Source of the DNA: Peptostreptococcaceae bacterium
Lineage (GTDB): Bacteria > Bacillota > Clostridia > Peptostreptococcales > Acidaminobacteraceae
DNA length: 35,310 nt
Reading direction: 5' to 3'
Assembly (NCBI GenBank): GCA_027064135.1
Contig: JAMOQG010000124.1
Location: forward strand, 1-35,310
A program made the translations under genes and the position numbers. The notes below the pieces were generated by a model. That model saw only the letters and a program-made list of their open reading frames with translations. It had not been told where the DNA came from and made no database searches. Of the stretch, positions 1 through 35,310 are shown one piece after another (the stretch's first letter is position 1; every line of letters starts with the position of its first letter).

Positions 1-65
1 CGACTTGCATGTGTTAAGCACGCCGCCAGCGTTCATCCTGAGCCAAGATCAAACTCTTAATTAAA
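1..65 (-). rRNA. 16S ribosomal RNA, 5' end (partial)
   Basis: The reverse complement carries the universal 16S start AGAGTTTGATC (57 down to 47), followed by TGGCTCAG and the usual GAACGCTGGCGGCGTG and ACACATGCAAGTCG elements. The mature 5' end should lie about 8 nt upstream of AGAGTTTGATC, near 65. The rest of the gene lies off the left edge. It is read away from the ABC transporter operon and driven by the three promoters at 191-371. Confidence 0.97.
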
Positions 66-184
66 ATTTGTTTTTGCTCATTTTTTGTTCTGACGTTTTC
101 TCGCTTTGTTTCTTTGTTTCTTTTTTTCTTTTTTTTTAGACATACTGTTTAATTTTCAAAGACCATTTATTTGTTTTTCACAAC
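66..184 (-). promoter_or_regulatory. 16S rRNA leader (pre-rRNA spacer)
   Basis: Transcribed stretch between promoter P3 and the mature 16S end. On the minus strand it contains GTCTTTGAAAATTAAACAG (163 down to 145), matching the CTTTGAAAA-x-AACAG box common in clostridial rRNA leaders. A purine-rich tract with AAAGAAAC repeats follows. No gene is present. Antitermination or processing roles are inferred from family knowledge. Confidence 0.6.
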
Positions 185-190
185 TATCAT

Positions 191-219
191 ATCTTACCAA
201 TAATCGTGCCCGCTGTCAA
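191..219 (-). promoter_or_regulatory. rRNA promoter P3 (sigma-A)
   Basis: Minus strand TTGACA (214-219) and TAAGAT (191-196), separated by exactly 17 nt. It is the promoter closest to 16S. The spacer is unusually GC-rich for this genome. Confidence 0.85.
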
Positions 220-267
220 ATGTTTTTTTAAAATTATTTTTAATTACATGTTTTAGCGACATCTATC

Positions 268-296
268 ATATTACCTCTTTTCAATGAATTTGTCAA
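268..296 (-). promoter_or_regulatory. rRNA promoter P2 (sigma-A)
   Basis: Minus strand TTGACA (291-296) and TAATAT (268-273) with a 17-nt spacer. The TTTGACA context matches P3. Confidence 0.85.
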
Positions 297-342
297 ATGT
301 TTTTTTATACTTTTTCAACTTCATTTCAGTGGCAACTCGTTA

Positions 343-371
343 ATAATAGCATTTAGTTTTTATAAAGTCAA
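343..371 (-). promoter_or_regulatory. rRNA promoter P1 (sigma-A)
   Basis: Minus strand TTGACT (366-371) and TATTAT (343-348) with a 17-nt spacer. It is the most distal of three evenly spaced rRNA promoters (about 75 nt apart). Confidence 0.8.
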
Positions 372-402
372 ATCTTTTTTTACAAAATGTTTACAAACGG
401 TT

Positions 403-431
403 TTTTTGTTGAGATAAAGCTATTGTAGAAT
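403..431 (+). promoter_or_regulatory. possible promoter for the ABC exporter operon
   Basis: Plus strand TAGAAT (426-431) lies 17 nt after a weak TTTTTG (403-408), about 65 nt before the first start codon. It diverges from the rRNA promoters. Only the -10 is convincing. Confidence 0.35.
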
Positions 432-497
432 TAAGTTAAAAACTATATACTTAAATAAGGTGCAAAAGTTAAGTAAATATAAAAAAGAAGGCAAATT

Positions 498-1541
498 ATG
501 ATAAAAAAGATAATAGAAATTAAAAATATCAATAAAAAATACAAAGGTTTTGACTTTAACAAAAGTGAAAGAGGCGTTGGATTGTGGATTAAAAACATCT
601 TTCAACTGACGTCAAACAAAGCGGATAGTACTTTGGCTTTAAAAGATATAACTTTTTCTATTTCAGAAGGCGAAATCTTTGGAATTTACGGATCAAACGG
701 AGCAGGAAAAACTACTTTGATAAAAATACTAAGCGGACTTTTAAATCCAGATTCAGGAAGCATTAACATTAACGGTTCAAGTAAAAACTATGATATCAAA
801 AATTCAATAAGCTATATTTCAACAAATGGTTGGATGGGACTTGAATGGCAGCTGACAGTAAGAGAAAATTTAATATTATACGGGGATATCTTTGGAATGA
901 AATCAAAGCTTTTAAATAAAAGATCTGATGAAATTCTTGAATTAATAGGAATGAGCGAAAATAAAAATAAAAACATATCTCAACTTTCAGCAGGAATGAG
1001 ACAAAAACTCACAATAGCTAGAGGACTCCTTATAGATAAACCTGTTATGTATTTAGACGAACCTTCTGTTAGTTTGGATGTGAATTCAGCTAGAGATTTA
1101 AGGCACATTGTAAAGACCTATACTAAAAAAAATAATAAAACAGCTATTATAACAAGCCATGTTCCAGCGGATTTGGCAATTTGTAATAGAATAATGTTTT
1201 TATCAAAAGGGGAAATAATCGCTCTTGAAACTAAAGAAAAATTATACGAACCATATAAAAATAGAAAAGTATTGGATATGAAATGCTTGTATTTTAAAGA
1301 TGAATATCTTGAAGTTATAAAAAACTTTGAAAGTGTTTTAACAGCAACAGCAGATTTTAGTAAAAATTCAAAAGACTATATTGAGATAAAAGCGGTAATT
1401 AAAAACGATAAAAAACTAGTGACTGAAATAATGGATATGCTTTTAGATAAAAACGTTATAATTTTAAATATGAATGTTAAAGATGTTTCCATTAAGGAAA
1501 TATATGAATACTATGTAGTAGATAAAGAAACCAGAGATTAG
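498..1541 (+). CDS. ABC-2 type exporter, ATP-binding protein 1
   Basis: ATP-hydrolysing subunit of an ABC exporter, acting on the cytoplasmic face of the membrane with the permease encoded next. Visible motifs: Walker A GSNGAGKTT (residues 65-73), a variant signature LSAGM (163-167) instead of LSGGQ, Walker B VMYLDEP (183-189) and the switch histidine in ITSH (221). A C-terminal extension of about 110 residues follows the nucleotide-binding domain, as in DrrA-like exporter ATPases. Start ATG 498 has GAAGG six bases upstream. It is first in a four-gene run with 33 bp to the next true start. The N-terminus holds an insert of about 30 residues before the Walker A strand. Substrate cannot be read from sequence; drug, bacteriocin or polysaccharide export are all possible. 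Confidence 0.92.
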   Translation: MIKKIIEIKNINKKYKGFDFNKSERGVGLWIKNIFQLTSNKADSTLALKDITFSISEGEIFGIYGSNGAGKTTLIKILSGLLNPDSGSININGSSKNYDIKNSISYISTNGWMGLEWQLTVRENLILYGDIFGMKSKLLNKRSDEILELIGMSENKNKNISQLSAGMRQKLTIARGLLIDKPVMYLDEPSVSLDVNSARDLRHIVKTYTKKNNKTAIITSHVPADLAICNRIMFLSKGEIIALETKEKLYEPYKNRKVLDMKCLYFKDEYLEVIKNFESVLTATADFSKNSKDYIEIKAVIKNDKKLVTEIMDMLLDKNVIILNMNVKDVSIKEIYEYYVVDKETRD

Positions 1542-1575
1542 GAAACCATTAAAAATGTTGGAGAGGTGCGATACT

Positions 1576-2451
1576 ATGGGGAAATTACGAAGCGAGTTTG
1601 ATTCTCTAATAATGTTCTCTAAGAGAGAATACATTATATGGTCATCTTATAGAATGAACGCTTGGATGTGGGTTTTAGATACATTTTTTAATACAACAAT
1701 ATTTTTCTTTTTAAGTCTTGTTACAAAGGGAGCAACTATAGACTTTTTCCCTTATGGAACAAACTATGTAACTTTTATAGTATTAGGTCTTAGTGTATAC
1801 TACATATCATTTACTAATCTAGGAGATCCATTCCCAAGAGTAGCACGTATTTATTGGGGCGGAACAATGGATTTATATATGTTAAGTCCGCTTTCTTATT
1901 TTACACCAATGATGGGTGTTATGTATAGATCCGTAATAGACGATTATCCAAGAGTAATACTTGCTTTATTATTTGGCGGCGTGTTCTTCGGAGCATCATA
2001 TAACTTTGGCAATTTGGGCTTATCAATGATTTTATTAACGCTCCTATTAATATCTACATTTGGAATAGGTATGATTAGTGCAAGTTCATTTTATTTATTT
2101 AACTTTAAACAAAAAGCAGAACCTATTAGATTTATATTTCAAGATATAATTATAGCGCTTACAGCAGGATATTATTATCCTTTAACAGTACTTCCTTATC
2201 CATTGCAAGTATTAGGAAGCTTTATACCGCATACTTATGCTTTAGATGCTCTAAGAAGACTTATTATCCCAGGAGGAAATTTATATGTAAAAGTACTGCC
2301 CCTTCAAAAGGTAATAAATATTCAGCCTATAACGCTGGATATTATTATATTGGCAATAATGTCAGTCATTGCATTACCACTAGGATGGTGGATGTATATT
2401 AAAGGGATTAAAAAGGCAAGAAGGGAGGGAACTCTTACAAGATGGCAATAG
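1576..2451 (+). CDS. ABC-2 type exporter, permease 1
   Basis: Integral membrane subunit pairing with the ATPase just upstream. About six hydrophobic segments are visible, and the C-terminal half carries the ABC-2 permease pattern of a YYYPLTVLP loop followed by PHTYALDALRR. I start at ATG 1576 rather than the in-frame ATG at 1555, because GGAGAGGTG (1560-1568) sits at proper distance from 1576 and would lie inside the longer version. That gives 291 residues. The end overlaps the next ATPase start by 10 bp, indicating translational coupling. It is clearly paralogous to the permease at 3419-4252, so the operon looks like a duplicated ATPase-permease module. Confidence 0.9.
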   Translation: MGKLRSEFDSLIMFSKREYIIWSSYRMNAWMWVLDTFFNTTIFFFLSLVTKGATIDFFPYGTNYVTFIVLGLSVYYISFTNLGDPFPRVARIYWGGTMDLYMLSPLSYFTPMMGVMYRSVIDDYPRVILALLFGGVFFGASYNFGNLGLSMILLTLLLISTFGIGMISASSFYLFNFKQKAEPIRFIFQDIIIALTAGYYYPLTVLPYPLQVLGSFIPHTYALDALRRLIIPGGNLYVKVLPLQKVINIQPITLDIIILAIMSVIALPLGWWMYIKGIKKARREGTLTRWQ

Positions 2452-3422
2452 AAAATATAATAGAATTAGAAAATATAGTTAAAACTTATAAAATAAAAGA
2501 AGGTTTCCGAAAGTTTAAGCCTTTTAATGCAATAGACGGTGTAAGTTTAAATATTGAAAAAGGAGAAATTTTTGGACTTTTAGGTACAAACGGTGCAGGT
2601 AAAACTACTTTAATAAAAATAATGGCCGGTCTTTTAGAAGCAGATAAAGGCAGCGGAAAAGTATTAGGCTACGATATATATGAAAACCATAAAAAAATAC
2701 GTTCAAATGTAAGTCTGGTTGCTCCGACAGCAGATGTCGGAACAGATAATAATTTAACCGTAAAACAAAATCTTGAATTTTGGGCTGTAGTTTATAATCT
2801 TCCTAAAGAAAAAAGAGAAGAAAGAATAGATTATCTACTTACTTTTTTAGGATTAAAGGAATACGAAAACTTTTGGCCAATGAGTATATCCGCAGGTATG
2901 CGGCAAAAATTAGCCATTGCGAGATCTCTTCTTGTACAAAATCCAATTTTATTTTTAGATGAACCGACCGTTAAATTAGATGCTAAAGGTGCAGAATCAA
3001 TTAGAAAATTTATAAAAAAAATCAATGTAGAATTTAATACAACTATTATTCTTACTACACACTATATCTTTGAAGCGGAAGAATTATGCAGTAGGGTAGC
3101 CATAATGAACAAAGGAAAAATAAGAAGTTGCGATACAATAAATAATTTAAGAAATAATCTTGAAAAATATGATTCGTTTACTATTAAATGTGAAACTCTT
3201 AAAGCTAAGACTATCGAAAGATTAAAACTTGAAGAAAATATTATTGAATGTAATTTCAAAAATAATGAATTAAAAATTATAACAGATAAACTAGAAAAAA
3301 CTATTGATTTAACAACTAGAGCTCTTAGAAAAGAAAATATTCAAATAGAATCCATAAATACAACAGAATATTCATTGGAAGATATTTTTATTAAGGTTAC
3401 AACAGAGGAGGAAAAAATATGA
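2442..3422 (+). CDS. ABC-2 type exporter, ATP-binding protein 2
   Basis: Second ATPase of the exporter. Walker A GTNGAGKTT (residues 48-56), signature ISAGMRQK (from 149), Walker B ILFLDEP (169-175) and a switch-region LTTH are intact, so it should be catalytically competent. Like ATPase 1 it has the SAGMRQK form of the signature and a C-terminal extension, and the two are evidently paralogues. The start overlaps the permease 1 stop and is preceded by GGGAGG. Its end overlaps permease 2 by ATGA. Two different ATPases with two different permeases suggest either a heterotetrameric transporter or two related exporters co-expressed from one transcript. Confidence 0.92.
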   Translation: MAIENIIELENIVKTYKIKEGFRKFKPFNAIDGVSLNIEKGEIFGLLGTNGAGKTTLIKIMAGLLEADKGSGKVLGYDIYENHKKIRSNVSLVAPTADVGTDNNLTVKQNLEFWAVVYNLPKEKREERIDYLLTFLGLKEYENFWPMSISAGMRQKLAIARSLLVQNPILFLDEPTVKLDAKGAESIRKFIKKINVEFNTTIILTTHYIFEAEELCSRVAIMNKGKIRSCDTINNLRNNLEKYDSFTIKCETLKAKTIERLKLEENIIECNFKNNELKIITDKLEKTIDLTTRALRKENIQIESINTTEYSLEDIFIKVTTEEEKI

Positions 3423-4252
3423 ATTTTATAAAATCAAGTTTATCATTCACAAAACTTGAATATAAATCACTTAAATTTTATCCTTCGAGTTTTATATTAT
3501 CGGTTATAAAATCCTTTGTTACAATGTCCATGTGGCTATTTGTATCATTATTTTTAAAAGATTATGCTACTGAAGCATTATCCAATTATAACGGAGATTT
3601 TGTTTCATATATGGTTATAGGAGTAGTATTTTTTCAAAGTGCAAGTGCAATTTTAACTTTGCCTTTTCAAAGTTTAAGTACAGCTTTCTGGGATAAAAGA
3701 CTGGAAATATATAATTCTGCCAATTATGGAATTTGGGCATTTATAGTAGGAAGACTTATATGGACATTTGCTTATAATTTTATAATTCAACTTAGCGTGC
3801 TTCTTTTTGCCGTATTTGTAGTAGGAGTTAAAATAAGCGCTAATATTTCAGTAATATCAGCAATTTTATTTTACTTATTATTTGTTATGACGAGCTTTGG
3901 AATTGGCTTAATCGGAGCAAGCAACTTCTTTAATTTAGAAGTTAAACAGGGCAGAGAACCTGTAACATGGATGACAGATGTATTAGCAAGAATATTCTCT
4001 GGCGTTTATTATCCTATAGCAGTTATTCCAAGTTCAGTTAGATTTGTATCATATTTTGTTCCCCATACTTATGCTCTTAACGGAATAAGACAAATAATGA
4101 TGAACGGACAAAGTTTGTTCAGCAATACTATGCTTCCCTATGTATCTATAATGATGGTATTTTCTATAGGAACAATCTTACTAGGAATAAAGTTATTAAA
4201 TAACGCTTTAATTAAAGCTGAAAACGGAAATGGTATTGGAATGATAGTTTAA
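3419..4252 (+). CDS. ABC-2 type exporter, permease 2
   Basis: Polytopic membrane protein of 277 residues with about six hydrophobic segments. The C-terminal GVYYPIAVIP loop and PHTYALNGIRQ motif match permease 1 position for position. The start codon overlaps the stop of ATPase 2 (ATGA), with GGAGG upstream at 3406-3410. It is the last gene of the rightward operon. No clear plus-strand terminator is visible before the convergent gene at 4438; the hairpin at 4396-4429 has a U-tract only in the minus direction. Confidence 0.9.
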   Translation: MNFIKSSLSFTKLEYKSLKFYPSSFILSVIKSFVTMSMWLFVSLFLKDYATEALSNYNGDFVSYMVIGVVFFQSASAILTLPFQSLSTAFWDKRLEIYNSANYGIWAFIVGRLIWTFAYNFIIQLSVLLFAVFVVGVKISANISVISAILFYLLFVMTSFGIGLIGASNFFNLEVKQGREPVTWMTDVLARIFSGVYYPIAVIPSSVRFVSYFVPHTYALNGIRQIMMNGQSLFSNTMLPYVSIMMVFSIGTILLGIKLLNNALIKAENGNGIGMIV

Positions 4253-4383
4253 GCCAACAAAACAATGAGTCGAAATTAATTATATATTAATACCTACTTG
4301 AGAATTTATTTTATTAAAAACCTATTATAACGAGATTATTGCAATGTTATTTTCTTGAGTAAAAATATCCATAATAATTCTGA

Positions 4384-4429
4384 AAAACAGATAAAAAGAA
4401 TCTCCAATGAAATACCATTGAAGATTCTT
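4384..4429 (-). terminator. intrinsic terminator of the Gate-domain gene
   Basis: A 14-bp stem with one mismatch (4396-4409 with 4416-4429) and a 6-nt loop. On the minus strand it is followed by TTTTTATCTGTTTTTC. It lies just beyond the stop at 4438. Confidence 0.8.
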
Positions 4430-4437
4430 ACTATGAT

Positions 4438-5610
4438 CTATATAAAATTAGTAACAACAAATAACAGATGCGCACTTATTCCCGCTAAAAGTCCACCAAT
4501 AGTATGCGAGAATATTGCTTTATTAGCAAGTCTCCTCACTCCTAAAGAATCCATCATTCCAATATGAGTTGATAAGTAACCGCTCCAACACATTCCCATA
4601 GCAGTAAACACCGCAATTTCATTACCACTTACCAACCCTTCATTAATAAACTTTGTTACAAGCCCCAAAGCTGCTCCAACAGATCCTAAAGATGTAATTG
4701 GAAAAGCAATCGCCGCTGCATTTTTAAATCCGAAAAGCGGTTTAATAATTGGAGATAATAAACTTCCAATTTTAGGAAGAAGTTCAACTCCTTCATATGC
4801 TAATCCTTTATATACTGCTATACCATTATTCACTTCTGAAGGCCCAAATGTTAAAATCATAATCATCGTACAAATAACTAATACACCTGGAATTATCTCT
4901 AATCCCATTTCAACACCATTTTTCCCACCTTCTAAAATTGCATCCAATCCTCTTTCTAAAGGACTACCTTCTCTGATTTCACGAAATTCATTAAATTTTA
5001 ATTCATTCGCTTTATTTCCTTTTTCCTTTTCAATATCTTCTTTTGTTACATTATAGTAAATTTTAGTATAATGCATCATTATTCTAACACTTACAATGCT
5101 TCCAATTATTGCTGCAATATTTCCAATTATTACCGGCTTAACGAATTCAGTTCCTTCACCTTGGCTAATCATAAATGTGCTCAATATTAATCCCATTCCA
5201 AAAGAAGTTCCAAGATTACAAAGAACAGGTACTTGGTAATTTTTAAAATACTTTATAAACCCTTTGTCTTTTGATAATGATATTATTGCAGGATTATCAG
5301 ATAAATATGTAGTTATCGCTCCCAGTGATGCGGCTCCTGGTAATTTATAAAGCGGTTTCATAATTGGCGATATTATCATATTGATAAGAGCAACAACACC
5401 AAATTCAGATAGTAAAGCTGAAAAAGCTCCTGCTAAAACTGCAATTGCCATTATAAAGAACACTGTTGATAATAATAAATCATGAGCAGTTTTCATAATT
5501 GTATTAAACATGGGGCCAATTCCCATTTTAGAACTCAAATATCCAAATGCAATAATAATAAATAATAATAACACAAACGTTTCTATAGATATCGCTTTCT
5601 TTTGTCTCAT
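4438..5610 (-). CDS. Gate (nucleoside recognition) domain membrane protein
   Basis: Multi-pass membrane protein of 390 residues. Two related halves are visible, each with the Gate-domain style of glycine- and proline-rich helices (for example ITTYLSDNPAIISL near the first and GFKNAAAIAFPITSLGSVGA in the second), separated by a charged cytoplasmic stretch (KEDIEKEKGNKANELKFNE). Gate-domain proteins include nucleoside transporters, FeoB and the spore maturation proteins SpmA/B, but many, like this one, have unknown substrates. The start has GGGGGGAGA just upstream. It is a single-gene unit with its own terminator. Transport is likely; the solute is unknown. Confidence 0.8.
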   Translation of the reverse strand: MRQKKAISIETFVLLLFIIIAFGYLSSKMGIGPMFNTIMKTAHDLLLSTVFFIMAIAVLAGAFSALLSEFGVVALINMIISPIMKPLYKLPGAASLGAITTYLSDNPAIISLSKDKGFIKYFKNYQVPVLCNLGTSFGMGLILSTFMISQGEGTEFVKPVIIGNIAAIIGSIVSVRIMMHYTKIYYNVTKEDIEKEKGNKANELKFNEFREIREGSPLERGLDAILEGGKNGVEMGLEIIPGVLVICTMIMILTFGPSEVNNGIAVYKGLAYEGVELLPKIGSLLSPIIKPLFGFKNAAAIAFPITSLGSVGAALGLVTKFINEGLVSGNEIAVFTAMGMCWSGYLSTHIGMMDSLGVRRLANKAIFSHTIGGLLAGISAHLLFVVTNFI

Positions 5611-5719
5611 TTTCTCCCCCCTAATAATCTAATCTCATTCTACTATATACTCTTAACCAATTAAAGATTTATATGCTTTGAAAATATTAACTTTTCTTAA
5701 TTTTTAGATAATTTAGACA

Positions 5720-5785
5720 AAAGAAAAAAAGAGTAGTAATAGAAAATACGAAAATTTATCCGTTTCTTCATTTACCACTCTTTTA
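5720..5785 (-). terminator. intrinsic terminator of the SLH-protein gene
   Basis: Arms at 5729-5739 and 5772-5782 pair over 11 bp with one mismatch. Partial pairing inside the 32-nt loop extends the stem. On the minus strand it runs into TTTTTTTCTTTTG. It begins two bases after the stop codon. Confidence 0.75.
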
Positions 5786-5787
5786 TA

Positions 5788-7998
5788 TTATTGTATTATA
5801 GTAAGCGTTTCGTTTATTTCTTCAGTTTTATAATTAAATATATCATAAATATCAGTAATAATTAATTCATATTCATCCACATCTGCAACTGTATCAAATG
5901 TTAAAATTACAATTTTATCTGTAACAAATAATACTTTATCAGTATCTATTGTATGATTATCATTTTCATCATCTTCATATTCAAGCACATAATCATTGTT
6001 ATTATCTGACGAATTTGTATTTATACTTCTATTAAATTCCACTTTAATTTTATCATCAGAAATAAAATCCGCTTTAGTAATTTTAACATCACTTACACTC
6101 TTACTTGAACCTTTAACATTTTCAAATTTCATTTCAGTTTCAACACGATTTTCATTAATATCATAAATTCCATTTTTAATAACTACGTCTTCCGTTTCAC
6201 TTTCTGTAAATTTACTCGAAAGAATAAGTGCTAAAATATATGGTTTTTCTTCATTAAGTACTTTTTTAATAATAGTTTCACCGTTAATAGTAATATATGC
6301 ATTCTCAGATAACTTACTTAATTCTTCAGTAAAATAAAGATTAACCATTTTCTCATTTTCAGTCATAGCAAATTCAAATTCAACTACTGCATCATTTGAA
6401 TCATTACTATAATCACAAGAAAAATCTTTTTCATAATTATCAAGTTCATCATAATCATAAATATCTTTTAAGTCATCAATTTCTAATTCATAATCATGAC
6501 CTTTTTTCATATTTAAGAATTTCACATCAATCTGTCTATTCAAAAGATTTCCTGATCCTGTAAATTTAACTTCATATGATTGATTGTAATCCCCTGTACT
6601 AGAATCTAAATCATCCATCGAATAATTTGTTTTATTAAGAGCTGAATCATTGTCTAAAGGTTTATTAAATGTGAGTCTAATATAATCATCACTTAAAACT
6701 TTTATTTTCTCAAGTTCTAACTTTTCAGGTTTCAAATCAGTACCTTTAAAATCAAAACTTTGACCTTCGCCTTTATTTAAATAAACAGTATATTTACTTT
6801 GAAGATCCAAACTAATATCAAGCGTATAAGTTTCGCTTGCATTTAGCACGTCATTAATTAACCAAATTTTTACACTATTATCATTTCCAGTATTTGCTGT
6901 AATCTTCATAGTCTGCGAATTCCCTCTAATTACTTCTTCACTTTTTTGTTTTATAGAATATAACAACTCTAATTGTGCACTTTCATCAACCGGATGCGTA
7001 AAAGTTACTTCAATTTCTCTATTATTAATCGCTGTTACTTTAGCAATTTTAAAATAAGGCGATTCCACAATCGGTGTATCATTACTTGTAAAACCTTTTT
7101 CCAATGAAGAAATTACAAAGCCTTCATTATCTTTCACGTCTATAAGTTTAACAGTATATTTTTCGTTTTCTGTTTGCTCAGAAGTTCTAATATTTATTTC
7201 ATTTCCATTTATAATTTTTTCACTAATAGCTAATTGACTTCCATTTGAATCAACAATTTCTAATTTACAACTAATTATTTCCTCATTTAACATTATCTTA
7301 ATACTTGTTTGAGATAAAACTGAAATACTATTTATTACAGTTTTTAATTCATCATTTTTAATAAGACTTAAATCTTCAGCAACTTTTAAAGCAATAACTT
7401 TTTCATCAACAAGTCTTTGAACAACAGTTTTATTTTCGCTTTTAATATTTTTATCAAGAGCGTTATAAATTACATTTACTACAGACCCTCTATTATAATT
7501 TAGATTATCGTCTAATTTAACAGTATAATTAATATCATCAACCAATCCAACTTCGTAAGCTTTTGTATATAAATTATTCCAATCAAAATCATCATTATAT
7601 TTATAGCCAAGGCCAACTAAAGCCATTTTTATAAAAGCTTTTTCACTTACAGATTCATTTGGCTTAAAAGTATTATCTCCATAACCATCAACAATACCTT
7701 TACTCACTAAATAACCAATATAAGGTGCATACCATTCATTTTTGTCAACATCAGTAAAATACGTATCATTGTATTTATAACCATTCGCTTTAACATACTC
7801 ATTTTTACCAATAAACTTAACTATAAATGCAGCTGCGTCTCTTCTTTTAAGTTGCCCTTCTAAATTAAATCCTGTACCATCACCTTCAATCAGCTTTAAT
7901 TTATAAAGAGTTGAAACTTCATCATTGGCATATACAAACCCACTTATAGTAGATATAACAAGAACCATTAAAATTATAACACTTAATTTTCTTTTCAT
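5788..7998 (-). CDS. SLH-domain cell-surface protein
   Basis: Secreted 736-residue protein. Residues 1-24 form a signal peptide (MKRKLSVIILMVLV, then a small-residue cleavage region ending YAN). Residues about 30-190 hold S-layer homology repeats (KYNDTYFTDVDKNEWYAPYI, SKGIVDGYGDNTFKPNESV), which anchor proteins to pyruvylated secondary wall polymer. The remainder is a chain of beta-rich Ig-like/SbsA-type segments, shown by recurring patterns such as DDYIRLTFNKPL, DDKIKVEFNRSI and NREIEVTFTHPV. It is acidic and rich in Asn and Asp, with no enzymatic motif. The start is preceded by GTGAGGTGAGG. Probably an S-layer or surface-display protein; binding partner unknown. Confidence 0.88.
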   Translation of the reverse strand: MKRKLSVIILMVLVISTISGFVYANDEVSTLYKLKLIEGDGTGFNLEGQLKRRDAAAFIVKFIGKNEYVKANGYKYNDTYFTDVDKNEWYAPYIGYLVSKGIVDGYGDNTFKPNESVSEKAFIKMALVGLGYKYNDDFDWNNLYTKAYEVGLVDDINYTVKLDDNLNYNRGSVVNVIYNALDKNIKSENKTVVQRLVDEKVIALKVAEDLSLIKNDELKTVINSISVLSQTSIKIMLNEEIISCKLEIVDSNGSQLAISEKIINGNEINIRTSEQTENEKYTVKLIDVKDNEGFVISSLEKGFTSNDTPIVESPYFKIAKVTAINNREIEVTFTHPVDESAQLELLYSIKQKSEEVIRGNSQTMKITANTGNDNSVKIWLINDVLNASETYTLDISLDLQSKYTVYLNKGEGQSFDFKGTDLKPEKLELEKIKVLSDDYIRLTFNKPLDNDSALNKTNYSMDDLDSSTGDYNQSYEVKFTGSGNLLNRQIDVKFLNMKKGHDYELEIDDLKDIYDYDELDNYEKDFSCDYSNDSNDAVVEFEFAMTENEKMVNLYFTEELSKLSENAYITINGETIIKKVLNEEKPYILALILSSKFTESETEDVVIKNGIYDINENRVETEMKFENVKGSSKSVSDVKITKADFISDDKIKVEFNRSINTNSSDNNNDYVLEYEDDENDNHTIDTDKVLFVTDKIVILTFDTVADVDEYELIITDIYDIFNYKTEEINETLTIIQ

Positions 7999-8018
7999 AT
8001 TTTCCTCACCTCACTATA

Positions 8019-8027
8019 ATTATATCA
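8019..8027 (-). promoter_or_regulatory. extended -10 promoter of the SLH-protein gene
   Basis: Minus strand TTTGATATAAT contains TATAAT (8019-8024) with TG one base upstream, about 20 nt before the start codon. No good -35 is seen, which fits an extended -10 promoter. Confidence 0.5.
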
Positions 8028-8065
8028 AATTTTATAATAGTAAGCTATTATTAATATTAATTAAT

Positions 8066-8089
8066 GCAAAAAATACCCTTTCAGGTATT
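8066..8089 (-). terminator. intrinsic terminator of the HD-GYP gene
   Basis: Minus strand AATACCT-GAAA-GGGTATT hairpin (arms 8083-8089 and 8072-8078), followed by TTTTG. It overlaps the stop codon of the gene at 8088. Confidence 0.7.
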
Positions 8090-9170
8090 ATTTAGTCATT
8101 ATTACTTTTTCTATACTAATTTCTTTATTTTTTGATAAATCGATCCAACGTTTTCTTTTACCATTAAGTACTGCAACAATTGGCAAATCAAATACACTTT
8201 CTTTTTCATGTGTTACAATACCAATATCATTTGTTGAAAGTAACACTCTTGTACCTGTTGGATACGGAATAATATTTTCAATAAATAATTTCGTTATTTC
8301 AGAATCATATAATATTCCAGCATCATTCATTAACATCTTTACTGCATCACTTTGTGAAAAAGCCAATCTATGGAGTCTATCTGATGTAAGCGCATCATAA
8401 ACATCTGCAATTGCAATAATCTTTGAAAAAATATGCATTTGATCTCCATGAACTCCTCTTGGATATCCAGTTCCATTCACTCTTTCATGATGTTCAATAA
8501 TAGGAATTATTTCAGTAATTTTAAAATCAGTTTCATTATGAAAAAAATCATATCCTAATTGTGTATGTTTTTCAAATTCTTTTCTTTCATTTTTACTAAG
8601 AATTTTATTTGATAGATATTTTTCACTATCTAATAATAAATTTCCAAAATCACATATTAATGAAGCTACAGCTAATTTTTCCAATTTCTTATCATTAAAT
8701 TTTAATTTTTTGCCCATATATACAGATAAAATACAAATATTTATTTGATGTTCATACAAATAATCTTCTATTGATTTAATATCTACAAATTTTATTTTAT
8801 TACTATAATTAATATTTTTAATTAAATCCCATGCAATCTCTATAATTTTTTCTTTTAACTCTTTATCTAATTTAATTTCTTTTCTAATATTTATCTTTCT
8901 ATTTTTATCAAGTTTTAAATTCAACCCTTTAATAAAACTCTTGAATTTATGAATATTTGTTTTTCTAATTTCATCAGTAATAATATCATAAATATCATTA
9001 GCAACTTCTGTTTTAATATAAACACTTTTAATACCAAATCTTTTAAATTTTTTTATAGTATTTTCACTAATTTTTGAATTTCCTGCAATTAAAATCTGAC
9101 CGCAATTACTAATTATCGGTCGAGCTAAAGAACTCCCTATTACTCTTGAAGAAACCTTAACAATTCTCAT
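8088..9170 (-). CDS. HD-GYP domain protein with a degenerate HD dyad
   Basis: Related to cyclic-di-GMP phosphodiesterases of the HD-GYP class. The C-terminal two-thirds shows HTQLGYDFF (202-210), the signature HHERVNGTGYPRG (227-239) and IADVYDALTSDR (254-265). However, the canonical HD of LLHDIGK is replaced by ICDFGN, so one metal-ligand His is Cys173 while Asp174 remains and the Lys is lost. That may reduce or abolish hydrolysis; a receptor-type role is possible. The N-terminal 110 residues are a conserved extension also seen in stand-alone Firmicute HD-GYP proteins. I choose ATG 9170 (MRIVKVS) because GGGAG lies eight bases upstream; an ATG at 9194 is in frame but has no such site. 360 residues. 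Confidence 0.85.
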   Translation of the reverse strand: MRIVKVSSRVIGSSLARPIISNCGQILIAGNSKISENTIKKFKRFGIKSVYIKTEVANDIYDIITDEIRKTNIHKFKSFIKGLNLKLDKNRKINIRKEIKLDKELKEKIIEIAWDLIKNINYSNKIKFVDIKSIEDYLYEHQINICILSVYMGKKLKFNDKKLEKLAVASLICDFGNLLLDSEKYLSNKILSKNERKEFEKHTQLGYDFFHNETDFKITEIIPIIEHHERVNGTGYPRGVHGDQMHIFSKIIAIADVYDALTSDRLHRLAFSQSDAVKMLMNDAGILYDSEITKLFIENIIPYPTGTRVLLSTNDIGIVTHEKESVFDLPIVAVLNGKRKRWIDLSKNKEISIEKVIMTK

Positions 9171-9282
9171 TTGCTCAGCTCCCAAAATTATCAATACAGT
9201 ATAATGTATATTTTATATGTTATTATTAATTATATTTTATATTACAAACGAAATTTATTTAAGACTTTTAATTGTACTTCAA

Positions 9283-9579
9283 TTAAATTCTATAATCCAT
9301 TCCTTTTACTTCAATTTCTTTTAACATCAAAAATCCAACAACATCTAATTCCAAAAGATTTTTTTCAGTAGTTTTCACAACTTTATGAACATAAACTTCT
9401 ATTCCATCAACTAAATTATACTTATACTTAGATATATTTTTGGGCTTTTCTTTAAGTACCGACGGCACTTTAAAAGAACCAGCTCAAGAACTACAACTTT
9501 TCCCATATTTAATCGCTACCGCAGTAATATTTTTATCTTTTGCGTATTTCTTAAATTTACTTGTTAAAATTATTTTCAT
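9283..9579 (-). CDS. CC/Se-motif (HesB-like) small selenoprotein, UGA = Sec32
   Basis: A 98-residue reading frame opens at ATG 9579 behind a strong GGAGGGG Shine-Dalgarno site. It is interrupted only by TGA at 9484-9486 (codon 32) and then continues to TAA at 9283. Around that codon the protein reads GKSCSSUAGSFKVPS, a Cys-x-x-Sec redox motif. Length and layout match the small HesB-like family known as CC/Se-motif (seleno)proteins, whose members carry Cys or Sec there. A hairpin with its apical loop about 20 nt past the UGA fits a bacterial SECIS. Its own promoter lies at 9598-9626. The exact biochemical role is unknown, probably thiol/selenol redox. A pseudogene with a nonsense mutation is the alternative, less likely given the motif and hairpin. 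No sel genes are in this window. Confidence 0.8.
9443..9486 (-). promoter_or_regulatory. putative bacterial SECIS element with the UGA codon
   Basis: Directly 3' of the in-frame UGA (9484-9486), the minus strand folds into a long imperfect hairpin. Arm 9464-9480 pairs with 9443-9460, with an upper helix AAGTGCC/GGTACTT (one G-U pair) closing a GUC apical loop (9461-9463). The loop-to-UGA distance of about 20 nt agrees with SelB-dependent SECIS elements. Confidence 0.65.
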
Positions 9580-9597
9580 TTTATCCCCTCCGTCTTT

Positions 9598-9626
9598 ATT
9601 ATAGTTTAAAAACGTAAGAAAGTGAA
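9598..9626 (-). promoter_or_regulatory. promoter of the selenoprotein gene
   Basis: Minus strand TTCACT (9621-9626), a 17-nt spacer and TATAAT (9598-9603). The -10 lies about 19 nt from the start codon, so the leader is very short. Confidence 0.6.
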
Positions 9627-9703
9627 TATAATTAATTATTTAACTTAATTTGGAACTTTTTTTAAATTTTTTCGTCAAATATAATAAAAGAGGAGATGAT
9701 CAT

Positions 9704-10996
9704 ATGAGACTTAAAATAATACTATTTCTATTAATCCTGTCTTTAATAATAACCGGGTGTACAATGAATACTAATAGCGAAGTTAAATCAGATGCAACTT
9801 TTAATGTGAATAAAACTACAGGTAATTACAATGAAGATATTATTAATTCAATTAATGAAACAGGTTATGATGTATTAAGTTATTTAAATAACGAAAATAA
9901 TGGTAAAAATATTTTATTTTCGCCGCTTAGTTTAACAACTGCCCTTTCAATGCTTGAAAATGGAGCTAAAGAGGAAACTAAAGAAGAAATTTTAAATTTT
10001 TTAAATTTTTTAAATTTTTTAAATTTTTTAAATTTAGGAACTGATGAAAATGTTAACGAAACATACAATCAATTAATTAATCATTTTTATAAAATCTCAG
10101 ATAATAAAAATGTAGAAGATAGAAAAACTACAGTTATTAATATGGCAAATTCATTCTGGTTTAGAAATTATGATTTAAAAATAAGAAAAGATTATATCAA
10201 TGAAATAAAATCATCATATGATGGTGATATATGCGCAGTTGATTTTGGTAATGAAAACACTAAGGACGCTATGAATGAATGGATCGAAAATAAAACAAAT
10301 GGTCTTTTAAAAAATACCATTAAGGAAACTGATTCATTAGATATTGCATATTTAATTAATACACTCTATTTTAAAGGCCAGTGGCTTAATGAATTTTATG
10401 AAAACGGTACTAAGAAAAATGATTTTTATGTTAATAAAGATTTAAAAATAAGAGTTGATATGATGAATAATGAAGAACAAAGAAATTACTTTGAATCAGA
10501 GAAAGTTCAAATTATAAAACTGGACTATTCAGATGCAGCAATGTATGTATTTCTTCCAAAAGGAAATATTAATGATTTTATAAATAATAATGATTCAATG
10601 AAATTAAATGAGTTAATAGAAAATATGGAATATAATAAAGTTGATCTTAGTTTTCCGAAATTTAAATTTACAAACAATAATGATCTTGTAGATCTATTAA
10701 AAGATTTAGGCATTAAATCAGCTTTTGATTATAAACTTGCAAATTTTGATTATATGATTGAATCAGAAAATGAAGTTGCAATTACTAAAGTTTTTCAAAA
10801 CACTACAATTGAAGTTGATGAAAAAGGAACCGAAGCAGCAGCTGTTACAGTAATAGCAACGAAAGAATCAGCAGCTCTAGTAATGAACGAACCAGTTATT
10901 ATGAACTGTAATAAACCTTTTCTTTTTATAATAAAAGATAAAGCTTCAAACACAGATCTTTTTTCAGGAATATTGAGAACTCCTAACGAAAAATGA
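9704..10996 (+). CDS. serpin (serine/cysteine protease inhibitor) lipoprotein
   Basis: Extracellular protease inhibitor of the serpin fold, 430 residues from ATG 9704. This start has AGGAG eight bases upstream, and the in-frame ATG at 9650 would bury the signal peptide. Residues 1-19 are a lipoprotein signal ending IITGC (lipidated Cys19). Serpin hallmarks: NILFSPLSLTTALSMLENGA near the N-terminus, NTLYFKGQWLNEF (strand region), the hinge EVDEKGTEAAAVT and the C-terminal NKPFLFIIKD and LFSGIL. The reactive-centre loop from the hinge to NKPF is about five residues longer than in alpha-1-antitrypsin, so P1 is uncertain. A 9-bp repeat encodes four NFL units after EETKEEIL. The gene shares a bidirectional terminator with the convergent MFS gene. 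Confidence 0.92.
   Translation: MRLKIILFLLILSLIITGCTMNTNSEVKSDATFNVNKTTGNYNEDIINSINETGYDVLSYLNNENNGKNILFSPLSLTTALSMLENGAKEETKEEILNFLNFLNFLNFLNLGTDENVNETYNQLINHFYKISDNKNVEDRKTTVINMANSFWFRNYDLKIRKDYINEIKSSYDGDICAVDFGNENTKDAMNEWIENKTNGLLKNTIKETDSLDIAYLINTLYFKGQWLNEFYENGTKKNDFYVNKDLKIRVDMMNNEEQRNYFESEKVQIIKLDYSDAAMYVFLPKGNINDFINNNDSMKLNELIENMEYNKVDLSFPKFKFTNNNDLVDLLKDLGIKSAFDYKLANFDYMIESENEVAITKVFQNTTIEVDEKGTEAAAVTVIATKESAALVMNEPVIMNCNKPFLFIIKDKASNTDLFSGILRTPNEK
9994..10036 (+). repeat. 9-bp tandem repeat inside the serpin gene
   Basis: Four perfect copies of AAATTTTTT (9994-10029) plus a partial fifth. The unit is a multiple of three, so copy-number change would add or remove Asn-Phe-Leu without breaking the frame. 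Confidence 0.9.
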
Positions 10997-11004
10997 TTCA
11001 AACT

Positions 11005-11034
11005 AAAATAAGAGCTTAACTCAGCTCTTATTTT
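11005..11034. terminator. bidirectional terminator between serpin and MFS genes
   Basis: Perfect 12-bp stem AAAATAAGAGCT / AGCTCTTATTTT with a 6-nt loop. It serves the serpin gene on plus and the gene ending at 11028 on minus. The arms supply short U-tracts in both directions, and the stem overlaps the minus-strand stop codon. Confidence 0.75.
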
Positions 11035-12257
11035 ACTATATTACTTTTAATTATTTCTACTTTATTTGCTACATACAGATTAATAAAAGACATTGTTCCT
11101 ACTGCAAAAAATATATATTGTGGCCCAAAGTTAACCCATACAAGTCCACCAATATATGCAAATAGAATTGATACAATATGATCTAAGCTAAGTCCTAATG
11201 ATAAAGTTGATGTTAAATCACTTTCTTCAACAATTATCGATTTTAAATAAAGTGTTCTTACCATGCCCATTTGATTTGACATTCTATCAAAAATAAATAT
11301 TAAATATGCAATTAATACCGGAATTCCAATTAATTGAACTTTTCCTGTAACAAACCCTGTTGCTAAAAATCCATAAATAAAGAATACAAATATAAATGAT
11401 AATGCATCAAAATATAAAATTCTTTTTATTCCATATTTATCAATCCAACGTCCTAATCTAGGAATAAAAAAGATTCCAACAAATGAACCGATTATTCCTA
11501 AAACTGCAAGTGTATCAGCTCTTTTACCTAATATTTCTATCAATATCCAAGGCCCATAAACTATCATTATTTGCTTTTGAACTCCAAACATGGTAGTCAA
11601 AATATAAAAATACTTATATTCTTTTCTAAAAATAAATTTTATTTTTTTATTTGATTTTATTTTATGATCTACTTTTTTCTCGAGTATTATATAAAGTACA
11701 AATACAATTGCTAAAATAAATGCAGATAAAATAAAAATCCATTTTATTTTAGAAGTAAAACTAAAATAATTAAATTTAAAACCAATAAAGACAATCATAC
11801 TGGCAACCATTGAAAAAGCTGTAAATACGCCTTTATATTCACCCATTACTTTACCAAGATTTTCACTTCCAGCAATATCAAGTCCAATGCTATCTCTAAG
11901 TGGCATGCTCATATGCATACCTAATGAATTGATAAATATAAATATAAGCATTACCGAAAACTGTGGTGTCGATAATCCTAAGGCAGTTATTCCAATTATT
12001 CCGAAAGCTTGTGCAACTAAAGCTATTCTAATGTCCGAAAAAAAATATAACGCAGCAATTATTAAAATTGTAATAACTCCTGGTAATTCTCGAGGAAATT
12101 CAATCAATCCTCTCTGATATGCAGTTACATTATAAGCTTCCTTAAAATAATTTGAAAGTACAACACTACTACTTAATCCTACTCCAAGAGCTGAAAAAGC
12201 TAATATCATAAAATATATTTTTAAACTTGGTGATAAATTTTTAAATTTATTAATCAT
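11028..12257 (-). CDS. MFS transporter
   Basis: Membrane transporter of 409 residues with about 12 hydrophobic segments in two halves. The central charged loop (EKKVDHKIKSNKKIKFIFRKEYK) separates residues 1-190 from the second half. FIPRLGRWIDKYGIKRIL is the MFS A-like loop (GRWxDxxGxKR) of the second half, and SMPLRDSIGLDI lies in the first. No substrate signature is recognised. The start is preceded by AAAGG. It is the last gene of the minus-strand cluster beginning at 17218, 15 bp after the stop of the preceding frame. Confidence 0.85.
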   Translation of the reverse strand: MINKFKNLSPSLKIYFMILAFSALGVGLSSSVVLSNYFKEAYNVTAYQRGLIEFPRELPGVITILIIAALYFFSDIRIALVAQAFGIIGITALGLSTPQFSVMLIFIFINSLGMHMSMPLRDSIGLDIAGSENLGKVMGEYKGVFTAFSMVASMIVFIGFKFNYFSFTSKIKWIFILSAFILAIVFVLYIILEKKVDHKIKSNKKIKFIFRKEYKYFYILTTMFGVQKQIMIVYGPWILIEILGKRADTLAVLGIIGSFVGIFFIPRLGRWIDKYGIKRILYFDALSFIFVFFIYGFLATGFVTGKVQLIGIPVLIAYLIFIFDRMSNQMGMVRTLYLKSIIVEESDLTSTLSLGLSLDHIVSILFAYIGGLVWVNFGPQYIFFAVGTMSFINLYVANKVEIIKSNIVK

Positions 12258-12272
12258 TTTTACCTTTCTATA

Positions 12273-12593
12273 CTATTCTTCAATTTTTAAAATTTCTTTT
12301 TTAATATCAGTCAAATATCTGAAATTCTCAACAACTTCAATTTCAATATCTAATGCCTCAAAAATATCAGATAAATATGTATCCATTTTTGTATTTTTAA
12401 GAACAATTTTTCTAGGATATTTTTTTATTTCTCTTATCATATTCATTAAATACTTTTGAATTTCAATATCTTCTTCCATCGGCTTAACAATACAACTTCC
12501 AACAATTTCATCTCTAGCTTGATCTACTACTAAGAAAAAAATAGGATAAAATTCAATTTCTTCTTCAACCGAATACAAACTGTAAAAAAACAT
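12273..12593 (-). CDS. DUF6930-like domain, probable frameshifted C-terminal part of the upstream gene
   Basis: A 106-residue frame with alpha/beta content (FYPIFFLVVDQ, DEIVGSCIVKP, YPRKIVLKN, IEVVENFRYL), resembling the small DUF6930-type domain that in relatives often follows a DUF7309-type domain in one chain; this assignment is from memory of family appearance. It overlaps the preceding frame by 29 bp at a run of seven T (12584-12590, minus strand). Skipping one T there would join the two frames into one protein of roughly 480 residues (reading WEMDVFYSLYSVEEE). The start ATG 12593 has only a weak GGGAA upstream. It may be a separate coupled gene, a frameshift mutation, a slippage product or a base-calling error in a homopolymer. 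Confidence 0.6.
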   Translation of the reverse strand: MFFYSLYSVEEEIEFYPIFFLVVDQARDEIVGSCIVKPMEEDIEIQKYLMNMIREIKKYPRKIVLKNTKMDTYLSDIFEALDIEIEVVENFRYLTDIKKEILKIEE

Positions 12594-13713
12594 CCATTTC
12601 CCACACAGAACTACTTTTTCTACATTCCTTCTTTAACCTTTTTACATCCATTTCATTATAGCTTATACGTATAAGTAATCCATCATAATATTTATCACGA
12701 ATATCAGAAATCTCATATTGATTAATACTATATTCCTTATTTTCTTTAACATCTAAAAAATAACATTTACCAAACTCAAGAAGACCACTTTGAAATTTAG
12801 AACTTAAAATATAACTTGAAAAATCATTTATCACTTTAAGAATTCTAGTAAATACTTCTATATCTTCAAACTCAAACTCGCTAGCTAAATATCCTGGAGT
12901 AAAACTTCTGAATTGAGGTAATAATTTCTTATTTATAAATTCAACACCAGAATTTTCCATTTGAATATAATCATTTCCTTTAATATTGTTTTCATTTACT
13001 AAAAACATCATCATTCCATCAGTAAAATTACCCATTTCTTCAACGCAATCATAATCTTCTTCTGCTATTCTAAAAAAACCTTCTAATCCAGCAAACCCTT
13101 CGTAAACAGTAAATCCAAAATTTTCATTATCTCGCCCAAAAATAGAACAAAAATAAGTTTCTTCATCATCATTAAATCTTATACCTAAAATATCAACTGC
13201 ATCGATATTCTCCCAAGATTTTTTATCGACAAATTTTTTAGCTTCAACATATAATTCCTTTAATTTTTTCTCCATAACAGCATCCCCAAAATTCCATATA
13301 GAGATTTCATTACTTTGTTCAGCTTTTAAAACCCAGTCTTTTTTATTATCTTTAATAATTTCTAATAATTCATTATAATTTTCTTTCTTAATTTTTTTTA
13401 TAGATAACAAATATTTGTAAAATTTTTTTATTGATGTTATATTATCTTTTATTAAACTCACTGAAACCCTATATAACCTGTAATACCACTCTTCTAGAAA
13501 ACAGGATATTTCTTTATAGCCATCTTCAGCTAAAGCAGCCTTTTTTTCATAATTAAGAAACTCATTAATATAAATCCATACATTATTCAAATGTTTATTT
13601 ATTGTTTTATCAGATAATTTTTCTTTCTCCATACTTATTCTAAAACCATTTATGAAAATATCATTTCTCTCAATATTTTCTTTTATTTTTTTCTCATAAG
13701 AATTACTTATCAT
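12565..13713 (-). CDS. integrase-SAM-like / DUF7309-like protein (probably truncated by frameshift)
   Basis: A 382-residue cytoplasmic protein. Residues about 10-115 resemble the SAM-like core-binding domain of tyrosine integrases (DKTINKHLNNVWIYINEFL, SLIKDNITSIKKFYKYLL), but no catalytic integrase domain follows. Residues about 135-330 resemble the DUF7309-type domain (KKSWENIDAVDILGIRF, YFCSIFGRDNENFGFTVYEG). The final codons after WEMDVF (LQFVFG, then stop) look like out-of-frame readthrough past a T7 run, and the natural continuation is in the next frame. The start has AGAGGAG upstream. It lies 18 bp after the phospholipase-D-like gene. Function unknown; despite the fold resemblance it should not be called an integrase. 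Confidence 0.65.
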   Translation of the reverse strand: MISNSYEKKIKENIERNDIFINGFRISMEKEKLSDKTINKHLNNVWIYINEFLNYEKKAALAEDGYKEISCFLEEWYYRLYRVSVSLIKDNITSIKKFYKYLLSIKKIKKENYNELLEIIKDNKKDWVLKAEQSNEISIWNFGDAVMEKKLKELYVEAKKFVDKKSWENIDAVDILGIRFNDDEETYFCSIFGRDNENFGFTVYEGFAGLEGFFRIAEEDYDCVEEMGNFTDGMMMFLVNENNIKGNDYIQMENSGVEFINKKLLPQFRSFTPGYLASEFEFEDIEVFTRILKVINDFSSYILSSKFQSGLLEFGKCYFLDVKENKEYSINQYEISDIRDKYYDGLLIRISYNEMDVKRLKKECRKSSSVWEMDVFLQFVFG

Positions 13714-13731
13714 GAATAACTCCTCTCTTAA

Positions 13732-14853
13732 TTAAATAATCCCTTCAAAATAGGCTTTCAGTTTATTATACTTCATCTCTTCACTTTTTAATACATGTTT
13801 TGATAACTTCATTTGATTAATTATGCTTTCATTAAGAATATTTCTAAATTCATCATTTTTAAGTTTTATTACAGTATTTAATTCTTGAAGCTTATCAATA
13901 GAACTATTTAAATTTGTAGAACCTATAGTTACATATTTATTATCAATTTTTATTAATTTAGCATGAACCATATATTCGCTTAAATATATATTAACTTTTT
14001 CATTAGTTCTTTTCATTATCCTTTTTAAAACTTTCATATTAAGGTCTTGCTGTAAATTTGATTTCTTCGAAGTAATAATTGTAACTTCAATATTATTATT
14101 TACAAGTTCAACTATTTTATCTTCAAAATCCGAATCACCTAAATACGCCATAACTAAATAAATAGATTCTGATGCTTTATCTAATAAATTTAGCAGTTGA
14201 TTTTTCACTTCAAAATATTTCTTATTATTCTTTATTACATTAAAAATAAAATTAATTTCGTTTTTTGAATCGAATTCTTCCAATTTATTTATTTGATTAT
14301 TAAATATTTCTACATATTTTGAACCCTTAAACTCTACCATATAATCGAAATATATTCTATTTTCTACATCAAAAGTCAATTCTTTATCTTCAATATTTAT
14401 ACCACCCATCACTAATATTTCATCATCAAATATATAATATTTTGAATGATCATTTTTACTAATTTCATAAGAAACTGTAATGTTTTTATGATTTACTAAA
14501 TCATTTGCTTTATTATTTGTTTTTTGTTTTTGACTTTTATTCTTCCCTTTCATAGGATATGTAAAATTCAACAAATATCCTTCTAAAAATAATAGTAAAT
14601 TATAGTTTTTATTAAAAAAACTTTGTCTATTTTCTTCACCATATTCAAATATTGAACCAATTTTATCTTTCGAAATATAAATTTTAACTCCACGATCGGC
14701 AGCAATTAACAATTCATCTGCAATTAAGTTTCCAATATAATCATCACGCCAAATAAACATATTAATAAAAATCGTATTTCTTACATTTTTTATATTTTCA
14801 ATTATATATTTAAATGCCTCTTCACCACAAACAAGCAAATTTACATCATTCAT
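13732..14853 (-). CDS. phospholipase-D-like (HKD) family protein
   Basis: Cytoplasmic 373-residue protein with both catalytic HKD motifs of the PLD superfamily: HSKYYIFD (H136, K138, D143) and HAKLIKID (H297, K299, D304), the latter followed by GSTNLNSSID. These form one active site making a phospho-histidine intermediate. The family includes cardiolipin synthases, nucleases and phosphatidyltransferases. This one lacks the N-terminal membrane helices of bacterial cardiolipin synthase, so a soluble phospholipase or nuclease is equally possible. AGGAGA precedes the start. It follows the MBL-fold gene by 13 bp in the same cluster. Confidence 0.85.
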   Translation of the reverse strand: MNDVNLLVCGEEAFKYIIENIKNVRNTIFINMFIWRDDYIGNLIADELLIAADRGVKIYISKDKIGSIFEYGEENRQSFFNKNYNLLLFLEGYLLNFTYPMKGKNKSQKQKTNNKANDLVNHKNITVSYEISKNDHSKYYIFDDEILVMGGINIEDKELTFDVENRIYFDYMVEFKGSKYVEIFNNQINKLEEFDSKNEINFIFNVIKNNKKYFEVKNQLLNLLDKASESIYLVMAYLGDSDFEDKIVELVNNNIEVTIITSKKSNLQQDLNMKVLKRIMKRTNEKVNIYLSEYMVHAKLIKIDNKYVTIGSTNLNSSIDKLQELNTVIKLKNDEFRNILNESIINQMKLSKHVLKSEEMKYNKLKAYFEGII

Positions 14854-14866
14854 TATTTTCTCCTAA

Positions 14867-15814
14867 TTAATATTGAAACCACTTATATTTTTCTTGAGCA
14901 TTAATCATATATTTTTTAACATCTATAATATTATTAAAATATAACTCTTGAAAATTCTCTTCTACAGGAATTTCTTCATATAATTCTGTTCTTTTAGCCT
15001 CTAAAAGATGTCTGTTCATTTTCATATAATCAGCTGCACATATTATTTCGTTTTTAGATTCTTTAGAAAGTTTTTTTAAATATTCAACTCCTTCTTCATT
15101 TCTTAAAAAGTGATGATCAATAATTAATGTATCCACTTCATTAGAAAGCTTAATAATATTCTTTAAAGCACTATCTAATTTATTTTTCTCGAAACTTTCT
15201 AAATAAATAGGTGGTCCACTCGCTAACACTAAATTAGGTTTATATTCAATTATCTTTTCTATTGTTTCAACAGATAAAAATTGAATATCAGAAGCATGTA
15301 CAAATACAAATTCTTCCTGAATTATTTTAGTCATTGTAACAGTCCCAAAGCGAGTATCATTTTCTCCATGCGGAACTGGATTAGAAAATGTAAAAAAACT
15401 ATTTTTATTTTCTTTAAAATCTATAATATTATTCTTAAATTCTGAAATAAGATCATTTCTTCTTTTTCCCATTTTTATACTTAATTCAGATTGTAAATCC
15501 ATCCAGATATTGCAATCATTTTTTATTACTTTCATTTCATCAATAGAAAGCTGATATAAATTTGCTTCTAAAAAAGGAATATGATCTCCATGAAAATGAC
15601 TAAATACTATATCGGTAGTATCCTTTAATTCATTTATTATTCTTTCTTTAATTATTTTACCAACACCAACTTGAACTGGATGCGGAGATAATCCTTTTCT
15701 TAAATATCCAAGAGCAATTCCAGGATCAATGAAAATTTTTCTATTATTCAATTTTACAACTACTGATAATCCTCTAACTCCCAATGATTCAGTGCCAATA
15801 ATATCAATTTTCAT
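14867..15814 (-). CDS. metallo-beta-lactamase-fold hydrolase, UPF0282-like
   Basis: A 315-residue cytoplasmic metallo-hydrolase. The metal-binding HFHGDH motif is at residues 73-78, after IFIDPGIALG. Further candidate ligands are in NPVPHGEND, FVHASD and IDHHFLRNEEG. The N-terminal pattern (SLGVRGLSV, then DPGIALGYLRKGLSPHPVQ) resembles the UPF0282 group best known from archaea. The substrate is unknown; MBL proteins of this type include RNases, phosphodiesterases and lactonases. Its start lies 3 bp after the stop of the GPH transporter gene, so it is probably translationally coupled; its Shine-Dalgarno site is weak (AAAGTGTG). Confidence 0.82.
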   Translation of the reverse strand: MKIDIIGTESLGVRGLSVVVKLNNRKIFIDPGIALGYLRKGLSPHPVQVGVGKIIKERIINELKDTTDIVFSHFHGDHIPFLEANLYQLSIDEMKVIKNDCNIWMDLQSELSIKMGKRRNDLISEFKNNIIDFKENKNSFFTFSNPVPHGENDTRFGTVTMTKIIQEEFVFVHASDIQFLSVETIEKIIEYKPNLVLASGPPIYLESFEKNKLDSALKNIIKLSNEVDTLIIDHHFLRNEEGVEYLKKLSKESKNEIICAADYMKMNRHLLEAKRTELYEEIPVEENFQELYFNNIIDVKKYMINAQEKYKWFQY

Positions 15815-15817
15815 AAA

Positions 15818-17218
15818 TCACACTTTCAATTTTCTTTTTTCTAATAGCTCTTTAGTTTCTTCTAATTTTTCTTTTGTTAAAGCATATTTACTATAAAAAT
15901 ACAACGCAAATAATAAAGCAATTATTATTCCTATAGCAGTAACAATTCCAAGTAACATAATTGTACTATCAGTCTGAATTTTTAAACTGCTATCAAATTT
16001 TATAATATCTAATATTATTCCCAACAGAAATATTGCAAAAGATTGAGATATTTTATAACTAAAAGTTAAACCACCATAATAAAGACCTTCCGCTCTACTA
16101 CCTGATATCAATTCACCTTCATCTATTGTATCTGCAACCATTGAAAATGGAATCGTAATTAAACCACCAAATCCAATTCCAGAAAAAACAGCATATAATA
16201 ATACTATTTTACTATGTTCTCTTATTAATTCTCTATTAATAACCATTAAAGCAAACATTAATGACCCAAACAAAATAAATGCAACTGCAATTAATGCTCC
16301 TTGCTTTTTATCATATTTCGTTGTTATTTTATACCAAAACGGTTGCATTAAAACGCTTAAACCAAACATAATAGTAAATAAATATCCTATTTCATTATTA
16401 TTCATATTAAAAGTATACGTAAAGACATGAAGCCCCATACTTGCTAATATTGCAGTTGCAATATTCCCTGATAAATATGCACATATTACATATACATAAT
16501 TTTTATTATTAAAAATATATTTAAATTCATGAATTAATTTTTTAATATCTCTTTTCTCATTTTTATTATTAACAGGTAAATTAGGAATAAATTTGAATGT
16601 TCCTATTATTGACATCGCCGAAAAAATGATTACAAGTATCGAAATAGTTAAACCAAGATTGGCATATGCAGCTGGATTTAGTTGCCCAACCGGATACAAA
16701 TCTGTAGATTTAAAAAATACAAACATTCCTATTACAGTCGTAAAAGCAAGCCCTAACGAAAAAAATACAGTTCTATATGCTTGAATTGAAGTTCTTTCAT
16801 GATAATCTTCAGTTAATTCTGCTCCAAGTGCATTATAAGGTGTAGCAAATACCGTCATGAAAGTTTTAATTAAAACAACAAATAAAAGTAATACTATAAT
16901 TTTTAAATTTTTTGATAATCCCGCATCAATTCGCCATAAAAAAGCATTAAAAATCGAAAGACCTACTGCACCTACAATCATATATAAATGGCGTCTTCCA
17001 AAATATTTATTTTTTGTTGTATCAGAAATATAACCCATAAAAGGATCGCTTATAGCATCCCAAACTACACTAATTGCTATAATCATACCTACTATCGAAC
17101 CGGATAATCCTAGTATTGCAGTTCCATAAAAAACTAAATATGTAGCTAAAACTTGAAGTGTTACGCCATATGTAAAATTACCGCTTCCATAAATTACTTT
17201 ATCTTTGAAACTTAACAT
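15818..17218 (-). CDS. GPH-family (MelB-like) cation:glycoside symporter
   Basis: Secondary transporter of 466 residues with about 12 hydrophobic segments. It shows the glycoside-pentoside-hexuronide signature WDAISDPFMGYISD (52-66) followed by GRRHLY. D54 and D58 correspond to the cation-site Asp pair in helix II of MelB. The family couples uptake of sugars or glycosides to H+, Na+ or Li+; the substrate is not readable here. It is the first gene of the minus-strand cluster that runs to 11028, with GGGATGAGG upstream of the start and an extended -10 promoter at 17264. No glycosidase accompanies it, unusual for a dedicated sugar operon. Confidence 0.85.
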   Translation of the reverse strand: MLSFKDKVIYGSGNFTYGVTLQVLATYLVFYGTAILGLSGSIVGMIIAISVVWDAISDPFMGYISDTTKNKYFGRRHLYMIVGAVGLSIFNAFLWRIDAGLSKNLKIIVLLLFVVLIKTFMTVFATPYNALGAELTEDYHERTSIQAYRTVFFSLGLAFTTVIGMFVFFKSTDLYPVGQLNPAAYANLGLTISILVIIFSAMSIIGTFKFIPNLPVNNKNEKRDIKKLIHEFKYIFNNKNYVYVICAYLSGNIATAILASMGLHVFTYTFNMNNNEIGYLFTIMFGLSVLMQPFWYKITTKYDKKQGALIAVAFILFGSLMFALMVINRELIREHSKIVLLYAVFSGIGFGGLITIPFSMVADTIDEGELISGSRAEGLYYGGLTFSYKISQSFAIFLLGIILDIIKFDSSLKIQTDSTIMLLGIVTAIGIIIALLFALYFYSKYALTKEKLEETKELLEKRKLKV

Positions 17219-17263
17219 AATAACCTCATCCCAAATATGTATTGTTCTATAAATATTTATTTC

Positions 17264-17272
17264 ATTATATCA
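17264..17272 (-). promoter_or_regulatory. extended -10 promoter of the GPH/MBL/PLD/MFS cluster
   Basis: Minus strand GCTGATATAATG has TATAAT (17264-17269) with TG one base upstream, about 45 nt before the first start codon. The -35 is poor. Confidence 0.5.
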
Positions 17273-17299
17273 GCAAAATTAAATAAAAGATAGCATATG

Positions 17300-17344
17300 C
17301 AAAACAAACAAAAACTCAACCGAAAGTTTCTTCAAATTGAGTTT
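17300..17344 (-). terminator. intrinsic terminator of sigI-rsgI
   Basis: Arms AAACTCAA (17337-17344 read on minus) and TTGAGTTT (17312-17319) form an 8-bp stem with a partly structured 17-nt loop. It is followed on minus by TTTGTTTGTTTT, ten bases beyond the rsgI stop. Confidence 0.7.
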
Positions 17345-17354
17345 AATCATATTA

Positions 17355-18293
17355 TTAATTTTTACCTTTACCTGCATTATTTCCCTTGTTGTTGTCGTTG
17401 TTACTATTACTATTTCCTTTATTATTTTGATTATTATCTACATCTTTATTTTCGCTATTCCCTTTATCTTCGTTATTACCTTTTTTTTCAGTATTGCCTT
17501 TTCCCTCAGTATTTTTTTTATTATTTTCAGAATTATTATTTTCTTTTCCTTTTTGACTTTGAACAGGCATACCATTTTTATTATTACTATATACAGTAAC
17601 GTCTCTATTCTTTTTAATATCTTCTTTAACATCTAACAAATCAGAAACTTCTTTGTTTATTTTCTCTCTAATTGTTTTTCTTCCAATGCTTTCACCATTG
17701 TTCTTTGATTCTTCTACAGTTTCTTCATCAGATTTTACTACAGCCATTTCAAATTCTTTTTCACTATTTTCATATAAATTATTTAAAGATTCCTCAAATT
17801 TTTTTTCAGTTTGATTTTCTTCATCTTCATCTTCAAAATAATATGATATTAATACAAAATTTCTTGTTTCATTCAATATCCCTTTATCTTGAGCCGCTTC
17901 AATAATTTCATTAATTACTTCTTCAAAATTTTTCCCAATCCATTCATCTTTTATTATACTCTCTGCATCTTCATTTTTAGCTTCAACTTTAATTACATTC
18001 AAATTTTTATTGACTTCCATCTGAATACTTGGATTTATATCTACACTTACATAACCAAAAGCAATAGGTTCAATAGTTTGCGGCTGAATGAATACCATCA
18101 TAAAAAGTATAGCAGCAGCTATTACAATTTTACTAAAATGTTTTTGCTTCTTAACATAAAGATCCTCTTTAAAATAATAAATCGTACTTCCAAGAGATAA
18201 TCCTTCTTTAGCTTTAATTTTCTCATATTGCATATTATCATTTAATAAAATAGCATATTTACTATTTATTTCAATAACTTTACCTTTATTCAT
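17355..18293 (-). CDS. rsgI: RsgI-family anti-sigma-I factor
   Basis: Membrane-bound anti-sigma factor of 312 residues. Residues 1-50 are the cytoplasmic RsgI N-terminal domain (MNKGKVIEINSKYAILLND). One transmembrane helix spans about 54-70, and the extracellular juxtamembrane domain begins with FGYVSVDINPSIQMEVN. The Asn87-Pro88 in DINPSI is where RsgI relatives are reported to self-cleave. Residues about 150-245 are acidic and charged, and 250-312 are a low-complexity Asn/Lys/Gly/Ser tail instead of the carbohydrate-binding modules found in cellulolytic clostridia. I choose ATG 18293 because GGGGGTG lies six bases upstream inside sigI; a GTG nine bases earlier is in frame but badly placed. 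It overlaps the sigI end by 8 bp. Confidence 0.88.
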   Translation of the reverse strand: MNKGKVIEINSKYAILLNDNMQYEKIKAKEGLSLGSTIYYFKEDLYVKKQKHFSKIVIAAAILFMMVFIQPQTIEPIAFGYVSVDINPSIQMEVNKNLNVIKVEAKNEDAESIIKDEWIGKNFEEVINEIIEAAQDKGILNETRNFVLISYYFEDEDEENQTEKKFEESLNNLYENSEKEFEMAVVKSDEETVEESKNNGESIGRKTIREKINKEVSDLLDVKEDIKKNRDVTVYSNNKNGMPVQSQKGKENNNSENNKKNTEGKGNTEKKGNNEDKGNSENKDVDNNQNNKGNSNSNNDNNKGNNAGKGKN

Positions 18294-18966
18294 CACAGTC
18301 ACCCCCTATATATTCAATATAGTCTCTTAATTCATCAAATTCATAAATATATACTATTAACAAACTCAATATATATTGTTTTGAATATTTTAATACTCTC
18401 TTTGAAATTTTATATTGCTTTGAAATATTAGTTATAGGCAATTTCTTTTTCATTTTAATAAGATCCACTAAAAGCTTATTGCTTTTCATTTCATTAACAA
18501 GATAGAAACCTTTACATCTTGTATTTTTATGAACTGGGTTTTTATCTGCTAATATTTCAAAATCAATTCCATATGTTTTTAATACTTTTTTATATCTTTC
18601 AAGTTCATCATTTAAACTCACTTCATTTTCAACCTGACATTTATCTTCAATTAATTCAATAGTCTCATCATTATCAGATTCTATTTTATTTAATTTTCTT
18701 AAATAATCTTTTATTCTTGATTCAATTACTAATGAAGAAAAAGAAATAAAAGATCCTTTCTCTTCACAATATTTATTAATTGATTCATTAAATGCTAGTA
18801 ATGCAATAGATAATTCTTCATCATTTTCAACTTCAATATATTTACCTAATACTTTTGAAGCTGTTTTAATTATAAACGGAGTATATTTTTCAATTATTTC
18901 ATTTCTTAATAAATTATTTTTTTCATTTTGAATTTTAGTTATTAATCTATTGAGTTCTTCATTCAT
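18286..18966 (-). CDS. sigI: RNA polymerase sigma-I factor
   Basis: Alternative sigma factor of 226 residues, typical of SigI proteins in Bacilli and Clostridia. Region 2 is visible (NEIIEKYTPFIIKTASKVLG, ELSIALLAFNESINKY, then FISFSSLVIESRIKDYLRK). The C-terminal SigI-specific domain holds NPVHKNTRCKGF and a helix-turn-helix-like KLPITNISKQYKISKRVLKY. It has a perfect AAGGAGGT Shine-Dalgarno site, next to a 24-bp palindrome. It is translationally coupled to rsgI, its membrane regulator. SigI normally autoregulates, but no typical sigma-I promoter (ACCCCC-like -35) is recognised in the 52-bp gap upstream, so the pair may be transcribed from the gene at 20341. Confidence 0.9.
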   Translation of the reverse strand: MNEELNRLITKIQNEKNNLLRNEIIEKYTPFIIKTASKVLGKYIEVENDEELSIALLAFNESINKYCEEKGSFISFSSLVIESRIKDYLRKLNKIESDNDETIELIEDKCQVENEVSLNDELERYKKVLKTYGIDFEILADKNPVHKNTRCKGFYLVNEMKSNKLLVDLIKMKKKLPITNISKQYKISKRVLKYSKQYILSLLIVYIYEFDELRDYIEYIGGDCDE

Positions 18967-18978
18967 AAAATACCTCCT

Positions 18979-19002
18979 TATAGATATTATATAATATCTA
19001 TA
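18979..19002. repeat. perfect 24-bp palindrome before sigI
   Basis: TATAGATATTAT/ATAATATCTATA is self-complementary over 24 bp with no spacer, and ends next to the sigI AAGGAGG site. No T-run follows on either side, so it is not a normal terminator. It could be an operator or an RNA hairpin near the ribosome site. Confidence 0.8.
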
Positions 19003-19018
19003 TGGATTTTTCTATATA

Positions 19019-20341
19019 CTACTTATCTAATTCCAATTGATATATTTCCATTGCTTCTTCTAAAATTTCTATCGCTTCCTGATAATCGGAAATTGTTTCT
19101 GCATTTCCTTTAAGTTTTAAAACATTTAAAAAACTTTTAAAAAATTCCATTCTACTATTAAATAAATCTTTATCATTTAAATCTATTGGATTATTTAAAA
19201 TCAAATCTTTTGCATCATCCATAAGAGTATCAAGCTCTAAAATATAATAGTCAATATTTAAAATAAATTCTACAGTTTGACTTTCAATTAAATTAAATTC
19301 GCCTAATGTCATTTTTTTATTTTCAATTACTAAATCAACTAATTCCATTAATGCAGTATATTCTAAAAGTTCATCTTCAGTTAAATCTTCAGTTACTATA
19401 GCTTCAAGTAATATCTTATAGTCGTTAACTTTTGTTAAATAATTTCCAGCAACTATTTCAGTTAATTTAATATTTTCAAAATCTAATAATAATTCATTAT
19501 AAAATTCATCTTCATCATCAACACCATTTAGTGTATAAGCACTTATTTCATCCAAAATTGCAATACTTTTATCTACAGAGAATTGGCTAACTTCTTCACC
19601 AAATTCATTTTCAATAATAAAATTAGTTATATCATTTATTAACTCATCTAAATTTGTTTCATCTATTTCTTCATCTTCAACTTCAATATATACTAATGCT
19701 CTTTCAAATATTCCTTCATATTCTTCCTCCGTAATTTCATCTTCTAAAAGCAATTCTTCAATATCTGAAACTAATGCATTTATTAAAACTACATCTTCCG
19801 TTGATAAATCCTCATCTTCTAAAGCTTCTTCTAGGTCTGTTTTTAAATCAGTAAGTTCATCAGCATAATTAATTTCTTCTTCACACTCTACAACTTGTCT
19901 TTTTAATATTTCAAATTTTCTAGATAGTTGATTAAATAAATCATTTAATTCAGGCTTTTCTTTTAAAAGTTCAGAATTGATTTCCTCAATAGTTACATTA
20001 ATTGCATCAATAATAGTAAATTCACAACCTATTTCTTCATCAATACCCTCAATATATTCCTTAATATCTTCAATTAACATCTCAATATCTTCAATCGTAA
20101 TATCTTCATCAAGTTGCATTTTTAAAAGTCCAAATGGCAATAGTTCTCTTTTTGAAAGTCCATAAGGCAACACTTCTTTTTTTGAAAGCCCATAAGGCAA
20201 ACCATTATTACCATGTTGATATTGGTATTCATTTTGTTGGTCATCAAAATCAGCCACTTTTACAGGTTTTCCAGCGAACGAAATAGCCGCCATACTAAAA
20301 ATCATTACTAAAACTAACATTAAACTAATTATTTTTTTCAT
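19019..20341 (-). CDS. secreted acidic protein with LPYGL repeats
   Basis: Exported 440-residue protein of unknown function. Residues 1-23 are a signal peptide ending SFAG. Three 10-residue repeats follow near residues 48-77 (LPYGLSKKEV, LPYGLSKREL, LPFGLLKMQL). The remaining 360 residues are strongly acidic and helical (EDITIEDIEMLIEDIKEYIE, TDLKTDLEEALEDEDLSTED), suggesting coiled coils. LPxGL repeats recur in surface and RsgI-associated proteins of Firmicutes, but I know of no assigned role. AGGAGGG lies just upstream of the start. It is 52 bp ahead of sigI on the same strand, which hints at co-transcription or shared envelope physiology; this is inference. Confidence 0.75.
   Translation of the reverse strand: MKKIISLMLVLVMIFSMAAISFAGKPVKVADFDDQQNEYQYQHGNNGLPYGLSKKEVLPYGLSKRELLPFGLLKMQLDEDITIEDIEMLIEDIKEYIEGIDEEIGCEFTIIDAINVTIEEINSELLKEKPELNDLFNQLSRKFEILKRQVVECEEEINYADELTDLKTDLEEALEDEDLSTEDVVLINALVSDIEELLLEDEITEEEYEGIFERALVYIEVEDEEIDETNLDELINDITNFIIENEFGEEVSQFSVDKSIAILDEISAYTLNGVDDEDEFYNELLLDFENIKLTEIVAGNYLTKVNDYKILLEAIVTEDLTEDELLEYTALMELVDLVIENKKMTLGEFNLIESQTVEFILNIDYYILELDTLMDDAKDLILNNPIDLNDKDLFNSRMEFFKSFLNVLKLKGNAETISDYQEAIEILEEAMEIYQLELDK
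20111..20200 (-). repeat. three 30-bp coding repeats (LPYGL units)
   Basis: Three consecutive 30-bp units, similar in DNA as well as protein. The first two (upstream in the gene) are nearly identical and the third is more diverged. Confidence 0.75.
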
Positions 20342-20433
20342 TTTTCCCTCCTAAAATATAAACATATTTATCCTTTTTCTTTATCATTTTCAATATAATA
20401 TACGTAAATTCCAAATATTTTTTGTACCTTTTT

Positions 20434-20463
20434 TCAAAAAAAAATAAAGAATTATTAATTCTT
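20434..20463 (-). terminator. intrinsic terminator of the aro operon
   Basis: Minus strand AAGAAT-TAATA-ATTCTT hairpin (20463 down to 20447), followed by TTATTTTTTTTTG. It overlaps the aroE stop codon. The stem is AT-only and therefore weak, but the T-run is long. Confidence 0.6.
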
Positions 20464-21207
20464 CATTTTTTCATATATTTTTTCAACCTCTTCATTATCA
20501 ATTTTACATTCTTGCCAAATTTCTTCTGCTTTTATAGCTTGACCTATTAACATATATAATCCATTGGTTGTTTTTAAATTTAATTTTTTTGAAATAGATA
20601 TAAACTTTGTTTCAAAAGGATTATATATTAAATCTATTGCAACTTTAAATTTCTTAAGTATTTCACTGCCTACTGGTGATTTATCAATATTTGGATACAT
20701 CCCTACAGGTGTAGTATTAATAATTATATCACCAGAAACTTTATTTAATTCTTCATATGAAATAATATTTTCTTCTTTAATTGTTCTTGAAACAAAATTA
20801 ATTAATTTAGCATTATTATCTTTTAAATATTTAAATACTGCTTTTGATGCACCACCTGTTCCTAAAATATAAACTGTCTTATTTTCAACATTAATATTGT
20901 TGATTTCAAGCATTTTTTTAAAACCATAATAATCAGTATTATATCCAACTTCTTTATATATTGTGTTTACAGCGCCAATATTTTTTGCAACTTTATCCAC
21001 TTTTTTTAAATGTTTAAACATTTCTGTTTTATACGGAATAGTTACATTAAGACCATCATATTCTTTAAGATATTTCATTAAATTTTCTTTTTTGGTTTCA
21101 ATCAAATCATATGAAGCTTCAATCTTTAAATATTTAAAAATATCATTATGAATTTCAGGTGATTTTGAATGCGACAATTTTTCACCAAGCAAACCATACT
21201 TTTTCAT
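20455..21207 (-). CDS. aroE: shikimate dehydrogenase
   Basis: Reduces 3-dehydroshikimate to shikimate with NADPH. 250 residues, slightly short for the family (about 270). Motifs: substrate site GEKLSHSKSPEIHNDIF (Ser-x-Ser), catalytic Lys in LNVTIPYKTEM, AVNTIY followed by NTDYYGF, the nucleotide loop GTGGASKAVF and NTTPVGMYPN. The start overlaps the pheA stop (TAATG), with GGAGG inside the end of pheA. Last gene of the aro operon. Confidence 0.95.
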   Translation of the reverse strand: MKKYGLLGEKLSHSKSPEIHNDIFKYLKIEASYDLIETKKENLMKYLKEYDGLNVTIPYKTEMFKHLKKVDKVAKNIGAVNTIYKEVGYNTDYYGFKKMLEINNINVENKTVYILGTGGASKAVFKYLKDNNAKLINFVSRTIKEENIISYEELNKVSGDIIINTTPVGMYPNIDKSPVGSEILKKFKVAIDLIYNPFETKFISISKKLNLKTTNGLYMLIGQAIKAEEIWQECKIDNEEVEKIYEKMKN

Positions 21208-22316
21208 TAAAATCCTCCACAGTTTCTTAAATAATTCCCATATATTTTAAATGACGTTGAACTTTTTTTAATCTCTTCTATAATATTTTTTACTTTTAAT
21301 TCTTCGACATTTCCTTCAAGATCAACATAAAAATAGTACTCAAAAGGCGATTCAATAATTGGTCTTGACTCAAGTTTATACATATTTATATCGTTTTTAT
21401 CAAATATTCCTAAAACACTATAAAGTGCTCCAGGTTTATGATAAACAGAAAAACCTAAAGTTATTTTATCAGCATTTGTATTATCACATATTTCTTTTGA
21501 AATTATAATAAATCTTGTTATATTTTTAGTGTTATGATTAATATATTCTTTTAAAACATCAAGATTATAAATTTTTGCTGCTTCCATGCTTGCAATAGCT
21601 GCAATATCATTTCTTTCTGAAACGCTAACCATATATGCACTTTCAGAAGTACTTTCACTATTTATAAGTTCCCAATTATATTTTTTTAAAAACTCATTTG
21701 ATTGATCAAGAGCTTGCGGATGAGAATAAACCGTTTTAATATCTTCAAGCTTAACCCCTTTTTTTACAAGTAGATTATGATTTATTTCAATTGTTGTTTC
21801 ACCAACAATATTTAAATTATATTTCTTAAGTAAATCATATACTAAAATAATGCTTCCTGTAGAAGTGTTTTCTATAGGTAAAACCCCATATTTCAATTTA
21901 TTTGTTGAAACACCCTCAAATATTTCTTCAAAAGTATTAGATGAAATCATATCTCCATTTTCAAAATATTTTTTAGCAGCTAAATAACTATAAGAGCCTT
22001 CTTTTCCAAGATGTCCAACCGCTTCTGCTTTTATAGTTTCGCTTTCACTATTTTTTAAAGTATATTGATATCCTTTTGATAAATTCATCATTTCATAGAA
22101 AAACTTACCTGTAATTTCTTTTAAATATTCATCATTTATTTTATCAACATGTTTTTTAATTATTTCCTTTTCTCTTAGTGCATCATAAATCGGAAGATCC
22201 TTCTCTTTTTTCACTTCAATAATTTCATTTACATATTCCATTCTTTTTAAAAAAAGATCAACTAACTTAATATCAATTTTATCTATGTTTTTTCTTAAAT
22301 CATTTAATCTATTCAT
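21207..22316 (-). CDS. pheA: bifunctional chorismate mutase / prephenate dehydratase (P-protein)
   Basis: Converts chorismate to prephenate and then to phenylpyruvate, the committed Phe branch. Residues 1-80 are an AroQ-type chorismate mutase (MNRLNDLRKNIDKID). Residues about 100-280 are the dehydratase (GHLGKEGSYSYLAAKKYF, VLPIENTSTGSI, NITRFIII with the catalytic TRF). The C-terminus is an ACT domain with GALYSVL and ESRP, the residues that bind Phe for feedback inhibition. I choose ATG 22316 over an in-frame GTG at 22328; it overlaps the aroC end by 8 bp. The fused form is typical of proteobacteria and some clostridia, whereas Bacillus keeps the dehydratase separate. Confidence 0.93.
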   Translation of the reverse strand: MNRLNDLRKNIDKIDIKLVDLFLKRMEYVNEIIEVKKEKDLPIYDALREKEIIKKHVDKINDEYLKEITGKFFYEMMNLSKGYQYTLKNSESETIKAEAVGHLGKEGSYSYLAAKKYFENGDMISSNTFEEIFEGVSTNKLKYGVLPIENTSTGSIILVYDLLKKYNLNIVGETTIEINHNLLVKKGVKLEDIKTVYSHPQALDQSNEFLKKYNWELINSESTSESAYMVSVSERNDIAAIASMEAAKIYNLDVLKEYINHNTKNITRFIIISKEICDNTNADKITLGFSVYHKPGALYSVLGIFDKNDINMYKLESRPIIESPFEYYFYVDLEGNVEELKVKNIIEEIKKSSTSFKIYGNYLRNCGGF

Positions 22317-23406
22317 AAAAAATACCACTTTCTAATAAAAAATCAAGTGCCACTATTGCTGCTACAGCTTCCACTACTACAAGTGCTCTTGGTACTATAC
22401 ACGGATCATGCCTACCATCAATTTCCAATTCAACATTTTCCTTTGTTTCTAAATTTATAGTCCTTTGATTTATTGAAATTGAAGGAGTTGGTTTAAATGC
22501 TACTTTAAATATTACAGGCATTGAACTACTAAGACCTCCTAAAATACCACCATTATTATTTGAATAAGTTTTAATATTCTTAAATTCATCATAATAATAT
22601 TCATCATTAGCATCTGAGCCTGTCATTTCAGATATTTCAAATCCTTTTCCAAATTCAACACCTTTTAATCCTGGTATTGAAAAAAGCATATGAGAAAGTT
22701 TACTTTCAAATGAATCAAAAATTGGTTCACCAAGCCCTATTGGAAGATTTATTATTGCAGCTTCAACAATTCCGCCGACTGAATCTCCTATTTTTTTATA
22801 TTTTAAAATTTCATTTTCCATTCTCATTGAAATTTCTTTATTTATTGTTGGTATTTTTTCATTTTTTAATTTCTCTAAAATTTCTGCTTTAATTTCAAGT
22901 TCATTAAAATTATCATCTTTAATATTTTTTATTGAAGAAATATGACTTCCAATAAAAATATTTCTTTCTTTAAGAATTTGTTTTGCAATAGCTCCTGCAA
23001 ATACAATAGGCGCAGTTAAACGACCTGAAAAAGTTCCACCACCACGATAATCATTAAATCCATTAAATTTTATTTTCGCCGGAAAATCTGCATGACTTGG
23101 CCTCATATTATTAATTAATTTTGAATAATCTTTTGATTTTTTATTTTCATTATTTATAATTATTGAAATAGGAGAACCTGTAGTTTTATCATTAAAATAT
23201 CCACTTAATATTTTAGCATCATCCATTTCATTTCTCGAAGTTGAAATATCACTTTTACCAGGTCTTCTTCTATCCATTTCTAATTTTATATTTTCAAAAT
23301 CTATCGTTAGTCCTGCTGGAACACCTTCTATAATAGCACCAATTGAATCAGAATGCGATTCACCAAATACTGTTAATTTAAATTTATTTCCAATAGTATT
23401 AGACAT
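22309..23406 (-). CDS. aroC: chorismate synthase
   Basis: Makes chorismate from EPSP using reduced FMN, the last common step of the shikimate pathway. 365 residues, the usual length. Motifs: FGESHSDSIGAIIEGVPAG at the N-terminus, RRRPGKSDISTSRNE, RGGGTFSGRLTAPIVFAGA and DGRHDPCIVPRALVVVEA near the C-terminus. The start lies inside the last codons of aroA (8-bp overlap) with GGAGGTGA just upstream. Confidence 0.97.
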   Translation of the reverse strand: MSNTIGNKFKLTVFGESHSDSIGAIIEGVPAGLTIDFENIKLEMDRRRPGKSDISTSRNEMDDAKILSGYFNDKTTGSPISIIINNENKKSKDYSKLINNMRPSHADFPAKIKFNGFNDYRGGGTFSGRLTAPIVFAGAIAKQILKERNIFIGSHISSIKNIKDDNFNELEIKAEILEKLKNEKIPTINKEISMRMENEILKYKKIGDSVGGIVEAAIINLPIGLGEPIFDSFESKLSHMLFSIPGLKGVEFGKGFEISEMTGSDANDEYYYDEFKNIKTYSNNNGGILGGLSSSMPVIFKVAFKPTPSISINQRTINLETKENVELEIDGRHDPCIVPRALVVVEAVAAIVALDFLLESGIFYE

Positions 23407-24679
23407 TTATTTCACCTCCAAGTTTAATAAAATCTTTATAAAAATCAGGATATGATTTATTTATTGCATTTTCTCCACTTAAAATAATATTTCCATTTAC
23501 TCTTGTTGCAAAAATAGCTAAAGCCATAGCTATTCTATGATCATTAAAACTACTCACTTCACCTTTTAAACCTTCATTAATCGGATATATTTCCAGTCCA
23601 TCATCAAATTCAATTATTTTACCACCAAGAACATTAATTTCACTTGAAATTGCTTTTAATCTATCAGATTCTTTTATTCTTAATCTTTTTGCATTTATTA
23701 TTTTACATTTACCTTTTGAAAAACTTGCTAATACCGTTAATATCGGTACAAGATCTGGACAATCATTAACATCGATTTCAATGTTTTTAAGATCATTATT
23801 CTTTTTTAATATTAAAAAATCATCCTTGAATTCATATTTTGCGCCCATATCTTTTATAATTTTTAAAATAGCTATATCACCTTGAATTGAATTTTCATTA
23901 AGGCCTTTAATTAATACATCATTTCCTATTAAAGATGCAGTTATCCAAAATGCAGCTTGTGAATAATCTCCTTCAACTTTATAATTTCTTTTAATGTATT
24001 TTTGATTTCCTTTTATTTTAAATTTTTTATATTCATTGTTTTTATTTTCAATTTCAATATTGAACTTTTTTAAAACATCAATAGTTAAATCAACATATGA
24101 TTTTGATTCAAGTTTTTTATTTATTATAATTTGAGAATCACCATTTAATAACGGAAGCACATACATAAGTCCTGTAATAAATTGAGATGAAATATCTCCA
24201 TCAATTTCATATATTCCTGATTTTAAATTTCCTATAATTTTCAGCGGAAGTTTTCCTGAATTATTTTTATAATTGATTTTTTGCTTATCAAATATTTTAT
24301 AATATGGGTCAAGTGGTCTTTCAATTAATTTATTTCTTCCTGTGAAAGTCACTTCTTCATTTAAAAGAGTAAAAAAAGGAATTAAAAATCTTAAAGTTGA
24401 TCCAGATTCAAAACAGTCTATAGTTCTATTTATTAGTTTTAATTTCTTTTTTCCATTTATTATTAATTTATATCTTTCACCTTTTATTTCTTCTATTTCC
24501 ACTCCAAAACTTCTCATTGCATTAATTGTTGCTTTTATATCATCTGAAAGTATAATATTTTCAATAATACTTTCACCTTCACAAAGAGAGGCTGCTATAA
24601 TTGCACGATGACTTAAACTTTTAGAGGGAGGTATATTTACTGTTCCTTTTAATTTATTAGATTTTATTTCAATGCTCAT
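23399..24679 (-). CDS. aroA: 5-enolpyruvylshikimate-3-phosphate synthase
   Basis: Joins phosphoenolpyruvate to shikimate-3-phosphate. 426 residues. Motifs: PPSKSLSHRAIIAASLCEG, ERPLDPYYKIF, DISSQFITGLMYVLPLL, RIKESDRLKAISSE and FNDHRIAMALAIF. The PEP/glyphosate loop reads CFESGSTLRFL where class I enzymes have LGNAGTAMRPL; the Gly that controls glyphosate binding (E. coli G96) aligns by eye with Ser. It starts one base after the aroB stop, with GAGGTA inside the aroB end. Confidence 0.96.
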   Translation of the reverse strand: MSIEIKSNKLKGTVNIPPSKSLSHRAIIAASLCEGESIIENIILSDDIKATINAMRSFGVEIEEIKGERYKLIINGKKKLKLINRTIDCFESGSTLRFLIPFFTLLNEEVTFTGRNKLIERPLDPYYKIFDKQKINYKNNSGKLPLKIIGNLKSGIYEIDGDISSQFITGLMYVLPLLNGDSQIIINKKLESKSYVDLTIDVLKKFNIEIENKNNEYKKFKIKGNQKYIKRNYKVEGDYSQAAFWITASLIGNDVLIKGLNENSIQGDIAILKIIKDMGAKYEFKDDFLILKKNNDLKNIEIDVNDCPDLVPILTVLASFSKGKCKIINAKRLRIKESDRLKAISSEINVLGGKIIEFDDGLEIYPINEGLKGEVSSFNDHRIAMALAIFATRVNGNIILSGENAINKSYPDFYKDFIKLGGEINV

Positions 24680-24680
24680 T

Positions 24681-25709
24681 TTATACCTCTATCATATCTT
24701 TAAATTCTTTTAACGTATATTTTTCAATATGCGCATTTCCTATTTTATCAACTACTACAATGTTTATAATATCATTCAATATTTTTTTATCATTTTTTAT
24801 ATATTCATATAACTTTTTAATATCATAATCATAATTATTTACGATATCGTATTTTATTAAAAGTGACTTTAATTTTTCACTTATTTCTTTTTTCCCAAAT
24901 AATTCTAAAATATGTATCATTCCAAAAGAAATAGCTTCACCATGAGAAATAAAATCTTCATCAAAACTTTTTTCTATTGCATGGCCTATAGTATGACCAA
25001 AATTAAGAATCATTCTTAAACCTTTATCAAACTCATCAATTTCTACGATTTCCTTTTTTATATTTAAAGAAATAAAAAGAATTTCTTCAATGTTTTCATA
25101 TAGTTCATTAAATGATTTATATTTATTTAATAAATCAAATAAATTTTTATCTTTTATAATTGCATGTTTTATTAATTCTCCCATTCCCGATTTTATTTCT
25201 CTTTTAGGAAGAGTTATTAAAAATTCTGGATCTATTATTACTTCTAAAGGATGATAAAAACTTCCTATTAAATTTTTACCATATAACGAATTAATTGCAA
25301 CTTTTCCACCTATTGAACTATCAACTTGAGATAAAAGAGTAGTTGGTATTTGGATATATCTTACACCTCTTAAAATTGTTGAAGCAATAAAACCTGAAAG
25401 ATCTCCAACAACTCCTCCACCTAAAGACACAATAATATCTTCTCTATTAAAATTCATTTTCAAAAGTTTATTTATAACTGATTCATAAGTATTTATGGTT
25501 TTACTTTTTTCTCCCGGTTCAATTATCACTACTTCGAAATTCAAATTAAGAATATCCTCTTTATAAAGTTCATATATATTTTTATCAGTAATAATAACGC
25601 ACTTTTGATAAGAATATGATTTAATTATCTTATTTAAATTCTTAAAAATTCCTTTTTCAATAATAATTTGATATTCACTTTTTTGACTTTTCAAAATTAA
25701 TTTTTTCAT
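24681..25709 (-). CDS. aroB: 3-dehydroquinate synthase
   Basis: Cyclises DAHP to 3-dehydroquinate; uses NAD+ and a divalent metal. 342 residues. Motifs: nucleotide region GGGVVGDLSGFIAS, IPTTLLSQVDSSIGGKVAIN, GKNLIGSFYHP, GMGELIKHAII (metal-site Glu), and NFGHTIGHAIE with metal-binding His. Start ATG overlaps the tyrA stop (ATGA). Confidence 0.97.
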   Translation of the reverse strand: MKKLILKSQKSEYQIIIEKGIFKNLNKIIKSYSYQKCVIITDKNIYELYKEDILNLNFEVVIIEPGEKSKTINTYESVINKLLKMNFNREDIIVSLGGGVVGDLSGFIASTILRGVRYIQIPTTLLSQVDSSIGGKVAINSLYGKNLIGSFYHPLEVIIDPEFLITLPKREIKSGMGELIKHAIIKDKNLFDLLNKYKSFNELYENIEEILFISLNIKKEIVEIDEFDKGLRMILNFGHTIGHAIEKSFDEDFISHGEAISFGMIHILELFGKKEISEKLKSLLIKYDIVNNYDYDIKKLYEYIKNDKKILNDIINIVVVDKIGNAHIEKYTLKEFKDMIEV

Positions 25710-26542
25710 GAATTTAAATATTCCTCTCTTTTTACTCTTGTATTCAATAACATTTTTTCAAGCGAATCTTTATCACTATTTTCAAGCATATTTGTTATTT
25801 CATTTATTTCTTTTCCAATATCATTTAAAAAATTTTTTAAATAGTCTTTATTATTTATAAATAACTCAGACCATAACTTTTCATTTATTAAACTTATTCT
25901 TGTCATTTCATCAAAACTATTACCAACATAGTTTTTAGTATCTTCAAATGTATTTATTCTCGTAAGTATTGAAGCTATAATATGCGGTACTTGACTTGTT
26001 AAAGCTATCATTTTATCATGCGTTTTTTCATCAACTTCAATTGCTTTTGCACCAAGCTTTTTAATAATTTTTTTAAAATTTTCAAGTCTTTCATCAATTA
26101 TTTTTTCATTATTTACCAAAAGATAATTTGCACCTTCAAATAAATCAGTGATTGCACTATCAAATCCACCTTTTTCTCTTCCAGCCATTGGATGTCCTGG
26201 TATGAAAAGCTTGTCATTTGACAACACACCTTTCATCTCATTGTAAATATTATTTTTTACTCCAGCTACGTCAGTAATAAACGCATTTTTCTTAAAAATC
26301 ATTCTACTATTTTTAATAAAATTTATTGCATCTTCAGGATATAGACAAACTATTACAATATCTGCAACATTTAAACTTTCTTCTTTCCCTATATTAATTA
26401 TACCCTTTTTTGAAGCTTTTTTTAATGTTTCTTTATCAATATCTACTCCAAATACATTTTTAAAACCTAATTCTTTTAATTTTAATGCAATTGAACCTCC
26501 AATTAGTCCTAACCCTACAACAGCAATTTTAAAGTCTTCCAT
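25706..26542 (-). CDS. tyrA: prephenate dehydrogenase
   Basis: Oxidatively decarboxylates prephenate to 4-hydroxyphenylpyruvate, the Tyr branch. Rossmann motif VVGLGLIGGSIALKL is at residues 7-21, and the substrate-site pattern PGHPMAGREKGGFDSA is mid-protein. The 278-residue protein has no C-terminal ACT domain, so Tyr control may fall mainly on DAHP synthase and on the operon leader. I choose ATG 26542, one base after the aroF stop, with AGGTATAAT upstream; an in-frame ATG at 26578 lies inside aroF. Confidence 0.93.
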   Translation of the reverse strand: MEDFKIAVVGLGLIGGSIALKLKELGFKNVFGVDIDKETLKKASKKGIINIGKEESLNVADIVIVCLYPEDAINFIKNSRMIFKKNAFITDVAGVKNNIYNEMKGVLSNDKLFIPGHPMAGREKGGFDSAITDLFEGANYLLVNNEKIIDERLENFKKIIKKLGAKAIEVDEKTHDKMIALTSQVPHIIASILTRINTFEDTKNYVGNSFDEMTRISLINEKLWSELFINNKDYLKNFLNDIGKEINEITNMLENSDKDSLEKMLLNTRVKREEYLNS

Positions 26543-26543
26543 A

Positions 26544-27563
26544 TTATACCTGCATCTGTTTATTACTAACATTTGCAATAACTTCTAATTCTCTCATCAT
26601 TTCATCAAATTTTCTAGGTAATAATGATTGCGGTCCATCTGACATTGCTTCTTCAGGTTTATTATGAACTTCTACCATTATTCCATCAGCTCCAACTACC
26701 ACTGCAGCTTTCGCCATTTCTTTAACCATCCACCATTTTCCGGTAGCGTGAGATGGATCAATTATTATTGGTAAATGGCTTAATTTTTTAATAGCTAAAA
26801 TTGACGAAAGATCAAGAGTATTTCTTGTATAATCTTCAAATGTTCTTATTCCTCTTTCACATAAAATAACATTTTCATTTCCTTGCGCCATAATATATTC
26901 AGCTGCCATTAAAAACTCTTTAATAGTAGAAGCCATTCCTCTTTTAAGCATTATTGGTTTATTTGTTTTACCAACAGCTTTTAATAAATCAAAATTTTGC
27001 ATATTTCTTGCACCAATCTGAAGCACATCTACATCATGTTTAATGAATAAATCGAGTAAATCTGCGCTCATTAATTCAGTTACAATAGGCATGCCGGTAA
27101 CTTTTTTTGCTTCATTTAAAAGTTTTAATCCTTCTTCGCCCATTCCTTGAAAACTATACGGGGATGTTCTAGGTTTAAATGCTCCACCTCTTAGAAAATC
27201 AGCACCACTTTTTACTATTTCTTTCGATATGTTCATTAATTGTTCCCTACTTTCAACTGCACATGGCCCTGCAATTACGCTAAGCTTATTTCCACCTATT
27301 TGTTTATTACCTATTTTAATTATTGAATCTTCATTTTTATAAATTCTATTCGCTTTTTTAAACGCTTCTTTAATTTCTATAATATTTTCAACATTTCTAT
27401 TCTTTCTTAGTTTTTCAACATCAATTTTACTAAGATTTCCTGTTATTCCAAGTTCAATTGATTTGTTCTGTCTTATTTCTTGAATTTCTAAATTTGATTC
27501 CATACTCATTATCTCATCTTTTACTAAATTTCTACTATTTACATCTTTTAATCTAATTAACAT
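26544..27563 (-). CDS. aroF: 3-deoxy-7-phosphoheptulonate (DAHP) synthase
   Basis: First step of the shikimate pathway, condensing PEP with erythrose-4-phosphate. 339 residues. Residues 1-70 form the ferredoxin-like regulatory extension (LIRLKDVNSRNLVKDEI) found in Thermotoga-type class I-beta enzymes, where it mediates Tyr/Phe inhibition. The catalytic barrel shows VIAGPCAVESREQL, GADFLRGGAFKPRTSPYSFQ, LKRGMAST and PIIIDPSHATGK. First structural gene of the operon; GGAGG lies seven bases upstream. It is preceded by the tandem leader attenuators at 27584-27951. The symbol is chosen by function; naming of this subclass varies. Confidence 0.95.
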   Translation of the reverse strand: MLIRLKDVNSRNLVKDEIMSMESNLEIQEIRQNKSIELGITGNLSKIDVEKLRKNRNVENIIEIKEAFKKANRIYKNEDSIIKIGNKQIGGNKLSVIAGPCAVESREQLMNISKEIVKSGADFLRGGAFKPRTSPYSFQGMGEEGLKLLNEAKKVTGMPIVTELMSADLLDLFIKHDVDVLQIGARNMQNFDLLKAVGKTNKPIMLKRGMASTIKEFLMAAEYIMAQGNENVILCERGIRTFEDYTRNTLDLSSILAIKKLSHLPIIIDPSHATGKWWMVKEMAKAAVVVGADGIMVEVHNKPEEAMSDGPQSLLPRKFDEMMRELEVIANVSNKQMQV

Positions 27564-27583
27564 ATAATACCTCCAATTTTATA

Positions 27584-27611
27584 TAAAAAAAAGCCCATCC
27601 AAGGATGAGCT
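27584..27611 (-). terminator. attenuator terminator T2 (aro leader)
   Basis: Minus strand AGCTCATCC-TT-GGATGGGCT (arms 27603-27611 and 27592-27600, one G-U pair) followed by a run of seven T. It lies between the stop of leader peptide 2 and the aroF Shine-Dalgarno site, so it must be bypassed for operon expression. Confidence 0.9.
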
Positions 27612-27631
27612 AAGCCATATTAATAATCCTT
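27601..27631 (-). promoter_or_regulatory. antiterminator pairing AT2 (aro leader)
   Basis: AAGGAT (27631 down to 27626), one base after the leader 2 UGA, is complementary to ATCCTT (27606 down to 27601), which contains the tip of the 5' arm and loop of T2. The two structures are mutually exclusive. A ribosome sitting on the stop codon would cover AAGGAT and let T2 form. Confidence 0.65.
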
Positions 27632-27632
27632 A

Positions 27633-27746
27633 TCAAATAATTTTATAAAATTTTATAAACAAAAATGCTAGAGCAAAAAAACTCCAGAAAAAGAAATAAA
27701 AGCTATAATAATATTTTTCATTTAATAAATCATTTAAAATTTCCAT
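27633..27746 (-). CDS. aro operon leader peptide 2 (Tyr/Phe-rich, 37 aa)
   Basis: Short frame from ATG 27746 to TGA 27633, with AAAGGA and GAGTGAT upstream. The peptide runs MEILNDLLNEKYYYSFYFFF and continues WSFFALAFLF then IKFYKII. It holds 5 Tyr, 9 Phe and 1 Trp in 37 residues, dense between positions 12 and 34. Its stop is adjacent to the antiterminator sequence and is followed by terminator T2. This is the layout of a ribosome-stalling attenuation peptide sensing charged tRNA-Tyr and tRNA-Phe. A small membrane peptide is the alternative, but position and composition favour a leader. Confidence 0.85.
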   Translation of the reverse strand: MEILNDLLNEKYYYSFYFFFWSFFALAFLFIKFYKII

Positions 27747-27768
27747 ATCACTCAGATCCTTTCTTCTT

Positions 27769-27801
27769 AAAACACAAAAGTCTACCTTTTCAGATAGACT
27801 T
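27769..27801 (-). terminator. attenuator terminator T1 (aro leader)
   Basis: Minus strand AAGTCTATC-TGAAAA-GGTAGACTT (arms 27793-27801 and 27778-27786, 9 bp with one G-U) followed by TTGTGTTTT. It lies downstream of leader peptide 1 and upstream of leader peptide 2. Confidence 0.8.
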
Positions 27802-27846
27802 AATCAACATGGTTGTTTAATTTTTATTCTTATTCTTATTCTATCT
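27792..27846 (-). promoter_or_regulatory. antiterminator pairing AT1 (aro leader)
   Basis: AGATAGA (27846 down to 27840), six bases after the leader 1 stop codon, is perfectly complementary to TCTATCT (27798 down to 27792) in the 5' arm of T1. The spacer contains AATAAG repeats and a small CAAC/GTTG hairpin. The geometry parallels AT2. Confidence 0.6.
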
Positions 27847-27852
27847 ATAAAT

Positions 27853-27951
27853 TTATATTTGATTATATTCTAAATTACCTACGCTAAAGTAATAGCCTAA
27901 GTTAAAAAAGAAATAAAAATATGAATTTGTAATTGAAATAAGATTTTTCAT
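27853..27951 (-). CDS. aro operon leader peptide 1 (Tyr/Phe-rich, 32 aa)
   Basis: Short frame from ATG 27951 to TAA 27853, with AAAGGTGAT seven bases upstream. The peptide is MKNLISITNSYFYFFFNLGY followed by YFSVGNLEYNQI: 5 Tyr and 5 Phe, clustered at positions 11-22. It starts about 27 nt after the predicted transcription start of the aro promoter and is followed by its own antiterminator/terminator pair. Together with leader peptide 2 it forms a serial attenuator that should read aminoacylation of tRNA-Tyr and tRNA-Phe. Confidence 0.85.
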   Translation of the reverse strand: MKNLISITNSYFYFFFNLGYYFSVGNLEYNQI

Positions 27952-27984
27952 ATAAATCACCTTTGTTTTATTATTATTCATTTG

Positions 27985-28013
27985 AGTATATAGATTGCTT
28001 ATCTGCTTGTCAA
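27985..28013 (-). promoter_or_regulatory. aro operon promoter (near-consensus sigma-A)
   Basis: Minus strand TTGACA (28008-28013), a 17-nt spacer and TATACT (27985-27990). Transcription should begin near 27978, giving a leader of about 415 nt before aroF. It lies just downstream of the trkH stop. Confidence 0.9.
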
Positions 28014-28039
28014 GAACTTTCAGAATATTTAGTGAAATA

Positions 28040-29482
28040 CTACTCTCTCCAAAAACTTGGTGTTAACAAAGCAATTACAGTAAATAATTCAAGTCTTCCA
28101 AGCAACATAAAAAAAGAAAGGAGAATTTTACTGAAATCAGAAAATCCACTATAAGTATGTGTCGGCCCAACAAATCCAAAACCAGGTCCAACATTTCCTA
28201 ATGTTGCTGCAACAGCACTAGCTGCTCCTTCAAGTCCAATCCCTTCATAAGAAATTATTACAGTCCCTATTGCAAATATAAGAATATATAACATAAAGAA
28301 ACCTGAAATATTAAGCAATGAACCCTCTGAAACCGGTTTATCATCAAATTTCACTACAACTACAGCTCTAGGGTGTAAAACCATTACTAATTCTTTTTTT
28401 ACTAATTTTAATAATGCAAGTATTCTTACAACTTTTATCGAGCCACCTGTTGAACCTGCACAACCACCAATAAACATAAGTAAAAATAAAATACTTTTTG
28501 AGAAAGTAGTCCATTGATCAAAATCAAATGTCGAATAACCTGTAGTCGTAATTATTGAACTTACTTGAAATAATGAATGTTTAAATGAATCAAACCAATT
28601 ATGATATAAATTAATGTTCATATTTACAGTAATTAAAGCAACTGCTACAAAAATAATTCCAAGATAAAATTTCAACTCGCTATTTCTTAGTACTTCTTTC
28701 CATTTTCCTTTAAAAAGTAAATAATAAAGCGAAAAATTAGCTCCAGACATAATCATAAATATTGAAATCACAATAAATATATATGAACTATTAAATCCAC
28801 CAACACTAGCATTTCTTGTAGAAAATCCACCTGTACCTAATGTTCCAAAAGTATGCACAGCTGATTCAAAAGGTGTCATTCCACCAAGCATTAATAAAAC
28901 AAATTCTAATAATGATATTATTATATAAGTAGTATATAAAATTTTAGCAGTATCTTTTATTTTTGGTACTATTTTATCAGTTATCGGCCCCGGACTTTCT
29001 GCTTTAAATATTTGAAAGCCTCCTGATCCAATCATCGGTAATATTGCTACAGCAACTACTAAAATTCCCATGCCACCTATCCAATGAGTAAAAGAACGCC
29101 AAAATAAAATTCCCATTGGAAGCACTTCAATATCGTCTATAATTGTTGCTCCAGTTGTTGTAAAACCTGAAACCGTTTCAAAGAAAGCATCTACATAAGA
29201 TGGAATACTTCCAGATATGTAAAAGGGAAGCGCTCCAAATAATGAAACGACAATCCATCCAAGCGCAACAATTGCAACGCCTTCTTTTGTATTAATTTTT
29301 CTTTTAATTATTTTCAATCTTGAAAGTATAAATCCAATTAATGCCGTTAATACTATACTTATTGCAAATGCTTTCATATCATCCTGATGAGTTACCATTG
29401 AAATAATCAATGGTGCAATCATACTAAAAGCAATAATAATTAAAACGTAACCCAATATTTTTAAAATTATCTTATAATTCAT
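28040..29482 (-). CDS. trkH: Trk/Ktr potassium uptake protein, membrane pore subunit
   Basis: K+ channel-like transporter subunit, 480 residues. Four pore-loop segments with the family selectivity-filter pattern are visible: SGFTTTGATI, TLGTGGFST, ITTTGYSTFDF and LGNVGPGFG. Transmembrane pairs flank each filter. It works with the RCK-type regulator encoded just upstream; the start overlaps the trkA stop by 4 bp. No strong terminator is seen between its stop and the aro promoter 27 bp away, so some readthrough into the aro leader is possible. Confidence 0.93.
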   Translation of the reverse strand: MNYKIILKILGYVLIIIAFSMIAPLIISMVTHQDDMKAFAISIVLTALIGFILSRLKIIKRKINTKEGVAIVALGWIVVSLFGALPFYISGSIPSYVDAFFETVSGFTTTGATIIDDIEVLPMGILFWRSFTHWIGGMGILVVAVAILPMIGSGGFQIFKAESPGPITDKIVPKIKDTAKILYTTYIIISLLEFVLLMLGGMTPFESAVHTFGTLGTGGFSTRNASVGGFNSSYIFIVISIFMIMSGANFSLYYLLFKGKWKEVLRNSELKFYLGIIFVAVALITVNMNINLYHNWFDSFKHSLFQVSSIITTTGYSTFDFDQWTTFSKSILFLLMFIGGCAGSTGGSIKVVRILALLKLVKKELVMVLHPRAVVVVKFDDKPVSEGSLLNISGFFMLYILIFAIGTVIISYEGIGLEGAASAVAATLGNVGPGFGFVGPTHTYSGFSDFSKILLSFFMLLGRLELFTVIALLTPSFWRE

Positions 29483-30840
29483 TTATTATCCTTTCCTAAC
29501 CGAAAGAACATTTCTAATGCAGGCACTTCAGTTAAAAGTGAGAAAACTACAATTCTATCACCAGGTTGAATAATCGAATTACCATCTGGTATAATTATAT
29601 GATTATTATGAACAATTGCACCTATTATAATCCCTTTTGGTAAATTTAATTTTTGGATAGGTACATTTAATATTTTTAATCCTTTAGATACAATAATTTC
29701 AGTTACTTCAGCATGCCCACCTAATAGTAACGATACCGAAACAACTTTACCACCTCTAATATATTTAACTACATCACTTGCAGTAATATTCACTGGATTA
29801 ATAGCCATATCAATACCTAATTTTTCAATAATATGAACATAACTTTCTCTTGATATTTTAGCAATTACTTTAGGTACCTCTAATTGCTTAGCTCTAAGAG
29901 CGGTAAAAAGGTTTTGTTCATCAAATCCTGTAACACCAATAAATGCATCCATGTCCGAAAGATTTTCTTCTTCTAATAAATTAACATCAGTACCATTCCC
30001 ATGAATAATCAATACTTTATTACTCAACGTTTCTGCTAATTCTCTACATCTATTTAAATCTGATTCTATTATTTTTACAATTACACCTTTTTTTGATAAT
30101 TTATCTGCTAAATAATAACTTATTTTACTTCCGCCAAGTATCATCACTTTTTTTATTGTTTTTCTACTAGTTGAAAACTCTTTTAATAAATCAGTAACAA
30201 CTTTAATATTATTTCTTTCTCCAATAATGTATATATAATCATTTTCTAATAATATAGTATTACCATTAGGTATAATAATATCTCCATTTCTTAAAATAGC
30301 AACTATCAATAATTTATCAAACTTTTTCAATTCATGAATTTTTTTATTTACAAAAAATGATGAGTTTTTAATATTATAATTACCTAGCGAAACCTTTCCC
30401 TGAGCATAATCTCCAAAATAAAATGTATAACTTTTCATTAAATATCTTAAAATTTCATTTGAAGTAGCAAGTTCAGGATTTATTACGTGATTAATTTTAT
30501 AAAGTTTTTTCAAAAATTCAATCTGGTTTGCATATTCAGGTTTTCTAATTCTTGCAATAGTTCTTTGACATCCTAACTCTTTTGCCATAGATGTAATAAG
30601 AATATTTGCTTCATCACTACTAGTAACCGCAATAACTAAACTATATGCTTTCATATTTAATTCTTCAAGTACACTTTTTACAGCGCCATTCGCATTTATT
30701 GTAAGTACATCTAATTGCTCTTTTAATCTATTAAGAACAATTTTATTATTATCCATTACTGTAACATCTATTTCCCCATTAAGCATTGCAGTAGCAACTT
30801 TTGTTCCAAGTTTTCCAGCTCCAATTACAAGTACCTTCAT
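29479..30840 (-). CDS. trkA: Trk potassium uptake regulator TrkA (two RCK modules)
   Basis: Cytoplasmic gating subunit, 453 residues, built from two RCK modules. Rossmann loop VIGAGKLGTKVATAM (residues 4-18) with MDNN at the strand end begins the first, and MILGGSKISYYLADKL (near 231) with IIESD the second. Each is followed by a TrkA-C-like domain (SLGNYNIKNS and SVSLLLGGHAEV). The duplicated form is typical of TrkA rather than single-module KtrA. AAAGG lies upstream of the start. Its promoter contains an inverted repeat. Confidence 0.93.
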   Translation of the reverse strand: MKVLVIGAGKLGTKVATAMLNGEIDVTVMDNNKIVLNRLKEQLDVLTINANGAVKSVLEELNMKAYSLVIAVTSSDEANILITSMAKELGCQRTIARIRKPEYANQIEFLKKLYKINHVINPELATSNEILRYLMKSYTFYFGDYAQGKVSLGNYNIKNSSFFVNKKIHELKKFDKLLIVAILRNGDIIIPNGNTILLENDYIYIIGERNNIKVVTDLLKEFSTSRKTIKKVMILGGSKISYYLADKLSKKGVIVKIIESDLNRCRELAETLSNKVLIIHGNGTDVNLLEEENLSDMDAFIGVTGFDEQNLFTALRAKQLEVPKVIAKISRESYVHIIEKLGIDMAINPVNITASDVVKYIRGGKVVSVSLLLGGHAEVTEIIVSKGLKILNVPIQKLNLPKGIIIGAIVHNNHIIIPDGNSIIQPGDRIVVFSLLTEVPALEMFFRLGKDNK

Positions 30841-30891
30841 ATCTACCAGCCTTTCTAAGTTTTTACAAATTTGATATATAATATTTTTGAC

Positions 30892-30943
30892 TACCTTATA
30901 CTTATTCTATGTCCATTATAAGGTAACTAATAAATAAAAACAA
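30892..30943 (-). promoter_or_regulatory. trkA promoter with embedded inverted repeat
   Basis: Minus strand TTGTTT (30938-30943), a 17-nt spacer and TATAAT (30915-30920). A perfect 9-bp inverted repeat TACCTTATA/TATAAGGTA (30917-30925 and 30892-30900, 16 nt apart) overlaps the -10 and the start region, which is operator-like. Confidence 0.65.
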
Positions 30944-31039
30944 TCATTGATAACATTATAATAATTAAAACAAATATTTACAAGTAAATCTACAGAGAAG
31001 AAAATACTAAGGGGAAAAATCTGAATGAAATTTTACTAT

Positions 31040-31070
31040 AAAAGCCGAAATCAATAAGATTTCGGCTTTT
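31040..31070 (-). terminator. intrinsic terminator of the glucosaminidase gene
   Basis: Perfect 13-bp stem AAAAGCCGAAATC/GATTTCGGCTTTT with a 5-nt loop, just beyond the stop at 31075. The stem carries its own short T-run on both strands. Confidence 0.85.
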
Positions 31071-31074
31071 CACA

Positions 31075-33132
31075 TTATAAATCAACTTTATCAAGTTCTT
31101 TTAAATTATATCTTTCAATTATATCCATAAGTTTTATAGGATATTTAGGATCTGTTGCATATCCTGCTCTTCTAATTGACCAAGCTCCAAGTGTATCATT
31201 ATACATTACATCTCTAAATATTTGATATCTTGATAGTTCAAGTAATATCCTTTTATGATCTTTCCAGCTTTCAAAAGCATTATTATATGCTCTGAAATAA
31301 TCATCAATTCTATATACTACTCCATTATATACTTCCCATGTATTTGATATTACTGATCCATCTGTACCTGTTCCTTTTATTCCAAATAGATTATATGAAA
31401 ATTTATTTGAATATTTATCAACCGGAACACTTTGTCCCCAACCAGATTCTAAGATTGCTTGAGCAGTTTGAAGTGCAGCTGACATATCAGTTTTTTCATA
31501 TGATTCAATTGCCATCTTTGAAACAAACTCTAGAAATTCATCTTTTTTAATTATTGGTTTAGGTCCATAAGTTTCACCAAAATACACTTTAAAATCCACT
31601 GTATCAGATTTTATTATTTCGCCATTATAAACTCCATATGCAGTAATTGAAACATTCCCTTCATCATTTTCATTTGGAATATACATAAAACTTCCATCTA
31701 TGATACCACTTGATAGAATCCTTTTATCTCCATTATCATTATTCTTAAGTACAAAATATAAATTATCAAGTTCTACATTTGATTCACTCGAAATTTTTGT
31801 CTCTTTACTAATTACTTGTTTAGGTCCTATCCCTTTTATTTTTAAATAAGGCGAGAAATCTACTGCTACTTTAACATAATCACTATCATGTCTAATTCCT
31901 TTTGTATCTATTACACTTACTTTTAAAAGTTTATTTCCTTCATCTTCTTTAGTAGGATTCCATTCATATGATCCATATGGAATTGTAGCTAATACTTCTT
32001 CAACACCTGTTTTTTCATCTTTAATATAATAAGTAGTTTCAAGTACATCAAAATTCCTTTTTGCAAGTAAATTATCAGATTTTGAAATAGTCATATTATT
32101 ATTAATTCCTACAAGTTCTAACTCTTTAATTAAATAAGTTTGAAACATTATTTCATCACTTATATATTCATTGCCACTAAAATCTGACGCTTTAATAGTA
32201 ATAGCATAATTAATTGTACCAGCTCCACTTGGTGTAAATTTATATTTATCATATGGATCTCTTTTTTCTATTGTAGTTACATTTCCTGTATTTAAATTCT
32301 TAATTTCATAATCAATATATTTTGCTAAAAAATTAATTTCGGGCGTAATTGAACAGTTTTTATCAACTTCTCCACCAATTTTAGGAATTACATTGATAAA
32401 TGCTTTTTTTATATCTCCCATTACCCAATTATTATCATTATCGAAAAGCCCTACAATAAATATTTTCTCACCATCATCTTCTACTTTAGGTTTATATTTT
32501 AAAATATCCTTTGTAGCTTTTTCTTTCGAAACTATATATCCAGAATAACTATCCCTATCAAATAAAAATAATTTTAAATTATAGTTTTCATTTTGATATT
32601 CTTTTGGAATATTTATCTCAATATCTTTTTCACTTGAAACATATATTAATTTATTTGTTTCATTAAAACTTATTTCATAAAATGGTTTAATTTCAGATTT
32701 TCTTTCTGAATCTACTACTACAGTACGAGTATTATTATCCCAATCAATATATGCACCAAGACCATTACTTACTAATCTTACCGGCACATATGTCCTATCA
32801 TTTATTATTATTGGTGCTACATCACTTACTTGATAAAAATCATTATTATTATAATTTACTATTTTACTATCTATTTTTAATAACATGCTTTCATCATTTT
32901 TTTTAATTAATACAGTCCTATCGTCATTATTCCATATAACTTCTGCACCAAGTTCTTCAGATACAAATCTTACAGGTATTAAAGTTCTATCGTCTTTTAT
33001 AACTGGATTTGATAAATCAGTAATATCCTTCCCATTAACTACTAAATTTACATCACTAGATGCAAAACTAAAACTAAAAACAAATATATAAAAACTTAAA
33101 ACCATAATTAACGCTATAATATTTTTTTTCAT
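31075..33132 (-). CDS. secreted N-acetylglucosaminidase with copper-amine-oxidase-N-like stalk domains
   Basis: Exported cell-wall hydrolase of 685 residues. Residues 1-25 are a signal peptide (MKKNIIALIMVLSFYIFVFS, ending SFAS). Residues about 27-145 are two copies of the so-called copper amine oxidase N-terminal fold (DDRTLIPVRFVSEELGAEVI and NDRTYVPVRLVSNGLGAYID), a stalk or wall-binding module in clostridia without amine oxidase activity. The middle is Ig-like beta domains. The C-terminal 150 residues are a glucosaminidase domain with AQAILESGWGQS (catalytic Glu), NLFGIKG and YRAYNNAFESWKDH-like motifs. ATG 33132 is chosen because GGAGAGTGAT precedes it; the in-frame start at 33153 lies before that site. 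Role: peptidoglycan remodelling. Confidence 0.88.
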   Translation of the reverse strand: MKKNIIALIMVLSFYIFVFSFSFASSDVNLVVNGKDITDLSNPVIKDDRTLIPVRFVSEELGAEVIWNNDDRTVLIKKNDESMLLKIDSKIVNYNNNDFYQVSDVAPIIINDRTYVPVRLVSNGLGAYIDWDNNTRTVVVDSERKSEIKPFYEISFNETNKLIYVSSEKDIEINIPKEYQNENYNLKLFLFDRDSYSGYIVSKEKATKDILKYKPKVEDDGEKIFIVGLFDNDNNWVMGDIKKAFINVIPKIGGEVDKNCSITPEINFLAKYIDYEIKNLNTGNVTTIEKRDPYDKYKFTPSGAGTINYAITIKASDFSGNEYISDEIMFQTYLIKELELVGINNNMTISKSDNLLAKRNFDVLETTYYIKDEKTGVEEVLATIPYGSYEWNPTKEDEGNKLLKVSVIDTKGIRHDSDYVKVAVDFSPYLKIKGIGPKQVISKETKISSESNVELDNLYFVLKNNDNGDKRILSSGIIDGSFMYIPNENDEGNVSITAYGVYNGEIIKSDTVDFKVYFGETYGPKPIIKKDEFLEFVSKMAIESYEKTDMSAALQTAQAILESGWGQSVPVDKYSNKFSYNLFGIKGTGTDGSVISNTWEVYNGVVYRIDDYFRAYNNAFESWKDHKRILLELSRYQIFRDVMYNDTLGAWSIRRAGYATDPKYPIKLMDIIERYNLKELDKVDL

Positions 33133-33163
33133 ATAATCACTCTCCATTAACATTTATAGGATA

Positions 33164-33171
33164 ATTATAAC
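33164..33171 (-). promoter_or_regulatory. extended -10 promoter of the glucosaminidase gene
   Basis: Minus strand TGTTATAAT: TATAAT (33164-33169) with TG one base upstream. An AACATT/AATGTT inverted repeat (33169-33182) abuts it. Confidence 0.45.
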
Positions 33172-33212
33172 ATTTCAATGTTTCAAAACAGTTACAGTTT
33201 GTTTAATTTTTT

Positions 33213-33248
33213 ACAAAAAAGAAAAAAACATGAACTTAATCATGTTTT
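33213..33248 (-). terminator. intrinsic terminator of hisS
   Basis: Minus strand AAAACATGA-TTAAGT-TCATGTTTT (9-bp stem, arms 33240-33248 and 33225-33233), followed by TTTCTTTTTTG. It lies 12 bp past the stop codon. Confidence 0.8.
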
Positions 33249-33259
33249 AATATATTTTT

Positions 33260-34444
33260 TTATATTTTATCGACAACAATAATATTGGTAAAACCTTCTT
33301 CTTCCATTTTCTTTATTTTCTTACCAACTTTGTTTTTATTAACTTTAAACATCGATACTATTTTATTGTCATCACTCATTTCTTTTGATAATTCTACTGT
33401 TTTTTCTAAATATTCATCATTAATATAAACAAGTGCTATTTTTTCTTTAGTATCTATCTCTATATTTTTAGTTTTTAATAAATCAACTATTCTTTCAAAA
33501 CCAATTGAAAAACCAACAGCTGGAATTGTATCACTTTGAAATTTATTTAATAAATCATCATATCTTCCACCGCCACCTAACGAACCTTTAAATTCATTTG
33601 ATTGAACTTCAAATATTGATCCGGTATAATAACCCATTCCTCTTACTAATGTAGGATCAAATTCTATTGGATAATATTTAGAAACCACTTTAATAATTTC
33701 ATTAATTTCTTTTGCTGCTTCAAAATCTATATCTTCTAGTTTTGTATCCATTCTTTTAATAAGTGATTTTATTTGAGTATCTGAGAGTTCTTTAGCTGCT
33801 AATTCTTTTTTCACTCCTTCAATACCAATTTTATCTACTTTATCTAATGATATACAAATTGAAGAAAATTTATCTTCTGAAATATCAGATGATATAACCA
33901 TATCTTTTAATAATCTTCTATCATTTATTTTAAGAACAAAGTTTTTAAAACCAAGTCTATGAATAACTTCAGGAACAGTCATTAATAATTCGATTTCTGC
34001 AATTATTGATTTCTCTCCAATAATGTCTACATCACATTGCATAAATTGACGATACCTTCCTTTTTGTGGTCTTTCAGCTCTCCATACATCTCCTATTTGA
34101 ACTGCTTTAAAAGGTGTTGGTAATTCATTTCTATTATTTGCATAAAATCTTGATAAAGGTAATGTTAAATCAAATCTTAACCCTAAATCAGTAATATCTT
34201 TTTCAGTAGCATTTTCTAAATTAAGTTTATCCCCTCTTTTAAGAATTTTAAAAAGCATTCTTAAATTTTCTCCACCATCACTATTTGTTAAAAGATTTAT
34301 ATCTTCAACTGAAGGTGTCTGAATTTGTGTAAAACCCTTTTCTGCATAAGTTTTTTTAATAACATCTAATATATAGTTTCTAAGTGCCATATCCTTAGGC
34401 AAAACATCTTGAGTTCCTTTAGCCGGTTGTTTTCTAAATTTCAT
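33260..34444 (-). CDS. hisS: histidyl-tRNA synthetase
   Basis: Charges tRNA-His. 394 residues, shorter than the usual 415-430 because the C-terminal anticodon-binding domain is compact. Class II motifs: KGTQDVLP, RFDLTLPLSRFYANN, motif 2 VWRAERPQKGRYRQFMQCD, the His-specific LVRGMGYYTGSIFEV and motif 3 AVGFSIGFERI. The presence of both His-specific motifs argues against HisZ, the catalytically inactive paralogue. GGAGG is 6-7 bases upstream of the start. It stands alone rather than with aspS as in many Firmicutes. Confidence 0.9.
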   Translation of the reverse strand: MKFRKQPAKGTQDVLPKDMALRNYILDVIKKTYAEKGFTQIQTPSVEDINLLTNSDGGENLRMLFKILKRGDKLNLENATEKDITDLGLRFDLTLPLSRFYANNRNELPTPFKAVQIGDVWRAERPQKGRYRQFMQCDVDIIGEKSIIAEIELLMTVPEVIHRLGFKNFVLKINDRRLLKDMVISSDISEDKFSSICISLDKVDKIGIEGVKKELAAKELSDTQIKSLIKRMDTKLEDIDFEAAKEINEIIKVVSKYYPIEFDPTLVRGMGYYTGSIFEVQSNEFKGSLGGGGRYDDLLNKFQSDTIPAVGFSIGFERIVDLLKTKNIEIDTKEKIALVYINDEYLEKTVELSKEMSDDNKIVSMFKVNKNKVGKKIKKMEEEGFTNIIVVDKI

Positions 34445-34472
34445 AATTTTTCCTCCTATATAAATCTTATGT

Positions 34473-34501
34473 ATTTTATAATTTTATCATTGATAATTCA
34501 A
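34473..34501 (-). promoter_or_regulatory. probable hisS promoter
   Basis: Minus strand TTGAAT (34496-34501), a 17-nt spacer and TAAAAT (34473-34478), 28 nt before the start codon. Confidence 0.55.
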
Positions 34502-34505
34502 TTTG

Positions 34506-34990
34506 TTAATTATTTTTTATAATATATTTATTTACTATTTCTGCAACTCCACTTTCATTATTATTTTTAGTTGTAGTTATATTTGCAATGCTTTTTATTT
34601 CATCAATAGCATTTATCATTGCTACACCAGTTCCCGCAAAATTAATCATACCGTAATCATTCATAGCGTCGCCTATTGCCATAACATTGTTATTTTCAAT
34701 ATTCATTAATTTCATTAAATATTCTAATGCATATCCTTTATCAGCATCAATATTCATTACTTCTAAAAAATATGGCTTTGAAATAAAAATATTTGCTCTA
34801 TCTTTAAATTTTTCTTTTAAAATTAATTCTAATTCTATTAATTTTTCTGGATTACCAGGAATTACAAATTTAATTGGTGCATCATTTAAGAACTCTTCAT
34901 AATTATTAATTATTTTCTTTTTCATTCCTGTTAATTCACAATCAATATCTGTATATTTATTTTCATAAGAAACATATATAGTATCCTGAA
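34506..34990 (-). pseudogene. Cof-type HAD phosphatase, 3' remnant
   Basis: The intact part encodes the C-terminal half of a HAD-IIB (Cof-like) phosphatase: cap-domain residues, then NAPIKF-type strand (DAPIKFVIPGNPEKL), DKGYALEYLMKLM and motif IV GDAMNDYGMI. The frame is open upstream of the internal ATG 34925 (QDTIYVSYENKY, TDIDCELTGM) as far as about 34990, then meets TGA. The N-terminal DxD nucleophile domain is missing and is replaced by sequence resembling an insertion-element end. The other half may lie beyond the window on the far side of the element. The remnant itself cannot be catalytic. Confidence 0.75.
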
Positions 34991-35310
34991 TTTCACATGA
35001 TTGAAATCACGTGGTTCTAACTTCATTAAGCTTCTCAAATACTCTCACTTAATTAAAACCATTAAGTTACAACATATATGAACTCACTTAAATACCGTTA
35101 AAATTTCACTACCAAGTATTCTTTTGAATACATTAGCGATAGTTTAAGGCTCAATTCAAAACCTTTTTTGTTATTTTTTTTATTGTTTTTATTTATTTTT
35201 TCTATATTCCAAAACTGCTTATTAATTTATGTTTCCTTTTTTTTAAGTTTTCTAATCTTTCTATTTCTTTTTTGTGTAATTTGTTAAAGTTTTCAAATTC
35301 TTCTATCATT
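34988..35310 (-). mobile_element. right end of a probable IS200/IS605-type element (partial)
   Basis: At the point where the HAD frame breaks, the minus strand shows GAACCACGTGATTTCAATCA followed by TGTGAAATTCA. This is a hairpin (arms 35005-35013 and 34994-35002, one G-U) followed by TTCA at the edge, the form of IS605-family right ends. Upstream of it (35020-35180) is a gene-free structured stretch that resembles the omega-RNA region downstream of tnpB. Element identity is inferred; no complete transposase is visible and the left end is outside the window. Confidence 0.55.
35202..35310 (-). CDS. partial reading frame inside the mobile element, unidentified
   Basis: Frame open from the window edge to TAG at 35202. 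The visible 35 residues (from MIEEFENFNKLHKKEIERLE to KHKLISSFGI) are Lys/Glu-rich and probably helical. They do not match the usual C-terminus of TnpB by eye, so this may be a degenerate tnpB, another element gene or chance. ATG 35309 may be a start or an internal Met. Confidence 0.35.
   Translation of the reverse strand, partial: MIEEFENFNKLHKKEIERLENLKKRKHKLISSFGI

Follow-up and report, generated by a model that had tools for sequence, protein, structure and literature searches.

How is an entire shikimate, tyrosine and phenylalanine operon governed when two small Tyr/Phe-rich reading frames, each followed by an intrinsic terminator, lie between its promoter and its first structural gene? 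The question is raised by the minus strand of a 35,310-nucleotide stretch of DNA from a Peptostreptococcaceae bacterium (the window, meaning this whole stretch), for which an initial annotation had proposed two leader-peptide attenuators in series ahead of the aro, tyrA and pheA genes. That anatomy is present and is kept in a second genome of the genus (G001), and the region very probably acts as two ribosome-mediated transcription attenuators, one behind the other, in a single transcript extending into aroF-tyrA-aroB-aroA-aroC-pheA-aroE.

In the proposed mechanism, a ribosome would translate the short Tyr/Phe-rich ORF in each leader. With an ample supply of charged tRNA-Tyr and tRNA-Phe, this ribosome would arrive at the stop codon and cover the adjacent segment, upon which the terminator would fold and transcription would stop. 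When these charged tRNAs are scarce, the ribosome would stall within the aromatic run, leaving the segment free; it would then pair with the terminator's 5' arm, allowing readthrough. Because both gates must be passed, readthrough would be approximately the product of the two. We infer the switching, its signal and this multiplicative effect, and a steeper response would be expected from two gates.

The leader region and its conservation in the genus

The anatomy of the locus is established feature by feature (Table 1). Along the minus strand the order is promoter, peptide 1, terminator T1, peptide 2, terminator T2, aroF and six more shikimate, Tyr and Phe genes, and the regulatory codons of the leaders (Tyr and Phe) agree with the pathway of the operon downstream. 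Among the operon genes, tyrA and aroE are identified by matches below the curated cut-offs and the remaining genes by matches above them.

Table 1. Coordinates of the leader features and operon genes in the window.
Feature	Position	Strand	Description
Promoter TTGACA-17-TATACT	27985..28013	(-)	11/12 consensus bases
Leader 1 ribosome-binding site AAAGGTGA	27957..27964	(-)	Shine-Dalgarno-like, from sequence
Leader peptide 1, MKNLISITNSYFYFFFNLGYYFSVGNLEYNQI	27853..27951	(-)	32 codons, 5 Phe and 5 Tyr; conserved leader family
Putative antiterminator segment 1 (AT1; ATAGATAGAA)	27839..27848	(-)	Pairs with TCTATCTG of T1; 8 bp, -8.4 kcal/mol
Intrinsic terminator T1	27778..27801	(-)	10-bp hairpin, -11.4 kcal/mol, then T-rich run
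Leader 2 ribosome-binding site AAAGGA	27757..27762	(-)	Shine-Dalgarno-like, from sequence
Leader peptide 2, MEILNDLLNEKYYYSFYFFFWSFFALAFLFIKFYKII	27633..27746	(-)	37 codons; 9 Phe, 5 Tyr, 1 Trp
Putative antiterminator segment 2 (AT2; TAAGGAT)	27626..27632	(-)	Pairs with ATCCTT of T2; 6 bp, -5.5 kcal/mol
Intrinsic terminator T2	27592..27611	(-)	8-bp hairpin, -9.6 kcal/mol, then run of T
aroF, DAHP synthase, first structural gene	26544..27563	(-)	NF006421, TIGR01361, above cut-off
tyrA, aroB, aroA, aroC, pheA (chorismate mutase/prephenate dehydratase), aroE	20455..26578	(-)	Rest of operon

The promoter had been described as single and near-consensus, and it is the sole minus-strand site at the scan threshold up to aroF. 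No second minus-strand promoter-like site (at least 9 of 12 bases) is listed by the scan between it and aroF, so both leaders are probably carried on one transcript. The two proposed mini-genes, each with a Shine-Dalgarno-like site, Tyr and Phe codons, a pairable segment after the stop codon and a terminator, have all been located before aroF, and the RNA 3' ends proposed at 27769 and 27584 coincide with the T runs of the terminators. A two-strand scan of positions 27000-28300 returns three terminator-like sites against 0.3 expected, the third lying inside ORF 2. Within this same ORF, at 27687-27668, a 7-bp hairpin (-7.7 kcal/mol) is followed by T-rich sequence and is unchanged in G001; it is possibly a pause site.

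The window contains 272 ORFs of 20-60 amino acids, 26 of which consist of at least 28% Phe plus Tyr, and the one of these 26 with a good Shine-Dalgarno site is peptide 2. Peptide 1 fell short of the 28% cut because the scan began its frame at an upstream ATG. Elsewhere in the window, a perfect 9-bp repeat in 5.1 copies (9990-10035) encodes an L-N-F array within a serpin gene (Pfam Serpin), and at 17355-18966 an RsgI-like anti-sigma factor (Pfam) adjoins a protein without a Pfam match, which is apparently its sigma factor, SigI.

Conservation in the genus is established by comparing the window genome with one other genome, G001. ORF 1 is identical at 98/99 nucleotides and ORF 2 at 113/114 (together 211/213), T1 is identical at 32/32 nucleotides, and T2 with its T run is identical at 28/28 aligned positions with four gap columns within the T run, the hairpin itself being the same. 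The spacers show 82-91% identity with a few gaps, and aroF is identical at 934/1020 nucleotides (91.6%; 86 differences). Since the identities of the ORFs exceed that of aroF, the leaders are more conserved than the gene behind them, synonymous positions included. Only two substitutions occur in the ORFs, one changing F to Y, which is still a regulatory codon, and the other K to R. Both promoter hexamers and their 17-nt spacing are also retained in G001, where, unlike in the window, the unit is preceded by an unrelated upstream gene. An alignment upstream of aroF had been suggested as a check on conservation of the peptides, and it finds both ORFs and both hairpins kept in G001.

The leader family and matching of tails with terminator arms

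Upstream of DAHP synthase genes in relatives, an aromatic-rich small ORF is found at 29 of 30 loci and a terminator at 30 of 30, these being the best 30 loci from a DAHP synthase search that matched 51 of 61 genomes. The small ORFs share a core of approximately F-Y-F-x-W-G-F-Y-F-S-A-G-Y-F-x-x-K-K. In an order-wide sample of 297 genomes, 99 match a profile built from 23 of the 30 loci, without the peptides of the window (E <=0.01), as do 11 of 398 in a phylum-wide sample (E 0.001), with the window genome counted each time. Peptide 1 scores 28.4 bits against the profile from other genera, a score reached by 0 of 1000 shuffles, and carries S-V-G where the family has S-A-G. The existence of this leader family is thereby established. 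With leader 1 belonging to a family present in a third of the genomes sampled from the order, and with Tyr/Phe leaders standing before many clostridial DAHP synthase genes, the earlier remark that peptide attenuation is unusual for Firmicutes is not borne out.

All of the best 30 loci have a profile match and a terminator before DAHP synthase, a result that is partly circular because 23 of them supplied the profile. By a profile-free criterion, with the window excluded, a leader ORF is present at 26 of 29 loci and all 26 have a terminator; the antisense strand gives 2 of 29 and 0 terminators. Applied to named DAHP synthase loci (the best 80 of 593 stretches), the profile-free criterion finds a leader-like ORF at 37 of 80 and a terminator in 27 of these cases, the controls for the same best 80 giving 2/80 on the antisense strand and 1/78 downstream, in both cases with 0 terminators. 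Bittarella massiliensis and other GC-rich loci retain the aromatic run together with G-A-G, so AT richness is not its cause; at such loci the terminator search found none.

The gene behind the leader was assigned for 148 family hits by comparison with the seven proteins of this operon only, which gives AroF for 103, PheA for 9, AroE for 2, AroA for 2 (both at the broken locus L065 described below) and no assignment for 32. Of the 148 hits, 135 have a terminator and 10 have E-values above 1e-5. A Pfam search of seven downstream genes identifies two SSF transporters and one each of a LarA-like protein, a shikimate kinase, a shikimate dehydrogenase, a protein of bile-acid-symporter type and a protein with no match. 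The loci at which a leader and terminator precede these SSF-type transporter, LarA-like, shikimate kinase or dehydrogenase and bile-acid-symporter-type genes (L072, L074, L081, L073, L080 and L227) are candidate members of a Tyr/Phe regulon. At two other loci, L070 and L067, two neighbouring DAHP synthase genes each stand behind their own family leader, which is not an arrangement of leaders in series; behind the second L070 leader, no sequence satisfied the terminator criteria. Searches of Pfam and NCBIfam with four leader peptides, namely the two of the window and two from relatives, gave nothing at E <=1.

If the tail of a leader and the arm of its terminator form an antiterminator, then the two must match within a locus, and such matching is established across the family. 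Among 81 deduplicated units, a tail pairs with its own terminator arm 2.53 kcal/mol better than when swapped (row- and column-centred values; permutation sd 0.25), and 0 of 10,000 permutations are as good. For 20 of the 81 arms, against about 4 expected, the own tail is among the best-ranked 5%; its median rank is 0.15, so many single units are not significant. The G001 leader 1 ranks first for its own arm, the window leader 1 having been dropped as a near copy, and both units of the tandem in G152, a genome from the same taxonomic family as the window, rank poorly (0.55 and 0.72). Against shuffled tails, 50 of 130 units fall at or below 5/100, with about 8 expected. Covarying pairs of tail and arm include CTAATGAG with CTCATTAG, TTCTAAGA with TCTTAGA and ACTTAAAGA with TCTTTAAGT. 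AT1 taken alone is not significant, as 30 of 100 shuffled tails pair equally well. In 70 of 81 units the best-pairing segment does not extend beyond the end of the stop codon, stopping a median of 22 nt short of it, and a segment within the leader ORF would be covered by the moving ribosome. In the window, both pairing segments sit just after the stop codon.

The predicted switch was modelled by folding the RNA only up to the terminator loop, with the ribosome placed either at the last aromatic codon (stalled) or at the stop codon. Across 74 units, mean engagement of the terminator arm is 0.63 stalled and 0.24 at the stop codon, the stalled value being the larger by more than 0.1 in 66 units and the smaller in 1; shuffled tails give 0.42 and 0.29 (Wilcoxon p 1e-11). 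The corresponding values in the window are 0.65 and 0.39 for leader 1 and 0.70 and 0.30 for leader 2, and the stalled-minus-stop difference is matched by 11 of 100 shuffles for leader 1 and by 1 of 100 for leader 2. Two calculations speak against the switch. In a two-sided model, where RNA on either side of the ribosome is free to pair, neither window leader switches (0.51 v 0.52 and 0.65 v 0.65); the family mean in this model is 0.49 v 0.37, stalling raising the value in 36 of 74 units and lowering it in 6. When complete hairpins are folded at equilibrium, the terminator is favoured for both window leaders wherever the ribosome stands, and among 13 other units only L011, L026 and L181 show a dip; as a test of switching this form of folding is uninformative. 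Given the family-wide pairing and the mixed results in the window, support for the switch is good at the level of the family and less direct in the window itself.

The second leader, the S-A-G segment and rival explanations

The two leaders differ in their relatives. Peptide 2 does not fit the profile of the leader family (-0.3 and -2.1 bits, equalled by 42 and 67 of 1000 shuffles), and used as a query against 297 genomes of the order it matches two, which belong to this genus, with no relatives found outside it. No similarity between peptides 1 and 2 is detected beyond composition: a score as high is reached by 562 of 2000 shuffles of codons and by 726 of 2000 shuffles of residues. A simple duplication is consequently unsupported as the origin of peptide 2, and the word 'duplicated' in the initial annotation is not borne out. 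An alignment of the leader 1 and leader 2 modules scores 35 against a shuffled maximum of 23, a value that is not relied on because the shuffles are mononucleotide. Two weak DNA matches within the same genome (C142 and C64) were rejected, as by eye they appear to belong to other coding regions. Leader 2 may have originated as a copy that diverged, or have been gained independently; presumably leader 1, with as many Tyr as Phe codons, is the ancestral gate and leader 2, with more Phe and one Trp, is an addition.

This difference bears on an explanation in which only leader 1 is a Tyr/Phe attenuator and leader 2 holds a small translated ORF in front of a partial terminator that works constitutively, or mainly couples translation into aroF. 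The family membership of leader 1, the restriction of peptide 2 to the genus and the mere 6 bp of the AT2 helix are what such an explanation would predict. Set against them are the conservation of peptide 2 within the genus, which is like that of peptide 1 (113/114 nucleotides), its 15 aromatic residues among 37, its own Shine-Dalgarno site and terminator, and the fact that leader 2 has the stronger of the two stalled-minus-stop differences. This single-gate explanation, which is compatible with the arrest-peptide explanation considered below, is judged unlikely, and two attenuators in series remain the preferred reading.

Tandem units were surveyed among 138 leader ORFs at 131 loci, a number that includes alternative starts of the same ORF and repeated entries for one place. 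Five genomes of three lineages have, within about 500-600 nt, a second Tyr/Phe ORF that carries its own terminator: the genus of the window (G000 and G001), G152, and G241 with G194, which belong to one genus. The tandem copies are 93% identical in G241, 91% in G194 and 68% in G152, where the similarity of the two peptides is reached by 0 of 2000 shuffles. Judged by these identities, the tandems of G241/G194 and G152 are duplications, recent and old, and putative doubled switches have at least two separate origins in lineages other than the genus of the window. At L065 (G194:C69, approximately 1086-1250), the DAHP synthase gene after the tandem leaders is shortened and runs into EPSP synthase sequence, a join that reflects either a deletion or a misassembly.

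A further feature of the family is the segment that follows the aromatic run. The searched core is present in 124 family leaders (11 without it having been left out); in these the segment has Ser in 117, Ala in 116 and Gly in 101, and S-A-G recurs in named loci of Clostridia and Lachnospiraceae. The core serine codon is AGC in 117 of 117 cases, although the downstream genes use AGC for 17% of their serines, and the glycine codon of the core region is GGC in 73% against 17%. The invariance of AGC places part of the S-A-G constraint in the RNA, and both the amino acid and the codon are constrained there. In a fit to a small hairpin, UAGC[GCNR]GYUA, the four positions pair in 80, 72, 63 and 55 of 80 sequences; some shifted registers score highly too, given how little the bases vary, and formation of a small RNA hairpin by the S-A-G region is offered as a suggestion only.

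The same segment is the argument for regarding the leaders as arrest peptides, in which the nascent chain would sense free Phe or Tyr or the state of the ribosome and not the supply of tRNA codon by codon, much as the TnaC arrest peptide senses Trp. A non-aromatic S-A-G conserved family-wide after the run would suit such a peptide. Peptide 1, however, has only S-V-G and peptide 2 has no S-A-G, the constant AGC codon (background 0.17) points in part to a constraint on RNA, and to our knowledge arrest peptides that sense free metabolites do not need 10-15 cognate codons. Arrest peptides are accordingly an improbable explanation, and sensing of tRNA supply by two attenuators is preferred. A wider hypothesis, possible but distinctly tentative, is that the clostridial Tyr/Phe leader family reads more than codon supply. 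In this hypothesis S-A-G, with its serine always encoded by AGC, would form a second layer, either as a small hairpin in the RNA or as a pause of the nascent chain, and stacking two gates in series would be a recurrent evolutionary way to sharpen shikimate feedback; here the first gate would respond to Tyr/Phe and the second, of separate origin, would be weighted towards Phe.

Binding of the leader by a protein or a trans-acting RNA, with the ORFs incidental to a very AT-rich region in which Phe/Tyr-rich ORFs lacking a Shine-Dalgarno site are common (26 of 272 short ORFs), is highly improbable in view of the Shine-Dalgarno sites and conserved reading frames at both leaders and of the recurrence of the leaders before DAHP synthase in distant, GC-rich genomes such as Bittarella massiliensis, with controls near zero (2/80 and 1/78). 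T-box control was likewise rejected: at Rfam gathering thresholds, the window and 19 related loci have no covariance-model match to a T-box or to any other Rfam element except an rRNA fragment.

Relation to known systems

If the proposed reading is true, leader-peptide attenuation, which is usually taught as enteric, is a common control of shikimate entry in Clostridia. The series attenuators of three lineages would then provide a natural test of whether gates with the same signal multiply repression and steepen the response, and the family offers more than 100 leaders for testing codon-level against peptide-level sensing. No published account of the S-A-G leader family, or of peptide attenuators with the same signal in series, was recognised in the open-licence PMC literature, which does not prove absence from print.

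The E. coli pheA operon is under ribosome-mediated transcription attenuation. The E. coli trp operon is described in the same terms in PMC3641672. As in these two systems, a short ORF with runs of codons for the amino acids of the pathway, a competing antiterminator and an intrinsic terminator precede a biosynthetic operon; unlike them, the locus described here has two complete units in series and belongs to Firmicutes. The best-pairing segment also ends inside the leader ORF in most members of the family (70/81), and not after the stop codon.

Among Firmicutes, leader peptides with regulatory codons, for which attenuation has been proposed, are described in the passages cited for the ilv-leu operon of S. 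aureus (PMC5794164) and for his leaders in Bacilli and C. difficile (PMC2965389, PMC4833913). These differ from the present leaders in having branched-chain or His codons and, in those passages, are described as single units. A review of C. difficile riboswitches places T-boxes before the Phe- and Tyr-tRNA synthetase genes, and the terms 'leader peptide', 'aroF' and 'aromatic' do not occur in its main text. The uORFC-13-1 motif before aroF is reported in the section cited with 24 representatives from Acholeplasma and environmental sequences (PMC8632094). This motif likewise combines a uORF containing one or more Phe codons with an intrinsic terminator and DAHP synthase; unlike the window it is, as presented there, a single unit, and the peptides at two Acholeplasma-type loci that were examined lack the W-G...S-A-G core.

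Series arrangements have precedents of other kinds. According to the section cited, the mgtCBR leader of Salmonella has tandem attenuators, with ORFs answering to ATP and to proline, that act additively through hairpins unlike intrinsic terminators (PMC3641672). The supposition that no tandem arrangement had been described must therefore be narrowed, since mgtCBR has tandem attenuators, albeit with different signals and without intrinsic terminators. Both cases place two short ORFs on one leader RNA, each within an attenuator. The window was nevertheless not assigned to an mgtCBR-type tandem class, because both of its ORFs are Tyr/Phe-rich and both are followed by intrinsic terminators. The metE leader of B. 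clausii, as outlined in the same source, carries tandem SAM and B12 riboswitches, each with a predicted intrinsic terminator (PMC3641672). It resembles the aroF leader in having two regulatory units in series, each with its own intrinsic terminator, and differs in that its riboswitches sense metabolites directly and respond to two different signals.
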